Shown here: positions 1 through 64,000 of the stretch, piece by piece
Layout of the letters: each line of letters opens with the position of its first letter
How positions within the stretch are numbered: the stretch's first letter is position 1
Source: Deltaproteobacteria bacterium
GTDB lineage: Bacteria > UBA10199 > JACPAL01
Length of the DNA stretch: 64,000 bases
Direction of reading: 5' to 3'
Assembly (NCBI GenBank): GCA_016180845.1
Contig: JACPAK010000003.1
Span: 186,001 to 250,000 of the forward strand
Notes under the pieces: generated by a model
The model's input: the letters and a program-made list of their open reading frames with translations, nothing else
Database searches by the model: none
What the model was told of the DNA's origin: nothing
Position numbers and translations under genes: made by a program

Positions 1-1671
1 CCCCTTCTCGGCCTTTTCTTTTTCTTCCAATTTTTCCGGAGGGAGCAGCGCCGACAAGACCTGATGAGCGGTGATTCGACCGTAGCCGATCATTGTTAAC
101 AGGTGATCAAGATTTTTTAATCCTTTCTCCTCCATGAATTTTTTGATCTCACTCCCCTTCGAGACAGTCGGGTAATCAAGACTGAATCGTTCAAGCTCCC
201 TCATCAGGATTTCATGCCCGAGCGACGTGGCCCGCTCCCGCTGCTCCTCACGAATGAACTGACGGATCTTCGCCTTCGCACGAGAGGTTCGAACAAACTT
301 GAGCCAATCCTTGGACGGCTTGTGTCCCTGGCTCGTCCGAACGTCGACAGAGTCACCACTCTTTAATTGATAACGGAGCGGAACCATCCGCCCATTCACA
401 CGCGCCCCGACGCATTGATGCCCAACATCGGTATGAACCGCATAGGCAAAATCGACAGGGGTCGAACCCCGCGGGAGCTCCTTCAGATCCCCTTTGGGGG
501 TGAAGACATAAACGTCCGACGCAAAGAGATCGAGCTTGACGGTATCCAGATATTCTGCCGGATCCGACAACTCCTTCTGCCACTCCATAAAACGACGGAT
601 CCAACGAAACTTGACCTCATCTTTGATGTCGATTTCGCCCCCTTCTTTATAATTCCAGTGAGAGGCGATCCCCATTTCGGCAATCTCATCCATTTCTTTG
701 GTGCGGATCTGAAACTCCACCCGCTGCCCTTGGGGTCCAACGACTGTTGTGTGAAGAGACTGATAATTATTCGTTTTGGGCATCCCGATATAATCCTTGA
801 AACGACCTGGAACCGGACGCCACAGGGAATGGATAATACCGAGCGCCTCATAGCACTGAGAAATTGTGGGAACGACAAGCCGGAAGGCGATAAGATCGTA
901 GACCTGGTCGAATTCGATCTGCTGTTCCTGCATCTTCTGATAAATACTGTAGGGTTGTTTGAGCCGTGTCCTGATTTCCAGTTTCAGATTGTATTCTGCC
1001 ATTTTTTCTAAAACGATTTTCTCGATCTGTTCGATAAAAGAGCCGCTCTTTTCCTTGAGTTCTTGGACCTTGCTGTTCAAGTCTTTCCAGACATCCGGTT
1101 TGAGATGCTTCAGACAAAGATTGTCGAGCTCACCCTTGATCCCCTCCATCCCCAAGCGACCGGCAATCGGCGCGTAGATCTCAAGAGTCTCTTCCGCAAT
1201 CCGGATCTGTTTTTCCTCCGGAAGATGCTCCAGGGTCCTCATATTATGGAGGCGATCGGCCAGCTTCACGAGAATCACACGAATATCCTCTGCCATCGCC
1301 ATAAACATTTTTCTGAAATTTTCTGCCTGACGCTGTTCTTTGGAGACAAAGTTAATTTTGGAAAGCTTCGTGACGCCATCAACAAGTCTTGCGATCGCAG
1401 GACCGAAAAGATCACGGACCTCTTCGATCGTTGCCAGAGTATCCTCTACGGTATCGTGCAAGAGCCCTGTCGCGATCGAAGGGGCATCCAGATGCATCTT
1501 GGAGAGAATATCAGCGACCTCCAGCGGGTGAACGAGATAAGGCTCCCCTGAACGACGAAGCTGTCCATGATGAACCTTCGCCGAGTAGACATACGCCTTT
1601 CGAATCAGATCGAGGTCGGCTTGGGGATTGTAGCGGTGAATATCATCGAGAATATTTTCAAGGCGAATCAT
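1..1671 (-). CDS. rel: Bifunctional (p)ppGpp synthetase/hydrolase, 3' end cut by window
   Basis: RelA/SpoT-family enzyme that makes and degrades (p)ppGpp in the stringent response; 557 codons are visible and the C-terminal regulatory part lies beyond the left edge. Read on the minus strand, the HD hydrolase domain covers about residues 25-180, with His35, His72-Asp73, Glu76-Asp77 and Asn143 of the metal site present. The synthetase domain (about 235-345) has KQPYSIYQKM, GRFKDYIGMPK (290-293 RFKD), YQSLHT and EFQIRT. The RxKD motif, rather than ExDD, is the signature of bifunctional Rel enzymes. A TGS domain follows (about 385-445). The ATG overlaps the gmk stop codon in an ATGA arrangement, so the two are probably translationally coupled. 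No rpoZ lies between gmk and rel, unlike in many proteobacteria. Assignment is secure. Confidence 0.96.
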   Translation of the reverse strand, partial: MIRLENILDDIHRYNPQADLDLIRKAYVYSAKVHHGQLRRSGEPYLVHPLEVADILSKMHLDAPSIATGLLHDTVEDTLATIEEVRDLFGPAIARLVDGVTKLSKINFVSKEQRQAENFRKMFMAMAEDIRVILVKLADRLHNMRTLEHLPEEKQIRIAEETLEIYAPIAGRLGMEGIKGELDNLCLKHLKPDVWKDLNSKVQELKEKSGSFIEQIEKIVLEKMAEYNLKLEIRTRLKQPYSIYQKMQEQQIEFDQVYDLIAFRLVVPTISQCYEALGIIHSLWRPVPGRFKDYIGMPKTNNYQSLHTTVVGPQGQRVEFQIRTKEMDEIAEMGIASHWNYKEGGEIDIKDEVKFRWIRRFMEWQKELSDPAEYLDTVKLDLFASDVYVFTPKGDLKELPRGSTPVDFAYAVHTDVGHQCVGARVNGRMVPLRYQLKSGDSVDVRTSQGHKPSKDWLKFVRTSRAKAKIRQFIREEQRERATSLGHEILMRELERFSLDYPTVSKGSEIKKFMEEKGLKNLDHLLTMIGYGRITAHQVLSALLPPEKLEEKEKAEKG

Positions 1672-2246
1672 TGAGTGCTCTCCGCCCGCCGCTCCTGAAT
1701 AATCCGCTTCACCTCGGCTACGGCGTGGTCAAGATCATCATTTATGATAACATAATCAAATTGGTCTTGCTGCTTTAGTTCTTCCTCGGCCGCCGTGAGC
1801 CTTCGACGCAAGGATTCGTCTTTTTCTGATTTTCGCCCTTTAAGTCGCTGTTCGAGAATATCATGGGAAGGAGGCCTTAGAAAGATGAGACAACTCTCAG
1901 GAAAATCACGCTTGATCGTCAGGGCTCCACGCGTATCAATGTCAAAAAGGAGATCCTTGCCGGCACGGATCGCCTCTTCAAGGAGCCGTCTCTGGGTTCC
2001 ATAAAAAAAACCATGGAGCTCCTGCCATTCATACAGCTCACCCTGTTCACGCATTTTAAGAAATGTTTCCTGATCAACAAAATGATAATCGATTCCTTCC
2101 CTCTCTCCCGCTCTTTTTGGCCGAGTTGTTACGGAAATAGATCCGACGATCCCTACAAGTTCGGAGAGAATCCTCTTACAGATGGTGGTCTTACCCGTCC
2201 CCGAAGGGGCCGAGATCGCAAAGAAAATCCCTTTTTTGGAAACCAT
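1668..2246 (-). CDS. gmk: Guanylate kinase
   Basis: Converts GMP to GDP with ATP in the cytoplasm, feeding GTP and (p)ppGpp pools. The 192-residue length is normal. The P-loop SGTGKTT is at about residues 15-21 and the GMP-binding segment SVTTRPKRAGEREGIDYHFV follows at about 38-57. The LID/C-terminal region keeps the basic residues expected (RLKGRKSEKDESLRRR). It starts 7 bases after the yicC stop and its stop overlaps the rel start by 4 bases, so it sits inside one leftward operon: skp, Trm112-FHA, yicC, gmk, rel. Pairing with rel links GMP phosphorylation and alarmone synthesis. Secure. Confidence 0.97.
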   Translation of the reverse strand: MVSKKGIFFAISAPSGTGKTTICKRILSELVGIVGSISVTTRPKRAGEREGIDYHFVDQETFLKMREQGELYEWQELHGFFYGTQRRLLEEAIRAGKDLLFDIDTRGALTIKRDFPESCLIFLRPPSHDILEQRLKGRKSEKDESLRRRLTAAEEELKQQDQFDYVIINDDLDHAVAEVKRIIQERRAESTQ

Positions 2247-2253
2247 GCCTCAT

Positions 2254-3111
2254 TCACTCAACGTTTTGAATCTGTTCGCGTATCTTTTCGACTTCCGCCT
2301 TGAATTCAATCACCCGATGAACTGCTGTCGCCCCCTGGATCTTGGACCCGATGGTGTTAATCTCCCGAAAGATCTCCTGAGCCAGAAAATCCAGCTTTCT
2401 CCCGATCGGTTCTGTCGTCCGAAGCGTCTCATGAAACTGGTGGAGATGGCTTCGGAGCCTCACAATCTCCTCGGTGACATCCGACCTCTGGGCAATAGAA
2501 GCAGCCTCCCCCACCACTCTTTCGCTTGGGACAGTCCCCATCTGCTTCATCCGGACCGCCAAACGTTTTTCCTGCTCACCCTGGGAACGACGGGCATCGC
2601 GCTCGAGTTGATTCACCAAAAAATTTAACCGGCTCAGACGATGACGAAACCACTGGATCAGATTTTTCCCCTCTCGAGCCCGCATCTTCTCAAGTCCTTC
2701 CAGGGCCTGCTGAACAACCTGCAAAAGTTTTTTCCGTGCCTCTCCATGATCCTCTTGAGCAAGGGGCTGCTGGGCGTAGAGGCTACGAAAGGCTAGGACC
2801 TCGGAGAGTCCGATCTTCCCTGAAAGACCGAGCTCCTTTTGGATCTGACTCAGCAGTTGATAACAACGTTTGGCCAGCTCCTTCTCCAGGCGATCACGAT
2901 CGACAGACTCTTCCTTGATAAAAACATCAAACTTCCCACGCGAGCATCGACGGCGAATGGCGGTCGCCACATCCTGCTCAAGCAACGCAAAACGCCCCGG
3001 CAATCGGATATTCGTCTCCAGATAACGATGATTGACGGAGCGGATCTCGGCCTTGATATGGGAAAGACCAACCCGCCCTTTCGCCGAACCATGTCCAGTC
3101 ATTGATAACAT
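2254..3111 (-). CDS. yicC: YicC/YloC-family endoribonuclease
   Basis: Member of the YicC family; E. coli YicC is an endoribonuclease acting on RNA, including the small RNA RyhB. The typical N-terminus MLSMTGHGSAKG is present. The C-terminus has the family signature RSHLHQFHETL followed by GRKLDFLAQEIFREINTIGSK, which is the conserved catalytic-domain end (DUF1732). Length 285 residues is usual (about 290). A start three codons later is possible, but the first ATG matches the family. It lies immediately before gmk, the common neighbour of yicC in many bacteria, and 3 bases after the Trm112-FHA gene. Confidence 0.95.
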   Translation of the reverse strand: MLSMTGHGSAKGRVGLSHIKAEIRSVNHRYLETNIRLPGRFALLEQDVATAIRRRCSRGKFDVFIKEESVDRDRLEKELAKRCYQLLSQIQKELGLSGKIGLSEVLAFRSLYAQQPLAQEDHGEARKKLLQVVQQALEGLEKMRAREGKNLIQWFRHRLSRLNFLVNQLERDARRSQGEQEKRLAVRMKQMGTVPSERVVGEAASIAQRSDVTEEIVRLRSHLHQFHETLRTTEPIGRKLDFLAQEIFREINTIGSKIQGATAVHRVIEFKAEVEKIREQIQNVE

Positions 3112-3114
3112 AAT

Positions 3115-3777
3115 TTATTCCTCGAGACGTAATTTGGTCGAACCAAGTGCGACGATATCCCCTTTTTTCAGAAGCTTCGATTCAATCTCCACCCCGGCAA
3201 CGAAGGTCCCATTCTTGCTCACAAGATCGAGGATACCGACTCCCGATTCTCCGTAAAAAATCATCGCGTGCAAACGTGAAATCGCATCGTCCTTGAGATA
3301 GATATCTTTTTTCCTCCGAAAAGTCCCGAGGGTCTCTCCCTGTGCCTCCCTCGTTTTCCCCTCTGTCGAAGCTCCTTTTTTGTATTGACGGGCAATATAA
3401 TTCATCACCAGCTTTTTGGAAAAATCATCGAGGGTCACGGCGGATTCAACACTCATGACCTTCGTCTTTTCAGCATCATCCAAAGAACGCCCGACCGCTC
3501 GGCAGGTCCCGTAGTCAACCTCTATCACTTCTCCCTTGTTGCTCCCCTCCACAATAGTAAACCTGCGGGGCGGGTAACCTTCCGAAATCTCCTCTCCAAC
3601 CCCTCCCCTCTCAGAGTCCGAGTCCGCCTCTTCAGGCAAGAGAATAGGAACCCCTTTACGAATCGGATAGGTCAGATGACATGAGGAACAGACAAGCCCC
3701 TTTCCACCTGCCCCGGACACTAATCCTCCTTTGCATCGAGGACAGGCCAAAATAGAAAGAAGCTCTTGGGAAATCAT
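3115..3777 (-). CDS. Trm112-like zinc ribbon fused to FHA domain
   Basis: Two recognisable parts in one 220-residue protein. Residues 1-50 are a Trm112/UPF0434 domain: LLSILACPRCKG, then VCSSCHLTYPIRKGVPILL, with Cys12, Cys15, Cys30 and Cys33 forming a zinc knuckle. The C-terminus (about 164-220) is the second half of an FHA phosphothreonine-binding domain: AISRLHAMI and SKNGTFVAG are the classic S/R-H and N-G motifs. The first FHA half (GEVIEVDYGTCRAVGRS, about 80-96) is separated from the rest by about 55 extra residues containing DDFSKKLVMNYIARQ. The start is fused head to tail with the upstream skp stop (TAAATG). Trm112 proteins usually activate methyltransferases; FHA modules read phospho-Thr. 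Function of the fusion is unknown to me. Confidence 0.82.
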   Translation of the reverse strand: MISQELLSILACPRCKGGLVSGAGGKGLVCSSCHLTYPIRKGVPILLPEEADSDSERGGVGEEISEGYPPRRFTIVEGSNKGEVIEVDYGTCRAVGRSLDDAEKTKVMSVESAVTLDDFSKKLVMNYIARQYKKGASTEGKTREAQGETLGTFRRKKDIYLKDDAISRLHAMIFYGESGVGILDLVSKNGTFVAGVEIESKLLKKGDIVALGSTKLRLEE

Positions 3778-4317
3778 TTAATTCGTCTTTAGCGGACCTT
3801 TAAAGCGTTTGTTGTAGAGATCTACCACACGGCCCGTCAGGTCTTCCTGACTTTCGGCATAGAGAACGGCATTCTGGGAGGTTTCGACAATGAGGGCATA
3901 CCCCTCTTTTTTCCCGATCTCGCCGCAAATCTCCCTCAGATTTTTAATAATAGCCCCGGTAAACTGGGCCTCTCGCTGGGCAATTTCATTTCTGTAATCC
4001 ATGAAACTTTTTTGGAGCTCCATATATTTCTGTGAAAAACTCTCCTCCTTCGATCTCATATCCGCCTCAGAGGAGACGAGTCGCTGTTTGTCGAGCTCTT
4101 CGCGAAGTTTCTTGAGCTGGTCCTGTTGGAGATCGAGCTTTTTCTGCTTCGCCTCAAAATCCTTCTTGAGCTCGTCCTTCGCCTTCTTCGCCTGATCGAC
4201 CTCATTAATGGCCCTTTGAAAATCAACAACGGCGATCTTCAGCGCCGCTTCAGCAAAGGCGTTCTGAAAGAGAAGTGAGAAGACAAGCAGTGATCCAATA
4301 AGGATTGGTTTGCGCAT
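3778..4317 (-). CDS. skp: OmpH/Skp-family periplasmic chaperone
   Basis: Periplasmic holdase-type protein of the Skp/OmpH family, which escorts unfolded outer-membrane proteins. A Sec signal peptide (MRKPILIGSLLVFSLLFQNAFA, cleavage near residue 22) precedes KIAVVDFQRAINEVDQAK, the family-typical first strand. A long, highly charged coiled coil (about 45-115) forms the tentacle arms, and the C-terminal part returns to the core (YALIVETSQNAVLYA). Length 179 is typical. A strong Shine-Dalgarno (TTAGGAGG) is 9 bases upstream of the ATG. It is the first gene of the leftward operon, which is unusual since skp more often follows bamA; no bamA or lpx genes are visible here. Confidence 0.92.
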   Translation of the reverse strand: MRKPILIGSLLVFSLLFQNAFAEAALKIAVVDFQRAINEVDQAKKAKDELKKDFEAKQKKLDLQQDQLKKLREELDKQRLVSSEADMRSKEESFSQKYMELQKSFMDYRNEIAQREAQFTGAIIKNLREICGEIGKKEGYALIVETSQNAVLYAESQEDLTGRVVDLYNKRFKGPLKTN

Positions 4318-4350
4318 GACTAGTTCCTCCTAAAGTTGGGTTACACCTTT

Positions 4351-4380
4351 TATATAGTGCGCAGGTCTTTGAAAAAACAA
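4351..4380 (-). promoter_or_regulatory. Sigma-70-like promoter for skp operon
   Basis: Reading the minus strand, TTGTTT (4380-4375), an 18-base spacer and TATATA (4356-4351) precede the Shine-Dalgarno and ATG of skp. Prediction from pattern only; both hexamers are imperfect. Confidence 0.5.
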
Positions 4381-4432
4381 GGAGAATATTGTTCTTGATT
4401 CCCCCCTCACAAGATGAATTTATGCTGAAATC

Positions 4433-5500
4433 ATGACTTTCCGTTGTGGCATTGTTGGGCTTCCAAACGTCGGGAAATCGACAATCTTTAATGCGTTGAC
4501 CGCTGCGGGGGTTGCAGCGGAGAATTTTCCCTTCTGCACGATTGAACCGAACATCGGTGTCGTCCCCCTCCCTGATGAACGACTCGAAAAAATAGCGGCC
4601 CTTTTCAAGCCTCAGAAGGTGACACCGACAGCGGTCAACTTCGTCGACATTGCCGGCCTTGTCGAGGGGGCCTCAAAAGGGGAAGGCCTTGGGAATCAGT
4701 TCCTCGCCCATATCCGCGAAGTTGACGCGATCGTTCATGTCGTTCGTTGTTTTGAAGACCCAAACGTCATCCATGTCCATGGCAAGGTCGATCCGGTTCG
4801 GGATGTGAGCGTGATCGAAACAGAGCTGATGCTCGCCGACCTCGATGCAATGACCAAGAGGATTCAGAAGATTGAGAAACAGGCGAAGACAGGAAACAAA
4901 GAAGCGGCGGAGCTTCTCCCTCTCTATCAAAAAATTGAAAAGGAACTGGGCGAAGGGAAAGCCCCCCGAACGGCCCCAAAAAATCTTTTTCTGCTCTCAT
5001 CAAAACCGGTCCTGTATGCCGCGAACGTTTCTGAAACGGAAATCCTGACGCCGCCTCCCGCCGTGAAGGAGCTTCAAGCAATTGCCGCCAAGGAGGGAGC
5101 GGAGGTGGTGATCATCAGCGGCAAGATCGAGGCGGAGATCTCGGAACTTTCCGGTGATGAGAAGCTCACTTTTTTAAAAGAGGTAGGGCTTAAGGAGTCT
5201 GGACTCAACCAACTGGCGCGCGCCGGCTACAAACTCCTCAAACTGATCACCTTCTTCACCGCAGGGCCGACAGAGGTGCGGGCCTGGACAATCCCTCAAG
5301 GGACAAAGGCCCCTCAAGCGGCCGGCACGATCCACTCTGATTTTGAGAAGGGGTTTATCCGGGCAGAGTGTTACCACTACCACGATCTCATCTCACTCGG
5401 TTCCGAGGTCAAGGTGCGTGAGGCGGGAAAGATGCGACTCGAGGGGAAGGATTACACGATCCAGGATGGAGATATTCTGTTTTTCAGGTTTAATGTGTAG
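4433..5500 (+). CDS. ychF: Ribosome-binding ATPase YchF (OLA1)
   Basis: Obg-superfamily P-loop protein that binds 70S ribosomes and hydrolyses ATP. G1 GLPNVGKST is at residues 8-16, the switch II region is [20 protein letters not shown], and the specificity motif is NVSE in place of NKxD, which gives ATP over GTP preference. A C-terminal TGS domain ends [16 protein letters not shown], the invariant family tail. Length 355 compares with about 363 usual. There is no Shine-Dalgarno before the ATG; a -10-like TATGCT (4421-4426) lies 6 bases upstream, so the mRNA may be leaderless. It is divergent from skp and its end abuts the convergent delta-60 gene by one base. Confidence 0.97.
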
Positions 5501-5501
5501 G

Positions 5502-7604
5502 TTAAGATTTCTTTCGAAAAATCTCTTTCAAACTGATCAGGAACAGTGGAATTGAGGCGAGGAAAATGAAAAGGATGTCTTGAGAGCTTGCAGCGACTCC
5601 CGGCACAAAGCTGCACCCTCCGCCGCTTCCCTCTCCCCCTGCAGCGGGATCATCGGCAATATCAAACGATCGGCGTTGACGATGTTCATCGGGAGGTGGG
5701 GGGGAACCGTCACCATCAGGATCATCTGCAGGATCATCGTCAGGATCATCGGCGGGAGGGTCATCGGGGTCGTCATCAGGAACATCCACGTCATCGATCG
5801 TGACCGATTTCGTTTTGGTACTATTGATCAGATTAATATCAAAGCTGCTGCTTCTTGCCGTAGCGCTACAGGTTAATGTCCCGGAAGCGGGCGACTTCAC
5901 CACCAAATCCAGTTTGATCTCCGGATCACCGACCCGGATATTCGGCAGTGGACAGGTGATGACCGTTTCGCTCCCTTCTTGGGCAGAGATGCAACCACTC
6001 ACATTAGAAGAGACAAACTCCACCGTCATCGAGAAACGACTTGTAACCCTTACATTCTGTGCGAGGTCACCGGATTGATTGACATGGGAAGTTGTGAAGG
6101 TCAGATCTTTTCCTTTCACGACACGTTCGAAATTCGATGTGAGAGCGGTCATGTCCAGATCCGAAGAATCCTGGGCCCAAACCCTCGCCACGGCAAACCG
6201 ATCCTCATTCACGGCATGAGAAAAGCCTCCAACGACAATCCGACCATCCGGCTGAAGAACAGCATCATGATAGCCTTGCAAGAAAAGATAGACAGCATCT
6301 TCTTCCTCTTCGAACTGGTTTGTAGTCCCCAAAGGAATCGTGACCACCCCATCAGTATCAAAAGTGGTATCAATAGCCCCAGTGTCTCCATGAAATCTCG
6401 TGACGATAAACTCCAAGGGACGGGTCTCGACAGCCCCACTCGTCAGTGAATAGCCGGTCACGACAATCTTTCCATCGGACGGCTGGACCGCAAGACCGCC
6501 TCCAATAATCCATTTGTTGGTCAAACTCCTGAAGATCACCCCATCTTGTGTGGTGCTCCCGTTATCAAATGTCGGATCCGGATCGCCCTCAGTATCATAC
6601 CGAGCGACAAACAGATCCATCGTGATTGGAGAACTCCCCCCTCCACCGAGGGCTGTCCCACTCACGAGGATCTTTCCATCCGATTGAAAGGCGATCGATT
6701 GGGCACTCCCCCCATGATCCTCAAAAGGGATTGCGACCTTTCCTTGCTCTCCGAAACCCTGGTCCAAGGATCGACAGTCAAGGTCGTTGCATCGGGCAAG
6801 AACCGGGTTAAAGTTGAGAAGTGTACCAGCATCTCCTCCCACAATGACCTTCCCATCCCGGATCGCTATCGAATGGGCCCGCGCACCAACGCCTGTGCTG
6901 CTACCAAAATCAACGAAAAAATAGCCGGAGGTACCGAAGCTGGTGTCCAGGACTCCCCCTGTCGTAAAGCGGGCAAGGGCAAACCGATTCGCTGAGATAA
7001 TAACATTCTCACTTGGGACACCACCCGCTGCCCCCACCGGTGTCGTAAAACCGGCGACGAGAATTTTATCATCGGACTGGAGCGTCAGGGCATTGATACG
7101 CCAATAAGAAAGCTCCCCTGGATCAACGATCTCTTTTCCGTCTCCGGAAAATGTCTCATCGAGCGTCCCACCTATTTTGTAACGAGCGACAACAAATCTG
7201 TCCCGGCTCGTATCCGTATGGCGACAATAACCCCCCACAACAATCTTTCCGTCCGTCTGCAGCACCATCCCCTGAATTCGTTCATCACTACATTCCTCCA
7301 GATTCGTGATCACAGCGCCGTTGGAACCGCTCGGTCCGAACGAAGAGTCGAGGGCCCCATTGACCGTAAATCGGGCCAACGCAAACTGATCGCCGCCATT
7401 CTCTCGGGCATAACCGGCAGTCACAATTTTTCCATCCGATTGAACAGCAACAGAAGTAACGTGGGAATTTCCTGAGTTTACGTTGCTCCGAATCCGTGTC
7501 GTCATCAAACCATCACCGCTAAAGGTCGTATCGAGGGCCCCAGCGACCGCAAAAACGGTAACCGGGAGCAGGAGCAAAATGAATAAAAGATAGATCTTCC
7601 TCAT
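5502..7604 (-). CDS. Secreted delta-60-repeat surface protein with DUF11-like domain and C-terminal anchor
   Basis: About 700 residues. Signal peptide MRKIYLLFILLLLPVTVFA. At least seven delta-60-type repeats follow, each with the pattern LDxxFxxxG and a downstream SDGKI(V/L)V.G segment (examples: GALDTTFSGDG, GTLDETFSGDG, GVLDTSFGTSG, GAIDTTFDTDG). Such repeats form beta-propeller-like structures. Near residues 495-600 is a conserved repeat domain-like stretch (DLDMTALTSNFERVVKGKDL). A low-complexity Asp/Pro segment rich in DDPADDP leads to GGGCSF, a hydrophobic helix (ILFIFLASIPLFLISL) and KEIFRKKS. The Gly-Cys motif, helix and basic tail together resemble tripartite C-terminal sorting signals. 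The ATG at 7604 is preferred over the adjacent TTG. It lies 5 bases after the start predicted from a perfect sigma-54 element. Substrate or partner unknown. Confidence 0.85.
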   Translation of the reverse strand: MRKIYLLFILLLLPVTVFAVAGALDTTFSGDGLMTTRIRSNVNSGNSHVTSVAVQSDGKIVTAGYARENGGDQFALARFTVNGALDSSFGPSGSNGAVITNLEECSDERIQGMVLQTDGKIVVGGYCRHTDTSRDRFVVARYKIGGTLDETFSGDGKEIVDPGELSYWRINALTLQSDDKILVAGFTTPVGAAGGVPSENVIISANRFALARFTTGGVLDTSFGTSGYFFVDFGSSTGVGARAHSIAIRDGKVIVGGDAGTLLNFNPVLARCNDLDCRSLDQGFGEQGKVAIPFEDHGGSAQSIAFQSDGKILVSGTALGGGGSSPITMDLFVARYDTEGDPDPTFDNGSTTQDGVIFRSLTNKWIIGGGLAVQPSDGKIVVTGYSLTSGAVETRPLEFIVTRFHGDTGAIDTTFDTDGVVTIPLGTTNQFEEEEDAVYLFLQGYHDAVLQPDGRIVVGGFSHAVNEDRFAVARVWAQDSSDLDMTALTSNFERVVKGKDLTFTTSHVNQSGDLAQNVRVTSRFSMTVEFVSSNVSGCISAQEGSETVITCPLPNIRVGDPEIKLDLVVKSPASGTLTCSATARSSSFDINLINSTKTKSVTIDDVDVPDDDPDDPPADDPDDDPADDPDGDGSPPPPDEHRQRRSFDIADDPAAGGEGSGGGCSFVPGVAASSQDILFIFLASIPLFLISLKEIFRKKS

Positions 7605-7619
7605 CAATCAGATGAAATC

Positions 7620-7635
7620 TGCAACCGGTGTGCCA
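7620..7635 (-). promoter_or_regulatory. Sigma-54 (-24/-12) promoter for delta-60 protein
   Basis: Minus-strand TGGCAC-ACCGG-TTGCA matches the RpoN consensus TGGCAC-N5-TTGCA at every fixed position. The predicted transcription start, 12 bases past the GC, is about 7609, only 5 bases before the ATG. Confidence 0.8.
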
Positions 7636-7783
7636 TAACAAGGGGTGCCCGACATGATTTTATCTCTATGAAATTGCTTTGTTTTATTTAAAGACCTATT
7701 GGTCACATCGGATTGGTTTGGGATCTCATTGGCAGAAAATGGGGGGCTAAGTCTCCATTTAACTTTACTTAAAAATTTATCGC

Positions 7784-7789
7784 TATAAT
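7784..7789 (+). promoter_or_regulatory. -10 box (TATAAT) for M24 peptidase gene
   Basis: Perfect TATAAT ends 9 bases before the ATG at 7799, with CAAACAAAA between and no Shine-Dalgarno. No convincing -35 is seen (AACTTT at 17 bases). This implies a leader of about 0-3 bases. Confidence 0.5.
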
Positions 7790-7798
7790 CAAACAAAA

Positions 7799-8923
7799 AT
7801 GTCTAAAAAGGCCAAACTCATCATCGCGAACTCCGAAAATTGCTCTGATCTCTACTGGGCCACCCGTTTTTTTGTCCCTGACCCGATCATCTTTTTTGAA
7901 ATCGGGGGGAAGAAGAGACTCATCGCCTCGGATCTCGAATACGGCCGCGCAAAAAAAGAGGCCTCTGTGGATCAAGTGATTTCTTATTCACAATATCAGA
8001 AAAAACTTCGGAGAAACGGGGCGAACAAGATCCAGGAACTCGACATCCTCGATGCCCTTCTAAAAGAGGAAAGGGTGCGCGAGATCGAGGTCCCTTCTTA
8101 TTTTCCGATTCGTTATGCCGAGGCATTGAGGCAGAGGAAATACCGACTTCGGCCGTTGCCTGATCCATTTTTTCCCGAAAGACAATTCAAGACAAAGGCG
8201 GAAAAAAACGAGATTGTGAAGAGCCTGCGGGCGACAGAAAGGGCAATTCAATTCGCCATCGAAACGATCCAGAAGACACGAGTTCGATCCAAAAAACTTT
8301 ATCTCGGCGGTACCGTTCTCACGAGTGAGCTTCTTCGGAAGATGATGGAACTCAAGATGATGGAGGAGGGGTATCTCGGTCGCCACACCATCGTCGCCTG
8401 TGGCCGTCAGGCGGCGGATCCACACTGCATCGGTACCGGACCTCTTTACGCCAATCAATCGATCGTCCTCGATGTCTTTCCGAAATCGACTAAAAGCGGT
8501 TTCTACGGTGACATCTCACGCACCGTCATCAAAGGGAGGGCCTCTGACCGACTCAAAGAGATGTATCACGCGGTCCAGTCAGCACAGAAAAAGGGGATCT
8601 CCATGATCCGTCACAGAATCGACGGATCGAAGGTCCACCAGGCGGTTCAGCAAACAATGGAATCAAAAGGATTCAGGACAGGTTATCGAAATGGCAGACC
8701 GGAAGGTTTCATCCACAGCACCGGTCATGGCCTTGGGCTTGATATCCACGAGCCTCCCCGCATCAGTCGGTTGCCGGAAATCTTGAAAAAAGGGACTGTC
8801 GTAACGGTCGAACCGGGTCTATATTACGAAAAAATCGGGGGGATCAGGATCGAAGATGTCGTTTATGTCACTGAGAAAGGATGCGAAGTCTTGACGAAAT
8901 TACCGAGACAGTTTGAGGTTTAA
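7799..8923 (+). CDS. M24-family metallopeptidase (Xaa-Pro aminopeptidase-like)
   Basis: Cytoplasmic aminopeptidase P-like enzyme releasing N-terminal residues next to proline, by family. The C-terminal pita-bread domain (about 145-370) contains the two-metal ligands: the aspartates of VLDVFPKSTKSGFYGDISRT, the His of STGHGLGLDIHE, Glu of VEPGLYYEK and Glu of GIRIEDVVYV. The N-terminal creatinase-like domain (1-140) is divergent. Length 374 is normal for PepP/PepQ-type proteins (about 350-440). No signal peptide. The gene stands alone, divergent from the delta-60 gene, with a -10 box very close to the ATG. True substrate preference (Xaa-Pro dipeptide versus longer peptides) cannot be read from sequence. 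Confidence 0.9.
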   Translation: MSKKAKLIIANSENCSDLYWATRFFVPDPIIFFEIGGKKRLIASDLEYGRAKKEASVDQVISYSQYQKKLRRNGANKIQELDILDALLKEERVREIEVPSYFPIRYAEALRQRKYRLRPLPDPFFPERQFKTKAEKNEIVKSLRATERAIQFAIETIQKTRVRSKKLYLGGTVLTSELLRKMMELKMMEEGYLGRHTIVACGRQAADPHCIGTGPLYANQSIVLDVFPKSTKSGFYGDISRTVIKGRASDRLKEMYHAVQSAQKKGISMIRHRIDGSKVHQAVQQTMESKGFRTGYRNGRPEGFIHSTGHGLGLDIHEPPRISRLPEILKKGTVVTVEPGLYYEKIGGIRIEDVVYVTEKGCEVLTKLPRQFEV

Positions 8924-8949
8924 TAGCGGCTCCTGTAATAGCGGCTCCT
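8921..8949 (+). repeat. 14-bp tandem direct repeat
   Basis: TAATAGCGGCTCCT occurs at 8921-8934 and again at 8936-8949, period 15. The first copy supplies the stop codon of the M24 peptidase gene; the last base of the second is the first base of the -35 box of the toxin-antitoxin promoter. Confidence 0.9.
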
Positions 8950-8985
8950 TGACAGGCCTCTCAGGAATACGTATTCTATACGTAT
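8949..8985 (+). promoter_or_regulatory. Promoter and palindromic operator of PIN toxin-antitoxin operon
   Basis: TTGACA (8949-8954), a 17-base spacer and TATTCT (8972-8977) form a near-consensus sigma-70 promoter. The -10 ends 6 bases before the ATG at 8984, implying a leaderless transcript. Two identical self-palindromic octamers ATACGTAT (8967-8974 and 8978-8985), 11 bases apart centre to centre, overlap the -10 and the start codon: a likely binding site for the antitoxin. Confidence 0.75.
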
Positions 8986-9244
8986 GCCAAGGATGCCCCT
9001 CAAAAAAGAACGCTGGACAATCACTTTTGATCACGCCCTGAAAAGTCGTGTCCAGGAGGAGGCTGACAAGCTGCGCATTTATCCTGTTCAGCTCCTGGAA
9101 TCACTCGTTCGCGAAAAATTAAATCCTTACGGATTCCAGTCGATCCGCGACAGCATTCATTACGTCCATTCCATTCGTGAAATGAGCGCCGCCAGAACCG
9201 ACAAAACCTTCCTCGCTGAACTGCGCAAATGGCAAAAAAACTGA
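8984..9244 (+). CDS. Probable ribbon-helix-helix antitoxin
   Basis: An 86-residue protein upstream of a PIN-domain toxin, overlapping it by 16 bases. The N-terminal RWTITFDHALKSRVQEEADK followed by IYPVQLLESLVREKL has the beta-strand plus two-helix pattern of a ribbon-helix-helix DNA-binding fold. The C-terminal half (IHYVHSIREMSAARTDKTFL) would be the toxin-neutralising tail. I do not recognise the exact family. The first ATG is preferred since it fits a leaderless transcript; a second ATG three codons on has only an AAGG directly against it. Expected to neutralise the downstream toxin and repress its own promoter through the ATACGTAT pair. Confidence 0.75.
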   Translation: MPRMPLKKERWTITFDHALKSRVQEEADKLRIYPVQLLESLVREKLNPYGFQSIRDSIHYVHSIREMSAARTDKTFLAELRKWQKN

Positions 9245-9612
9245 ACCTGCTCGTTGATACCGATATTTTTATCGACTATTTTAATCACCAGCTTTTTCGG
9301 GATCTGTTTGAGTCAGGACAGTTCCGCGTTTATTACTCCGTCGTCACCAAAAAAGAGCTCCTCTCCAAGGAAGGTCTCCAGGAATCAGAAAGAGAGGCGA
9401 TTCAAACCTTCCTGAAAGGCTGCCGACTCATTCTTTTGGATCAAGCGATCCTCCAAAAATATTCCGACTTGAGAAGAGAATACCCTCAAGCGGCCAAGGA
9501 GGACACCCTCATCGCCGCCACCGCCATCGTGAAGAAATTTTCTCTGGTAACGAGAAACAACCGGCATTATCGGATTTTCCCCGATATCATTCTTTGGTTT
9601 GGAACCGATTAG
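9229..9612 (+). CDS. PIN-domain ribonuclease toxin (VapC-like)
   Basis: A 127-residue PIN-domain protein, the length of VapC toxins, which cleave tRNA or rRNA. The first acidic residues are in NLLVDTDIFIDYF (Asp10, Asp12), a central Glu is in TKKELLS, and the C-terminal acidic pair is in AKEDTLIAATAI (typically D-x-LIAA). It ends TRNNRHYRIFPDI, the usual PIN tail (T.N..HF). It is the second gene of a two-gene operon and overlaps the antitoxin. It is convergent with the lipoprotein gene, 8 bases away, with no terminator seen. Confidence 0.9.
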   Translation: MAKKLNLLVDTDIFIDYFNHQLFRDLFESGQFRVYYSVVTKKELLSKEGLQESEREAIQTFLKGCRLILLDQAILQKYSDLRREYPQAAKEDTLIAATAIVKKFSLVTRNNRHYRIFPDIILWFGTD

Positions 9613-9620
9613 AAAAACTT

Positions 9621-10385
9621 TTAAAGCTCCCTCAAAAGCTCCTTCCGCTTCTTTTGATACTCCTTCTCTGTAATCAATTCCTCCTCCTTCATCCGTTCCA
9701 ATTCCTTCAAACGCTCACGAACCGTCTTGATCTTCACCTTCGTCTTCTGAACCTCTTCATCATCCTCGTGATCACCCTTCGTTTCCTTTTGGGTTTTCGG
9801 CCTGGAGTCCAGATGAATCACCAACTCCTCAGGATCCCACGAAATACGATCTTGCCCTGGTTGGACCTCCAGTGAGACACGCATCCCACGTGCCTCATGA
9901 ATGACACGCTCCGTCCCTTTCGTCGTCCGATCCCCGAGCATCTTCGCATACAGTTTCTCGAACCTCAGATGAAACCCGTCTTCCTTCAGATAGGCGCGAA
10001 AGATCGTCAGACGATCATCGGTAAGCCCCCATTTGCGGCGTTGCGTAAAATAGGAGGCGACGACCACTTGATCGGCTGTTGCCTTCTGAAACGCCTCGAT
10101 CAGATAGGGGGTCAGAAACTCAATATGTCTTTCTTCAAAAAGGTGTTCTTCCATCACCTCTCTCTGGATCAGTGCCTTTTTGTTGAAACGAATCGAACGA
10201 AGCACCTCTCGTATCTTGTCCGGTTCAAACCTGTGCGGATGACGTAGCCCCTCTTTTTCAGCCCCTTTGGCTTTGGCAAGCCTGACATAGTCAAGCCGGT
10301 TCGGGGAGCGATAGATATATTGGGAACTGGAGCAGGAAAAAGAGGCAAACAGCCCCAAGACAATAAGCATCCGGTGAGTCTTCAT
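9621..10385 (-). CDS. Putative lipoprotein with SHOCT-like C-terminus
   Basis: 254 residues. The N-terminus MKTHRMLIVLGLFASFSC is a hydrophobic leader ending in Cys18, an atypical lipobox (S-F-S-C), followed by SSSQYIY. The body has no motif I recognise; a pattern such as DQVVVASYFTQRRKWGLTDDR suggests an alpha/beta domain. After a charged linker, the last 30 residues (ERLKELERMKEEELITEKEY plus KKRKELL) match the SHOCT short C-terminal oligomerisation-type motif. A good Shine-Dalgarno (CAGGAG) lies 6-7 bases before the ATG. It is divergent from the next gene with 114 bases between. Function unknown; likely envelope-attached. Confidence 0.7.
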   Translation of the reverse strand: MKTHRMLIVLGLFASFSCSSSQYIYRSPNRLDYVRLAKAKGAEKEGLRHPHRFEPDKIREVLRSIRFNKKALIQREVMEEHLFEERHIEFLTPYLIEAFQKATADQVVVASYFTQRRKWGLTDDRLTIFRAYLKEDGFHLRFEKLYAKMLGDRTTKGTERVIHEARGMRVSLEVQPGQDRISWDPEELVIHLDSRPKTQKETKGDHEDDEEVQKTKVKIKTVRERLKELERMKEEELITEKEYQKKRKELLREL

Positions 10386-10499
10386 CGAAATCTCCTGTAA
10401 AATTAAGCCGATACCGAGTCAACAAAAAATGACCTGCCAAGACAACTGAACGATCCCCTGACACGATAATATAACTGTAGGGGGTATAAGGAGCGAACT

Positions 10500-11120
10500 A
10501 TGGCTGCAGATCCAGTAACAGGAACCACAACCGGTAACGTCACTGTCATCCTTGAGGGTGGCCCACAAGAATTTGGCGAAAAACAACTAAGAGACGAGGC
10601 AGGGCTTATCTTTTATTTTCATGAACCTTCTACAATCACTGCCGGTGGTCAAGAAATCGAAATGATTTCCAGAAACGCCCTGACCGATGACGAACATCAT
10701 ATTCTTTTCGTGGCCGGTTATGATCCGGTGTTCATTCCCGGAAAGGGAGAGTGCTTTGTCCGACAAGAAAGCAGGACTGCCGTTGACGCTTATGTCGCCA
10801 ATGAATTAGCCGCACAGTCAAGGGCGTTTTCCGACCTCATCGATCCGTTTCCACCGAGCACCGACCATCTCCCTCACGATGATGCCCATGCAAGAGCCGT
10901 TGCAGAAAAACTCTGGCCTCGTCTCCCTCAGTCTACTCTCCGAAGCAAAGACGGCGAAATTGAGCTGACGGTCGTCAAGAATTCAGATCTCAAACCCGGG
11001 CAAACAGACCTCCTGCTTATTGCCAACTACGAACAGTGGAAGGCATCGGATATAGCCATCGCCCTCGAGATCCCCTGTGATTTCGCCAAACCGGACGAGA
11101 CCATCTGGGTTCATCCATAA
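10500..11120 (+). CDS. Hypothetical protein, no recognised family
   Basis: 206 residues, acidic and hydrophilic, without signal peptide or membrane segment. AAGGAG sits 6 bases before the ATG, so translation looks real. The sequence contains His/Asp-rich patches (TDDEHHILFV, DHLPHDDAHARAVAEKL) and ends with an apparent beta-rich part (IELTVVKNSDLKPGQTDLLL, then IALEIPCDF). I cannot name a domain. It lies 42 bases upstream of rsmD on the same strand and may be co-transcribed with it. Confidence 0.65.
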   Translation: MAADPVTGTTTGNVTVILEGGPQEFGEKQLRDEAGLIFYFHEPSTITAGGQEIEMISRNALTDDEHHILFVAGYDPVFIPGKGECFVRQESRTAVDAYVANELAAQSRAFSDLIDPFPPSTDHLPHDDAHARAVAEKLWPRLPQSTLRSKDGEIELTVVKNSDLKPGQTDLLLIANYEQWKASDIAIALEIPCDFAKPDETIWVHP

Positions 11121-11162
11121 TCCCCTTTGGAAAATTTCATAAACAATGATACGTAAAGAACC

Positions 11163-11705
11163 ATGCGTGTCATCAGTGGAAGCGCGAAGGGTCATCGCCT
11201 CAAAAGCCCGAAGGGATCGGCGATCCGTCCCGCATTGGACAAAATCAAAGGGGCGATCTTCAATATCCTGGGCGACCTCGAGGGGATGAAGGTCCTCGAC
11301 CTCTTCGCCGGAACCGGATCGATCGGTATCGAGGCGCTCTCGCGTGGCGCGAAGTTAGCGACCTTCATCGACAACTCACGGCCCGCGCTTCAATTGGTCC
11401 ACCACAATCTTGAAAAATGTCGTCTGGCAGACCGCGGCCATATTGTAAAACTCAAACTCCCCCTGGAACTCGGACATCTCCCACGAACTTATTCCCCTTT
11501 CGATATCGTTTTTGTCGATCCTCCTTATGATCAAAAGCTGATCAATCCGACACTCCGGCGACTCGTGCGGGAGAAAATCCTTGCCCCATCCGGAATCGTC
11601 GTCATAGAACATTCACCACGTGAAAAGATTGCTGAAGACGTGGGGCTCACAATCATTGACGAGAGGAAATACGGCCAGACCATCATCAGTTTTTTGAAAA
11701 TGTAG
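11163..11705 (+). CDS. rsmD: 16S rRNA (guanine(966)-N2)-methyltransferase RsmD
   Basis: SAM-dependent methyltransferase modifying G966 of 16S rRNA in the 30S subunit. The family start MRVISGSAKGHRLKSPKG is intact. Motif I is LDLFAGTGSIGIEALSRGA (about residues 45-63) and motif IV is the N2-guanine type DPPY (in FDIVFVDPPYDQ, about 121-124). It ends KYGQTIISFL, as usual. 180 residues is normal. It is followed after 8 bases by coaD, the standard rsmD-coaD pair in bacteria. Confidence 0.96.
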   Translation: MRVISGSAKGHRLKSPKGSAIRPALDKIKGAIFNILGDLEGMKVLDLFAGTGSIGIEALSRGAKLATFIDNSRPALQLVHHNLEKCRLADRGHIVKLKLPLELGHLPRTYSPFDIVFVDPPYDQKLINPTLRRLVREKILAPSGIVVIEHSPREKIAEDVGLTIIDERKYGQTIISFLKM

Positions 11706-11713
11706 GATCAGAA

Positions 11714-12205
11714 ATGCCAACTATCGCCATCTACCCCGGCTCCTTTGATCCCCCGACCGAGGGTCACAAAAATATCATTGAGCGGGCCTCGAAACTCTTT
11801 GATCAGGTCATTGTTGCGATCGCCGTTAACTCAGCCAAACAAGAAACCCTTTCACCGGAAGAGCGTGTCACCTTGTTGAAGGGGCTTTTTCAAGAATACC
11901 CGAACATCCAGATCGAAAGCTTCCAGGATCAACTCCTGATCCATTATGTCCAGAAGAAAAAGGCCCAGGTGATTGTGCGGGGACTTCGGACCTTTCAGGA
12001 TTACGAATATGAGTTTCAAATGGCGCTGGCCAATAAACAGCTCGCTCCTGAGATCGAAACGGTTTTTATCATGGCGGATGCACGCTATGCCTTCCTGAGT
12101 TCGACACTGATTAAGGAGATTGTGCGGCTGGGAGGTTCTTGTGAGGGGATGTTGTCATTATCGGTTGAAAAGAAATTAAAAGAGAAATTGAAGAAATCCA
12201 GATGA
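11714..12205 (+). CDS. coaD: Phosphopantetheine adenylyltransferase
   Basis: Fourth step of coenzyme A synthesis: 4'-phosphopantetheine plus ATP to dephospho-CoA. The nucleotidyltransferase motif GSFDPPTEGH (T/HxGH type) is at residues 9-18; the C-terminal signature is SSTLIKEIVRLGG. 163 residues is typical. It sits between rsmD and an aspartate aminotransferase; its stop overlaps the next ATG by 4 bases. The coaC and coaB functions needed before it are encoded separately at 18.0 kb and 56.2 kb in this window. Confidence 0.97.
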   Translation: MPTIAIYPGSFDPPTEGHKNIIERASKLFDQVIVAIAVNSAKQETLSPEERVTLLKGLFQEYPNIQIESFQDQLLIHYVQKKKAQVIVRGLRTFQDYEYEFQMALANKQLAPEIETVFIMADARYAFLSSTLIKEIVRLGGSCEGMLSLSVEKKLKEKLKKSR

Positions 12206-13368
12206 AACTTTCAGAACGATCACAAAAGATTAAGCCGTCACCGACACTCGCAATCGACGCGAAAGCAAAAGAAATGAAGGCACGGGGAATTGATGTGATC
12301 AACTTCGGCGCCGGTGAACCGGATTTCGACACGCCGGATCATATCAAAGAAGCGGCGATCAAGGCGCTCAAGGAAGGAAAAACAAAATACACCGCTGTCG
12401 GCGGAATCCCGGAGCTTAAAACAGCGATCGTCCAAAAACTGAAAAGAGATAATGGCCTCGCTTATTCACCCGATGAGGTCATCGTCTCCGTCGGTGGGAA
12501 ACATGCCCTGTATAACGCCTTCCAAGCCCTTTTGGATCCTGGTGATGAGGTGATTATCCCCTCACCCTATTGGGTCAGCTACCCGGATCAGGTCCTCCTC
12601 TGCGACGGAACACCGGTCATTCTCGAGACGAAGGAAAAAGATGGTTTTTTGGTCCGACCCGAAGAATTGGAGAAAAAGATTACCCGAAAGACAAAGATAT
12701 TTGTCCTCAACACCCCTTCGAATCCAACAGGAGCGGCTTATCCGAGAAAGAGACTTGAGGAGATCGCTGAAATTCTGGTGAATCGTAATATTTATTGCCT
12801 CTCCGATGAAATTTACGAAAAAATTATCTACGATAATTTCCCTTTCACGAGCATCGCGTCGCTCAACGAAAAAATGAAAAGTCTGACGATCACCGTCAAT
12901 GGCGCCTCGAAGGTCTACTCAATGACCGGCTGGAGAATGGGCTACGCCGTGGGACCGAAGGAGATCATCCAGGCGATGACAAAGATCCAGGGACAAGTGA
13001 CGACGAATATCAACTCCGCGACCCAGTGGGCCTGTGTCACCGCCTTGAACGATTCGCAAAACTTCCTGAAAGAGTGGGTTGCCGAATTTCAGAAACGACG
13101 GGATTTTATGGTGAAGGAGCTGAATTGCATCCCGGGGATCCGTTGCTTCAAGCCCCAAGGGGCTTTTTACGTCTTCCCGAACATCTCGAGCTTCCGCAAA
13201 ACCTCCGAGGAACTTTCTCGTTATCTCCTGGAAGAAGCGCATGTCGCCGTCGTCGCGGGAAGCGGATTTGGTGCGGAGGGTTTCATCCGGCTTTCGTACG
13301 CGACATCCATGAAAAATATTGAAGAGGGTTTGAAAAGGACCAAGGCGGCACTCCAAAAGCTCACTTGA
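12202..13368 (+). CDS. Class I aspartate aminotransferase (AspB type)
   Basis: PLP enzyme moving the amino group between aspartate and 2-oxoglutarate in the cytoplasm. Length 388. Visible features: MKLSERSQKIKPSPTLAI start of the I-gamma/AspB subgroup, NFGAGEPDFDTPDHIKEAA, NTPSNPTGAAY (substrate carboxylate and PLP region), SDEIYEKIIYD, and NGASKVYSMTGWRMGYAVG containing the PLP-binding Lys. The C-terminal Arg is in GFIRLSYATS. It overlaps coaD by 4 bases, so rsmD-coaD-aspB form one operon. Its 3' end overlaps the convergent HEPN gene by 8 bases. Substrate range (Asp, prephenate or other) cannot be settled here. Confidence 0.93.
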   Translation: MKLSERSQKIKPSPTLAIDAKAKEMKARGIDVINFGAGEPDFDTPDHIKEAAIKALKEGKTKYTAVGGIPELKTAIVQKLKRDNGLAYSPDEVIVSVGGKHALYNAFQALLDPGDEVIIPSPYWVSYPDQVLLCDGTPVILETKEKDGFLVRPEELEKKITRKTKIFVLNTPSNPTGAAYPRKRLEEIAEILVNRNIYCLSDEIYEKIIYDNFPFTSIASLNEKMKSLTITVNGASKVYSMTGWRMGYAVGPKEIIQAMTKIQGQVTTNINSATQWACVTALNDSQNFLKEWVAEFQKRRDFMVKELNCIPGIRCFKPQGAFYVFPNISSFRKTSEELSRYLLEEAHVAVVAGSGFGAEGFIRLSYATSMKNIEEGLKRTKAALQKLT

Positions 13369-13768
13369 TAACTGCTTCGCAGGTCGCATAAACCCACCGT
13401 GCATCATGGATCGCCTCTTGAGAATCTTCCAAACTGTAAAACGTAGAAGGGGTCAGATCTTCGGATCCATAAAAGGAAAGTTCCCGGTCTCGCCTCATTT
13501 TTTTTGAAATCTTCGCCAAGGTTTCTGCATGCAACTGGATTTGAGATGGAAGCCGAATCTTATTTTCGATCAAGATATCACTGACATCATGGGATCGAGG
13601 CGGCTCGATCCCGGACACCCGAAGAAGCGCCTTGAGACAAAGCTCGACGACCTCCTGCCCCTCACGAACCACGTCGGCATGGCTCTGTCTCTCGAAAAGA
13701 ACTTCGAGGGCAGCCAATCGATGCCCTGCACGCTGAATATAATCAGTTGCCAGATCTTTGTTCTTCAT
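13361..13768 (-). CDS. HEPN-domain protein, partner of MNT nucleotidyltransferase
   Basis: A 135-residue all-alpha HEPN protein (PF05168-like). The diagnostic helix is QEVVELCLKALLRVSGIEPP followed by RSHDVSDIL, and the late segment RRDRELSFYGSEDLTP is typical of archaeal-type HEPN proteins. In HEPN/MNT modules the HEPN part is usually an RNase toxin that the MNT enzyme silences by AMPylation. No canonical R-x4-6-H catalytic motif is visible, so RNase activity is doubtful. Its start lies 26 bases inside the end of the upstream MNT gene, indicating coupled translation. Confidence 0.85.
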   Translation of the reverse strand: MKNKDLATDYIQRAGHRLAALEVLFERQSHADVVREGQEVVELCLKALLRVSGIEPPRSHDVSDILIENKIRLPSQIQLHAETLAKISKKMRRDRELSFYGSEDLTPSTFYSLEDSQEAIHDARWVYATCEAVIK

Positions 13769-14330
13769 TTTGTCTCACCCAATAAGGTTGCCCTTGAGAC
13801 CAATACCGTCTGACACGGTCAGAGGCAATGAACTCCCTCAACTGATCCAGGCAATCTGTGATGACCCTCCCCTGCTCCCACATTACATGAGAGGCGCACG
13901 CCGTTTCGAACCAAAGACCACCGGCCTCTTCCAACGAGGCAGGAAGATGAACGAACTGAGGATTGACAATGATCGTTCCTAATAAAGTGGCCTCTTCATC
14001 CCACCAACGGTATAGAGAACGAGTTAAAGCTATCTCATTCGAGAGAATGATTAAGAGATCCCAATCAGAGGATTCCGTTGCCTCCCCTGTCACCTGCGAT
14101 CCAAAGACAAGGACCCCCAGCAAATTTTTTCCAAAATGATCCTTTAGCTGATCGACAGTCGGCTTCAAAAAGGCGAACTTCTCAGCAACTGGCTCCCCCT
14201 TTTCCAATCCCTTCTTGAGCAGAGAGGCGCATAAATTGTTGAGTGACGTCTTATTCCGTTTAGCCTCCTGAGACAATAATCGATGAAATTTAGGCTCTAT
14301 TCTGAGGACAAATTTACCTGAAGGAATCAT
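13743..14330 (-). CDS. HicB-like RHH domain fused to MNT minimal nucleotidyltransferase (antitoxin)
   Basis: 195 residues in two parts. Residues 1-45 (SGKFVLRIEPKFHRLLSQEA then SLNNLCASLLKKGL) match the ribbon-helix-helix found at the C-terminus of HicB antitoxins. Residues 60-195 are a pol-beta-type minimal nucleotidyltransferase with GSQVTGEATESSDWDLLII: the G-S motif and the D-x-D metal ligands are intact. By family it would AMPylate and silence the HEPN partner; the RHH part would add DNA-binding autoregulation. The transcript appears leaderless, as its -10 box is 7 bases from the ATG. The N-terminal fusion is an inference from sequence pattern. Confidence 0.85.
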   Translation of the reverse strand: MIPSGKFVLRIEPKFHRLLSQEAKRNKTSLNNLCASLLKKGLEKGEPVAEKFAFLKPTVDQLKDHFGKNLLGVLVFGSQVTGEATESSDWDLLIILSNEIALTRSLYRWWDEEATLLGTIIVNPQFVHLPASLEEAGGLWFETACASHVMWEQGRVITDCLDQLREFIASDRVRRYWSQGQPYWVRQNEEQRSGN

Positions 14331-14337
14331 GCCTTAT

Positions 14338-14367
14338 ATAATAGTATCATAGTACTATATCTGTCAA
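14338..14367 (-). promoter_or_regulatory. Promoter and inverted-repeat operator of HEPN/MNT operon
   Basis: On the minus strand, TTGACA (14367-14362), an 18-base spacer and TATTAT (14343-14338) stand 7 bases before the ATG at 14330, so the start of transcription and translation nearly coincide. The spacer contains the inverted repeat ATAGTA-N6-TACTAT (14341-14358 in plus coordinates), a candidate site for the RHH domain. Confidence 0.72.
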
Positions 14368-14442
14368 CTCTTTCCCCCCTGATCTGGTCACTGCAAATCT
14401 GCTCGCAACCTCTGATAGCAATAAGGCGATCATACCTTCAGA

Positions 14443-15795
14443 ATGAAACAACTCTTTTTGGCATTCTGTGCCCTGATCATTTTGGTCGGTTGTGGAAGGG
14501 ATCAGGCAGAGATCGAACCGGTTTCTCTGGAAGAATTACGCTCCTACGATATTCAATCCCTCCTCTTTGAAGAAAATCTTGAAGAATCCGGAACGGCAGA
14601 AATCGAAGTCCATATCGTCGATACCACAACAAACAAATCGGTTCTTTGCTCAGGACAGGAGCATGGAACCCAAATTGTTCAAAGACCAGCAACGACCTAT
14701 GACGATATCGATGCCAATTTTATCCAAACCACGGGTCATCAAATAACAGAGGTGCGTGAATTCAAGTTTGTCGTTGTCGAAAGGGATTCAAGACATTGCC
14801 CGCAAGCCCTTGGCGAATACGGCATGAAAACTCTGGGCGAGACAGAAATCCTGACCCCAGAGGATCTTGGCACATTGGAATTAAAACTTAAAAAACAAAA
14901 CGAAGGCCATATCTTTCTTAAAAAACGGGATGCGAGTCCCTCAACCGCCAAGGTTTCCGATCTCGCCAATCTTCGCCTGAAATATGTTCGTTTTCAAAAC
15001 CTCACCTCCGGTGAAGTCAGTCAACCCGAGGTCGAAATTCACCTTATTGATGTTCAAACCAACACCATTCTTGCCTGCATGGGAGATGAACAGGGGATGG
15101 ATGGGATCGATGAGGAGCTGGTCGATTATGACAATCTCTTCTTCTCCTTCGTTCCAACGGAAGGGGTCGACTCAAACCTCAATCTCGGATGGCTGCGCGT
15201 CGTCTTTGTGGAAAGGGATGACGGACGCTGTCCCTTGCCCTTTAATGTTCATGATGACCGTGTCATGAGTAGCTCCCGGCTGATTGATTACGACACACTA
15301 AAAAAGGGGGAAACCTTATCGTTGTCACAGAATGTTGCACAGTTTCAAATCGCCGACTTGAGTTTCTTCGAACAACTGTTCAGTCTGATCCCGCCAGCTT
15401 CTTTTGGGAGTCTCAAGGTTATCTCACTCCGTCCTCTCGGGATCCTGCCTGAATTGCCACTCGAATTCCTGGATCCCGAAATCGAGGTCCATCTTATCGA
15501 TGCCTTCACACAAAAAACGATCGCCTGTGCCGTCAATGGTTTACAGGGAGTCGATCAAAACGATCGGCTTTATGAGGGATTGTCAGCGCCCTTCGAAGTG
15601 ACATGGCAGGAAGCGAAAGATCCGTTCGGACCGATTCGTGTGGTGATTGTCGATCGGGATGACGGAAAAACCTGCCCAACCTCTACCGATCTGACCCATG
15701 ATGACATTGCCGCTGAAAAAACACTCACTTATGAAGAGATGCTACAAGGAACGATCACCTTTCCAAACAGCAGCGAATTGCTTCTCGGTTTCTAA
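14443..15795 (+). CDS. Lipoprotein of three homologous repeats
   Basis: 450 residues. The signal sequence MKQLFLAFCALIILVGC has a clear lipobox (L-V-G-C, Cys17). Three repeats of about 110-130 residues follow, each starting with an (I/V)E(V/I)H-(I/L)-(V/I)D strand: AEIEVHIVDTTTNKSVLC (about residue 51), PEVEIHLIDVQTNTILAC (about 195) and PEIEVHLIDAFTQKTIAC (about 345). Each ends with a V(V/I)xRD...CP strand (FVVVERDSRHCPQ, VVFVERDDGRCPL, VVIVDRDDGKTCP), so each repeat carries one conserved Cys pair. This suggests three small beta domains, each with a disulphide. I do not recognise the family. No neighbour suggests a role. Confidence 0.8.
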   Translation: MKQLFLAFCALIILVGCGRDQAEIEPVSLEELRSYDIQSLLFEENLEESGTAEIEVHIVDTTTNKSVLCSGQEHGTQIVQRPATTYDDIDANFIQTTGHQITEVREFKFVVVERDSRHCPQALGEYGMKTLGETEILTPEDLGTLELKLKKQNEGHIFLKKRDASPSTAKVSDLANLRLKYVRFQNLTSGEVSQPEVEIHLIDVQTNTILACMGDEQGMDGIDEELVDYDNLFFSFVPTEGVDSNLNLGWLRVVFVERDDGRCPLPFNVHDDRVMSSSRLIDYDTLKKGETLSLSQNVAQFQIADLSFFEQLFSLIPPASFGSLKVISLRPLGILPELPLEFLDPEIEVHLIDAFTQKTIACAVNGLQGVDQNDRLYEGLSAPFEVTWQEAKDPFGPIRVVIVDRDDGKTCPTSTDLTHDDIAAEKTLTYEEMLQGTITFPNSSELLLGF

Positions 15796-15876
15796 AATCC
15801 CCTCCTTGATTTCTCGCCGGAGATCCTCTAATCAGACAACATCGCAATGAAAAAAATAAAAGGGAGGGTCTCGACA

Positions 15877-16866
15877 ATGACAAAAGGAAAATTGGAAAAT
15901 CTCAAAAAACTCTCGAGCAAAAAAGGGATCATTGCCGCGGCGGCGATGGATCAGAGAGGGTCGCTTCAGAAATCGATCGCGAAGGAAAAAGGGATCGATC
16001 CGTCACAGGTGACTCCCCAGATGATGTCTGAATTCAAGACAGCGGTCACAAAGGTCCTGACCCCCTATGCCACGGCGGTCTTGCTTGATCCCGAGTTTGG
16101 TCTTGAGGCGGCAAAACAGCGCTCCTCAAACGCCGGCCTCCTCTTGGCCTATGAATCGACCGGTTATGAGCAAAACACACCGGGACGTGTCCCTCGGTTG
16201 GTCCCTGATTGGACAGTCTCTAAATCAATTGCCACCGGTGCGAATGCGATCAAGATCCTTCTTTACTATTCCCCTTTTGAAGATTCGAAGATCAACGAGA
16301 TCAAGCATGCCTGGGTGGAACGAATCGGCGTGGAGTGTGCCCATCATGACATCCCGTTCTTCCTCGAGTTTGTCGGATACTCGACCATTGCCGGCGAGGA
16401 TGAGAAAGGAATCGAATATGCGCGCAAAAAACCGGAGGTGGTCCGAAAAAGCATGGAGGAGTTTTCAAAAGATCGTTACCTGGTCGATGTCTTGAAGGTC
16501 GAGGTCCCGGTCAATATGAAATTTGTGGAAGGGGCCAATGCCTGCAAAGGCAACCATGCCTATACAAAGGATGAGGCGAAGGATCTTTTCCGAAAAACCG
16601 CCGCTGTCACAAAGAAACCGTTCATCTATCTCTCTGCCGGTGTCAGTGATGACGAGTTTCGTGAGAGCCTTGAGCTCGCCGGTGAGGCGGGGGTTCGATT
16701 CAACGGTGTTCTCTGTGGTCGCGCTACATGGAAAGAGGGGATCCCGGTCTATGCGAAGTCCGGCGTCGCCGCCCTCGAGCGGTGGCTCTCGGATCGCGGC
16801 ATCCAGAATATCAAGGCGCTGAACGCGGTGCTTGAAAAATACGCACACCCTTGGTCAGAGAGATAG
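15877..16866 (+). CDS. Tagatose 1,6-bisphosphate aldolase-like (LacD family)
   Basis: Class I-type aldolase resembling LacD, which splits tagatose 1,6-bisphosphate to DHAP and glyceraldehyde 3-phosphate. 329 residues (LacD about 326). Visible: GIIAAAAMDQRGSL, TAVLLDPEFGLEAA, LLAYESTGYE, KILLYYSPF and LKVEVPVN (Schiff-base lysine region), ending in PFIYLSAGVSDDEF and FNGVLCGRATWKEG. The ATG at 15877 is chosen because GGGAGGG lies 9 bases upstream; an in-frame ATG at 15847 has no such site. No lac or galactitol genes are nearby, so it may act as a general fructose/tagatose-bisphosphate aldolase. Its 3' end overlaps the convergent PAP2 gene by 56 bases. Confidence 0.88.
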   Translation: MTKGKLENLKKLSSKKGIIAAAAMDQRGSLQKSIAKEKGIDPSQVTPQMMSEFKTAVTKVLTPYATAVLLDPEFGLEAAKQRSSNAGLLLAYESTGYEQNTPGRVPRLVPDWTVSKSIATGANAIKILLYYSPFEDSKINEIKHAWVERIGVECAHHDIPFFLEFVGYSTIAGEDEKGIEYARKKPEVVRKSMEEFSKDRYLVDVLKVEVPVNMKFVEGANACKGNHAYTKDEAKDLFRKTAAVTKKPFIYLSAGVSDDEFRESLELAGEAGVRFNGVLCGRATWKEGIPVYAKSGVAALERWLSDRGIQNIKALNAVLEKYAHPWSER

Positions 16867-17458
16867 GCTTAAAGACGATCCGGTAACACAGCCATCCCAC
16901 AAAAATCCCACTGACGACATCGAGAATGTAGTGTTGCTTCACAAAAACCACGGATACGGCGACGAGCCAGGCGAAGGGGAAAAAGATTTTCCCCAAACCT
17001 TTTCGATACCGTTCGAAGAAAAAAGAGACCAGAAAGACATTTGAGACATGTAGAGAGGGGAAACAATTATAAACAGGATCCAACCAATAGTAGAAAACGA
17101 TCAACTTGTTGAGCCAGCTTCCCCCATAATCAAGTGAAGGGCGCAGTGTATACTCAACAGGAAAAACAAGAAAAAAAATGAAATGGAAGCTCACACAAAG
17201 AAAAAAAGATTTAACGACCTTTTTGAAGAAGGCGAGATCATCAATCCCTACGTAGGCGCTCGCTGTGAAGGCATAGATCAAGAGGTAGGCAAAGATCATT
17301 TCCGGCACAAAAGGAATCTGGCTCTCATAAGGAAGCGCAATGCGATGGATGCCAGATCGATGAGCGGTGGCAAAACCGATCAAAAAATAACCCCCGACAT
17401 AGTAGATCAGGATGGCGAGGAACAGGAGTCCCTTGATAATTCTATCCCGAGTGCTCAT
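16811..17458 (-). CDS. PAP2-superfamily membrane phosphatase/phosphotransferase
   Basis: 215 residues with about six hydrophobic segments (first: LLFLAILIYYVGGYFLIGF). The PAP2 active-site parts are NCFPSLHVSNVFLV (PSxH with the catalytic His) and VKQHYILDVVSGIFVG (xxxHxxxD). This arrangement is closest to the PAP2_3/inositol-phosphoceramide-synthase-like branch. It would act on a lipid phosphate or transfer a phospho-head group at the inner membrane. The ATG at 17458 overlaps the stop of the AMMECR1 gene (ATGA), which argues against the longer reading 20 codons upstream. The 3' end runs 56 bases into the opposite strand of the aldolase gene. Confidence 0.85.
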   Translation of the reverse strand: MSTRDRIIKGLLFLAILIYYVGGYFLIGFATAHRSGIHRIALPYESQIPFVPEMIFAYLLIYAFTASAYVGIDDLAFFKKVVKSFFLCVSFHFIFFLVFPVEYTLRPSLDYGGSWLNKLIVFYYWLDPVYNCFPSLHVSNVFLVSFFFERYRKGLGKIFFPFAWLVAVSVVFVKQHYILDVVSGIFVGWLCYRIVFKPISLTKGVRIFQAPRSAP

Positions 17459-18012
17459 AGGCCTTCGTGAAAGACCTCTGCAGAGAAAAGTGAAATCACA
17501 ACCTCCTTTGATCGCCAATCTCCGGAAGAAAGTCCAGCCTTGAGACAGGTATAATCCAAAAAAGTCTCCCGATCCCAGCCTTCCCGCTCAGCGACTTGCG
17601 GCAAAAGCAGTCCCCTTTTCCACCCTTTTTCGATCAACAATCCATGCTCCCCAATCCGGATCTCGGAAATATCATGCATCACCTGAAATGGAGACAGGAT
17701 CGAGATCTCAATACGGACATTCCCAAGTTCTTCAAGAGTCATTGGAGAAAACCGGGGATCACCGGTCGCTGCCTGAATCGCCATCTCTTGAACGACACGG
17801 ATGAGCGGCTTGTCGGCAGGAAGATGACCGATACACCCCCTCAATTGGAATTTTTCAGCAGATAGTTTCTTTTCCAACGTGACAAAAGCGCCGCGCTTCT
17901 CACCTAGCATCGGAGAGCGAGAACTCATGACAGGAATTTTTTCCCCCTTCAGATACAGCTCAAGGGTCTGACGCGCGATTTGAAGAAGTTCTTTTTTGTC
18001 TTCGGCTTGCAT
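17455..18012 (-). CDS. AMMECR1-domain protein (AmmeMemoRadiSam system protein A)
   Basis: 185 residues of the AMMECR1 family. Signature segments: GAFVTLEKKLSAEKFQLRGC then IGHLPADKPL (RGCIG box), FSPMTLEELGNVRIEISILS, and GLLIEKGWKRGLLLPQVAER, with a C-terminal FLDYTCLKAGLSSGDW. The family often co-occurs with Memo and a radical SAM protein; neither is visible in this window. Biochemical role is unknown. It is first in a two-gene leftward operon with the PAP2 gene and divergent from coaC with 32 bases between. Confidence 0.92.
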   Translation of the reverse strand: MQAEDKKELLQIARQTLELYLKGEKIPVMSSRSPMLGEKRGAFVTLEKKLSAEKFQLRGCIGHLPADKPLIRVVQEMAIQAATGDPRFSPMTLEELGNVRIEISILSPFQVMHDISEIRIGEHGLLIEKGWKRGLLLPQVAEREGWDRETFLDYTCLKAGLSSGDWRSKEVVISLFSAEVFHEGL

Positions 18013-18044
18013 TTGAGTTGATTTTTTTAGTATGACTCCACACC

Positions 18045-18611
18045 ATGCTCAAGGGCAAAACGATAGTTTTAGGAGTCACTGGCGGTATCGCCGCCTACAA
18101 GTCGTGTGAACTCGTGCGGCAATTGAGAGAGGCCGGTGCCGAGGTCCATGTCATGATGACCAAGGCAGCACAGGAGTTTGTGACCTCGCTTACCTTCCAA
18201 ACTCTTTCCGGTCACCCTGTCCAAACGAATCTCTTTAATCTGACAGAAGGAATGGAGATAGGACACATTTCACTCGCGGATAAGGCGGATCTGGTCGTCA
18301 TCGCACCGGCGACTGCCGACATACTCGCAAAAATCGCCCATGGACTCTGTGATGATATCGTCACGACAGTCATCTGCGCCACAAAATCCCCCGTTCTCCT
18401 CGCCCCCTCCATGAATGTTCATATGTGGGAGAACCCGATCACTCAGGAAAATGTAAAAAAACTGGAAGCAGCTGGTTACATGATCCTCGAACCGACTGAA
18501 GGATCACTCGCCTGTGGTTATGAAGGAAAGGGACGCCTGCCGGAACCCGAAACGATCCTCGAAGAGATCGAGAAAATGCTGACCACCTCTAAAAAACTTG
18601 CCTTGAGATAA
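18045..18611 (+). CDS. coaC: Phosphopantothenoylcysteine decarboxylase, stand-alone CoaC
   Basis: FMN-dependent decarboxylase giving 4'-phosphopantetheine in CoA synthesis. 188 residues, corresponding only to the N-terminal half of the usual fused CoaBC. Visible: VLGVTGGIAAYKSCELVRQL, GHISLADKADLVVIAPATAD (catalytic His in the G-H-I/x-L box), APSMNVHMWENP (PxMNxxMW motif) and LACGYEGKGRLPEP with the active-site Cys. The CoaB half is encoded at 56217-56885. No Shine-Dalgarno is seen; TATGAC lies 8 bases before the ATG, so a very short leader is possible. Confidence 0.94.
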   Translation: MLKGKTIVLGVTGGIAAYKSCELVRQLREAGAEVHVMMTKAAQEFVTSLTFQTLSGHPVQTNLFNLTEGMEIGHISLADKADLVVIAPATADILAKIAHGLCDDIVTTVICATKSPVLLAPSMNVHMWENPITQENVKKLEAAGYMILEPTEGSLACGYEGKGRLPEPETILEEIEKMLTTSKKLALR

Positions 18612-18619
18612 TTCTCATT

Positions 18620-18664
18620 CTGATAATTTTTATCAGATTGATAACGGTTTTGGGTTAACCAAAA
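18620..18664. promoter_or_regulatory. Two dyad-symmetric elements upstream of giant gene
   Basis: In an AT-rich stretch after coaC: CTGATAA-TTT-TTATCAG (18620-18636, perfect 7-base arms) and TTTTGG-GTTAA-CCAAAA (18648-18664, perfect 6-base arms around the palindrome GGTTAACC). They lie about 50-95 bases upstream of the sigma-54 element, the position expected of an enhancer-binding activator site. The first could instead be a weak terminator of coaC. Confidence 0.45.
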
Positions 18665-18714
18665 TAAAAAAATTATATTTATCAATGGATTAGCCAGTCA
18701 AAATAATCTTGCCT

Positions 18715-18730
18715 CGGCATACGAATTGCA
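18715..18730 (+). promoter_or_regulatory. Sigma-54 (-24/-12) promoter for giant surface protein
   Basis: CGGCAT-ACGAA-TTGCA: the GG-N10-GC spacing and TTGCA are kept; two bases of TGGCAC differ. Predicted start about 18741, giving a 19-base leader (with AGCAGG) before the ATG at 18760. Confidence 0.65.
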
Positions 18731-18759
18731 GGTATCACAGGGCAGCAGGTTATCTATCT

Positions 18760-21700
18760 ATGAAGAGACGACTGGTCATCGTAATTTTTCTCGCCCTGTT
18801 TGGTCTCACGCTCACTCTCTTTGCCCAAGAACAGACAAAACCTGAAGGACGCGTCGGCGGAGGACAGGGATCGGCCGGCGGATGTTCCTGCCCACTCGCG
18901 AAAAAATCAAAACGGGATGGACTTGTACCGACCGGTGGTGAAATCCAGCAACCTGCCACCCCTCCAGATACTGACAAGGACGGCAAACCGGATGAAGACG
19001 ACAAGGATGATGACAATGACGGCATTCCCGATAAGGAGGATTCCTGTCCACTCAATGCCGCAAACAGCTGCGTTCAAGGGGAAACGGGGTCGCGATGCAG
19101 CTCGGATGGGGATTGCAGCCCCGGTTTTGCCTGTAATGAATCAGGGGACGTCGGTCTCTGCGAACAGGATAGCGATCGAGATGGAACTCCTGATTCTCAA
19201 GATAATGACGACGACGGTGATGGGATCGATGACGGCAATGATGGCTGCCCTCTTGATAGCACCAACTCCTGCACGGAAGGCCGATTAGGTTCTCGCTGTG
19301 CGACAAATGCCGACTGCACCGCCGGTTTCGCCTGCGATCCGACAAACAACACCTGCCAGACTGATTCGGATGGGGATGGGACGGTTGATCAGCTCGATAT
19401 CTGTCCCAATGACAGCACGAACCAATGCCTTCCCGGCGGCGGTCCGTGCACTCCTCCCCGTTTCTTTGATGGGGCGACCTGTTCCTGCCCGGCGGGAGAG
19501 ACCTGGAATGGAACCACTTGCGTTGAAGAACCGGAACCGCTTCCCGGAGAGGGAGTCGAGGGGGCGCTGCTTCGATTCGATCTTGATCCAACCACCTTCG
19601 GTCGTTGGACAGGAACGTTCACCGATGAAGGAGACGGTAACTACAGCGCCTCTGTCTACGATTTGAATACCGCTGGCGCTGCAAATCTCGAGGCAGAGAT
19701 CCTCGCTGGTCCATCAGTCGACGAAAGGATATCGGCAACTTCAACCCCCTTTGAGATCCGTACAGCAGTCGTTCGTGAGACAACAATCTATCTCGCTGAG
19801 AACCAGCTTCAGGCCTTTGCGCAAGTCGTGGGGGCGAATGGAGAACCGGTCGCCCCAACTACCGTTGTCAATTTTGAGATCATTTCTCAAGGGGCAACAC
19901 CAACTGTTATTGTAGGACCAGTCCGAGGAACCTCTGAAGGGGGCGGGATCTTCAGTGCAGACCTCACGATTCCCCCATCGGAATTTGATGGGACCGGCAA
20001 TATCCGTGACCTACGCGTGAGTGTTGATGGGATCACATCTTCCTTTGTCCGGGATATCCGGTTTCAACAGCGTCAGCGGTCGCTTGACCTCTCAACAGCC
20101 GGAGAGGTTGGGATCGTCCTGCCGGCAGCGAATCAATACACACCGGCCAGTGGAGATGCCTGGTTCATCGTACCGGTCACACTTCAGGCAGGAACTGAAA
20201 ATATCAATTTCTATCAGATTGAGATTCAATATAACGCCAATCGTCTCCGGATTATTGATGCCGCTAATGATGTCGGCCCTGGCAATGATGCCGGATCATT
20301 TGGAGATCCCGGAGCCGATGATTTCGCTCGAGGGGCTTCTGGATGTTCAGCCCCTGTCGATTACCGTTGTCTGCGATTTAACACCTCAAGTCCTACCGGC
20401 GAGAGGGCCGATGCCAGCGGAAGGATGGAGATTGCGGAAGTCAGATTTCATATTGTTGACTCAACCGAAGAGCGGGCGGAGATTTTGGGATCTGTCCAAA
20501 GTATCCTCCGACGATGCGAGGCAGCTGACCTCACCTGCGACCCGAATATCGTCTCTACCGAAACACCAATCCAGGTAGTCGACTTCGACAGTCAAGGAAC
20601 CGTCGGCGAGGTCCTGACCCCTGTCACTCGGGTGGTTAGTTATTTTGCCTGGCCAACAGAGATCGACCTCTACAGGGCTGGGACTATCCTGCCGGGAACA
20701 GGGTCGATTCAGGTTCGTCAACTCCGTAACCGTCTCGGTGATAATCTCAGTACCCCAACCGGTGTCACAGGGAGAATTGTGGCAGGGAGCGGACTCTTTT
20801 TTGCTGCGGACCTTTCCTACAGAGTCACTGCCGATGGTGAATCAGAGATCGAGATCACACTTCCCGATGGTTCGACCCAGCGCGGAATGAGGGTCAGAGG
20901 TGAAATAGCAGATGACAATGAAATCACTCTCCAGCTTGCCGATTCGACACTGAACCAGATCTCCGGAACTACTCCGGCTGTCTGTCAGAGGACTCAGGCA
21001 ACTGTTGGATGGGTTGTTCCCGAACGCAATGCAAGCACGACATTTCCTGCGCGTCCTTCGTTTAACATCGATCTTTCACCCTGGACCACATGGTCGGCCA
21101 CGGGACCGTTCGTCGTGAATGACATGGATGACAATCTGCCCCGTGGACTTGTCGAAACCGTCGGCTGCCCGGAAACAGGAGCAGTCTCAGGAACCATCAC
21201 CGCCAACGGTTTCGGGCTCGGTCCACAAACATCCCCGATAACAGCCAATGGCGACCAGGAGGTGACCGTTTCCAGCCTCCAGGTTGGGGTCCCCGCAACC
21301 ATTGGGTTCCGTGCCGTCGATGGCAACACGATCACTCCAAATCCGACAGCAACACTGCCGGGAACGGCGACCGGTTTTGTGCGTGTGACGAATGCGCTAA
21401 CCGCGCTCGACTCACAGGCCCCGATTGTCGTCTGGGCCACGACCACCGATCCCGATCTCCCCGGCGGGACATCAAGATATCTCGCCTCACCGGACACCAC
21501 CTTTTCGATCGATCCGGCCGATCCACAAGATATTATCTGTCTGACCACACCCCTCGAGCCTCGGCTATGCCTGGATACCGGCGGGACCCTCGTCAATGCG
21601 ATCGGAGGAACAGAGGATGGCGCCAGGGCGGCCGTCACAGCAACTTACGGTGGAGCGACGTCGAAGGGTTCGGTTCTTGTTCGAGTCGATTCCGCAACAG

Positions 21701-24700
21701 GGCTTGAAATCACTGCCGATCGGACGACACTCGCGATCGACGATGAAGACCCCGCAGCGATCATTCGATCTCTGCCAACAACAGCACAGCTCACCGTTGC
21801 CGCGACCTGGGGGGATAACGGCGCCCGCTACGAGGCGACATGGGATCAGCAACGGACCACCTATGAGGTCACCGAGGCGGTCACCACGAGGGTCAGACCG
21901 GGTGGGCTTGTTGAAATCGATCCCGCGACCGGCATTGTGCGTGCAACCGGGAATGGAACCGGACGCGTGAGCATTACGGCGATCGTGAATGGACTCGGTC
22001 TCGAAGATAATTCAGAATCGATCGATCTTTGGGTCGTCAGCCTGGAACGAATTCGGATCGAGAGTTTTGAAGATTTCGCCATTCCATCGGATTGCTCCAG
22101 CTTCACACCACGAACGATGAACTGCGGAACACGGATGCCGGATGACACCGCCTCACTCATCGAGGGGACGACGGAACGTCAGAATCTGCAGATTGAGGTT
22201 CGTGGGGAATGGACCGATGGGGCTGAATTAACCGACCTGATCTCTCCAGCATCGGCGGCGGCTGCGTATATTCAAACAATCTTTAATGATGAAAGCCTGC
22301 TAGCGGGTCGGTGCGATGACCTTTTTGATCCGGATACGGGAAACCCGAAGAGGCTCCTGACCGGTGATACTGCAGATGATTGTACACTCGCGGCAACACT
22401 GAATTGGACCACCGATGCCGGGACACCCGATGAAAGGGTCGTGTCGATCTCGCGAGATTACGACCTCCATGTCGCGACCACCACAGCGCAGATCCGCACG
22501 CTGTATGTCCGAGGCACCGAAGGAATCAGTGCTGGCGCAACATACACCGATGTCACTTGTGACGACACCTTCTCCGGCGTGAGTCGGAGACGGGTGGCGG
22601 GTGGTGTGGGTGATCTCACGAACCTCCGGGTCATTGCGGAGTTTGATGATAACTCACGCCAGCTCCTCGCGAGTGGCAGTAATCAAGTCATCACCGGACT
22701 CCTCACATTCACCCCAAGCATCCCTACCGGAATCTTTGAGTCAGCGACCGACGATCCCTTCCGCCTTGTCGCCGGGGAAGATGGGCAGGTCGAGATCTTG
22801 AGAAATGGTGTCGGACGGGTCACAATCGATGTCGCCTCGGATGACACGACAACGCCCTTCGGCTCACAGCCTTACACCCTCTGCACGAACCTCACCCCCG
22901 CTGTTGGAGATATCGATGTCGGCAATGGATCGGGTCGAATGGTCTTTGAAGACTTGAACGTCAGTGTGCGTGTGAATGCCGGGACCAATACCCTCTCCGG
23001 CTTCGAAATCCGACTCTTCTATAACCCCGCCGTCCTCCGGACATCGGATGGCCAGATTACTATTGGCTCAGCGCCGACACTTAGTCTCACACCAAACGAT
23101 CAACCGAACAGCGCCAGAACCTCAGCCGATACTGATCAAGAGATTGTACTGATCGGCAACTTTGGAACACCCCAATCAGGTTCACTCGAGATTGCACGAA
23201 TCAACTTCTCAAAAGTACCGGGAGGGCCCACGGTCACACACCTGACAGGGACCATCGCTTCACTCATCGCTGTTGTTGATGAGAATGATGACGTGGGATA
23301 TGCGGTCGTGCCGGCGGGTAGCTTGATCACGGCAGGTGATGGCTGGATCGACCCACCGCTCGGGAACTATAATAGTAGTGGCGCCTTCGATCCCCAAGAT
23401 GTCTTTAGACTTCAACAAGTCTTCCGCGGTGATTTGTCACCTCCTTATACTATTGATGGCGACTACAATCAGGATGGAACCATTAGTGTCGAGGATGCCC
23501 CTCGTGGCCGCGAGATCCTCGCGGATCTTTTCTACTGGGTCGCCGAGGCGACCACGGATCCCGCCAATCCGATCAGGGCCTCACTGATCGTCACGGAGCC
23601 TTCACCTGGCACCGCCCGTATCGCCGCACGTGTTCGAAAGGCTAATGATATTGCCTGTCCCCTCGCCGCCTTTACCCAACTCGATCTTGATGTCAGTTTT
23701 GCCGTCCGATCCGGCGGAAACAGCACCTTGAGCCGATCGTATCGGGCCGCTCCCACGACTGTTGCTGCTGATGGGACCAGTTGTGACTACTTTGTTGAAA
23801 TTCCCGGAATCGAATTTGATAGCACGATCACGGTCAGGCCGCGCTTGACAGTCCTCCCCTCTTCCGCGGGTGACGTTGCGAATGCCGATTGGATTATTGC
23901 GAGGGATTTCCCGGTGACTGGCACAGCAGGAGGAGCCTGCACTCCGGGAAGCTGTCCGCCGGATCAGGAATGCGACACCGTCACCGGCATCTGTCGGGAT
24001 CCCGGCTCTGCAGGTGAGGGGTGCTCGACATGTGAAGATTGCGATCCAGGTCTTGCCTGCGACGACTCAGGGGTTTGCGAAATCGACACCAACGGGGATT
24101 GCGAATCGGATAGCGACGACGGTGACGATGACGGAGACGGAACTGATGATGGCGCCGATAACTGTCCGCTCATCAGTAATGATCAAACCGATACCGACAG
24201 CGACGGACGTGGCGATGCCTGTGACAGTTGCCCAAGCGACCCGACCCCAGACTGTAGCACCGTCGTCAATACCCCCCCCTCGCTGACGATCACACCATCG
24301 ATCGATTCTGTTCCAGAAGGTTCACCGATTCCGGAGCTGACCATTCGGGCGACTGATCTTGATGCGGGTGATACTGTGGAGATCAGCATGACACAGCCGG
24401 CTGGTCAGGTTGTGCTCAATGAGCCGGTCTTGACGCCGCCAACTCCGTCGGGAAATCCGGCAACAGCAACATTTAATTGGACACACGATGAAAATGATGT
24501 CGGGGCGAGCTTCACATTCACCTTCACCGCAACCGACGGTCGTGGCGCAACCTCTACCGAAACAGTAACCGTCGCGGTCGATTCACCGATTGAATCCGAG
24601 GACACGGTCCTCTATGCCCCGATCCAGTTTGAACTCTCGGAAGGGACAACAGATCCACTCAATCTCTGGAATCGGAACTGGCGGGATATCGGTAACCCGG

Positions 24701-27700
24701 ATGGAAGCTACGATGGTCAGTTCTTCAAGCTCTCGACGACCGGTGAAAAATCGCTAACGGTTCGTATCCCGAATTCTACGGCAAGCCTGACCGAGGAGTT
24801 CGATGTCACAAGCCCGGTCGCCCGGATCCATGTCGTCACGAATCTCACTGATCTCTTCCTGCCTCCCGATGATGATGAAGAGGGGGTCGATCTCGGCTTC
24901 TTCACCTTCTTTGTTGATAGTGATGGACGTCCTGTCGATCCCGATCCCGGTTCTGTCCGATACAGTCGTGACGATGGAGTCCCCCTGTTACCCTCCAGCG
25001 AACCGACTCCACTTGAGACGGGGATCTACTATCAGACCATCCGTGTCCCGGATGAGGGATTTGATGACGCCTCTCATACGCTCACAGTCAGCGTCGTTGG
25101 ACCCGGAGTGACCCCCGGTTCGGATACATTTAATGCCGCCTTGCCGGCGACCCCTCTTGCAGTTTCTTTTGGCTCCGCCGGTCTCCAGCTCCCACAACGG
25201 ATGCCTCGGCCGGGAGAAACGGTCGATGTCGATGTCTATATCAATCCGCCGGAAGAGGAAGAGCATCGGAACCTCTTCAGCTTTAATTTCAGTGTCGGTT
25301 ACGACACAGCAGCACTGCGCTATGAGCGGGTGATCCAGCCTGCAAGTGCGAGTGACTTCAATGGATATGCCCCTGTGAATCCCGAAAACGGCACGGTGAC
25401 CATTATCAGTTCCACCACCGAAGAGGTGCCTGTCCCCGACACCTCGCGGGGCCTCCATGTCGCAACGATCCAATTCACGGTGCTCGGTTCAGCTGATACC
25501 ACTGTCACCGGCCACAGCAATCGACTCGCCTACTATGATCAGGGGGGACAGGGGTTTGGTGAGGATACCGACATGACCGTCGCCGATCATGCGAGACGCG
25601 ACAACACAGGAAGCGGAATCCTCCGTTTAAGACCGATTACGACAGAGGGATTCTTCGCTTGGATACCAGAGAGTTTCCTGATCGAGGCGCCAGCGATAAA
25701 CGACAGCCTTACTGGTGTCTCCCAGGTCAGTGTCAGGACTGTTCAGACAGCGGCGACCGACATCACCGATTACAGTGGGAGTATGACATTAAGCACCGTC
25801 TCCGGCGGAGGGGATGGTGTCCTCATTATCGGTGGTGGTGCTGAGGGTCGGTTTGGGGTCTCAGGCACACCCGGAACGGCGGAACTCAAGGTCGAGCTGC
25901 CGGGGCTCCCGGCCACAACCGCGATCGAGGATATCAAGGTTCGAACCGCACGGTATGAACCGACACTCCCTGCTGTCACCCGTGTTGTTCCCGACGATCT
26001 GAATTTGTCCTTAAGCTGGCTCGGGGAGGAGAACGGTTTCCAGCGGACCCGTATCCGTACGATCTGGGATATCCCGGATAATAGCGCGAACGTTGAACTG
26101 ACCGACCGGATGACCTGCAGTATCCCTCCCACTGTCACGGATGGACGTGAGATCAGTGAATGTTATGTCACAGCGGTTGCCAATGTCTTCGAAGGAGATG
26201 TCCTGGATGACACCTTCGATGTTGCGGTCAGCGGTGCTGGGGTCAGTCAGACCGCGTCGGTCAGGTATACTAATGACCCTCAAGGGATCAACTCGCTCTA
26301 TATCTCGATTCCGGCCGAGATTGCGTCACTCACAACAAACGACATCGCGCTGTTGCCCGTTTCCTCAGGTTCTTTGGGAACCGGCTCGCAGACCGCAGTC
26401 GTCTCAAATGTCATGCGACAGTACCGGCAAACTGTGCCGCTTACGATCTGGGCGATCGACACCGAGGAAAACCGGATCGATGTGACCGATGTCGATGTCG
26501 CCCGCACAAGTCTCACAAGTGACAACGATTTACAGGTGGAGATTGATCAAGACTGCGATGATAATCCGGACACTGTCGACCCGTGCGCCCGCGCGCTCGC
26601 CTCGACCGATGCCGATGGGATCCTCCTCCATGCGGAGTGGGGAGGACAAATAGCCAACAACCCTGTCATCGTTGATATCCCGCCACAAACGGTCCGTGTG
26701 ACCGGTTGCGATCAGGACCTGGCAGCAAGTGCAACAGACATCGCGGCCCGTGTTTTAGGACTGATCCCCTCAACAACCCTCGGTGTTGAGCGGTGCACGG
26801 CACAGGATGCACAAGGGACCTGTATCAGTTGGTCCCCGGTCGAAGTCACATGCTCCATCGTTGGGGATGGAACTGACTTCGTCAATCTCGATGCCGGGCC
26901 CTGCGTTGTCACTGTTAACGAAACGCTGCCGGCGTTTGGACGTTTCCAGGTTGCCCTCGATACCAACAACTTTTTGGGAATCCTGAATCAGACCTGTAAA
27001 CGGGATGTTGTGACGCTCTCTGGACTCAACTACCTGCTCTACGAAGATTTCGATAGCGAGTTTGAGACCGCCGTTCGGGAGACTGGGAACCTGCTCTCGC
27101 AGATCGAGGGAAGGGTCGGAACCTATCAACGAGCACGCCTTGTAATGCAGGCGGTCTGGTCCGATGGTGAGTCGCGCGGGATGGACGACTACGTAGCCGC
27201 CGACCAGATCGACGGGATTACTATCCTCGCGAATGCAACTCCCTTCGGCGTCGCGGCGAATCCAACCTTGGGATGGCCCGAGTCGCTGAGGCTCACACCG
27301 TTTGATGATGACATCGGGACGATCACGAAAACCTTTGAACCACCGGTCGTTGTTTCCGGTTTCACCTCAGAGATGACCCTGACTATAGAAGATACACCGA
27401 TCGATATCACCGAGATTGTTCTTTCCGGCCGGGGTGCTGAAATCAATAACGGAGATATCTCACGCGGCGACGAGTTCTTTGATGGGACCTTCAGTGGGCC
27501 GATCGATCAACGGGCCATTTTACGCGCCGTCGCGACCTTCCGGGATAGGACACGTTATGAGCTCCTGGACACCAATGGCGATCAGGTCTTTAGCACCCCG
27601 GATCCCTTCCTCAATTTCACAGCGGCAGAAAGGTGGTTCACAGGCATCACGCCACCGAGCCCCCTCCCACGCGCGATCGATTTTGTGACCCCTGATTCCG

Positions 27701-30700
27701 ATGACTCCAGCCAATCGAGTCGTGGGGAGCTCGAACTGAAATTAAACGGCGCCACCGATATCGGTGTACAGATCCTTCAAGATGCCACCGCGACATTCGA
27801 TCAGACCGATGACCCATTCAATCTCGCCGCGAATTTGACACCGGCGATTTGGCATGTCGATCTCGGTTTTGAAGATGGAAGATTCATCGCACCACAGACA
27901 GACGCCTTTAACGTCGACGTCCGCGCGAATCTGCCAAGGGATCTGAAGGTCTTTCAACTGACCCTGACTTACGACCCCTCGGTCATCCAGATCGATTCCC
28001 CCTCCTTCACACCGAGCGTGAGTGTCCCGAGCTCTTCCTCGACCTCTACCGCCGGCGGAAGGGAGACACTCTCACTCACAGCGAGCTACGACGGTGCGAT
28101 TGCTGCAGGAACCAACCAGCCTCTGGGTCAACTTCATTTCAATGTCCTAAACAAGACGACTGGGACCCGTTGGACGGAGTTGACCGGTGCCTCCGTTTTG
28201 ACCGTCGATGAACCGGGGTGTGGTCCGGCTGCCCCCTCACTTTGCAACGTTGAGCATCGAGAAGATCTCGTCGCGGGGCGTGGGTATGTCGATCCGCACA
28301 ACGCAAAGAACCTCGATGGGGTCTTCGGTGGCACTGACACCAATGGCGATGGGGTAATCAACGCAGATGATACGGGTGTCGTCTACTTCAGTGGTGGTGA
28401 TATCGGTGTGATCCTTGATTGTCTCAGCTTCGGAGTCGGTACCGGTCAATGCACGGCGACCCAAGGGCTCGGGGCCGACCTCGAAGGGATCGGAAACAGA
28501 CTCAATGCCGACGATATCGGCTATGGTCTCCAGGCGACTGTCGGACGATTCCAGTTCTTTGATATCGACCTCGATCCAGATCTCGTTGGTGGCACCGGAC
28601 ACTATGTCCTCTCGACCCACATGCAGGATATCCGAAACCAGGATGTGGTCTCCGGAGTTGACGTCCAGTTTTCTGTCTCCGGCTCAGCCAGAAACGATCT
28701 GACACTCGAGGTGGCTGACTTGATCGAAAACTCCCCAAATACAGGTATCGTTCCAACGTTGGATTCAAATTATTACCGTACACCTCTTGAGACAGAGTTT
28801 AGCGACACGATCACCGCAACAGTCCTCTACCGTTTTCATTACATGGTTGGTAGCACCCCGGGGGTCAATGAACTCCAGGTCACACGATCCTTTGAGGTTA
28901 TCGGATCAGGTGGCGATCTCCCTTGTGATGTTGCCGGTGACACCTGTCCTTCAGGCCGTGCCTGTATCGCAGGACGTTGTGCCGATGTGGAGTGTACTGC
29001 TGACGACCAGTGTTCCGGTGCCACACCGCGATGCGATCTCTCGACCAACAGCTGCGTCGCTGCCTGCACGGGAACCGATCTGTGGGATGGATCGCGATGC
29101 ATCGCCGCGACAGAGTGTCAGACACCACCTCGTAGTGCTGCAGCCGGTCTCTGCAGCTGCACAAACGCCGGTGAGGTTTGGGATGGAAGGCGCTGCATCC
29201 CCGCTGACGATTGCGACTCACCACCCCGCACACTGATTGGAACGATCTGTAGTTGCCCCGGTGATAGTTTCTATGATGGGACCGCCTGCGTCCCGACCAC
29301 TGAATGTCGAGGTGGCGAGGTGCTCGGCGACGCTTGCGTCTGTCCCGGCGGGATGGAGTTTTCCGGAGACGTTTGCACCGTTTCGAACAACCCTCCGACC
29401 CTTGAGATTACCCCGGTCGTGATTGAGGCGCGTGCCGGTCAGCTCACAGAATTTTCCGTGATCGGTTCCGACCTCGATGAAGACCCCGTTTTGGTCACGA
29501 TGGTCACAACGAATGAAAGTGGAATCCTTCTCCCCGATGATGTCGGTGCCACGCGGATACTCGATGAGGGTGCAACAGCCCCCAACACCTACACCTTCCG
29601 CTGGACACCAGACGTTGATCACCAAGGGAACACCTATCGGTTTGAGTTCACCGGGTCCGATGGTCGAGGAGGCAGTTCAGACCCTGCCGTCGCCACAATC
29701 GAGGTTGGTGTCCCAGCCGCAGGAGAATTGGTTAGCTTGGCACCGATCCAGTTTGCGTTGACGGAAGGGACGCCACCGACCCAAGTCAATCTCTGGGATC
29801 AGAATTGGTGGGAGAGTGATCATCCCACAGACCCCCTCGCAGCCGATGGGACCTACAATGGAGAGTTCTTCAAGGTCAGCTCGACCGGCGACAAGACAGT
29901 CACGGTCAGCATCCCGAATTCGACCGCGACACGCGCCGGAGAGGTGAATGTCACCGGGACTGTTTCCAGAGTCTATGTCGTCACGAATGTCCCCGATCTC
30001 TTCCTCCCTCCCGGTGAGGATAAGGTCGATCTCGGCTTCTTCACCTTCTTTGTCGATAGTGACGGACGTCCTGTTGATCCAACTCCCGGCTCTGTCCGAT
30101 ATAGTCACGGTGGTATACCGATCCCATCCCCCTTCAGCGGACCGACGCCACTTGAGACGGGGATCTACTACCAGACCATCCGTGTCCCGGATGAGGGATT
30201 CGATGGCGCCTCTCATACACTCGAAGTCACCGTCGTTGGACCCGGAGTGACCCCCGGTTCGGATACATTTAATGCCATTCGACCTGCTGATCCCCTCGTT
30301 GTCTCACCTGGCTCCGCCGGCATTCAACTCCCGCAAGAGACAATCGTCCCCGGAGAAAATTTTGATGTCGACGTCTATGTGAATATCTCCGATCAGCCGA
30401 ATCTCTTTGGTATTGATCTGACAGTCACCTATGAAGCCCCCGCCATTCAGTGTGCCGGTGTCGATCTCGGTTCTGACATCTCAAGCTTCAACCCCTACCG
30501 CGCCTGTGACCGAACGAGTGGGACTATCAATCTGATTACCTCGGGAATGACTGCAGAAACCGATGAGGATGGTGACGGCATCATGCATGTCGCCAGGATT
30601 CATTTTGAGTCAGACGACAACTGGCCAGAAACGGGTCGAACAGCCTTTGACATTTCCGGAACCATTAATCGTCTCGAATCCAACGTCAGTGGGAGCGCCA

Positions 30701-33700
30701 CGACCTTTGCCAGTAGTCAACCGATGGTGGTCGCTGATCATGATGGTCAGTCTGACGATGGAAGGGGAGAGATCCGATTCGATCCGATCCAATCGCTCGG
30801 TTTCTTCGCCTGGGCTGGGGAGAGTTTCTTGATCAAGGCGACCGAAATCTCCCCAGAGCTCGACGGAAACTCCCAGCTCGAGGTTCGAGTGATCGAAACA
30901 GAAAGGACAGACGTCGTCACCTATAATCGTCCACGACACAACCCCTCCTCCACACCGATCCTCACCCCGATAGGCGGCTCAGGGATTGACGTGATGAATG
31001 CGGCGCTGGGAACTTATGAGGTCAGCGCGAATGGTACCAGACTATTCAACGCAACACTTCCCGGTTTTTCCACAATCGGACCGATCGGGATCAAGGGGGC
31101 AGTGTATAGTCCTGCAGCGGTATTCAACCCGGCAACCCCTGCAGCTGGTGGTATCCGAATCGCAGCGGATGATCCGGTACTCCAGCCCCTCGTCTCTCCA
31201 AGAGGGGGCTATCAGAGGACACGCATCCGGACCTTCTGGAGGATCCCGGGAAGCGATTCAGAAATTGAATTGACAGAGAGGATGAATTGCACCGTCGCAG
31301 CGGGAAGCACAGGTCAGACCCTTCCGGCGCTTGGCCCCTGTTGGGTTGGCCCCACACCGGCCGGCGGTGGTGGCCTGATCCTCCCGACAGACCGTTCTTT
31401 TAACGTCGCTGTCAAAAATACGTCGCTTGGGGTCGATGGAATCTTCAGAATCTCATCGCCCGCTGATGCACGGCCTGTCAGTATCACCGATCTGGTCCTT
31501 TCAGTCCCGGCCGAGATTACCTCGACAAACGATCCGACCACCCCTCTCGCGGCGATGAGCAGCACTGCCTTGGGAGTCACCTCTTTGAACGCAGAGGTTG
31601 GAAATGTGCTGCGGCAATACCAGCAGAGGGTTCCGATCACCGCATGGGCGATCACCACGGAGGAAGGCGGCGTTCATAAGAAAATGATGATCACCGATAT
31701 CATTGCCCGTGACCTCTCTGTCACTGGAGATACCGATGCGATCGGAATTATCGCAGACTGTGATCCTGGGGCACCCGATTATCTCTGTATCGAGGCGGTT
31801 CAAAATGGCACCGCCTATCTCGAAACGACCTTCGGCGGCGTCCCTGTCCGTCAAGAGGTGATCGTCGATATCCCGACACCGGCATTTAGTGTGACCGGTT
31901 GTAACGATCTCGCGGCAAGTGCAGTAGATATCGCAAGAGAGGCGCTCGAACTATCGACCGTAACGACCCTTGAGATCACACGCGACAATGGCACACCGGT
32001 CGATGTCACCTGTACAGTTGAAGAGGGGGGAGACTTCGTCGGGCTCGTCAGTGATGCTGGAAGTTTTGTCACGACAGGCGAAGAGGGCCCCTGCAATCTG
32101 AAAGTGAAATCCCCTCTCGCTTCATTCGGTTCATTCAAGGTCAAGATCGATCCCGACGGGTTCCTTGGGATCCCTGTCCAGTATTGTGAGCGGGATGTTG
32201 TCACCCTCTCCGACCTGAACTTCCTGCTCTATGAAGATTTTGATGGCCCGTTTGCCTCCGCGATGATGGAGATCGGCAACAAACTCTCGCAGGTCGAGGC
32301 GAGGGCAGACACCTATCAACAGGGACGTTTGATCGCCCACGCGATCTGGTCAGATGGTGAATCACGCGGGATGAGGGACTACCTGACGCTCGACAGGTTC
32401 ACATCAGCCCCTGCCGTGGCTGATATCGCAACAACGTCGTTTACCGGTAGCAGCGGGTGGCCAAACGGTTATCGGCTTGTCCCACAGAATCCCGGTGACT
32501 ACCGCTATGAGAGGAGTTTCGAGGAAGGAGAAGTGGTCACCCCCTTCACCTCATCGATCGATGTCGTCGTCGAGGAGAGACCGATTGATATCACCGAGAT
32601 CGTTCTTTCCGGCCGGGGTGCTGAAATCAATAACGGAGATATCTCACGCGGCGGCGAGTTCTTTGATGGGACCTTCAGCGGATTAGCAGGTCAAGGAGCC
32701 AGGTTGAGGGCTGTCGCTACATTCAAAGACCGGACCCGATTTGACCTGATGAACGAGAGTGGGGTCCAGATTTTCAGTGACTTTCTCGAATTGACCGCGG
32801 CCGAGAAATGGTTCCCCGGTCTCGATGACAGCCGACCCACCCCACTTCCGAGGGCAATCGACTTTGTCACGCCGATCGATGGAGATTTCGGTCGATCAAC
32901 ACGTGGCGAACTCCAGCTAAACCTGAACGGCGCCACCGATATCGGGGTTCTGATCCCGGATCAGGATGCCATCTCTGGTCAGGATTCCGATGGAAATACA
33001 CTTGTAGCCTTCAGTCAAACCGATGTGGAAAAGTTCAACCTCGCCGCAAACCTTTTGGCTGACGAGTGGCAGGTCGACCTCGGTGACGCGAACGGACGAT
33101 TTATTGCGGTCCAGAGTGGCAGCAGCTTTATGGTCCCGGTCCGTGTGAACATCCCCGCCGGAAACGACCTGAGGGTCATGCAATTGACCCTCTACTATGA
33201 CACGCGTGTCATCCGCGTAACAGATCCGGTCTTTACCTCATCTGTGACCGATCCCTCTTCCTATTCAACGATTCCGCCGGCATCCGGAAGTTTCATCGAA
33301 ACATTACTGGTCACGGCAAACTACAGACTCGGCGCCGGCAATGATCTATCGTTGGGGACACTGCATTTCACCCCGGTGAAAGATGCGGTTGGTCCCCGAT
33401 GGACAACGCTGACCGGCCAAGCGATCCTGACCGACTCCTCCCGGACAGAACATACCGATGCTGATCTCCCCGCAGGGAGGGGATTTGTCGATCCGCATAG
33501 TGCCCCGAATCTCGATGGAGGACCACCCAGCGGTGACGGCACCGTCTTCAGTGGCCCCGATATTGTCGTGATCCTCGATTGTCTCGATCCGACAACACCT
33601 GCTGAACGATGCACGTCAGCTCAACGAACCGACGCGAACTTGAATCAGGACGACGGACTGAAGGCCTCCGATCTCGGATATGGATTGCAAGCGACCGTGG

Positions 33701-36700
33701 GACGATTCCACTTCCCCGAAATCGATCTCGATCCAAATCCCGATGACGACCCGACTACCGACGACACCGGTCACTACACCCTGAGCACCCATCTCAAAGA
33801 TGTACGCAATAGTGATGTCACAAGCGGTGTCGATATCGCCTTCACCGCCCGCGCCGGACACCCGGAAAACAGTGTAAGTCTTGGGAGCTCTGAGATCTCG
33901 ACCCCCAATAGACTCACTAATTTCTACGAAACTACCTTTTCGACAGACTATAATGATACCATCACCGTCGACGTCGCCTACACCTTCCACTACCGTGTGG
34001 GTCCCGAGACACGCGATAACCTCGTCACCTTCACAAAGAGCTTCGAGGTGGAAGGCCCCAGGGGTGATCTCCCTTGTGATGAGGCCGGGGATACCTGCCC
34101 CTCAGGTCGCGCCTGTATCGCAGGTCGTTGTGCCGATGTTGCATGCACCGCTGACGACCAATGTTCCGCAGAAACACCGCGATGCGATCTCTCGACCAAC
34201 AGCTGCGTCGCCGCTTGCAGTGGAACTAATTTGTGGGATGGAAGTCAATGTATCGCCGCAACAGAGTGTCAGACACCACCTCGTACCGCTGCGGGAGGTC
34301 TTTGCAGATGTACCGACACCGGTGAGGTCTGGGATGGGACAAATTGTATTGCCACTGATGCCTGTGATGCACCTCGTTCTGTCGTCGGGACTCTCTGTGT
34401 CTGCCCTAGTGACCAGTTCTGGGATGGAACGAGTGGCTGCGTATCCGAAACAAGTTGTACCGATGACGGTGGAACAGTCGTCGGGGATCATTGCGACTGC
34501 CCCGGCGATCAGGTTTGGGATCGAACGGAATGTGTGCTGCCGAACATCTCACCAACCTTCATGGAACCGACACAACTCCGTTACGACGTCTCCTTGCAAG
34601 ACGCGGTCACCTTCACCGTTCGGGCGACCGATTCGAATGGGGACAGGGTAAGTCTCTCGCGCATCGACACCGACCTGCTGATCCCCGCAGGCCCCGAAGA
34701 CGCCTTTAGACTGATCGATCCGGATCCTGAGGGTCGTTCGGATCATGGAACATTCTCCTGGACACCGACCGATGCCGCCACTCATGTGGGACCGCACACC
34801 GTCCGATTCTCGGCCCAAGACCTGCGTGCCGATGGCTCGGCTCGAGGAACGCCGACAACACTCGAGGTCACGATCGATGTCGATAATGGCGTGATCCCCG
34901 GTGAAGGGGTCACTGGCGCGCATATCGTTTTTACCCCGACAAGGACACCCGCCGATCCCAATCTGAACCCCAGCCTCTGGGAGGGGATCTGGTGGGAAGA
35001 GACAGGGGAAGGAGACCCTGTCGGAATCTATTCCGGAAAAATCTTTGACCTGGGCTTCCCGGGAACGGAGTCGATCTCAGCCAAGGCAAACGGTGGGACG
35101 ACGTTCGAGTCTAATTCACTGAATGTTACCGTCGCCACGGAGGCCAAACGAGGAAAGCTGATCCTCGCACGTCCCGAGGTCTATCCTGAGAATCCCCCGG
35201 CAACTTCCTCGGTCCAGGCGTTCGCGCTGGTAACCGATGACTTTGGGAGACCGTATCGAGGAACAAGGGTCATCAGCGCGGGTGCCGACGGTGGCCATGG
35301 CTCTGTCACCCTCACCGCAACAGACTACCCCGGCATCTTCTCCGGTACCCTGACACTGACAGGATTTCCGGAGGCGGGCGAGGACGACGAAACGATATCG
35401 GTCCGACTGCTCGACGGCACAACAAAACTGACGAGTATCACCAACCCCGCCACGACCGAAAGCCAGTCTCTTGTTTTGAAACAAATCGTCTCACCACTGA
35501 CACTCGACTCCGGTCAGATCGGGATGGAGCTCCCGACCCGTTCGTACGCCGCGGGAGAGAGTTTCAATGTCCCGATCACCGTCGATACCGCCGGTCATGG
35601 GGTGATCTCTGCAACGATCGATTTTACCTATAACTCCAATGCGCTGGAGCTTGTCCCTGCCGCGGATGGTTATATGATCAGTGTCGCCTCGGGATTTGAC
35701 CCGATTGCAAACCCGGCACCCCCTCCTCTCTCTGACTCTGCCTCGGTGGCGCTCGTCGCCGCATCGGCAGCGAACCAACTGACCACTGGTGGCACCCTCA
35801 TGACGCTCCACTTCCGCGTGAAATCGGGAGAACTCCCACCTTCGATCGCCTTCTCCGCCAATGCGAGGAGGGGATTCAAATACTTGGATCCGTCATCAGG
35901 AGAGGAGATCGATATTTCAACGGGGGCTGGGGCTGATCTCCGAGTCGCCGATCGGACCGGTTATGTCACTGGCCAGACCTCAGGGACGATGAGTCTCATC
36001 AACACCGAACTTCGTGAGATCTTCGCCTATGCCAGGGATTCTGAACTGACCAGTTCCTCGATTAGCTCCCTCATGGCCGCCCTCCCGAACAGCATGAAGC
36101 GGACCTCCGTGGCGATCTACAAGGTCCAGAACAATGGGCTTCTCAGCACAGTCCCGACGAGCTCTGCAACCTGCACCAGTGCGAATGGAGGAGTGAACGC
36201 AACAAACTGCGGCACCATCACCGCCAATAATGTCAGCGGACGGACCGATACACTGACGGTCAGTTACAGCGAGGGCGGAATCACCAAAACGAACTCGAAC
36301 CTCCAGATCCGAAACGAGCGTATTTCAAACTCCTCTGATCTGAGTGATCAAGAAATCACCCTCGATGCAGATCTCGATCTCACGCTGAACCCTGCGACCC
36401 GTATCTACGAAGCGACTCTGAATAAACTCAACCCACTCGGGATCTACCCGAAGGTCCACCTCTATGTCTCCTGGCAGGAAGATACGGGCGACCCACGACT
36501 CGATCTGACCGAGTATGCCAAAACCCAATTTGTCTCCAGAAGCCCGACAATCTGCTCGGTCAGCGGTGGGATTGTTCGGATCATCGCGGACAGAGGGACC
36601 TGCGTGATCAGGGTCTTCGGAAGGGCGGTGCCCGATGTCGTGCTGACTGTCTCCGGAATGCCAGATTCATCACCATTCACACCACAGTTAAGCGTCCCGG

Positions 36701-39700
36701 CCCATGTCACGATGCAATCGGTTGCCTCGCCAGTCACGCTCGGAACCCCTGATAACATCGATCAGACCACAACAGCTCAGGCCCAGGTCTTGAATACCTT
36801 TACGCATCTCTCCGATCGGGCACCCGTCACCGTCACGGCGGTCACGAGCAGTGGACGGTTTGATATCACCGAAGAACTTCGCTCCAGCAGAAGTCTCACG
36901 GTCGAGAATCCAAATATCGCAGACTTTACCTCAGCCACATCGACCCTGCTCACCCCGCGAACAACAGGGGTCTATACGGATCAACATGTCAGAGCGATAA
37001 TCGGCGGGACGCTATACACGGCCAATTTCAATCTCGATATCAATGCCCCACCAACAACACTGACCGGTTGCGTCCCGATTGCGCGAAGTGAAGAAGACGC
37101 CGCCCATACGATCCGGGGATTGAATCCCTCGACAAGCCTCAGTGTCACCTATTCCGGGGGGACTGTTCCGACAGCCAATATCCGGTTCATCGTTCAAGAA
37201 GGGGCCGACCTGATCAAGACAAGGACGGTCACAAATCCGGATGGGACGACGACAACCCTTCTTCAGGATTCCAATGTCGTCGAATCTGCCGGTGGTGACA
37301 GTGGTGGTCCGGTCACGATCCTGCTCGATGTCGCTTACCTCGGCCTGCCGGATCAGACCTGTCACCTCTTTGTGACGACACTGACCGAGCTCTCACTACA
37401 AACCTACGAGGACTATGACCCGGCGATTGATCTCCCCCATTATACAGCAGCCGATGGACTCTTCCCGACCGATGCGGTCTCCTCCTCTACAATCTCCTTT
37501 ATCGAAGGGCAGACGAATCAGCGGCAGAGACTCCGAGTCGTTGTCGAGGGGAGCTGGACTGATGGGACGAGAAGTTATCTCGGACCAAACGAACTAACGC
37601 TCCTTGAGACCTCATTAGCCCCACCAAGCGCCGCGACATACACCGTCTCCTCTCCCCCGCCAGTCCCTGCGGATCACCCATCTCATTGGCCCGATAGTTT
37701 CAGACTGACCGCGGGAACAGGATCGGAGAGCGGTGATCTCTCAGTCCAGATCAATCCCCCAGCGGTCGGATCGAGACTCGAGTCATCACGACTGATCACA
37801 ATCAATCCGGCTCCCATCTTGTTTAACCCGGCAGGAACGATTGTGCGTGGGAGCCACAGCTCGATCGGTAACGATCTGGAACAAGGGATTAACAATGATG
37901 AGATCGAAATTCTCAATGGCGACTCCCCCTTCGACGCCACACTGATGACCTACAGGGGTGATTCCCATTTCGTGACCGTTATCGGCCAGTTCACCGACGG
38001 GACGCGCATGAAACTGACAGGTCCGGGTGGTAATGTCGCCGAGCGATCTCTGCTCGACTTCGGCACCACAGACAACCCGATAGACGAGATCGAGATGCCG
38101 CGAATGTCCGGAAGAACAACCTTGAGTCCCGTTATTGAGGCCTACAGCAACCGCTTTGGAGAGATCAGTGCCAGTGGCAATGGCGCCGTCTCGATCCCAC
38201 TCCTGGTCAAGAACACCGGCTCTTCACTGCTTAAAAATCCGGACGGCACGGACCGAGGGTATCGGCTCGCGGTCAACCTCCAGCCTCGTGAGGGGGATCT
38301 TGATATCGGCCCGACCACGGGGCGATTCATCCCGGTCCTCGTACCCGGAGAAACAAATCCCCCACTCACCTTAAGACTCAACGCCGGCTCAGCCGAATTA
38401 AACACATTCGGGATTTCGTTGACCTACGACCCGCGTGTCCTGAAATTCAACCTCGCAGGGGCTTCATGGGCCGCCAGCATGAACGGCACCATCAACTCTG
38501 TCAGAACAGCGGACGTTAATACGGAGTGCAATCAAGCGACCGACAGCTCCTGCAATCTCCTCATCAGCGGCTCTGCAGGACCGGGTAAAACCGGGTTCGT
38601 TGAGATCATCACAGTCCCGATCCTTTCCGCCTCGAAGGGTGCTGAAAATCCCTGGTTTGAAATGACGGGAAGGGTCACAATTGTCGGCCGATCCGGAGGC
38701 TCAAACATCTACGTCAGTAACAATGCCGAGGTCATGGCTGCGAGGGGGCATGTGGACCCGGGTGGGATCAAAAATTACGCGAATGGACCGGGAGAGACAG
38801 CAGCTGTCTTCAACCCCTATGATATTGCGGCCCTCAAGGTGGATGCCGGCCTGAATCCGATCACCGAGATCACGATACCTCTGGCCGATCGCTATCCGGG
38901 GGCGCCGATCTCAGAATCTCTCGGTGATTATAATGGTAACGGGACGAACGGCTTTGACGTGAGCCTGGCCCTGCAGATCGACGCCCGCGCCTTCCATTTC
39001 ACCTACCTGACACTGGAACCGACAACGACATTGGGTCAATACACCTTCAAGGCACGTCTCTTTAATAAGGATGGACTCCCCGTCTGTGTCCGGGAGGTCG
39101 GATTCTCCGTCGCCGATCCTGGCCCCGACGGGAATGAGATTACATTTGCCCAACCAACACCAACCACCTGCACACCGACAGCAGAGGTCTACGAGTCATC
39201 TGTGACTTTCAAGTACGACTCCACGCCGACCCTGCAGGCACGCGTCACGACAGGAACCGCAACTGGCGATAATGTCGTTGCGGTCACGGGGCAATTCAAT
39301 GTGCGCGGAACCGACGGCCGGCCGCTATGTACCGCTGATACTCAATGCAGCACCGGTGAAACCTGCCAGTCGGGCCAGTGTGCGCCGGAGGAATGCCGGG
39401 ACATCACCTGTCTCGGAACCGAATGTGCGTTGATAGGAGGAATTGGAGCTTGTGTGCCAGACTGCACCGATCCGACGAGGCCGGTTTATGATCCAACCAC
39501 CGGTAGCTGCTGCAATGCCTTACTGGCCGCTTGTCAGCCTGTCACCTGTCCGAACGAATCCCTTCCACTCGCCGATGGGAGCTGCGCCGCTGCCCGCCGA
39601 TGCGATAGCAATGCCGACTGCAGACCCCCTGCCGATCAAATCTGTCTCTCCGGTGTCTGCACCGCAGGAACGACGGGCGGGACTTGTAACAACGACGCTG

Positions 39701-42700
39701 AATGCGCTGCCGGGGAAGATTGTGGAGACGACCGGATCTGCAGACCTGCCGTTCTTACCTGTACTACTCCTGCCTGCGCCGAGGGCCAGACCTGTGTGAC
39801 CTCCACAGGGCGTTGCTCCGCCGATAGCGATGGTGATGGAATCCTGAATGATGGTGATGGAAGCGGCACTGTCGGTGATAACAAATGCACCGGTGGAGAG
39901 GTTGATAACTGTGATGACAACTGTGTCAACGAGCCGAATCCTGGCCAGAATGATGCGAATGACAATGGGATCGGAGACGATTGCGATCCTTCTCCTTTCC
40001 CTCTCAGTCTGGTCGTGGAGGGGGCGGATGTCGAATTCGCACCGGCCGATGGATCACCCGGTCGCGCCAGCGGAATTGTTGATCAGACAGAGGTACGCGA
40101 TGGTCTCTACGAATCAACGATCCATTCGCTGTTGTCTGCGATCTCGGATGGCTCGATCATTGCGCGGGCGATGGTCGATGGGACTGCCGCATCGGAAGAT
40201 TCGCATTCGTTTGCCGTCACTGCCGGCAGTGGGAACCGACTTGACCTCTTCCTGAACAAGCAGCGTGTCGCCTTGAATACAAAGCCTGTTGATACAAGCC
40301 CCGTCGTCGAAGCGTACGCCATGGTAACTAATAGTCGTGGCAGCACCGTCCCGACCGGAAATGTCTCATTCCGACTCTTCTACGGAGCTACGGCGATCGG
40401 CCCCTTGTCCACCGTTGCTATTGATGCGACCGGTGTTGCGCATGCAACGATCACGGTTCCTCCCGATCAGTTTGTCCTTGGAGCGACACGTCTGCTGACG
40501 GTTCGTGCCTCATCCGATCAGACAAGCGATGCCGATGAGAAAAACTTTATCACAATGCCGGGCCCCGCCTCCTTCTCTCCTGTCGCCGGAATGGTCTGGG
40601 CCGAGGTCCCGAATCGCGAGATGGTCGAGGGAGAGACATTGACCGTGATTGTGAAGACGAATGTTCCTGCAGCGCTGGAGAGATACGATGTCCGTCTGAA
40701 TTACGATGCGGCAAAACTAACCGCCTCCAACGCAGCACTGCCGCCAACAGCGACCGGTTCCGCCGTGATTAATGCGGCCAGCGCGACACCGAATGTCTAC
40801 TTCCTCGCCTCGAATGCAAGCGGTACCGAGGTCGAGATCGGCCGGGTCGATTTTACCGTCGGCCCGATTACCGGGGATCACGATAGTGATGGTCAACCAA
40901 GCGCGAGCTCTGCATTCTCCATCACATTAGCACCGAATGTCGGTTACGCCGGCGGAACGATCTCATCGGCTGGTTCAACCTACGTCTGGGACGGTGATTC
41001 ATCCGCCGTCGCAAGCACCGGTCAGGTCACACTGATCTCCCGCAGGATCGAAGGGGCGTTTGCGACGGTGACTCCGCAACAGCTCCTGAACAAATCGAGG
41101 CTGCTCGGAGCTTCTGGGTATGAATCAGGCGAGGTCAGGATCCGACGCCTCTGGAATATCACCGAATCACCGCTCGATCCGACCGTCACAACACTCGCCC
41201 CCTCCGACGGATTGACGCTGAATATCTCCGGTGTCGCAGGATTGACGGTACCGGCGGCCACAGCAGCCACAAACCCGGGGAGATTTACGATCAGCACCTT
41301 CGACGCCTCCGGTGAGGCAACATTGACGGTCCGACGAGGGACAACATCCTTAAGTAACCCGGTCAAGGTCAACGTCCTGAGGCTTGAATCGATCGAGCTT
41401 GCGCTGGAGGATGCAAATCTCGAAACCCTCCCTGCCGAATTGGGTGGTGGCTCACAATCGACCGCTGCCAACGTTATCGGCATCTTTACGGGGGGGGTCA
41501 GGCATGACCTGACCACGGATGTTTTGGCACGCACCGGCGTATCCTCACATTTCGTCTTCAGCAGTGCCGGTTTTGAAAACGTCGCCGGGGGACGAATCCG
41601 AGGGACCGGCTCCGTTAACATATCAGGGGCACTCGTCTCCATCGCAGGTCTGCCGGCCGGTTCGAGTCTGATCCAGGATACGACCCATACCTTGAGCTAC
41701 ACCCCGACCTCCCTTTTGGACCTGAATCATGACGATCCCTTTGAGATCGTGATCCCGGCCCGAACCATCCTGTCTTCCTTGACACCAGAGACGATCAACT
41801 CCTCAAACCTGACAGAGGCGAACAACATGAACGCCCAGGCACAGGTCGCAAGTATCTTCACGAGGGTCGGCCAGACGACGACAGCAAAGGTCTATGCGAA
41901 CTTAAATGACGGCGAACGATTCGACATCACCTCGAGATTCGATTCCAACGCCCCGGACGGTAATAATAGCCTCTGGTCCGAGGATAGCTCGATCGTTTCT
42001 GCCGGTGGAACGACTCAGACAACAATCACGGCAGCCGGGAGCGGAGAGACAAAGGTCAAGGCAAAATGGTCAGGTCTGACTGACGAACAGGATGTCCGTG
42101 TCGAATTTGCACCGCCAAGCCAGACGCAGATCTGGATCCAGCAGCAGGCAGGTCAGCCGTATATCCTCGCAGGTTCAGAGACCACCGTAGCACTTCGAGG
42201 AGACGAGATCACAACGACACTACGGGGTCTCCCACAGACAGTGCCTTACAGGGTTGTTGGGAACATGGGGAGCGGCACCTGTTCCGTCGATGCGACGACC
42301 GGATCTGTCAGTGGTGCCGATTGCATCGACCTCGTCTCGAATGGCGCAACGACCAGCTGGACACTGGTCGGCGGGAATGATGTCGCGAACTTTGACACCG
42401 CGGCACAGGTATTAAGTTCGAGGAGAACCGCGGCCGACGGACTTGAAGGGGCCGGATCGGGACAATATAATCTGACCGTCTCGCTCTGGCCGGATCAGAC
42501 AACGCCGTTCACTGTTCGTGTCATAACTTACGATGAAGTAACTTTAAGAAGCCTCGAGACCTACACACCGGAAGGCGAGGAACCGGTGACTGAAACAGAA
42601 CTCTCGAAGATCGAGAATAGCACGCACCACCAGCAGGCGAACCTCTCGATCCTGGTTGGATTCACCGATACCTCACCCGCGGTCGAGGCCTCGCAATACA

Positions 42701-45700
42701 TTGTGGCCAGTCGCCCAACCGATCCCTCTCTCCGTACAACGCCGCAGGTCCTGATCCGCCGTCTCGATGCGACAGGATCACCGGACGTCTCTGACCTCGG
42801 CACGCTGCTCGAAGTAGGCGGGACTAGTGGATTCACACCGGTCAACCGACTCAGGACGACCTCTTCCTCCAACGGGACGGTTGAACTGCAGGCGCATGTC
42901 GGCCGACTCGCAAGCGCCGGTTTGCAAATCGAAATCTCAACAACACCGGTCGAATTGAATCAGCTCATGATCGACTGGAAGCGGACCTGTAATTCCAATA
43001 GCAACAAGATCACACTCGGTGGAGACTGTAACGGCGATGTCACTCAACCGACGTTCCGTGTCCAAAAGGCTCGCGCCGGTGAGGATGGAGACATCCCGCT
43101 GACACAGGCAAATCTGGTCTCATATGCGACATTTACCGGGGATGATACCCGCTCCCTGCTGACCGAAAACGGCGATGATGCGTATGACGGGCTTATTTCC
43201 TTCAATGCCCCGGCCAATACCACCCGTATCCCGACAAATTTCTCAAGTCTGGGTCATTCTCAATTTGTCACCGTCGTGACCGGACAGGAAAACAAGGGAA
43301 CCATTCAGGCAACAGAAAATGGAGCTGGGGTCCTCCAACTCAGACCTGCCTCTGGGGTCGATGATGGTGACTTTGTCGTCGTCAACCAAGACCTCCCAGT
43401 GAATTTCATCCCTCGAGCACTCGACATCGATCTCGGAAATAATTTTGGGGATCCGTTCGGCCGATCAGCCCTCCCGGAAAACGGACCGACCTCATTCCGT
43501 CTTCCGATCTGGTACAACGCCGCGGCCTCAACCGGCGGAATTGACCTCAGGATCTTCTTCGATCCGTTAATTATTGATACACCGTCGCACCTGCCCGACT
43601 GCGACGGGAGCTACGTCTTCCCGCAAATCACAGGAGCCAATGTTACCTGTCAGTACTGGGCACCGACCGATGCCGGAAATCCGGCGGTTCCATCCGGTCT
43701 TGCCACGATCAAGATGGACATCATCTTTCCGCCGGCAACCCCCTTGTCAGGAGGGGTGCGCAAGATCGCCGAGATCCAATTTAGTAAAGCGGCGGGGGCC
43801 GGTTGGAGTCCACTCCGGGGCAGAGTCAGGCCAAAGGGACCGGCGACTGACACAGGCACCGGAATTGTTGTGCCCGATCTCTTGCCCAGTGTATACGCGG
43901 ATATCGTTGCCGGCGCCGGCGACATTGACCCTGCCCCTCACTACGGAGATGTGGATGACGACAGGGCGGTAGATATCAACGACATCATCGCAACAAACTT
44001 CGCCGCGGCAACCGATACCACGAGAGACACAATCGTCCCTGAAGGGGGTTCGCGACATGGAGACCTCCCCTACTTCGATATCTACACCGATGGCGCGCTA
44101 AACTCCTACGACGGTCGTTACACCAGCCTGATGGCGAGTGAGGCGCTCCACGCAGTCACCGGATATGACGACGGCACGAATCCTCCACAACCGATCGTCC
44201 GCTATCCATACAATAGTGATAATACAAGGGCACTGTTTGTCGCTCAACTCTGGTCCAAGGTCTTTACCGGGAGTACCCAGCGGCATCCGGATCCTGCCAA
44301 GACAAAGGTCTTCTTTGAGATTGATCATCCTGCTGCAGCGAGCTGGACCTACCGTTCGGCGACAGGCACATCGCTCACTCCAAACTTTGAGGGAGGGGGA
44401 GCAAGGACAAGGATTCGAGCGGTTAATGGTAGCGCGGGAACTTGGGCGATCGATATTACCGGCATGACCGGAAGCGGTAGCAACATCCCGGTCGCGGTGA
44501 TTGTAGAGACATACAGAGATTCGGCTCGCACCCAGCTGATCCGCAAGTCATCGTTCCTCGAAACCCCGTATGTTTCGGGAACAACCTTCCGCGGAATCAC
44601 GAGCTTCAGTTACAGCCCAACCGGCGCTGGTGGGCCTGTCTCCTGTGATTCAGACTCTGAATGCACCGGCGGAGAGCGTTGCATCGGAGGTTATTGTGGT
44701 AGTGGACAGGATTGCGAGGACAATGGCGGTTGTCCGGCTGATGAGAGGTGTGACCTGTCGAGACATGGCGTCAGCATGGGTGGCACCTGTATCAGCGTCT
44801 GTGGTGATGTGACCTGCAGCGCTGCAGACACATGTGCCCGGACAGCGGATCATCAAGCCTCCTGCGTAATCAACGCGACCTGCAGTAGTGGAAGTTTATG
44901 CACCTCAGGGTTCAGGGCCGGCCGTTGTTGTGCGAGTTGCTCATCAAGCCCCCTCAGCAGCTGCTCCAGTCCCTCCTGCCCTGTCGGACACTCGTTCAAC
45001 GCAACATTCAATCTCTGTGCAGAGCTCCGGTGTCAGTTCAACTCAGAATGTTCCGGAGAACAGATCTGTGCCTCTGGAACCTGCCAAGGAGGGGAAAGTT
45101 GCACCAGCACCGGAACCTGCAGTGCTGCCGGACAGATCTGTGGCCCGACCGGTGTCTGCACCGGTGGCGGAAGCTGTTTTGAACCGATTGATTGTGGCAA
45201 TTTTTCGCAATGCAATACAACAACACAAGCCTGTGATTCCTGTGGTGAAAATCAATGTCGCCGCGCCGATGGCTTTTCAGCCTGTGGGACCGGAAGCAGC
45301 TGCATGCCTTGTGATCCCGCGACGCAAGACTGCGTCGGTGAATGTCCCGCCGGTCTTGTCTTCGATCCGAACAGCCGTTCCTGTGTCGAACTCACTGCAT
45401 GCGCATCGGACAACCCGATCGATTGGGATCCGCGACCCGATGTCACATTTGACTTCGACGATCTGAGGCCGATGCTCGATGACGATATTTCACAATCCCA
45501 TCTCTACTTTGTCTCTCGGGAAAACGGTACCGATGGGACCTCGGATACCCCTGCCACCTGGTCAATCAACCGACCGGGGAGGACAATTGCTGAGGCAATC
45601 GATGCGGTCAAGGCAAGACAACGCGAGATCTGTGGAACAAGCTCTGCAAGCACCTGTCGTACCACATTGCATTCAAGCTCACAAAATATGTTCCGGATCT

Positions 45701-47577
45701 TCGTGATGGATGGAAATTATGAAGAGAATGAGCTCAATCTCCCTTACCGCACCCACATCCTGGGCGGCTTTAAGATTATGACGGAAGACTCAGACGGTGA
45801 TCCGATCGTCCCATGCCTGAGGAGAGAAATCACGCACGAGGTATTTGATCACAACGTCACTATTGGTGGTATGGAATTCCCTGTGAATCGTACCGAGTAC
45901 CGATCTGTTATCAAGAGCACCGATCCGACAGAGGCTGTCTTTGATATCTCGGATAGCTCGGCTGGTCCTGCGCAACGGACCGGGACGGTCCCGGCTTATT
46001 CGAGTAGCCCATACGATATCGCCGTCATTAACTACGATAGACGCTCTTATATTGACGGTTTTGATATCCGTGTTGAACCGGAGGATGGCGCCGAACGAAG
46101 TTACGCGATCCAGATCGATACCTCCTCCCCAAATATCACGAATAACCGGATTATCGGTCAGGTCTCTCCGATCCATGTAATCCGTTTCGACTTCTTCTCT
46201 TGGGATTCCTGGATCTCACCGCTTTATGCCCAAGCTGGTCTTGGTGGCGTTGGCGGCGTTGGTGGGGGAGTTGACTTCACGGTCATCCCCGAACCGGAGT
46301 CTGTCATTGGAATCTATGTGAAAGGGACCTCGTCGCCTCTGATTGAGAATAATACGATCTATGGAAACTGGATTGAGGTTCAACCTGGCATGATGCAGAC
46401 CGCCTTCCGACCAAATCACAGCGAGGCGATCCGAATCCATGCCAATACGAAGAATGAGGCGATCCCGATCATCCGACACAATACAATGATCGATGGAGGG
46501 GATGCCGATACCAGCTCGACCGCAATCAAGATCCGCTATTGTTCGACAGCCCGACAGAGCTTCCGGATCGAAGACAACTACCAACCGGCCGCTTCAGGGG
46601 CGGTGGTCCTGTTTGGAGGTGGTAGCTCTTTGGGAGGGATTTTTGGAGGGCGCGCTCCGGAGACCGCCGGAATCGATCTCGATTCACGACTCACGAACGC
46701 CACAAATCCGGAGGTCTGCTCTGCTTCTCTGAGCGGCAGCGGTGGCACCGCTGAATTCGTCATCGATCGTAACTGGATCCAAGGGAATGGGACCTCAACA
46801 CAGACCTTCCGCGGAATTATCTGGTGGGGAACAAACCTGGCCAATCTCGACAGCGGCTCCTCGTCAGCACAATTAACCTGTGATGGGAAACAAAGAGGTT
46901 GGCCGATTTCCAACAACGTGATCCGTGGAAAGGATATGTACTACTGTGAGGGAATCAAATACGGTGGTGGAGAGCTCGATGTGATTCACAACACAATCGA
47001 TGCACGCGACTGTGACTTTGATTTAAGTACCGCTATCTACGGGGCAATGCGAAGCAATAACAATGCCGGTAGTGGCGATATCCTGATGCCCTATCTCTCG
47101 GACAATATCCTGATGGGGAATGACTGCCCGATCGGACATGTCGATCGACAGGTCCCTGGCGCCAGTTATACAAACTACGACAATTACCTGACCTATAATA
47201 TGACCTATCCGGTAAGTACCTCCATCGACTTAGGTCACTGCCTGATCTTGAGCACGCAATACGAATCACCCGGACCATCCGGTGACGGTGGAGGCAACTA
47301 TTATTACTCCGGGCACAACGGCAATGATCCGATGGTTGATCCTGATGATTATATGGTCAATCCTGATTCGGGAGACTACCATCTCAAAGTTTATGACGGC
47401 GACTTGTATCAGGATGCGATTGACAACTCGACAACCCGAATCCACTGCTATTCCAATCTCCTCATCAACCCAACCGATGCTACGAGTGAAAACCTCGATC
47501 TGATCCTGGATCTTGACGATCAATCCCGAAATCCGACGCGAAACGACCGCGGCGCCTACAAATACATCGCCCCTTAA
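18760..47577 (+). CDS. Giant secreted multi-module protein (about 9,605 residues) with cohesin-like, dockerin-like, TSP3/Cys-rich and beta-helix domains
   Basis: One uninterrupted frame of 28.8 kb. A Sec signal peptide (MKRRLVIVIFLALFGLTLTLFA) is followed by a Gly/Cys patch and a TSP3-like Asp-rich calcium region. Residues about 28-8,627 are five homologous super-modules, listed separately. Each contains a Cys-rich head with C-x-x-D-x-x-C patterns, a first beta domain, cohesin-like domain A, an FFAW-type segment, BIG2/invasin-like spacers, a YEDF segment, cohesin-like domain B, a dockerin-like DxNxDG segment and a last beta domain. Modules 2-4 add a cadherin-like domain (NxPPxL... T..ATD). 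A Cys-rich cluster (about 8,628-8,880) and a right-handed beta-helix-like domain (about 8,882-9,605) finish it. No transmembrane anchor or sorting tail is seen at the C-terminus (ends DRGAYKYIAP). The ATG at 18760 is chosen because it begins the signal peptide and lies 19 bases after the sigma-54-predicted start; the TTG at 18709 lies upstream of that promoter. Likely an extracellular adhesion or scaffold protein; ligand unknown. Confidence 0.9.
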   Translation: MKRRLVIVIFLALFGLTLTLFAQEQTKPEGRVGGGQGSAGGCSCPLAKKSKRDGLVPTGGEIQQPATPPDTDKDGKPDEDDKDDDNDGIPDKEDSCPLNAANSCVQGETGSRCSSDGDCSPGFACNESGDVGLCEQDSDRDGTPDSQDNDDDGDGIDDGNDGCPLDSTNSCTEGRLGSRCATNADCTAGFACDPTNNTCQTDSDGDGTVDQLDICPNDSTNQCLPGGGPCTPPRFFDGATCSCPAGETWNGTTCVEEPEPLPGEGVEGALLRFDLDPTTFGRWTGTFTDEGDGNYSASVYDLNTAGAANLEAEILAGPSVDERISATSTPFEIRTAVVRETTIYLAENQLQAFAQVVGANGEPVAPTTVVNFEIISQGATPTVIVGPVRGTSEGGGIFSADLTIPPSEFDGTGNIRDLRVSVDGITSSFVRDIRFQQRQRSLDLSTAGEVGIVLPAANQYTPASGDAWFIVPVTLQAGTENINFYQIEIQYNANRLRIIDAANDVGPGNDAGSFGDPGADDFARGASGCSAPVDYRCLRFNTSSPTGERADASGRMEIAEVRFHIVDSTEERAEILGSVQSILRRCEAADLTCDPNIVSTETPIQVVDFDSQGTVGEVLTPVTRVVSYFAWPTEIDLYRAGTILPGTGSIQVRQLRNRLGDNLSTPTGVTGRIVAGSGLFFAADLSYRVTADGESEIEITLPDGSTQRGMRVRGEIADDNEITLQLADSTLNQISGTTPAVCQRTQATVGWVVPERNASTTFPARPSFNIDLSPWTTWSATGPFVVNDMDDNLPRGLVETVGCPETGAVSGTITANGFGLGPQTSPITANGDQEVTVSSLQVGVPATIGFRAVDGNTITPNPTATLPGTATGFVRVTNALTALDSQAPIVVWATTTDPDLPGGTSRYLASPDTTFSIDPADPQDIICLTTPLEPRLCLDTGGTLVNAIGGTEDGARAAVTATYGGATSKGSVLVRVDSATGLEITADRTTLAIDDEDPAAIIRSLPTTAQLTVAATWGDNGARYEATWDQQRTTYEVTEAVTTRVRPGGLVEIDPATGIVRATGNGTGRVSITAIVNGLGLEDNSESIDLWVVSLERIRIESFEDFAIPSDCSSFTPRTMNCGTRMPDDTASLIEGTTERQNLQIEVRGEWTDGAELTDLISPASAAAAYIQTIFNDESLLAGRCDDLFDPDTGNPKRLLTGDTADDCTLAATLNWTTDAGTPDERVVSISRDYDLHVATTTAQIRTLYVRGTEGISAGATYTDVTCDDTFSGVSRRRVAGGVGDLTNLRVIAEFDDNSRQLLASGSNQVITGLLTFTPSIPTGIFESATDDPFRLVAGEDGQVEILRNGVGRVTIDVASDDTTTPFGSQPYTLCTNLTPAVGDIDVGNGSGRMVFEDLNVSVRVNAGTNTLSGFEIRLFYNPAVLRTSDGQITIGSAPTLSLTPNDQPNSARTSADTDQEIVLIGNFGTPQSGSLEIARINFSKVPGGPTVTHLTGTIASLIAVVDENDDVGYAVVPAGSLITAGDGWIDPPLGNYNSSGAFDPQDVFRLQQVFRGDLSPPYTIDGDYNQDGTISVEDAPRGREILADLFYWVAEATTDPANPIRASLIVTEPSPGTARIAARVRKANDIACPLAAFTQLDLDVSFAVRSGGNSTLSRSYRAAPTTVAADGTSCDYFVEIPGIEFDSTITVRPRLTVLPSSAGDVANADWIIARDFPVTGTAGGACTPGSCPPDQECDTVTGICRDPGSAGEGCSTCEDCDPGLACDDSGVCEIDTNGDCESDSDDGDDDGDGTDDGADNCPLISNDQTDTDSDGRGDACDSCPSDPTPDCSTVVNTPPSLTITPSIDSVPEGSPIPELTIRATDLDAGDTVEISMTQPAGQVVLNEPVLTPPTPSGNPATATFNWTHDENDVGASFTFTFTATDGRGATSTETVTVAVDSPIESEDTVLYAPIQFELSEGTTDPLNLWNRNWRDIGNPDGSYDGQFFKLSTTGEKSLTVRIPNSTASLTEEFDVTSPVARIHVVTNLTDLFLPPDDDEEGVDLGFFTFFVDSDGRPVDPDPGSVRYSRDDGVPLLPSSEPTPLETGIYYQTIRVPDEGFDDASHTLTVSVVGPGVTPGSDTFNAALPATPLAVSFGSAGLQLPQRMPRPGETVDVDVYINPPEEEEHRNLFSFNFSVGYDTAALRYERVIQPASASDFNGYAPVNPENGTVTIISSTTEEVPVPDTSRGLHVATIQFTVLGSADTTVTGHSNRLAYYDQGGQGFGEDTDMTVADHARRDNTGSGILRLRPITTEGFFAWIPESFLIEAPAINDSLTGVSQVSVRTVQTAATDITDYSGSMTLSTVSGGGDGVLIIGGGAEGRFGVSGTPGTAELKVELPGLPATTAIEDIKVRTARYEPTLPAVTRVVPDDLNLSLSWLGEENGFQRTRIRTIWDIPDNSANVELTDRMTCSIPPTVTDGREISECYVTAVANVFEGDVLDDTFDVAVSGAGVSQTASVRYTNDPQGINSLYISIPAEIASLTTNDIALLPVSSGSLGTGSQTAVVSNVMRQYRQTVPLTIWAIDTEENRIDVTDVDVARTSLTSDNDLQVEIDQDCDDNPDTVDPCARALASTDADGILLHAEWGGQIANNPVIVDIPPQTVRVTGCDQDLAASATDIAARVLGLIPSTTLGVERCTAQDAQGTCISWSPVEVTCSIVGDGTDFVNLDAGPCVVTVNETLPAFGRFQVALDTNNFLGILNQTCKRDVVTLSGLNYLLYEDFDSEFETAVRETGNLLSQIEGRVGTYQRARLVMQAVWSDGESRGMDDYVAADQIDGITILANATPFGVAANPTLGWPESLRLTPFDDDIGTITKTFEPPVVVSGFTSEMTLTIEDTPIDITEIVLSGRGAEINNGDISRGDEFFDGTFSGPIDQRAILRAVATFRDRTRYELLDTNGDQVFSTPDPFLNFTAAERWFTGITPPSPLPRAIDFVTPDSDDSSQSSRGELELKLNGATDIGVQILQDATATFDQTDDPFNLAANLTPAIWHVDLGFEDGRFIAPQTDAFNVDVRANLPRDLKVFQLTLTYDPSVIQIDSPSFTPSVSVPSSSSTSTAGGRETLSLTASYDGAIAAGTNQPLGQLHFNVLNKTTGTRWTELTGASVLTVDEPGCGPAAPSLCNVEHREDLVAGRGYVDPHNAKNLDGVFGGTDTNGDGVINADDTGVVYFSGGDIGVILDCLSFGVGTGQCTATQGLGADLEGIGNRLNADDIGYGLQATVGRFQFFDIDLDPDLVGGTGHYVLSTHMQDIRNQDVVSGVDVQFSVSGSARNDLTLEVADLIENSPNTGIVPTLDSNYYRTPLETEFSDTITATVLYRFHYMVGSTPGVNELQVTRSFEVIGSGGDLPCDVAGDTCPSGRACIAGRCADVECTADDQCSGATPRCDLSTNSCVAACTGTDLWDGSRCIAATECQTPPRSAAAGLCSCTNAGEVWDGRRCIPADDCDSPPRTLIGTICSCPGDSFYDGTACVPTTECRGGEVLGDACVCPGGMEFSGDVCTVSNNPPTLEITPVVIEARAGQLTEFSVIGSDLDEDPVLVTMVTTNESGILLPDDVGATRILDEGATAPNTYTFRWTPDVDHQGNTYRFEFTGSDGRGGSSDPAVATIEVGVPAAGELVSLAPIQFALTEGTPPTQVNLWDQNWWESDHPTDPLAADGTYNGEFFKVSSTGDKTVTVSIPNSTATRAGEVNVTGTVSRVYVVTNVPDLFLPPGEDKVDLGFFTFFVDSDGRPVDPTPGSVRYSHGGIPIPSPFSGPTPLETGIYYQTIRVPDEGFDGASHTLEVTVVGPGVTPGSDTFNAIRPADPLVVSPGSAGIQLPQETIVPGENFDVDVYVNISDQPNLFGIDLTVTYEAPAIQCAGVDLGSDISSFNPYRACDRTSGTINLITSGMTAETDEDGDGIMHVARIHFESDDNWPETGRTAFDISGTINRLESNVSGSATTFASSQPMVVADHDGQSDDGRGEIRFDPIQSLGFFAWAGESFLIKATEISPELDGNSQLEVRVIETERTDVVTYNRPRHNPSSTPILTPIGGSGIDVMNAALGTYEVSANGTRLFNATLPGFSTIGPIGIKGAVYSPAAVFNPATPAAGGIRIAADDPVLQPLVSPRGGYQRTRIRTFWRIPGSDSEIELTERMNCTVAAGSTGQTLPALGPCWVGPTPAGGGGLILPTDRSFNVAVKNTSLGVDGIFRISSPADARPVSITDLVLSVPAEITSTNDPTTPLAAMSSTALGVTSLNAEVGNVLRQYQQRVPITAWAITTEEGGVHKKMMITDIIARDLSVTGDTDAIGIIADCDPGAPDYLCIEAVQNGTAYLETTFGGVPVRQEVIVDIPTPAFSVTGCNDLAASAVDIAREALELSTVTTLEITRDNGTPVDVTCTVEEGGDFVGLVSDAGSFVTTGEEGPCNLKVKSPLASFGSFKVKIDPDGFLGIPVQYCERDVVTLSDLNFLLYEDFDGPFASAMMEIGNKLSQVEARADTYQQGRLIAHAIWSDGESRGMRDYLTLDRFTSAPAVADIATTSFTGSSGWPNGYRLVPQNPGDYRYERSFEEGEVVTPFTSSIDVVVEERPIDITEIVLSGRGAEINNGDISRGGEFFDGTFSGLAGQGARLRAVATFKDRTRFDLMNESGVQIFSDFLELTAAEKWFPGLDDSRPTPLPRAIDFVTPIDGDFGRSTRGELQLNLNGATDIGVLIPDQDAISGQDSDGNTLVAFSQTDVEKFNLAANLLADEWQVDLGDANGRFIAVQSGSSFMVPVRVNIPAGNDLRVMQLTLYYDTRVIRVTDPVFTSSVTDPSSYSTIPPASGSFIETLLVTANYRLGAGNDLSLGTLHFTPVKDAVGPRWTTLTGQAILTDSSRTEHTDADLPAGRGFVDPHSAPNLDGGPPSGDGTVFSGPDIVVILDCLDPTTPAERCTSAQRTDANLNQDDGLKASDLGYGLQATVGRFHFPEIDLDPNPDDDPTTDDTGHYTLSTHLKDVRNSDVTSGVDIAFTARAGHPENSVSLGSSEISTPNRLTNFYETTFSTDYNDTITVDVAYTFHYRVGPETRDNLVTFTKSFEVEGPRGDLPCDEAGDTCPSGRACIAGRCADVACTADDQCSAETPRCDLSTNSCVAACSGTNLWDGSQCIAATECQTPPRTAAGGLCRCTDTGEVWDGTNCIATDACDAPRSVVGTLCVCPSDQFWDGTSGCVSETSCTDDGGTVVGDHCDCPGDQVWDRTECVLPNISPTFMEPTQLRYDVSLQDAVTFTVRATDSNGDRVSLSRIDTDLLIPAGPEDAFRLIDPDPEGRSDHGTFSWTPTDAATHVGPHTVRFSAQDLRADGSARGTPTTLEVTIDVDNGVIPGEGVTGAHIVFTPTRTPADPNLNPSLWEGIWWEETGEGDPVGIYSGKIFDLGFPGTESISAKANGGTTFESNSLNVTVATEAKRGKLILARPEVYPENPPATSSVQAFALVTDDFGRPYRGTRVISAGADGGHGSVTLTATDYPGIFSGTLTLTGFPEAGEDDETISVRLLDGTTKLTSITNPATTESQSLVLKQIVSPLTLDSGQIGMELPTRSYAAGESFNVPITVDTAGHGVISATIDFTYNSNALELVPAADGYMISVASGFDPIANPAPPPLSDSASVALVAASAANQLTTGGTLMTLHFRVKSGELPPSIAFSANARRGFKYLDPSSGEEIDISTGAGADLRVADRTGYVTGQTSGTMSLINTELREIFAYARDSELTSSSISSLMAALPNSMKRTSVAIYKVQNNGLLSTVPTSSATCTSANGGVNATNCGTITANNVSGRTDTLTVSYSEGGITKTNSNLQIRNERISNSSDLSDQEITLDADLDLTLNPATRIYEATLNKLNPLGIYPKVHLYVSWQEDTGDPRLDLTEYAKTQFVSRSPTICSVSGGIVRIIADRGTCVIRVFGRAVPDVVLTVSGMPDSSPFTPQLSVPAHVTMQSVASPVTLGTPDNIDQTTTAQAQVLNTFTHLSDRAPVTVTAVTSSGRFDITEELRSSRSLTVENPNIADFTSATSTLLTPRTTGVYTDQHVRAIIGGTLYTANFNLDINAPPTTLTGCVPIARSEEDAAHTIRGLNPSTSLSVTYSGGTVPTANIRFIVQEGADLIKTRTVTNPDGTTTTLLQDSNVVESAGGDSGGPVTILLDVAYLGLPDQTCHLFVTTLTELSLQTYEDYDPAIDLPHYTAADGLFPTDAVSSSTISFIEGQTNQRQRLRVVVEGSWTDGTRSYLGPNELTLLETSLAPPSAATYTVSSPPPVPADHPSHWPDSFRLTAGTGSESGDLSVQINPPAVGSRLESSRLITINPAPILFNPAGTIVRGSHSSIGNDLEQGINNDEIEILNGDSPFDATLMTYRGDSHFVTVIGQFTDGTRMKLTGPGGNVAERSLLDFGTTDNPIDEIEMPRMSGRTTLSPVIEAYSNRFGEISASGNGAVSIPLLVKNTGSSLLKNPDGTDRGYRLAVNLQPREGDLDIGPTTGRFIPVLVPGETNPPLTLRLNAGSAELNTFGISLTYDPRVLKFNLAGASWAASMNGTINSVRTADVNTECNQATDSSCNLLISGSAGPGKTGFVEIITVPILSASKGAENPWFEMTGRVTIVGRSGGSNIYVSNNAEVMAARGHVDPGGIKNYANGPGETAAVFNPYDIAALKVDAGLNPITEITIPLADRYPGAPISESLGDYNGNGTNGFDVSLALQIDARAFHFTYLTLEPTTTLGQYTFKARLFNKDGLPVCVREVGFSVADPGPDGNEITFAQPTPTTCTPTAEVYESSVTFKYDSTPTLQARVTTGTATGDNVVAVTGQFNVRGTDGRPLCTADTQCSTGETCQSGQCAPEECRDITCLGTECALIGGIGACVPDCTDPTRPVYDPTTGSCCNALLAACQPVTCPNESLPLADGSCAAARRCDSNADCRPPADQICLSGVCTAGTTGGTCNNDAECAAGEDCGDDRICRPAVLTCTTPACAEGQTCVTSTGRCSADSDGDGILNDGDGSGTVGDNKCTGGEVDNCDDNCVNEPNPGQNDANDNGIGDDCDPSPFPLSLVVEGADVEFAPADGSPGRASGIVDQTEVRDGLYESTIHSLLSAISDGSIIARAMVDGTAASEDSHSFAVTAGSGNRLDLFLNKQRVALNTKPVDTSPVVEAYAMVTNSRGSTVPTGNVSFRLFYGATAIGPLSTVAIDATGVAHATITVPPDQFVLGATRLLTVRASSDQTSDADEKNFITMPGPASFSPVAGMVWAEVPNREMVEGETLTVIVKTNVPAALERYDVRLNYDAAKLTASNAALPPTATGSAVINAASATPNVYFLASNASGTEVEIGRVDFTVGPITGDHDSDGQPSASSAFSITLAPNVGYAGGTISSAGSTYVWDGDSSAVASTGQVTLISRRIEGAFATVTPQQLLNKSRLLGASGYESGEVRIRRLWNITESPLDPTVTTLAPSDGLTLNISGVAGLTVPAATAATNPGRFTISTFDASGEATLTVRRGTTSLSNPVKVNVLRLESIELALEDANLETLPAELGGGSQSTAANVIGIFTGGVRHDLTTDVLARTGVSSHFVFSSAGFENVAGGRIRGTGSVNISGALVSIAGLPAGSSLIQDTTHTLSYTPTSLLDLNHDDPFEIVIPARTILSSLTPETINSSNLTEANNMNAQAQVASIFTRVGQTTTAKVYANLNDGERFDITSRFDSNAPDGNNSLWSEDSSIVSAGGTTQTTITAAGSGETKVKAKWSGLTDEQDVRVEFAPPSQTQIWIQQQAGQPYILAGSETTVALRGDEITTTLRGLPQTVPYRVVGNMGSGTCSVDATTGSVSGADCIDLVSNGATTSWTLVGGNDVANFDTAAQVLSSRRTAADGLEGAGSGQYNLTVSLWPDQTTPFTVRVITYDEVTLRSLETYTPEGEEPVTETELSKIENSTHHQQANLSILVGFTDTSPAVEASQYIVASRPTDPSLRTTPQVLIRRLDATGSPDVSDLGTLLEVGGTSGFTPVNRLRTTSSSNGTVELQAHVGRLASAGLQIEISTTPVELNQLMIDWKRTCNSNSNKITLGGDCNGDVTQPTFRVQKARAGEDGDIPLTQANLVSYATFTGDDTRSLLTENGDDAYDGLISFNAPANTTRIPTNFSSLGHSQFVTVVTGQENKGTIQATENGAGVLQLRPASGVDDGDFVVVNQDLPVNFIPRALDIDLGNNFGDPFGRSALPENGPTSFRLPIWYNAAASTGGIDLRIFFDPLIIDTPSHLPDCDGSYVFPQITGANVTCQYWAPTDAGNPAVPSGLATIKMDIIFPPATPLSGGVRKIAEIQFSKAAGAGWSPLRGRVRPKGPATDTGTGIVVPDLLPSVYADIVAGAGDIDPAPHYGDVDDDRAVDINDIIATNFAAATDTTRDTIVPEGGSRHGDLPYFDIYTDGALNSYDGRYTSLMASEALHAVTGYDDGTNPPQPIVRYPYNSDNTRALFVAQLWSKVFTGSTQRHPDPAKTKVFFEIDHPAAASWTYRSATGTSLTPNFEGGGARTRIRAVNGSAGTWAIDITGMTGSGSNIPVAVIVETYRDSARTQLIRKSSFLETPYVSGTTFRGITSFSYSPTGAGGPVSCDSDSECTGGERCIGGYCGSGQDCEDNGGCPADERCDLSRHGVSMGGTCISVCGDVTCSAADTCARTADHQASCVINATCSSGSLCTSGFRAGRCCASCSSSPLSSCSSPSCPVGHSFNATFNLCAELRCQFNSECSGEQICASGTCQGGESCTSTGTCSAAGQICGPTGVCTGGGSCFEPIDCGNFSQCNTTTQACDSCGENQCRRADGFSACGTGSSCMPCDPATQDCVGECPAGLVFDPNSRSCVELTACASDNPIDWDPRPDVTFDFDDLRPMLDDDISQSHLYFVSRENGTDGTSDTPATWSINRPGRTIAEAIDAVKARQREICGTSSASTCRTTLHSSSQNMFRIFVMDGNYEENELNLPYRTHILGGFKIMTEDSDGDPIVPCLRREITHEVFDHNVTIGGMEFPVNRTEYRSVIKSTDPTEAVFDISDSSAGPAQRTGTVPAYSSSPYDIAVINYDRRSYIDGFDIRVEPEDGAERSYAIQIDTSSPNITNNRIIGQVSPIHVIRFDFFSWDSWISPLYAQAGLGGVGGVGGGVDFTVIPEPESVIGIYVKGTSSPLIENNTIYGNWIEVQPGMMQTAFRPNHSEAIRIHANTKNEAIPIIRHNTMIDGGDADTSSTAIKIRYCSTARQSFRIEDNYQPAASGAVVLFGGGSSLGGIFGGRAPETAGIDLDSRLTNATNPEVCSASLSGSGGTAEFVIDRNWIQGNGTSTQTFRGIIWWGTNLANLDSGSSSAQLTCDGKQRGWPISNNVIRGKDMYYCEGIKYGGGELDVIHNTIDARDCDFDLSTAIYGAMRSNNNAGSGDILMPYLSDNILMGNDCPIGHVDRQVPGASYTNYDNYLTYNMTYPVSTSIDLGHCLILSTQYESPGPSGDGGGNYYYSGHNGNDPMVDPDDYMVNPDSGDYHLKVYDGDLYQDAIDNSTTRIHCYSNLLINPTDATSENLDLILDLDDQSRNPTRNDRGAYKYIAP
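18840..23934 (+). repeat. Giant protein super-module 1
   Basis: Cys-rich/TSP3 head 18,967-19,530 (DKDGKPDEDDKDDDNDGIPD; CSSDGDCSPGFAC). First beta domain from 19,563 (GALLRFDLDPTTFGRW). Cohesin-like A near 20,090 (AGEVGIVLPAANQYTPASGD). FAW segment at about 20,641. ESFEDF segment at about 22,060. Cohesin-like B near 22,900 (GDIDVGNGSGRM). Dockerin-like 23,335-23,540 with GDYNQDGTISVEDA. No cadherin-like insert. Confidence 0.8.
23935..28914 (+). repeat. Giant protein super-module 2
   Basis: Cys/TSP3 head (CDPGLACDDSGVCEI; DGDDDGDGTDDGADNCP), cadherin-like domain from 24,270, first beta domain from 24,612 (YAPIQFELSEGTTDPLNLW), cohesin-like A near 25,160 (SAGLQLPQRMPRPGETVDVD), GFFAW at about 25,650, LLYEDFD at about 27,034, GRGAEINNGDISRG at about 27,430, cohesin-like B near 27,840 (WHVDLGFEDGRFIAPQ), dockerin-like 28,275-28,560 with DTNGDGVINADDTG. 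DNA near 25,092-25,136 is identical to module 3 at 30,232-30,276. Confidence 0.8.
28915..34065 (+). repeat. Giant protein super-module 3
   Basis: Cys head CPSGRACIAGRC with repeated WDGxxCI units, cadherin-like domain from 29,388, first beta domain from 29,740 (APIQFALTEG), cohesin-like A near 30,304 (SAGIQLPQETIVPGENFDVD), GFFAW at about 30,800, LLYEDFD at about 32,224, GRGAEINNGDISRG at about 32,612, cohesin-like B near 33,060 (WQVDLGDANGRFIAVQ), dockerin-like 33,478-33,720 (NLNQDDGLKASDLGYG). It is the closest relative of module 2 in its middle and of module 4 in its Cys head. Confidence 0.8.
34066..39309 (+). repeat. Giant protein super-module 4
   Basis: Cys head CPSGRACIAGRC nearly identical to module 3, cadherin-like domain from 34,541 (SPTFMEPTQLRYD), first beta domain from 34,917 (AHIVFTPTRTPADPN), cohesin-like A near 35,505 (GQIGMELPTRSYAAGESFNV), IFAYARDSEL at about 36,018, TYEDYD at about 37,402, cohesin-like B near 38,290 (GDLDIGPTTGRFIPVL), weak dockerin-like 38,745-39,000 (GDYNGNGTNGFDVS). 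Confidence 0.78.
39310..44640 (+). repeat. Giant protein super-module 5
   Basis: Long Cys/TSP3 head (CTADTQCSTGETCQSGQC; DSDGDGILNDGDGSG), no cadherin-like domain, first beta domain from 40,020 (GADVEFAPADGSPGR), cohesin-like A near 40,580 (GMVWAEVPNREMVEGETLTV), FATVTPQQL at about 41,058, LETYTPEGEEP at about 42,550, cohesin-like B near 43,410 (ALDIDLGNNFGDPFGR), dockerin-like 43,915-44,150 with GDVDDDRAVDINDI. The most diverged copy. Confidence 0.77.
44641..45404 (+). other. C-terminal Cys-rich cluster of giant protein
   Basis: About 255 residues with dozens of cysteines in spacings such as CDSDSECTGGERCIGGYC, CRFNSEC-like and CEDNGGCPADERC. This implies a chain of small disulphide-locked domains between module 5 and the beta-helix, and so an oxidising, extracytoplasmic location. 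Confidence 0.75.
45405..47574 (+). other. Right-handed beta-helix-like C-terminal domain of giant protein
   Basis: About 720 residues. It opens with LYFVSRENGTDGTSDTPA and TIAEAIDAVKARQ, the usual start of DUF1565/pectate-lyase-like folds. Recurrent N-x-I or N-x-x-I turns follow (SPNITNNRIIGQV, SPLIENNTIYGNW, IPIIRHNTMIDGG, WPISNNVIRGKD, LDVIHNTIDARD, PYLSDNILMGND). These are parallel beta-helix repeats. No polysaccharide-lyase active site can be identified by eye; adhesion or glycan binding is as likely as catalysis. Confidence 0.75.
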
Positions 47578-48479
47578 AGCAAATCACTGACGGTCGGGAG
47601 TTCCTTGGGATGGTAGATTGATTCGCGAAGCGCCACCTTCACCTCTTTTAAGAACTCCTCCGAATCCTCGACGTCGATAATTTTCTTTTGGGTTAGACGT
47701 TTGAGTTCGCGACGCATCTCGCTCGCATAAAGCAATTTGTCGGCGCCGGTTGGATCGACCTTCGTGCAGGGGGCATGCTCCGGATCCTTGAGAAAGGCAT
47801 GAACCGATTCGAGGGCTAATTTTCGGTAATCTTCGATATCATCATCTCGCAGGCGAAAACGGGAAATCCCATGCACCTTTTCCATCATTGTCTTCCAATG
47901 ACGAAACTTGTGGAGGGTCAGCACACTGTTAAAAATCCGCTTGTTTGTCCGAAAGGAAAAAAGGGTCCTCCTCAAAACCCTCTGAAAAAGTTCATCATTA
48001 TAAGGAAACTTCATCCCTGCCAGTTTTTTCGCGAGATGCCATGAAGACTTCGGCCTCTTCGCATCAAAACGCATCTCCCAATAGACATGACCGATCGTGC
48101 GCGCCGGGTAGCTTAAGATCGTTTTGTACGGGACGAAGAAGTTATGGGAGATGATATCGACCGCAAGATGGGAGAGATACCCATAGGCGCATGCCCGTTG
48201 CCTGTCCTCCTGGGCCTCGTTCAGGATCAGAAACCCAACACGCCAGCTGTGACAATTATAGACATAGTCCACATAGTCCTTCCCCACAGTAATATCTGCA
48301 GCTAACGCGCCATAGAGGAAGTCATTCGGGAATTTTGTGAGAAGCATCTTGACCACCGGGGTAAAGGCGCTTACGTGTTGAAGGCAATTCGCGGCGTAGT
48401 CAATGTGGGTGATGGGACCCCAGGCAAATGCATTATCAGGGATGAGAAAAAAAACAGAAAAAGTAAGAAACAAAACCAT
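47574..48479 (-). CDS. Zinc-dependent phospholipase C-like protein
   Basis: 301 residues, PF00882-type fold. The signal peptide ends AFA and the mature chain would begin WGPITH; in this family the N-terminal Trp itself ligates zinc, so the cleavage site fits the mechanism. Other expected metal-site segments: NDFLYGALAADI, YNCHSWRVG, YLSHLAVDIISHNFFVPY (His/Asp ligands) and GHVYWEMRFDAK (His and Glu ligands). The second half (about 190-301) is charged and specific to this protein. GGAGGGGAG lies just upstream of the ATG. The stop overlaps the stop of the giant gene, so the two converge with no terminator between. Role: likely secreted or periplasmic lipid-cleaving enzyme. Confidence 0.88.
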   Translation of the reverse strand: MVLFLTFSVFFLIPDNAFAWGPITHIDYAANCLQHVSAFTPVVKMLLTKFPNDFLYGALAADITVGKDYVDYVYNCHSWRVGFLILNEAQEDRQRACAYGYLSHLAVDIISHNFFVPYKTILSYPARTIGHVYWEMRFDAKRPKSSWHLAKKLAGMKFPYNDELFQRVLRRTLFSFRTNKRIFNSVLTLHKFRHWKTMMEKVHGISRFRLRDDDIEDYRKLALESVHAFLKDPEHAPCTKVDPTGADKLLYASEMRRELKRLTQKKIIDVEDSEEFLKEVKVALRESIYHPKELPTVSDLL

Positions 48480-48513
48480 AACTCCCCTCCAGAATGTTCT
48501 TTTGTATCACGAA

Positions 48514-48536
48514 CCCCCTCTTAATGTAAGAGGGGG
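48514..48536. repeat. REP-like hairpin, copy 1
   Basis: CCCCCTCTTA-ATG-TAAGAGGGGG: perfect 10-base arms with 3-base loop in the divergent interval between the phospholipase-like gene and udg. Shares CCCCCTCTT/AAGAGGGGG arms with 51141-51163. Confidence 0.8.
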
Positions 48537-48572
48537 CTATCGGCAAGAAAAGAAGGTCCCGGAGGGGGCGTT

Positions 48573-49217
48573 ATGAGTGAGATCCTGAGTCAGGTCAAGG
48601 CCCACCTCAGGGACGCTCTCGATAAAGGGATCGAGGAGTTGCCGATGCGGTCGGCACCAAAACTCCCAGCGGAAGATCAGCTCAAAAAAATCCGTGAAGA
48701 GATTGGCGATTGTACCCGTTGTAAACTTTGCAAAGGGCGAACTCATATTGTCTTCGGTACCGGGAATCCTCATGCCGAATTGATGTTCGTCGGAGAGGGA
48801 CCAGGTCGGGACGAGGATTTACAAGGTGAACCATTTGTTGGTCGTGCCGGACAACTTCTCACGAAGATGATCGAGGCGATGGGATATAAGCGATCCGATG
48901 TCTATATTGCGAATGTCGTAAAATGCCGCCCCCCCGACAACCGGCTGCCCGAACTGGACGAGGTCGCCACCTGTTCTCCGTTTCTACTTCAACAGATTGA
49001 GGCGATTCAGCCCAAGATCATCGTGACCTTGGGAAATCTTGCAGCACAAACGTTATTAGGAACAAAGACAGGGATCACGCAATTACGAGGGAAGTTTTAT
49101 GAGCTTGGCGGGATAGCGATTATGCCGACGTACCACCCTGCTTATCTCTTACGTAATCCCGCAATGAAAAAACCTTGTTGGCAGGATCTGCAGATGGTGA
49201 TGTCCAAACTCCGTTAA
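48573..49217 (+). CDS. Family 4 uracil-DNA glycosylase (iron-sulphur type)
   Basis: Removes uracil from DNA as the first step of base-excision repair. 214 residues. The family-4 signs are all present: a [10 protein letters not shown] cysteine cluster near residue 50 and a second pair ([10 protein letters not shown] and VATCSPFLL) that bind 4Fe-4S; motif [21 protein letters not shown] with the catalytic region; and motif [14 protein letters not shown]. Shine-Dalgarno GGAGGG stands about 8 bases before the ATG. The last 98 bases overlap the 3' end of the convergent diguanylate cyclase gene, with both proteins' conserved domains ending near the overlap. Confidence 0.95.
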
Positions 49218-50232
49218 AGACAACAACCTGATCCCGCCCATTCCATTTCGCCTGATACAGCGCCTTGTCGGCCGCTTCGAGGACCGCCTCCAAGGTCGTG
49301 GCATCCACAGGATAGGAAGCGATGCCCATACTCACCGTCAAATTTTGCTGGGGATCCGAGGCAAGTTTTCGTCTCAATTTTTCGGCAACAACCACCGCAT
49401 CTTCTTTTTTGGTATTGGGAAGGACCACAACAAACTCCTCCCCCCCATAGCGGGCGATATAGTCCACCTGCCGGATACTGGTAAGTAAGAGTTTTGAGAA
49501 CTCCCTGAGTCTCTTGTCCCCCTCCAGATGTCCGAAGGTGTCGTTGTATTTCTTGAAGTGATCAATGTCGATCATCAAGAGAGAAAGTGATTGCCCAAAA
49601 CGCTCGGCCCTCTTGATCTCCAACGGAAGAATTTCTCTGAAATGCCGGCGATTATGAAGACCGGTCAGTTCGTCGCGCACCGCCAATTCACGTGTCTTCG
49701 AATAAAGACCAGCATTGATAAGCGCAATGGCGATCTGGACCGCGATCGTATTTAAAAACTGAATCTCCTGCGCGGCAAAGGCCCCAGTCCCTGATCGTGT
49801 AAAATTAAGAATCCCGACAATTTCGTTTTTGAAAAGAAGCGGAATCGAGAGGAACGACCCATCCTCGCTCTTCTCCCCCTTATAATAAAGGTAGCGTCCT
49901 TCAAGTCGCGTATCCGGGATATAATAAGGTTGGCGGCTCTGGAAAACGAGACCGGTCACCCCTTCTCCTGTCTTGAAACTCATCCCACGCACCTTCGAGC
50001 TGTCGGCAAAACCGCGTGCCACCTGAACCACAACCTCTTCCTCTCCCTCACGCAGCAAAAGGGCGAATTCATGAAAACCAAGCTTTTCACCCAAAAAGTG
50101 ATCGAGGATATTATAGAGTTTGGGGAGTTCTAACGTGGAAACGATCAGTTGAGAGAACTCATTGATGAGGGCCAACTCCTTGATCCGGATCTCCAGCTCC
50201 TGATTAATTTTTTCCAGATCTGGGGAGCTCAT
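49120..50232 (-). CDS. GAF-GGDEF diguanylate cyclase
   Basis: Makes cyclic di-GMP from two GTP. About 370 residues from the ATG at 50232 (a GTG at 50262 is an alternative). A short N-terminal coiled coil (KINQELEIRIKELALINEFS) leads to a GAF sensor domain (about 20-170: LGFHEFALLLREG, FLSIPLLFKNEIVGILNFTR). The GGDEF domain has DELTGLHNRRHF, DIDHFKKYNDTFGHLEGD and the active-site GGEEF. RQVD five residues before it is a canonical RxxD inhibitory site, so product inhibition is expected. No membrane segment. Upstream is a sigma-54 element, predicted to start transcription about 33 bases before the chosen ATG. The 3' end is antisense to udg over 98 bases. Confidence 0.92.
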   Translation of the reverse strand: MSSPDLEKINQELEIRIKELALINEFSQLIVSTLELPKLYNILDHFLGEKLGFHEFALLLREGEEEVVVQVARGFADSSKVRGMSFKTGEGVTGLVFQSRQPYYIPDTRLEGRYLYYKGEKSEDGSFLSIPLLFKNEIVGILNFTRSGTGAFAAQEIQFLNTIAVQIAIALINAGLYSKTRELAVRDELTGLHNRRHFREILPLEIKRAERFGQSLSLLMIDIDHFKKYNDTFGHLEGDKRLREFSKLLLTSIRQVDYIARYGGEEFVVVLPNTKKEDAVVVAEKLRRKLASDPQQNLTVSMGIASYPVDATTLEAVLEAADKALYQAKWNGRDQVVVFNGVWTSPSADPANKVFSLRDYVRDKQGGTSA

Positions 50233-50255
50233 AAAGTTGACGGATATTCTCTTAA

Positions 50256-50272
50256 TTGACACATTTTGTCAA
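50256..50272. promoter_or_regulatory. Inverted repeat TTGACA-N5-TGTCAA in divergent region
   Basis: Perfect 6-base arms (50256-50261 and 50267-50272). It covers the predicted start of the diguanylate cyclase transcript and also offers a -35-like TTGACA for the divergent spoIID-type gene (the -10 at 17 bases, AAAGTT, is poor). Either an operator or a coincidence. Confidence 0.4.
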
Positions 50273-50275
50273 ATA

Positions 50276-50291
50276 GGCAAAGTTGGTGCCA
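50276..50291 (-). promoter_or_regulatory. Sigma-54 (-24/-12) promoter for diguanylate cyclase
   Basis: Minus-strand TGGCAC-CAACT-TTGCC, with exact TGGCAC, GG-N10-GC spacing and TTGC. Predicted start about 50265, just before the GTG at 50262 and 33 bases before the ATG at 50232. Confidence 0.75.
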
Positions 50292-50294
50292 AAC

Positions 50295-51152
50295 ATGCCA
50301 AAAAATCTCTTCCTCGTTTTTTTTCTCATGATGAGCTGCGCCACGACTCCCCCTGCCTCTCAAACAAGTCCGACGATCCGTGTGGCGATTCAGAAAGAAC
50401 CGCTCGTCATCAAGGAAATTCCTCTCGAGGCCTACCTCATGGGGGTCCTGGCCAAAGAGGTCCTTCCGGACTGGCCATTGGAAACACTCAAGGCACAGGC
50501 GGTTGCCAGTCGTACCTATACCCTTTATCGAAAAGAGCATCCTCGCTCACCCGAAGAAAATTTCGATATCGAAGTGACGGTACAAGACCAGGTCTTTGCC
50601 CTGCAGGAGGAATACCCTCCGCTCATCACCCAAGCTGTCCAGGAAACGGCGGGGCAAATCTTGCAGTATGACGGAAAGGTTTTTGCTGCCTTTTATCACA
50701 GCACCTGCGGTGGGATCAGTGAGCCCGCTGAATCAGTCTGGTCAGGAGAGGCCCCTTTTCCTGTCAATCAGATCCATCCCGATCCTTTTTGTGAAGATTC
50801 CCCTCACTCCCATTGGAGCTATGAACTGGATAAGGAGAATGAAGGGAGAATCGAGATACTCAAGAGGAATGAAACGGGACGCGTTGCGCTGCTTGACTTT
50901 CAGTCGCATGAGGTCTCGGGCAACAGCTTTCGAGAAATGATCGGGTATCAAAAAATTCGAAGCACCCTCTTCGAAGTGGAAGAAGAGAAAGACCGGATCT
51001 TGCTCTCGGGACGTGGCTCCGGACACGGGGTTGGTCTTTGTCAATGGGGGGCGAAGGGGATGGGGGATCTTGGCTACACGTATCAGGAGATTTTGGAATT
51101 TTATTATCCGGGAGCTACTTTAAAAAATCCCCCCCTCAATCCCCCTCTTTGA
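50295..51152 (+). CDS. SpoIID/LytB-type lytic transglycosylase, putative lipoprotein
   Basis: 285 residues from the ATG. A hydrophobic leader ends in FFLMMSC (Cys15, imperfect lipobox). The SpoIID domain, which cleaves peptidoglycan glycan strands lacking side stems in Bacillus, has IPLEAYLMGVLAKEV (catalytic Glu region), TLKAQAVASRTYTL, FYHSTCGG and GRGSGHGVGLCQWGAKGM. These are the standard motifs, also found in non-sporulating bacteria. A TTG four codons earlier is less likely. The last eight residues, NPPLNPPL, and the stop codon are encoded by a C-rich repeat and hairpin rather than by family sequence. It ends 30 bases before queA. Confidence 0.88.
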   Translation: MPKNLFLVFFLMMSCATTPPASQTSPTIRVAIQKEPLVIKEIPLEAYLMGVLAKEVLPDWPLETLKAQAVASRTYTLYRKEHPRSPEENFDIEVTVQDQVFALQEEYPPLITQAVQETAGQILQYDGKVFAAFYHSTCGGISEPAESVWSGEAPFPVNQIHPDPFCEDSPHSHWSYELDKENEGRIEILKRNETGRVALLDFQSHEVSGNSFREMIGYQKIRSTLFEVEEEKDRILLSGRGSGHGVGLCQWGAKGMGDLGYTYQEILEFYYPGATLKNPPLNPPL

Positions 51153-51163
51153 CAAAGAGGGGG
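51129..51163. repeat. REP-like C-rich element with hairpin, copy 2
   Basis: AATCCCCC-type direct units lead into CCCCCTCTTT-GAC-AAAGAGGGGG (51141-51163, perfect 10-base arms). The stop codon of the SpoIID-type gene (51150-51152) lies at the top of the stem. Arms match copy 1 at 48514-48536. Confidence 0.8.
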
Positions 51164-51182
51164 AAGGGGGAGATTTTAATTC

Positions 51183-51974
51183 ATGCAAACCTCTCTGTTT
51201 CATTACGAATTCCCCAAAGAGTTGGTCGCCCAACACCCGCTGCCACGTCGTGACGAGTCACGCATGATGGTGGTCGATCGAAGAAGTGGCCAATGGGAAC
51301 ATAAAAATTTTTATGAGATCTCTTCTTATCTGAGGGAAGGAGATCTCCTTGTCCTCAATAATGCCGAGGCGGATCTCATTGAATTGAATGGTCGCAAGGT
51401 TCCTGCTCTGCCACCTTATATAAAGAGAAAGAAGCCGGAGGATTTCACCGAACAGGATTATCAGAGGTATCGAACCGTCTATGCAAAAATCCCGGGCTCC
51501 AAGGCAGCTCCAACCGCCGGGTTTCATTTCACGACGGAAATTCTTGATCAGTTAAAAACCAAAGGAGTTCAGACACAGACACTGACCCTCCATGTCAGTT
51601 ATGACACCTACAAACCGATCCGGTCGGAACGGATCGAAGACCATCCGATGCATGGGGAGGAGTTTGTCATTCCTGAAGAGACAGCAGATGCCGTTAGACA
51701 GGCCAAAAAAGAGAAGCGAAGGGTCGTGGCGGTAGGGACAACCGTCGTACGTGCCTTGGAATCGTCAACATCCCCGACAACACTATTTATTCAACCCGGT
51801 TTCCAATTCCAGATCGTCGACGCCCTTCTGACGAACTTTCACCGCCCCCGCTCGACAGTCCTCGTGATGGTCTCGGCATTTGCGGATCGGGAATTGATCC
51901 TGTCCGCCTATGAAGAGGCAATCAGAGAGCGTTATCGGTTATTTTCGTATGGGGATTGTATGTTGATCATTTAA
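51183..51974 (+). CDS. queA: tRNA preQ1(34) S-adenosylmethionine ribosyltransferase-isomerase, shortened
   Basis: Penultimate step of queuosine synthesis on tRNA. Start FHYEFPKELVAQHPLPRRDE, then GDLLVLNNAE, KIPGSKAAPTAGFHFT, LHVSYDTYKPI, HGEEFVIPEETA, VAVGTTVVRALES and VDALLTNFHRPRST, ending YRLFSYGDCMLII are all family motifs. At 263 residues it is about 80 shorter than the usual 340-350. The missing part is the central domain, normally between LVLNDTKVIPARL and LPPYI; here about 20 residues join LVLNN to ALPPYIKRK. No frameshift is seen. The tgt gene of the same pathway lies at 59.2 kb. The Shine-Dalgarno (AAGGGGGAG) comes from the end of the C-rich element. Confidence 0.93.
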   Translation: MQTSLFHYEFPKELVAQHPLPRRDESRMMVVDRRSGQWEHKNFYEISSYLREGDLLVLNNAEADLIELNGRKVPALPPYIKRKKPEDFTEQDYQRYRTVYAKIPGSKAAPTAGFHFTTEILDQLKTKGVQTQTLTLHVSYDTYKPIRSERIEDHPMHGEEFVIPEETADAVRQAKKEKRRVVAVGTTVVRALESSTSPTTLFIQPGFQFQIVDALLTNFHRPRSTVLVMVSAFADRELILSAYEEAIRERYRLFSYGDCMLII

Positions 51975-51983
51975 AAAACCACA

Positions 51984-52102
51984 GGATGTCGAGAAAGGCT
52001 CAGATGCAAGGCGTCCGACGAAATCGAACGAGGCGTACTTGAGTGGTACGTCGAGTGAAGATTGAGGAGGACAACGCAGCAGATGGGCTTTTATCGACAT
52101 CC
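51984..52102. repeat. 119-bp inverted-repeat element between queA and ispH
   Basis: Perfect 9-base terminal arms GGATGTCGA (51984-51992) and TCGACATCC (52094-52102), with further near-complementary bases inside (AAAGGC versus GGCTTTT) and an internal GTAC-N7-GTAC hairpin near 52036-52050. It fills the whole gap between convergent queA and ispH and can fold on either strand, so it may end both transcripts. From memory, similar sequences recur between genes of other bacteria; I could not check. Confidence 0.6.
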
Positions 52103-52103
52103 T

Positions 52104-53345
52104 TTAGCGGAACGACAACACACGCTCGATGACATCCCCCATCACCTGATTCGGTGTCGAGGCGCCAGAGGTGATTCCAATCTGGATCTTACCGGGAGGA
52201 AGCCAGTTTTCTTCGACAGAAGCCTCAAATTTTCCAACCGGCTTGTGACGAATTTCTGTTGCCGAGATCAGACAATCCTTGTCTTCAATATGATAGGTTT
52301 TCGCACGGGAGGCGGCGATTTTGGCCAATTGATTCGTATTGCTTGAGTTATACCCTCCGATCACGAGCATCAGATCGAGATCTTTCTGGATCAAATCCTT
52401 CATCGCATTCTGTCGGTCCTCAGTCGCACTGCAGATCGTATCAAAATTCCGAAAGTGCTGGCTCAGATGATCCTCTCCATACCTTACTGCGAGCGCCTGT
52501 TTGATCCTCTCGGAAATCGCCAACGATTCACTCATGAGCATCGTTGTCTGATTGGCAACACCAACTTTCTTGAGATCTACTTCTGGATTGAAACCGGGTG
52601 AAACCTGTTTCCTGAATTTGGCCAAAAATTCCTCGGGATCTCCACCTTGTTGGATATAATGGCAGAGAAACTCCGTCTCCTCCATATCTAGCACAATCAG
52701 ATAGCGTCCTTGGGGATATGCCAAGACCCGAGAGCTCGTCGCCTGGGTCTCTTCATGATAATACTTCCCATGAATCACAGCGGTAAAACCTTCTGTCGCA
52801 TAGCTTTCGACCCGCTTCCAGACATTCAAGACTGAACCACAAGTGGTATCTACGAGGACAGAACCTTTTTCCTGAAGTGTCTGAATCTGACTCGCCGTCG
52901 CCCCGAAGGCAGGGAGAACCACCACATCCTCTTTCTGAACCCGCGAATAATCCTCCAGGAATTGAATCCCCATTTCGCTCAGATTCTTGTTTACGCGGGG
53001 GTTATGGATAATCTGTGCCGTAAGAAAAATTCTCCGGTCGGGGAATCGCTTTCGGGTCTCATAGGCAAGATCAACCGCCCGATCCACGCCGTAGCAAAAC
53101 CCGAAGGAACCAGCGAGATGAAACGTGACCCCCTTTGCCGAATAAACATTCCCCCCCTCAACAATCCTCGAGACAATATCACTGTGATAATCACGAATCA
53201 GATCCTTTTGGACCACCTGCTTGAGGCCAAAACTTTTTCGGATCAGTTGATGAGCTTCTTCCATAAACGCCGGGATAGACCTTAACCCGAAAAACGTCAA
53301 CTTTTCGATGCCATCTGGGTTAAAGATCACCCTTTTTCTTGCCAA
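52104..53345 (-). CDS. ispH: 4-hydroxy-3-methylbut-2-enyl diphosphate reductase, long type
   Basis: Last step of the MEP pathway, making IPP and DMAPP with a 4Fe-4S cluster. The three cluster cysteines are in SFGFCYGVDRAV, LVDTTCGSVLNVW and FDTICSATEDRQ. Other IspH signs: IIHNPRVNKNL, HGKYYHEETQATSS, LVIGGYNSSNTNQL and ITSGASTPNQVM. At 413 residues with about 85 before the first Cys and an insert in the middle, it is of the long cyanobacterial/plant-like form rather than the about 310-residue proteobacterial form. The start is uncertain: TTG at 53345 (used here) or GTG at 53330; no ATG precedes the conserved part. A -35/-10 pair (TTGGAC 53385-53380, TATCAT 53363-53358) lies just upstream. Confidence 0.93.
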   Translation of the reverse strand: MARKRVIFNPDGIEKLTFFGLRSIPAFMEEAHQLIRKSFGLKQVVQKDLIRDYHSDIVSRIVEGGNVYSAKGVTFHLAGSFGFCYGVDRAVDLAYETRKRFPDRRIFLTAQIIHNPRVNKNLSEMGIQFLEDYSRVQKEDVVVLPAFGATASQIQTLQEKGSVLVDTTCGSVLNVWKRVESYATEGFTAVIHGKYYHEETQATSSRVLAYPQGRYLIVLDMEETEFLCHYIQQGGDPEEFLAKFRKQVSPGFNPEVDLKKVGVANQTTMLMSESLAISERIKQALAVRYGEDHLSQHFRNFDTICSATEDRQNAMKDLIQKDLDLMLVIGGYNSSNTNQLAKIAASRAKTYHIEDKDCLISATEIRHKPVGKFEASVEENWLPPGKIQIGITSGASTPNQVMGDVIERVLSFR

Positions 53346-53357
53346 TCAGATTAAAAA

Positions 53358-53385
53358 ATGATAGCGATTCCAGTCAGTTGTCCAA
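53358..53385 (-). promoter_or_regulatory. Sigma-70-like promoter for ispH
   Basis: Minus-strand TTGGAC (53385-53380), 16-base spacer, TATCAT (53363-53358), ending 12 bases before the TTG start. This gives a leader of about 5 bases. Confidence 0.45.
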
Positions 53386-53395
53386 AGTTGGGTTT

Positions 53396-53411
53396 TGGAA
53401 CAATCTTTGCA
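53396..53411 (+). promoter_or_regulatory. Sigma-54 (-24/-12) promoter for lipoprotein A
   Basis: TGGAAC-AATCT-TTGCA, GG-N10-GC. Predicted start about 53422, leader of 50 bases to ATG 53472. Same hexamers as at 57012-57027. Confidence 0.78.
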
Positions 53412-53471
53412 GAATTAACCGTCACATCGGGTCCCTTTTAGGGGGGGCTATAAACAAAGGGAGGGGGATAT

Positions 53472-55853
53472 ATGAAAAACAAAATCGCCTTTAGAGGATT
53501 GATCGTCGGTCTGACCGCCAGCCTCTTCTTGTGGGGTGCCATCTCAGTCGGTGGATTGGGGGGTTGCGGCTCTTCAAAGAAAGCGAGCACGACAACGACC
53601 GATAGCGACGATGAAGATGGAAGCACCGACGCCGGCGAGGCCTCAGTCGGGGCACTTCGAACCACCCCGAGCGCCGACATCTCCAGTCTGGATAAAAGCT
53701 TGAGTTCTTCATCGGCTTCAGCTCTCACGGTCCAAGCGGCAACAGTTGTCGTCGATAACGGACTCCAGGCGTTTGAAAATGTTCGAGCTGAAGGAAAGGG
53801 ATCCCGGGCCGGTTGTGAGTCGAATATGCACAAGCAGGAGATCTTCCGGATGGGTGTTCAGGTGGAACTCGAAAAATGTTACCCGATGGCGATGGAGGCG
53901 GGTGGTCTGATTGAAATCCCGGATGGTTCGGTAGTCCTTTATAGCATTAAACCTCCGGACCCAGATGAGATGGGGGATTTTGAAGAACAAGAAGCAGCAA
54001 AAAAAGAACCTGCTGCTCAGCCGCCTGCTGGTGGACAACCTCCTAGTGGCGGCGGACAGCCCCCGAGTGGTGAACAGCCTCCGAGTGGTGGGCAACCCCC
54101 CAGTGGTGGACAACCTCCAAGTGGCGGCCAACCCCCCAGTGGTGGACAACCTCCAACCCTCGCCAAACATGCCGAAGTTGATGATAAAGAGGCCTTCTGT
54201 GGTGATATCCCCGATGAATTTGAAGATCAGAAAAAGGCCTGTGAAGAAGGCGGAGGAGGCATGGCAGAAAGCATCAAGATGCGGATTGGGAAAAACCTGG
54301 GTGCCAATAAAGATGAATTACAGATCGATCTCTGTTTTGGCCCTGATGGATCCGAGGCTCTCGAATCCGAAGGGACTTATACCGCCAGCGACTCGGTTTA
54401 CACGGCGAACATGGTTCGTATCGGAAAATTCCTCGGTACAGAGGAAAAAACGTCATTTGATTTAACAGTCGATCTTGGAACCGACGGGAAGGTGACTGAC
54501 GGGGATGTGAGCTTAGGAACAGACGGTTCCGCTACCGCCACCGCCAAGATGGTCGGAAAATGGGGAAGTGGCCAGATGACCTTTACCGCGACACCGACAG
54601 AAAATACCTTGAAGGGTGGCTTCGGTGGTGGTTTTAAGGATCCGATCACAAAAATTCTGACTACTTTTGTCGGAAAGACCTACGCTGTCTTTAGCGCCAC
54701 CGAGGGGTGTGCGAAATTCAGCTTCACCGGTTCCCCACCTCCAATGCGTTTGCAAGACATGGTCCCGTTCGATATTGACGCCAACCGACTGGGTGGCTTC
54801 TTGTCGACGATCAGCCTCGATATCTGTGGGGTCGGCGCCCTCACCACCTCAAACTACAAGACAGTCAACGTCTGCCCCAATCCGAATTTCGATCCGGCCG
54901 CCAGTGCAGACAATGACTGTCCGATGATCGCCGCTAAAGCGGATGGAACCTGTGAAGAGGTCACGCATATCGGCACGGAATGTTTTGCGATCTCGAATGG
55001 ATCCTCCTCAGGAGATTTTGCGAAACAGGTCACGCAGACCTTCAAGCGGATCGCCGATTCGGCATCGACTTACTTCAGCGTGGTCAAGGATATTGACATG
55101 ACCACTATCGCTGCCGACAAGCCGACTATAGAGTTCCCAAGGTCTTGGGACTGTACTGGCAGCTTTACAGCAATTGACTTCACTGATGACTCGAAGGTCG
55201 ACTTCGAGGCGATGGGGAAGGCAATGGATAAGTGCTTTTCCCTGCAGGAGAAGGGGAATTCGAACCAAGGAATGGGTGGCTACAACTGTCATCAGGAAGA
55301 AAATATGAATGGTGTGAACGCAATCGCGGATGCCGGTCCTCGCGATATGGGTAAGTATGGTGGGGAATACCAGCGTGTTGCCGACGCTGGTACCTGTTCC
55401 ACCACACAAGCCTCAAATCTGATCCGTATCGACCCTGTGGATGTGAAAACCAATAAATACTGCATCCCGACAGACACGAAGTGTGAGGAGTTTACGATTA
55501 GAACCCTGTCAGGGTTCGTAATAGCAGCCAAGGAAGATTCAAACACCGGTCTCGGGATCACGATGCCAGGTCATCTGCCAATCGCTGGAATCTCGTTTGG
55601 TGCAGAAGGATCTGGTAACGTTGCCCAGGCGGAATTCCGGTTTGGCAACAACTTCAACTCTCCAACATGTACGGCAATCCACAAGCTCAGTCAGCCAACC
55701 TTTGAAAAAGCGAAGGATGCCTTTGCCGATCCCACGAAGCCTCCTGATGAGGGTGGACCCCCGAAGGCCTGCACAGACAAATTCGGCACCAGTGTCACAA
55801 AGGATCAGTGTGACAGCTACTGCCTCCAGAAGGGTGTCGATTGCAAAGCATAA
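53472..55853 (+). CDS. Surface lipoprotein A (paralogue of lipoprotein B)
   Basis: 793 residues. Signal sequence with lipobox L-G-G-C (Cys32), then a Ser/Thr-rich linker. Shares with the protein at 57055 an N-terminal block (PSADISSLDKSLSSSS; GCESNMHKQEIFRMGVQVEL then EKCYPMAMEA), the central G-x-ATxGCAKFxFxG segment (TEGCAKFSFTGSPPP), NYKTVNVCPNPNFDPA, ADGTCEEVTHIGTECFAISN, the NxGMGGxNC box and the tail PPKACTDKFG. It has an insert of QPPSGG repeats (residues about 183-229) absent from the paralogue. Many paired Cys suggest disulphides. The function is unknown; it is under a sigma-54 element and ends at a strong terminator. GGAGGGGG lies just before the ATG. Confidence 0.85.
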   Translation: MKNKIAFRGLIVGLTASLFLWGAISVGGLGGCGSSKKASTTTTDSDDEDGSTDAGEASVGALRTTPSADISSLDKSLSSSSASALTVQAATVVVDNGLQAFENVRAEGKGSRAGCESNMHKQEIFRMGVQVELEKCYPMAMEAGGLIEIPDGSVVLYSIKPPDPDEMGDFEEQEAAKKEPAAQPPAGGQPPSGGGQPPSGEQPPSGGQPPSGGQPPSGGQPPSGGQPPTLAKHAEVDDKEAFCGDIPDEFEDQKKACEEGGGGMAESIKMRIGKNLGANKDELQIDLCFGPDGSEALESEGTYTASDSVYTANMVRIGKFLGTEEKTSFDLTVDLGTDGKVTDGDVSLGTDGSATATAKMVGKWGSGQMTFTATPTENTLKGGFGGGFKDPITKILTTFVGKTYAVFSATEGCAKFSFTGSPPPMRLQDMVPFDIDANRLGGFLSTISLDICGVGALTTSNYKTVNVCPNPNFDPAASADNDCPMIAAKADGTCEEVTHIGTECFAISNGSSSGDFAKQVTQTFKRIADSASTYFSVVKDIDMTTIAADKPTIEFPRSWDCTGSFTAIDFTDDSKVDFEAMGKAMDKCFSLQEKGNSNQGMGGYNCHQEENMNGVNAIADAGPRDMGKYGGEYQRVADAGTCSTTQASNLIRIDPVDVKTNKYCIPTDTKCEEFTIRTLSGFVIAAKEDSNTGLGITMPGHLPIAGISFGAEGSGNVAQAEFRFGNNFNSPTCTAIHKLSQPTFEKAKDAFADPTKPPDEGGPPKACTDKFGTSVTKDQCDSYCLQKGVDCKA
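54018..54156 (+). repeat. Tandem QPPSGG-coding repeats
   Basis: About eight imperfect 18-base units encoding QPP(S/A)GG variants inside lipoprotein A. Third positions differ between units. It forms a proline-rich spacer that could vary in length by slippage. Confidence 0.9.
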
Positions 55854-55873
55854 GGTAAGACTCGATTACGAAA

Positions 55874-55910
55874 AAAAGGCCCTGTCTCCGTCAAGGAGGC
55901 GGGGCCTTTT
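55874..55910. terminator. Bidirectional intrinsic terminator after lipoprotein A
   Basis: AAAAGGCCC (55874-55882) pairs with GGGCCTTTT (55902-55910), plus inner pairs GTCTCC/GGAGGC around a 5-base loop. The A-run on one side and T-run on the other allow use in both directions. The last codons and stop of the opposite TPR-like gene lie within it. Confidence 0.85.
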
Positions 55911-56220
55911 GCTTTAATAAAGTCTCCGCCTTCTCATGCTGGCCCGTTCGATCATAGAGATCTGCCAGCTTTTTCTTTAGATCATTGTTGTCAGGATATT
56001 TGACCAGGAGATTCTCATAAACCCTTATCAGGGGAAGATACTGCTTCTGCTTCAACCCCTCCTCCCCCTTTTCACGAAGAAAACGGGACGCCTGCTCTGT
56101 CTTGTCCGCCGCATCCTTCGCTGTAAAAGAGGGAAGCAGTCGAGAAGGTTTGCGTAAAAAAAAGAGGTAGCCTCCAGAGACCACCGCGAGTCCTATCAAA
56201 ACAAGAATCAGTTTTTTCAT
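55891..56220 (-). CDS. Small membrane-anchored TPR-like protein
   Basis: 109 residues from the ATG at 56220, which overlaps the coaB stop (ATGA), so translation is likely coupled; an upstream TTG is disfavoured. One N-terminal membrane helix (LILVLIGLAVVSGGYLFFL), then a soluble helical part. YLPLIRVYENLLVKYPDNND followed by LKKKLADLYDRTGQHEKAET is a tetratricopeptide-like pair of helices. The last residues KAPPP and the TGA are encoded inside the terminator hairpin. Function unknown; probably inner-membrane with a periplasmic or cytoplasmic TPR face. Confidence 0.75.
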   Translation of the reverse strand: MKKLILVLIGLAVVSGGYLFFLRKPSRLLPSFTAKDAADKTEQASRFLREKGEEGLKQKQYLPLIRVYENLLVKYPDNNDLKKKLADLYDRTGQHEKAETLLKQKAPPP

Positions 56221-56885
56221 GACTGTTTTATAACCCAATTCATGATTGCCTTGGCTAGTTTTTTTTTGCCGGTTACTTTTTTGATTTCAAATTGTTGACG
56301 GCGGGTGACGAGATAACCGGCATGCCTCTCATCCTCCCCCTCTGTCAAAAAATTCCCGACAACCATATCGGCTTTCGACTCCTTCATCAAGCGTCTGGCA
56401 TGGGCAAGGAGCGTCACCGGTTCGGAAACCTCCAGCTTAAATCCGATTAAAAAGCTCTTGGGAGACCAAACCTTGATCTTCTGAATAATTTTGGGAGTCG
56501 GCTTGAGCTCGAGAGTCCATTTGCCCCCCCTCGAGCCCACCTTCCCCTTCCTGACTCGAGAGGCCTGGAAATCAAGAACTGCCATCGCATGAATGACAGC
56601 GTAATACCCGCCTCTAGATAATTCTCGTTTCAAGACACGCCCCAGGTCGTCATTTGTTTCAATGGGAATCAATCGTAGTCGAGGGTGAGACCTTGGCGTC
56701 TGACTTCCCCTGCCATAGACCATTGTCACCTTCATCCGGTTTCGCAACGCCTCTTCCACCAGAAGTGTCCCAAAACGCCCTGTCGATCGATTCGAAAGAA
56801 AGCGAACCGCATCGAGCGAGGCCCGGGTGGGGCCCGAGGTAATGAGGATTTTTTTGAAAGCGATAACCATGATGTTTCCCAACAT
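56217..56885 (-). CDS. coaB: Phosphopantothenate-cysteine ligase, stand-alone CoaB
   Basis: Joins cysteine to 4'-phosphopantothenate in CoA synthesis. About 222 residues, corresponding to the C-terminal half of CoaBC. KILITSGPTRASLDAVRFLS and NRSTGRFGTLLVEEAL are the diagnostic N-terminal motifs; later FQASRVRKGKVGS (dimer/Lys strand), LIGFKLE, KADMVVGNFL and VTGKKKLAKAIMNW match the family. Two ATGs are possible: 56885 (AAGG upstream, used here) and 56870. No coaC-type domain is attached; coaC is at 18045-18611. It is followed by the coupled TPR-like gene. Confidence 0.9.
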   Translation of the reverse strand: MLGNIMVIAFKKILITSGPTRASLDAVRFLSNRSTGRFGTLLVEEALRNRMKVTMVYGRGSQTPRSHPRLRLIPIETNDDLGRVLKRELSRGGYYAVIHAMAVLDFQASRVRKGKVGSRGGKWTLELKPTPKIIQKIKVWSPKSFLIGFKLEVSEPVTLLAHARRLMKESKADMVVGNFLTEGEDERHAGYLVTRRQQFEIKKVTGKKKLAKAIMNWVIKQS

Positions 56886-57011
56886 TGACCTTTTTTGATC
56901 TTTGGTCAACCTGTCAACAAAATGACAGAAAACGGGTCCAATTCAACCCATGATTCAGATTGACAGAGACAGATTATGGTGTAGTTTCAGCCAGTTAATG
57001 AATTCTTAATT

Positions 57012-57027
57012 TGGAACTGCTCTTGCA
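57012..57027 (+). promoter_or_regulatory. Sigma-54 (-24/-12) promoter for lipoprotein B
   Basis: TGGAAC-TGCTC-TTGCA, GG-N10-GC. Predicted start about 57038, with AAGGAG (57044-57049) then 5 bases to the ATG. Confidence 0.78.
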
Positions 57028-57054
57028 GATTCCTCACTCATATAAGGAGATTCT

Positions 57055-59139
57055 ATGACTATTAAAATGAGAGGATCGTTATTCGTTGGAAGTTATTTTG
57101 TCATGTTCCTTTTACTTGCTCTCAGCGCCTCAGGCGGCATCTGGGGCTGCGGAAGTACAGGAGCGACTCGAGGGACTACTGGAACCACTGATGGTGGAAC
57201 CGGCGAAACAGAGGCGGGCGTCGCCAGTGTTTCTTCTCTTCAGACGATCCCCTCAGCAGACGTCAGTAGTCTCGATCCTAGTTTAAAATCAGCCTCCTCC
57301 AGCTCTGCTCTGAAAATGAAATCTACCGCTATCAGCGAGTCCGAAGGGTTTTCACGCCACGGGTGCGAGGCCGATATGCATAAGAGGGAGGCGATTCGCA
57401 TCACAGGGGAGGCGGAGATATCCAAATGTTACATCAAGGCGATGGAAAAACTGGATCTGATCGAAATCGGAGATGAGGTCTACAACTATTACGTGATCAA
57501 GCCGGAGATGGAATTCGAGGATGCCCCTCCAAGTCTGAAGGCACAGGCCGATGGTGAAGATATCTGTGACACAATTTCGGATGATGACACGGAAAAGAAG
57601 AAGGCCTGTGAGTCTGGTGAAATCGACACAGGGGCCCCTGAAGAGATCAAGGCCCGGTGTGGGATTTTTTCCGGCGATCTCCGTTGCGACCTCTGCTTCA
57701 ATGGAGCATTGGAAGAAGAGATGCACTATAAAGGCGATGGCGCGATTTACACCGGGGGTGTCAGACATCAATTTACTGATTTCGGCAGTGAGGTGGAAAA
57801 AGGCAAAATCGATGTGACAATTAACCTGGGGACCACTGGAAAGATCAAAGACGGTCTTTTTGATGCCGGAACCGATGGCAAGGCGGAAGTCACTGCCTGC
57901 ATGGATGGCCGTTGGGGGACCGGTTGCATGAGCGTCGAGGCGAATGCCACTGAATTTGTCCTCGGCGGTGTCTTCAGCGGGAGTTATACAGACTTCGATG
58001 GTTTCACGACATCATTTGAAGGAAAGGCGAAGGCGATCCTGACCGCCACCGATGGCTGCGCAAAATTCCAATTCAAAGGCGCACCTCCCTCCTGGCCTGT
58101 GGCAAATATGATCCCACCGGGGATGGCCCAGAAGGATGTTGAAAATTTCCTGAAGAACTTTAACCTTGAATGCGCCAATTGTAATATCACGGCGACGAAC
58201 TATAAAACGATCCGGCTCTGCCCGAATACAAAGTTCGACCCAGCTGATACCACCGATCGGGACGCCCCCATGGTCCTGGCAAACGCCGATGGAACTTGTG
58301 CAGAGGTAACCCATATCGATACGGGATGCTTCTTGATCTCAAACGCACTCAATGAGGGACAATCAGGAACAAAAATCACGCAAACCTTCCTGAAAGTCGC
58401 CTGCTCCAAAACGACTGTCGGATCGCGGTGTGCTGATTTTAACGTGAGCGCGCTGACCGCCGACGTCAGCGACCTCGGTTTCCAGAGGAACTGGGATTGC
58501 TCCGGTGACTTCAAAACGGTCGACTTCTCGAGTGTCACCAATGAAAAGTTGGAAGAGGCCTTCGGCGAATGTTTTGCGATTGAGGAGAAGCTGTTTGATA
58601 ACGAAGGAATGGGCGGTAATAACTGCATGGAGGCCGAGCAGTTTGATGAAGTCGAAGAGTTTACCGATGATGGTGGTAAAAACTTCGGCAACTGTGGTGG
58701 AGAATATGTCAAGACCTCCGGCGGCTGCCCCGCCAGTGTCCCGGATAAATTATGGGTCGACCCTATCGATCCGACGAATGGGAAATACTGTGTGATGACC
58801 GCGGACAATACCTGTCTTGAATTCACGGTCAATGGAACCTCGACCGGTACTGTTTCGCTCTCGATGGGGAGTGGCACATCGATCACTTCAATTAATTACG
58901 ACAGTGGTTTTACGACAGCAACCGTGGTCTTCTCCGCTACGTCAGGCGGTTCGACTACCACTTGCACCAACGTGCATTCAATCAACAAACCGACGTTCGA
59001 AAAACAGGATGCCTTCAACCCGGATGACGCCGATGGACCTCCGAAGGCCTGCACGGATCAATTCGGCCCTGATGTGTCGGAGCAGGAGTGTCGCGCCTTT
59101 TGCACTCAGGCAGATGACCCGTGTAGTGTAAGAGACTAG
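57055..59139 (+). CDS. Surface lipoprotein B (paralogue of lipoprotein A)
   Basis: 694 residues. Signal sequence with lipobox I-W-G-C (Cys32, the same position as in lipoprotein A) and a Gly/Thr linker. Same order of blocks as the paralogue: PSADVSSLDPSLKSASSSS, GCEADMHKREAIRITGEAEI then SKCYIKAMEKLDL, ATDGCAKFQFKGAPPS, NYKTIRLCPNTKFDPAD, ADGTCAEVTHIDTGCFLISN, NEGMGGNNCMEAEQFDE and tail PPKACTDQFG. It lacks the QPPSGG insert. Highly acidic, Cys-rich. I do not recognise the family. AAGGAG is 5 bases before the ATG; a terminator follows at 59164. Confidence 0.85.
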   Translation: MTIKMRGSLFVGSYFVMFLLLALSASGGIWGCGSTGATRGTTGTTDGGTGETEAGVASVSSLQTIPSADVSSLDPSLKSASSSSALKMKSTAISESEGFSRHGCEADMHKREAIRITGEAEISKCYIKAMEKLDLIEIGDEVYNYYVIKPEMEFEDAPPSLKAQADGEDICDTISDDDTEKKKACESGEIDTGAPEEIKARCGIFSGDLRCDLCFNGALEEEMHYKGDGAIYTGGVRHQFTDFGSEVEKGKIDVTINLGTTGKIKDGLFDAGTDGKAEVTACMDGRWGTGCMSVEANATEFVLGGVFSGSYTDFDGFTTSFEGKAKAILTATDGCAKFQFKGAPPSWPVANMIPPGMAQKDVENFLKNFNLECANCNITATNYKTIRLCPNTKFDPADTTDRDAPMVLANADGTCAEVTHIDTGCFLISNALNEGQSGTKITQTFLKVACSKTTVGSRCADFNVSALTADVSDLGFQRNWDCSGDFKTVDFSSVTNEKLEEAFGECFAIEEKLFDNEGMGGNNCMEAEQFDEVEEFTDDGGKNFGNCGGEYVKTSGGCPASVPDKLWVDPIDPTNGKYCVMTADNTCLEFTVNGTSTGTVSLSMGSGTSITSINYDSGFTTATVVFSATSGGSTTTCTNVHSINKPTFEKQDAFNPDDADGPPKACTDQFGPDVSEQECRAFCTQADDPCSVRD

Positions 59140-59163
59140 TTGATTAAACCTGCAAGCCTGAAT

Positions 59164-60590
<1,427 letters not shown>

Positions 60591-60602
60591 AAGAGCAAAA
60601 AG

Positions 60603-62303
60603 ATGCCACATAATTGGCGCTGGAAAGCCGGCACTACCCTCTTTCTGATCCTCCTATCACTCTATTTTCTGATCCCTACCCTCACACACCTTCATGAGAA
60701 AGAGGCGTGGTATACGGCTCTCTTCCCGAAGGAAGAGATTAAACTCGGATTGGATCTTCAAGGGGGGATCTATGTAGAGCTCGAAGTGGTCCTCGAAGAT
60801 GCCGTGAAGAACCGTTCCGATCTGATTGCGAGCGAAATGGAACGCCTTCTTCGCCAGGAATCTTTCGCACCGGAAAAAACAGAACGGGTCCCGGAAACCT
60901 CCCAGATCCGGATCCTCCTTAAAAAAGAGGAGGACCAGCAGGCGATCTCGAAATGGATCGGAGAAAATTACCAGCAGGTCCTCCGAGAGATCGCCTCCAC
61001 CGAACCAAAAAACATTCTCGTCGATTTCACCGAAGACTTCCTGCGCCAGACAAAAGAGCTGGCGGTCAAACAGGCCCTGGAGAATATCCGTCACCGGATC
61101 GATCGCTATGGGGTAACGGAACCTTCGATTACCCGTCTTGGCTCGAATCGGATATCGATCGAGCTCCCGGGGATGTCCGATCCGGAACGCGCGATGAATC
61201 TGATCAAAAAGTCGGGGAGACTTGAGTTCAAGATTGTCAATGAATCGGTCCCCGACGAAGAGGTCCGAAAAATGGTTGCCGAGGCACGAGAGTCCTTGAA
61301 GCTCGGTGACGACTACACAGAAGAGACCGTCCTGAAAATCAATGAGAGCCTGAAGGGGAAAATTTCTCACGAGGATGAGGTCCTCTTTGAGGTTCAATAT
61401 GATGCGATTACCAAAAAAATCGTCGGGGGAATTCCGTATCTTTTAAAGAAAAAGGCAGAGGTGACAGGGGATATGTTGAAAAATGCCCAGGTCAATGTCC
61501 AAAACAATGAGCCTTATGTGAGTCTCTCCTTTAATGCGCTTGGGACCAAGCTCTTCGGAGAGCTGACGAAGGCCAACGTCGGCAAACGACTTGCCATCGT
61601 TCTCGACGGAAATGTCAGCAAGGCACCGGTGATCAAGAGCGAAATCCCATCGGGAGAGGCCCAAATCACCCTCGGAATGGCTAACTATCAATCGCTCATC
61701 CGAGAGGCTGAGGACCTGACGCTTGTCTTGAGGGAAGGGGCCCTCCCTGCCCGCATGAAGGAATTGACGAAGACAGTTGTCGGACCTTCTCTGGGGGCCG
61801 ATTCGATCCGCATGGGTGTCCGAACCAGTCTCATCGCCGGTCTCCTTGTGGTGCTCTTTATGATAATCTACTATCGCCTTTCAGGCGTTCTGGCGGACAT
61901 CTCCCTCCTGCTGAATATGCTGTTTATTTTGGGTATCCTGGCCATGTTTCAGGCAACGCTCACACTCCCCGGCATTGCGGGCATCGTACTGACGATCGGG
62001 ATGGCGGTCGATGCAAACGTCCTGATCTTTGAGCGGATGAGGGAGGAAGTGCGAGGCGGGAAATCGGCCCGTTCGGCCCTGGAGTTGGGGTACTCCAATG
62101 CGATGAGCGCGATTCTGGATTCAAATATCACGACCTTCCTGGCAGGTGTCGTGCTCTACCAGTTCGGGACAGGACCGATTCGCGGCTTTGCCGTCACGCT
62201 CATGATCGGTATCGTGACAACTCTCTTCACAGCGATCGTCGTGACACGTCTCTTGCAGGATTGGGTTATCCTGGGACTGAAGAAAGAAAAGGTGAGTGTG
62301 TAA
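60603..62303 (+). CDS. secD: Protein-export membrane protein SecD
   Basis: RND-type subunit that uses the proton gradient to pull exported proteins across the inner membrane. 566 residues. First membrane helix (TTLFLILLSLYFLIPTLTHL), KLGLDLQGGIYVELEV, a periplasmic P1 region (about 60-370), then five helices. Family motifs include NIRHRIDRYGVTEPSI, EIPSGEAQITLG and the pore-region VGPSLGADSIRMG, GMAVDANVLIFERMREE and DSNITTFLAGVVLYQFGTG. Slightly longer than short SecD forms (about 400-530) and normal for this group. It is followed after 2 bases by secF. Confidence 0.96.
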   Translation: MPHNWRWKAGTTLFLILLSLYFLIPTLTHLHEKEAWYTALFPKEEIKLGLDLQGGIYVELEVVLEDAVKNRSDLIASEMERLLRQESFAPEKTERVPETSQIRILLKKEEDQQAISKWIGENYQQVLREIASTEPKNILVDFTEDFLRQTKELAVKQALENIRHRIDRYGVTEPSITRLGSNRISIELPGMSDPERAMNLIKKSGRLEFKIVNESVPDEEVRKMVAEARESLKLGDDYTEETVLKINESLKGKISHEDEVLFEVQYDAITKKIVGGIPYLLKKKAEVTGDMLKNAQVNVQNNEPYVSLSFNALGTKLFGELTKANVGKRLAIVLDGNVSKAPVIKSEIPSGEAQITLGMANYQSLIREAEDLTLVLREGALPARMKELTKTVVGPSLGADSIRMGVRTSLIAGLLVVLFMIIYYRLSGVLADISLLLNMLFILGILAMFQATLTLPGIAGIVLTIGMAVDANVLIFERMREEVRGGKSARSALELGYSNAMSAILDSNITTFLAGVVLYQFGTGPIRGFAVTLMIGIVTTLFTAIVVTRLLQDWVILGLKKEKVSV

Positions 62304-62305
62304 AT

Positions 62306-63223
62306 ATGTTGGGATTCAAGGAATTCAATTTCAGATTTATTCCGAGGATGTCGCTCTTTATCCTCCTCTCTGTCATTGCGGTGGGGGGCTCCCTCTATCT
62401 TGTCTTTGGGAGGGGTCTTAATTTTGGAACCGACTTCAAAGGGGGAACCCGGCTTCAGTATCGTTTCCAACAACCGGTCACCGAGGGAGATTTGAGAAAA
62501 ATCCTGGAGGGTCTTGATCTCGGAGACTTTTCTGTCCAAAAGGTGGGGCGACCGGAGGAAAATCGTGTGGTCGTGAAGATCGAAGAGAAAGAAGATCTCG
62601 AACTCCTTTCCAAGAAAATCCAGGAAAATTTTCAATCCGGCCTCAACAACCCCGACTTCATCCTCGAACAGGAGGAATCGGTTGGGCCAAAGGCGGGGGC
62701 CGATCTCAGAAAGAAGGGAATCCTGGCTATTGTTGTCTCCTGGCTCCTGATGCTTATTTATATCGGCTATCGATTTGATTTCTCCTTCGCCCCGGGTGCG
62801 ATCATTGCCCTCATTCATGACGTCCTGATCACTCTGGGAGGGTTTGCCTTAAGCGGCCGCGAGGTCAGTCTTACTGTCGTCGCAGCGCTCATGACGATTG
62901 TCGGTTATTCCGTGAATGATACAATCGTTGTCTACGACCGGATCCGGGAAAATGCCAAAAAGATGGAAAAAATGCCTCTTCGCGAAATGATCAATCGAAG
63001 CATCAATGAGACCCTCTCTCGAACCATCATCACCAATTTTACGGTCCTCCTCGTTGTCATCCTGATCTATATTTTTGGTGAAGGAGAGTTTCAAAATTTC
63101 GGATTCGCCATGGTCATCGGATCGATTTCCGGCACCTATTCAACAATCTTTATCGCCAGTCCCTGTTACATTTTTTTAAAAGAGTATGGCCCTCGCATCC
63201 AAAAATTTTTCAGAAAATCCTGA
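62306..63223 (+). CDS. secF: Protein-export membrane protein SecF
   Basis: Partner of SecD in the export motor. 305 residues from the ATG at 62306, chosen because AAGGTGAG lies about 9 bases upstream and the longer reading lacks homology. FGTDFKGGTRLQYRF is the SecF counterpart of the SecD N-terminal motif. VGPKAGADLRKKG, TIVGYSVNDTIVVYDRIREN and FALSGREVSL are in the six-helix membrane part. The C-terminal 38 bases overlap the start of recJ. Confidence 0.95.
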   Translation: MLGFKEFNFRFIPRMSLFILLSVIAVGGSLYLVFGRGLNFGTDFKGGTRLQYRFQQPVTEGDLRKILEGLDLGDFSVQKVGRPEENRVVVKIEEKEDLELLSKKIQENFQSGLNNPDFILEQEESVGPKAGADLRKKGILAIVVSWLLMLIYIGYRFDFSFAPGAIIALIHDVLITLGGFALSGREVSLTVVAALMTIVGYSVNDTIVVYDRIRENAKKMEKMPLREMINRSINETLSRTIITNFTVLLVVILIYIFGEGEFQNFGFAMVIGSISGTYSTIFIASPCYIFLKEYGPRIQKFFRKS

Positions 63224-64000
63224 CTGGGAAGTCCTTCCCCGAAATCTGGAAAAGGAAAACGAGCTCATAAAGGCGTTGTCTATTACACCTTTAACCGCCC
63301 ATCTCCTGATACAAAGGGGGATTGATTCTCCAGATCTCGCTGACAAATTCCTGAATCCCGACTGGAAGGACCTCCCCGATCTTGACCAGATTCCTGATAT
63401 GGACCGTGCCGTGGAAAGGTTGATCCAGGCCTTTCAGAAGAGGGAACGGATCCTGGTCTACGGAGATTACGATGTCGACGGGATCACCGCCACCGCGCAA
63501 CTTCTTTCTTTCTTCGAAGAATTGGGACATCCGATCGAGTCTCATATCCCTCACCGTATCGACGAGGGGTATGGGCTTAATATCGATTCCTTGAAAAAAA
63601 TCCTGGCCCAAAAACCGGTCTCCCTGCTCGTAACCGTCGATACCGGAACCAATGCCCATCAGGAAATCGCCTACCTGAAGGAAAGAAAAATCGATGTGAT
63701 CGTCATTGACCATCATCAAACGCCGGAAACCCGCCCTCCTGTGATTGCCCTTCTGAATCCGAAACTCCCCGGTTCGCGATTTCAGGAGCCAGTCTGTTCT
63801 GCCGGACTCGTTTTTCTTCTTCTGCTTTCCTTGAGGGCCGAATTACGCCGACGCGGGTTTCAGGCCACACCAAACTTGAGACGTTATCTGGATCTTGCCT
63901 GTTTGGGAACTATTGCCGATATCGTCCCGCTCACAGGGGTGAATCGTCTGCTCGTCAAGGGAGGACTCAAGGAGATCGCAGAGACAAAAAGGCCCGGGCT
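63186..64000 (+). CDS. recJ: Single-stranded-DNA exonuclease RecJ, 3' end cut by window
   Basis: 5'-3' ssDNA exonuclease of recombination and repair. 271 codons are visible. DHH-superfamily motifs: VYGDYDVDGITAT (motif I), VTVDTGTNA (II), VIDHHQTP (III, DHH) and LGTIADIVPLTG (IV). The N-terminal DWEVLPRN and LLIQRGI.SPDLADKFLNP are typical RecJ starts. The chosen ATG lies 38 bases inside secF in a different frame. The DHHA1 and OB-fold parts lie beyond the right edge. Confidence 0.95.
   Translation, partial: MALASKNFSENPDWEVLPRNLEKENELIKALSITPLTAHLLIQRGIDSPDLADKFLNPDWKDLPDLDQIPDMDRAVERLIQAFQKRERILVYGDYDVDGITATAQLLSFFEELGHPIESHIPHRIDEGYGLNIDSLKKILAQKPVSLLVTVDTGTNAHQEIAYLKERKIDVIVIDHHQTPETRPPVIALLNPKLPGSRFQEPVCSAGLVFLLLLSLRAELRRRGFQATPNLRRYLDLACLGTIADIVPLTGVNRLLVKGGLKEIAETKRPG

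Follow-up and report, generated by a model that had tools for sequence, protein, structure and literature searches.

Candidate sigma-54 promoters with a common upstream inverted repeat at two paralogous lipoprotein genes and at other exported-protein genes of one bacterial class

Results

Two paralogous lipoprotein genes, here called A and B, most probably belong to a regulon of exported lipoproteins that a single enhancer-binding protein (bEBP) would drive by way of sigma-54, an upstream activating sequence (UAS) and perhaps an IHF-like bend in the DNA. Gene A (53472..55853, plus strand; from the ORF and its translation) encodes 793 aa with a lipobox-like GCGSS and PPSGGQ repeats, and gene B (57055..59139, plus strand; from the ORF and protein comparison) encodes a paralogue of 694 aa. 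The two proteins are 37% identical (E = 1e-130), and the N-terminus of each has a hydrophobic stretch whose end is a lipobox-like GCGS. Neither yielded a usable match in Pfam or in a PDB sequence search, NCBIfam returned nothing above cut-off for either (two rows, far below the cut-off), and the predicted fold of lipoprotein B has a mean pLDDT of 37 (three-row alignment). Shine-Dalgarno-like sequences, read directly, precede both starts: GGAGGGGGA at gene A (53460..53468, plus strand) and AAGGAG at gene B (57044..57049, plus strand).

A pattern search for TGGAACNNNNNTTGCA gives exactly two matches in the window (the whole 64-kb stretch of DNA analysed), and these are the predicted -24/-12 promoters of gene A (TGGAACAATCTTTGCA, 53396..53411, plus strand) and gene B (TGGAACTGCTCTTGCA, 57012..57027, plus strand). 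The earlier note had reported that both genes carry TGGAAC-N5-TTGCA, with the spacers AATCT and TGCTC, and both observations are borne out. By chance 0.06 matches are expected per window (mean of 100 dinucleotide shuffles), and none of the 100 shuffles contained two. At both genes the GG and GC of the -24 and -12 boxes are exact and stand at the standard spacing, with A, not C, as the fourth base; the start codon follows the -12 box by 60 nt at A and 27 nt at B. Inside the element all 11 fixed positions agree between the two genes, compared with 29 of 105 flanking positions in an ungapped comparison, in agreement with the claim that the core was retained and the surroundings diverged. The interval marked in the earlier note, 53396-57027, spans the first to the second element and includes the whole of gene A and two uninvolved minus-strand ORFs (55891-56238 and 56217-56909, from the ORF list).

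Hexamers common to A and B might merely reflect recent duplication or gene conversion, with no selection on the promoter, and in a tree of 15 homologues A, B and one gene of genome G001 do form a moderately supported clade (86/98). This explanation is very unlikely and is already contradicted by the low protein identity given above, by flanks that are at chance identity next to an element that is fully conserved, and by the more distant genes G000C and G001c, which have retained the same promoter and repeat layout. The order within the clade is not separated, and a third gene of the source genome (G000) pairs with a G001 gene (100/99). The proposed selection on the promoter is strengthened, as all six close-family members keep a correctly placed -24/-12 site; a duplication within the lineage is one possible origin of the pair. 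Selection on a sigma-54 promoter at A and B is thus well supported by the sequence comparisons. The hexamer TGGAAC itself, which had been put forward as the retained feature, is peculiar to these two genes: the four other promoters of both family genomes have C or T in place of its A, and the -24 forms of the relatives include TGGCAC, TGGCAT and TGGTAC, among others.

Homologues of A and B are present in 18 of the 46 genomes of the class. We scored sites with a simple weighted consensus of our own and called a site good if it scored at least 0.84 or was exact (L022). The 99th percentile of best scores in random 300-nt pieces was 0.84 for shuffled and 0.92 for native DNA, the native loci being rich in such sites. 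Upstream DNA could be read for 24 homologous genes (leaving out L071, at a contig end, and L081, L083, L085 and L086, which are second segments of genes counted once already), and 13 of them have a good -24/-12 site, at a distance of up to 60 nt from the chosen start in 12 cases and at 180 nt in one. The remaining 11 lack one, so that upstream regions without the element, which the earlier note had named as evidence against its claim, do occur in distant genomes. By this measure close relatives keep the -24/-12 site, as do some of the more distant homologues.

The source genome (2.13 Mb in 12 contigs) encodes the machinery that such promoters need. A profile search found one rpoN gene, with Sigma54_DBD above cut-off; near its end the product contains the stretch SRRTIAKYRE, which we take to be the counterpart of the RpoN box. 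Sigma54_activat has nine matches in the genome, seven of them at full-length scores. The candidate activators are three NtrC-like proteins whose genes adjoin one for a PAS histidine kinase, two FHA-AAA+-HTH_8 proteins, of which one has upstream of its gene another that matches T2SSM below threshold, and two large fusions of the form protein kinase-TPR-GAF-AAA+-HTH_8. Genome-wide, TGGMACNNNNNTTGCW has 21 matches, compared with 4 for the reversed pattern; 19 of the 21 are TGGCAC sites, and the remaining two, with TGGAAC, are the promoters of A and B. Over the 46 class genomes TGGCACNNNNNTTGCW has 914 matches, compared with 42 for the reversed control. Given one rpoN gene, seven full activator genes and this strong over-representation of sites, the elements upstream of A and B are very likely sigma-54 promoters.

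The upstream DNA also contains an inverted repeat, GGGT-N8-ACCC, which we propose as the UAS. It lies 79 bp before the -24 box of gene A (GGGTTAAAGATCACCC, 53317..53332, plus strand) and 78 bp before that of gene B (GGGTCCAATTCAACCC, 56934..56949, plus strand), and these are its only copies in the window, where about one is expected by chance. The two genomes of the GTDB family yielded six lipoprotein-family genes, and every one of these has the repeat, starting 76-79 bp before TGG, in five cases exactly (8/8) and in one as GGGT-N8-ACCT (7/8). The earlier note had expected conservation to be restricted to -24/-12; this proved too narrow, as the repeat at its nearly fixed distance is conserved as well. 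A conserved repeat at a helically phased distance is a feature of bEBP-activated promoters, and A and B share it. An 8/8 match occurs in 0.125% of shuffled 300-nt upstream regions, and the chance of finding the repeat in both 110-nt upstream regions is ~2e-7 by shuffling. The motifs were first spotted by eye and then counted, no motif program being used, and a common 4-bp inverted repeat of any kind (gaps 0-12) is found in 2.2% of shuffled A/B upstream pairs. The strength of the evidence for the repeat is its recurrence.

It is conceivable that the promoters are genuine sigma-54 promoters and that the repeat serves another purpose, either as an operator bound by some other repressor or as a hairpin resembling a terminator for the neighbouring genes, since the minus strand of the repeat at B has a terminator-like score and a divergent ORF begins close to the repeat at both genes. 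We consider this unlikely. The G001 relative keeps the repeat although its upstream gene runs in the same direction, and the spacing between repeat and -24 box is fixed within 4 bp at six promoters and falls, across the class, into clusters one helical turn apart. Such fixed, helically clustered spacing is what an activator looping to sigma-54 would be expected to show. We also considered control of the bEBP genes by the repeat and rejected it, as the retrieved neighbourhoods of the seven bEBP genes and of rpoN contain no copy of GGGT-N8-ACCC.

Class-wide, the UAS followed by N50-80 and TGGN8TTGC has 52 matches in 27 of the 46 genomes, compared with 6 matches for the reversed control. The distance from UAS to TGG is bimodal, with 27 of the 52 at 76-81 bp and 17 at 88-96 bp, about one helical turn between them; the N50-80 bound limits the spacing that can be seen, and the second cluster may be cut by it. 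A strict form of the module (TGGCAY and TTGCW) has 33 matches in 20 of the 46 genomes, compared with 1 for the reversed control; A and B are absent from this count because of their TGGAAC. Outside the class the strict form has 2 matches in 339 genomes, a contrast that in part reflects site number, as these genomes have fewer sigma-54 sites each than the class genomes.

The modules lie predominantly upstream of genes for exported proteins. The fetched loci contain 53 distinct module strings, 38 of them with TGG[CA]A[CT]. Excluding one strict module that lacks an ORF, 36 of the remaining 37 precede proteins that a simple N-terminus rule calls exported, 19 of them with a lipobox. Under the same rule 14 of 36 background genes from the window (A and B included) are called exported and 2 have a lipobox. 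The export rule, like the sigma-54 score, is a simple one of our own, and the choice of gene starts was lenient but the same for the background. Eight of the 15 other module strings were called exported and seven were not; the latter are probably mostly chance matches.

A match to a consensus alone never proves function, and both elements could be non-functional chance matches, with A and B read from sigma-70-type promoters. This is barely credible in view of the enrichment over shuffles, over reversed patterns and over the 339 other genomes; in addition, a search of the upstream DNA found no sigma-70-like site near the start of either gene.

Between the UAS and the -24 box, an IHF-like element matching WATCAANNNNTTR with at most one mismatch is present in 19 of the 38 modules, compared with 16% in shuffles, and many of these elements take up a single position ~27 bp before TGG. 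By alignment, gene A has TTCCAGTCAGTTG (53368..53380, plus strand), a weak match at the place that TWTCAN5TTA usually takes in the class modules, and gene B has TTTCAGCCAGTTA (56985..56997, plus strand). Both genes match WATCAANNNNTTR poorly, with 2 mismatches at best.

A further observation concerns the distance from sigma-54 sites to start codons. Among the matches listed (11 class genomes), 36 of 140 rows have an ATG 12-13 nt after TGGCACNNNNNTTGCW, mostly without a Shine-Dalgarno sequence, and a second group has its ATG 22-30 nt after, usually with a Shine-Dalgarno match; the unit is rows, some sites giving more than one. By the start-point rule for sigma-54, an ATG that lies 8-15 nt past the -12 box corresponds to a leader of about 0-5 nt. 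Such an ATG follows 11 of the 19 TGGCAC sites in the source genome and accounts for 247 rows class-wide, against 914 sites. Restricted to gaps of 0-21, 36 of 99 rows in the 11 class genomes fall at 12-13 nt, compared with 18 of 109 outside the class (of 150 rows listed), where a slight excess at 12-13 nt remains (P = 0.012). The lower share outside weakens the notion that all sigma-54 sites have this leaderless spacing. Another 90 class rows, limited to gaps of 8-15, show a broader peak, with 36 at 12-13 nt. Together these distances suggest that the class has leaderless sigma-54 mRNAs. We dropped A and B as candidates for this group: their start codons, 60 and 27 nt beyond the -12 box, are preceded by leaders with Shine-Dalgarno sequences.

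Discussion

We propose the following scheme from the elements at A and B, from their spacing and enrichment, and from the finding that the genes downstream of such modules across the class mostly encode exported proteins. Sigma-54 RNA polymerase would transcribe A and B, each from its own -24/-12 promoter. One common bEBP of the NtrC superfamily would bind GGGT-N8-ACCC ~78 bp upstream, and IHF or a like protein may bend the DNA at the intervening TWTCAN5TTA element, allowing the bEBP on the repeat to contact the sigma-54 holoenzyme by looping and to open the promoter. The leaders of the resulting mRNAs would contain a Shine-Dalgarno sequence, and both genes would fall within a single regulon, spread over the class, whose members are exported proteins and in many cases lipoproteins. 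We infer binding by sigma-54, a single bEBP and IHF, together with a signal common to the genes, from the DNA.

It is quite possible, and we put it forward only tentatively, that sigma-54 is a chief switch for the cell exterior of the class, working through several parallel enhancer codes (GGGT-N8-ACCC, tandem TTATC-N5-GATAA and CCGTCCGATTTTC). The GGGT-N8-ACCC code would then define a lineage-specific regulon of exported lipoproteins, and a substantial share of the sigma-54 genes would be leaderless, with the ATG at the promoter's start point. A mostly uncultured class would gain a concrete regulon of surface proteins, with an enhancer code that can be read, predicts members from sequence alone and groups lipoproteins of unknown function by the signal to which they may respond. 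The promoters of paralogues can in addition be traced element by element across a class. If confirmed by transcript ends, the ATG peak at 12-13 nt would link leaderless translation with control by sigma-54, to an extent not met in the parts of the literature consulted.

Sigma-54 promoters of the NtrC, NifA and PspF type have -24 GG and -12 GC boxes, an inverted-repeat site ~100 bp upstream of the start and an IHF site between. The promoters of A and B resemble them in the boxes and the upstream inverted repeat, with a weakly matching IHF-like element between; they differ in that the module's targets are exported proteins, in many cases lipoproteins. To our knowledge GGGT-N8-ACCC matches no known bEBP site. 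In Borrelia, Rrp2-RpoN control runs largely through RpoS and not through sigma-54 promoters placed directly before the individual lipoprotein genes. Control of surface lipoproteins by sigma-54 is common to that network and to A and B, for which we propose a direct promoter at each gene.

A limited literature search found no published account of a GGGT-N8-ACCC regulon of exported proteins, and no papers that bring together RpoN, secreted proteins, lipoproteins, IHF and an upstream activating sequence. Francke et al. (2011, PMC3162934) link sigma-54, in bacteria at large, with lipoproteins and molecules of the cell surface, and the Borrelia Rrp2-RpoN network appears there as one that controls surface lipoproteins. 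In the parts of that paper available to us the stress is on synthesis and transport of surface building blocks, whereas here the exported proteins themselves would form a regulon with a common enhancer site. Leptospira interrogans, of another phylum, has sigma-54 sites before putative lipoprotein genes, with three such sigma-54/EbpA promoters named, and many leaderless mRNAs as well (PMC5243855); the GGGT-N8-ACCC layout is not among what the sections of that paper seen by us describe. Sigma-54 control of the cell surface is therefore an already established theme, and what is new here is a proposed regulon with an enhancer repeat of its own, nearly confined to one class.

Inverted repeats of the form TTATC-N5-GATAA lie 86–130 bp upstream of the -24 box at loci of the genome holding the window (G000), where they are often doubled with copies 17–19 bp apart. 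Pairs are present at L003, L005, L007, L017, L019 and L021, and single repeats at L002 and L016. As judged from sequence, TTATC-N5-GATAA is a second upstream code beside GGGT-N8-ACCC, the proposed enhancer site. A third upstream sequence, CCGTCCGATTTTC or its complement, is common to L004, L006 and L020 of the same genome. The genes that follow are presumably comEA-like, of no recognised kind, and comM-like, the names being taken from sequence, and the three loci could form a sigma-54 competence group.

Within the window, TTATC-N5-GATAA at 18630–18644 (0.02 expected) is followed 85 bp beyond by a weaker -24/-12 match, CGGCAT-N5-TTGCA (18715–18730), and by an ORF of exported appearance at 18760. 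This is probably another sigma-54 gene, overlooked by the exact pattern. An exact TGGCAC-N5-TTGCA (7620–7635, minus strand; locus L013) precedes an exported-looking ORF that starts ~15 nt on.

In G001, a relative from the same family, three near-identical copies of the GGGT-N8-ACCC module are located at contig ends (C3:109–200, C3:143880–143971 and C5:261–352), hinting at a lipoprotein gene family in repeats at which the assembly broke.

Two sigma-54 activators (L188, 1126–6153; L189, 1185–4589) are fusion proteins that also carry a protein kinase of eukaryote-like type along with TPR and GAF domains. The gene of an FHA-type activator (L192, 18–3070) follows one whose match to T2SSM is sub-threshold; this activator may connect secretion with the exported-protein regulon.

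About 10–15 nt separate the -12 box from the start codon, with no Shine–Dalgarno sequence, at loci of G000 (L003, L007, L008, L009, L012, L013, L017, L019, L020, L021 and L022) and in 11 genomes of the class. These sigma-54 mRNAs thus appear to be leaderless, and most encode signal-peptide proteins. Leaderless-looking sites also precede small transposase-like ORFs (L050, L058/L112), which we take to resemble REP-associated transposases.
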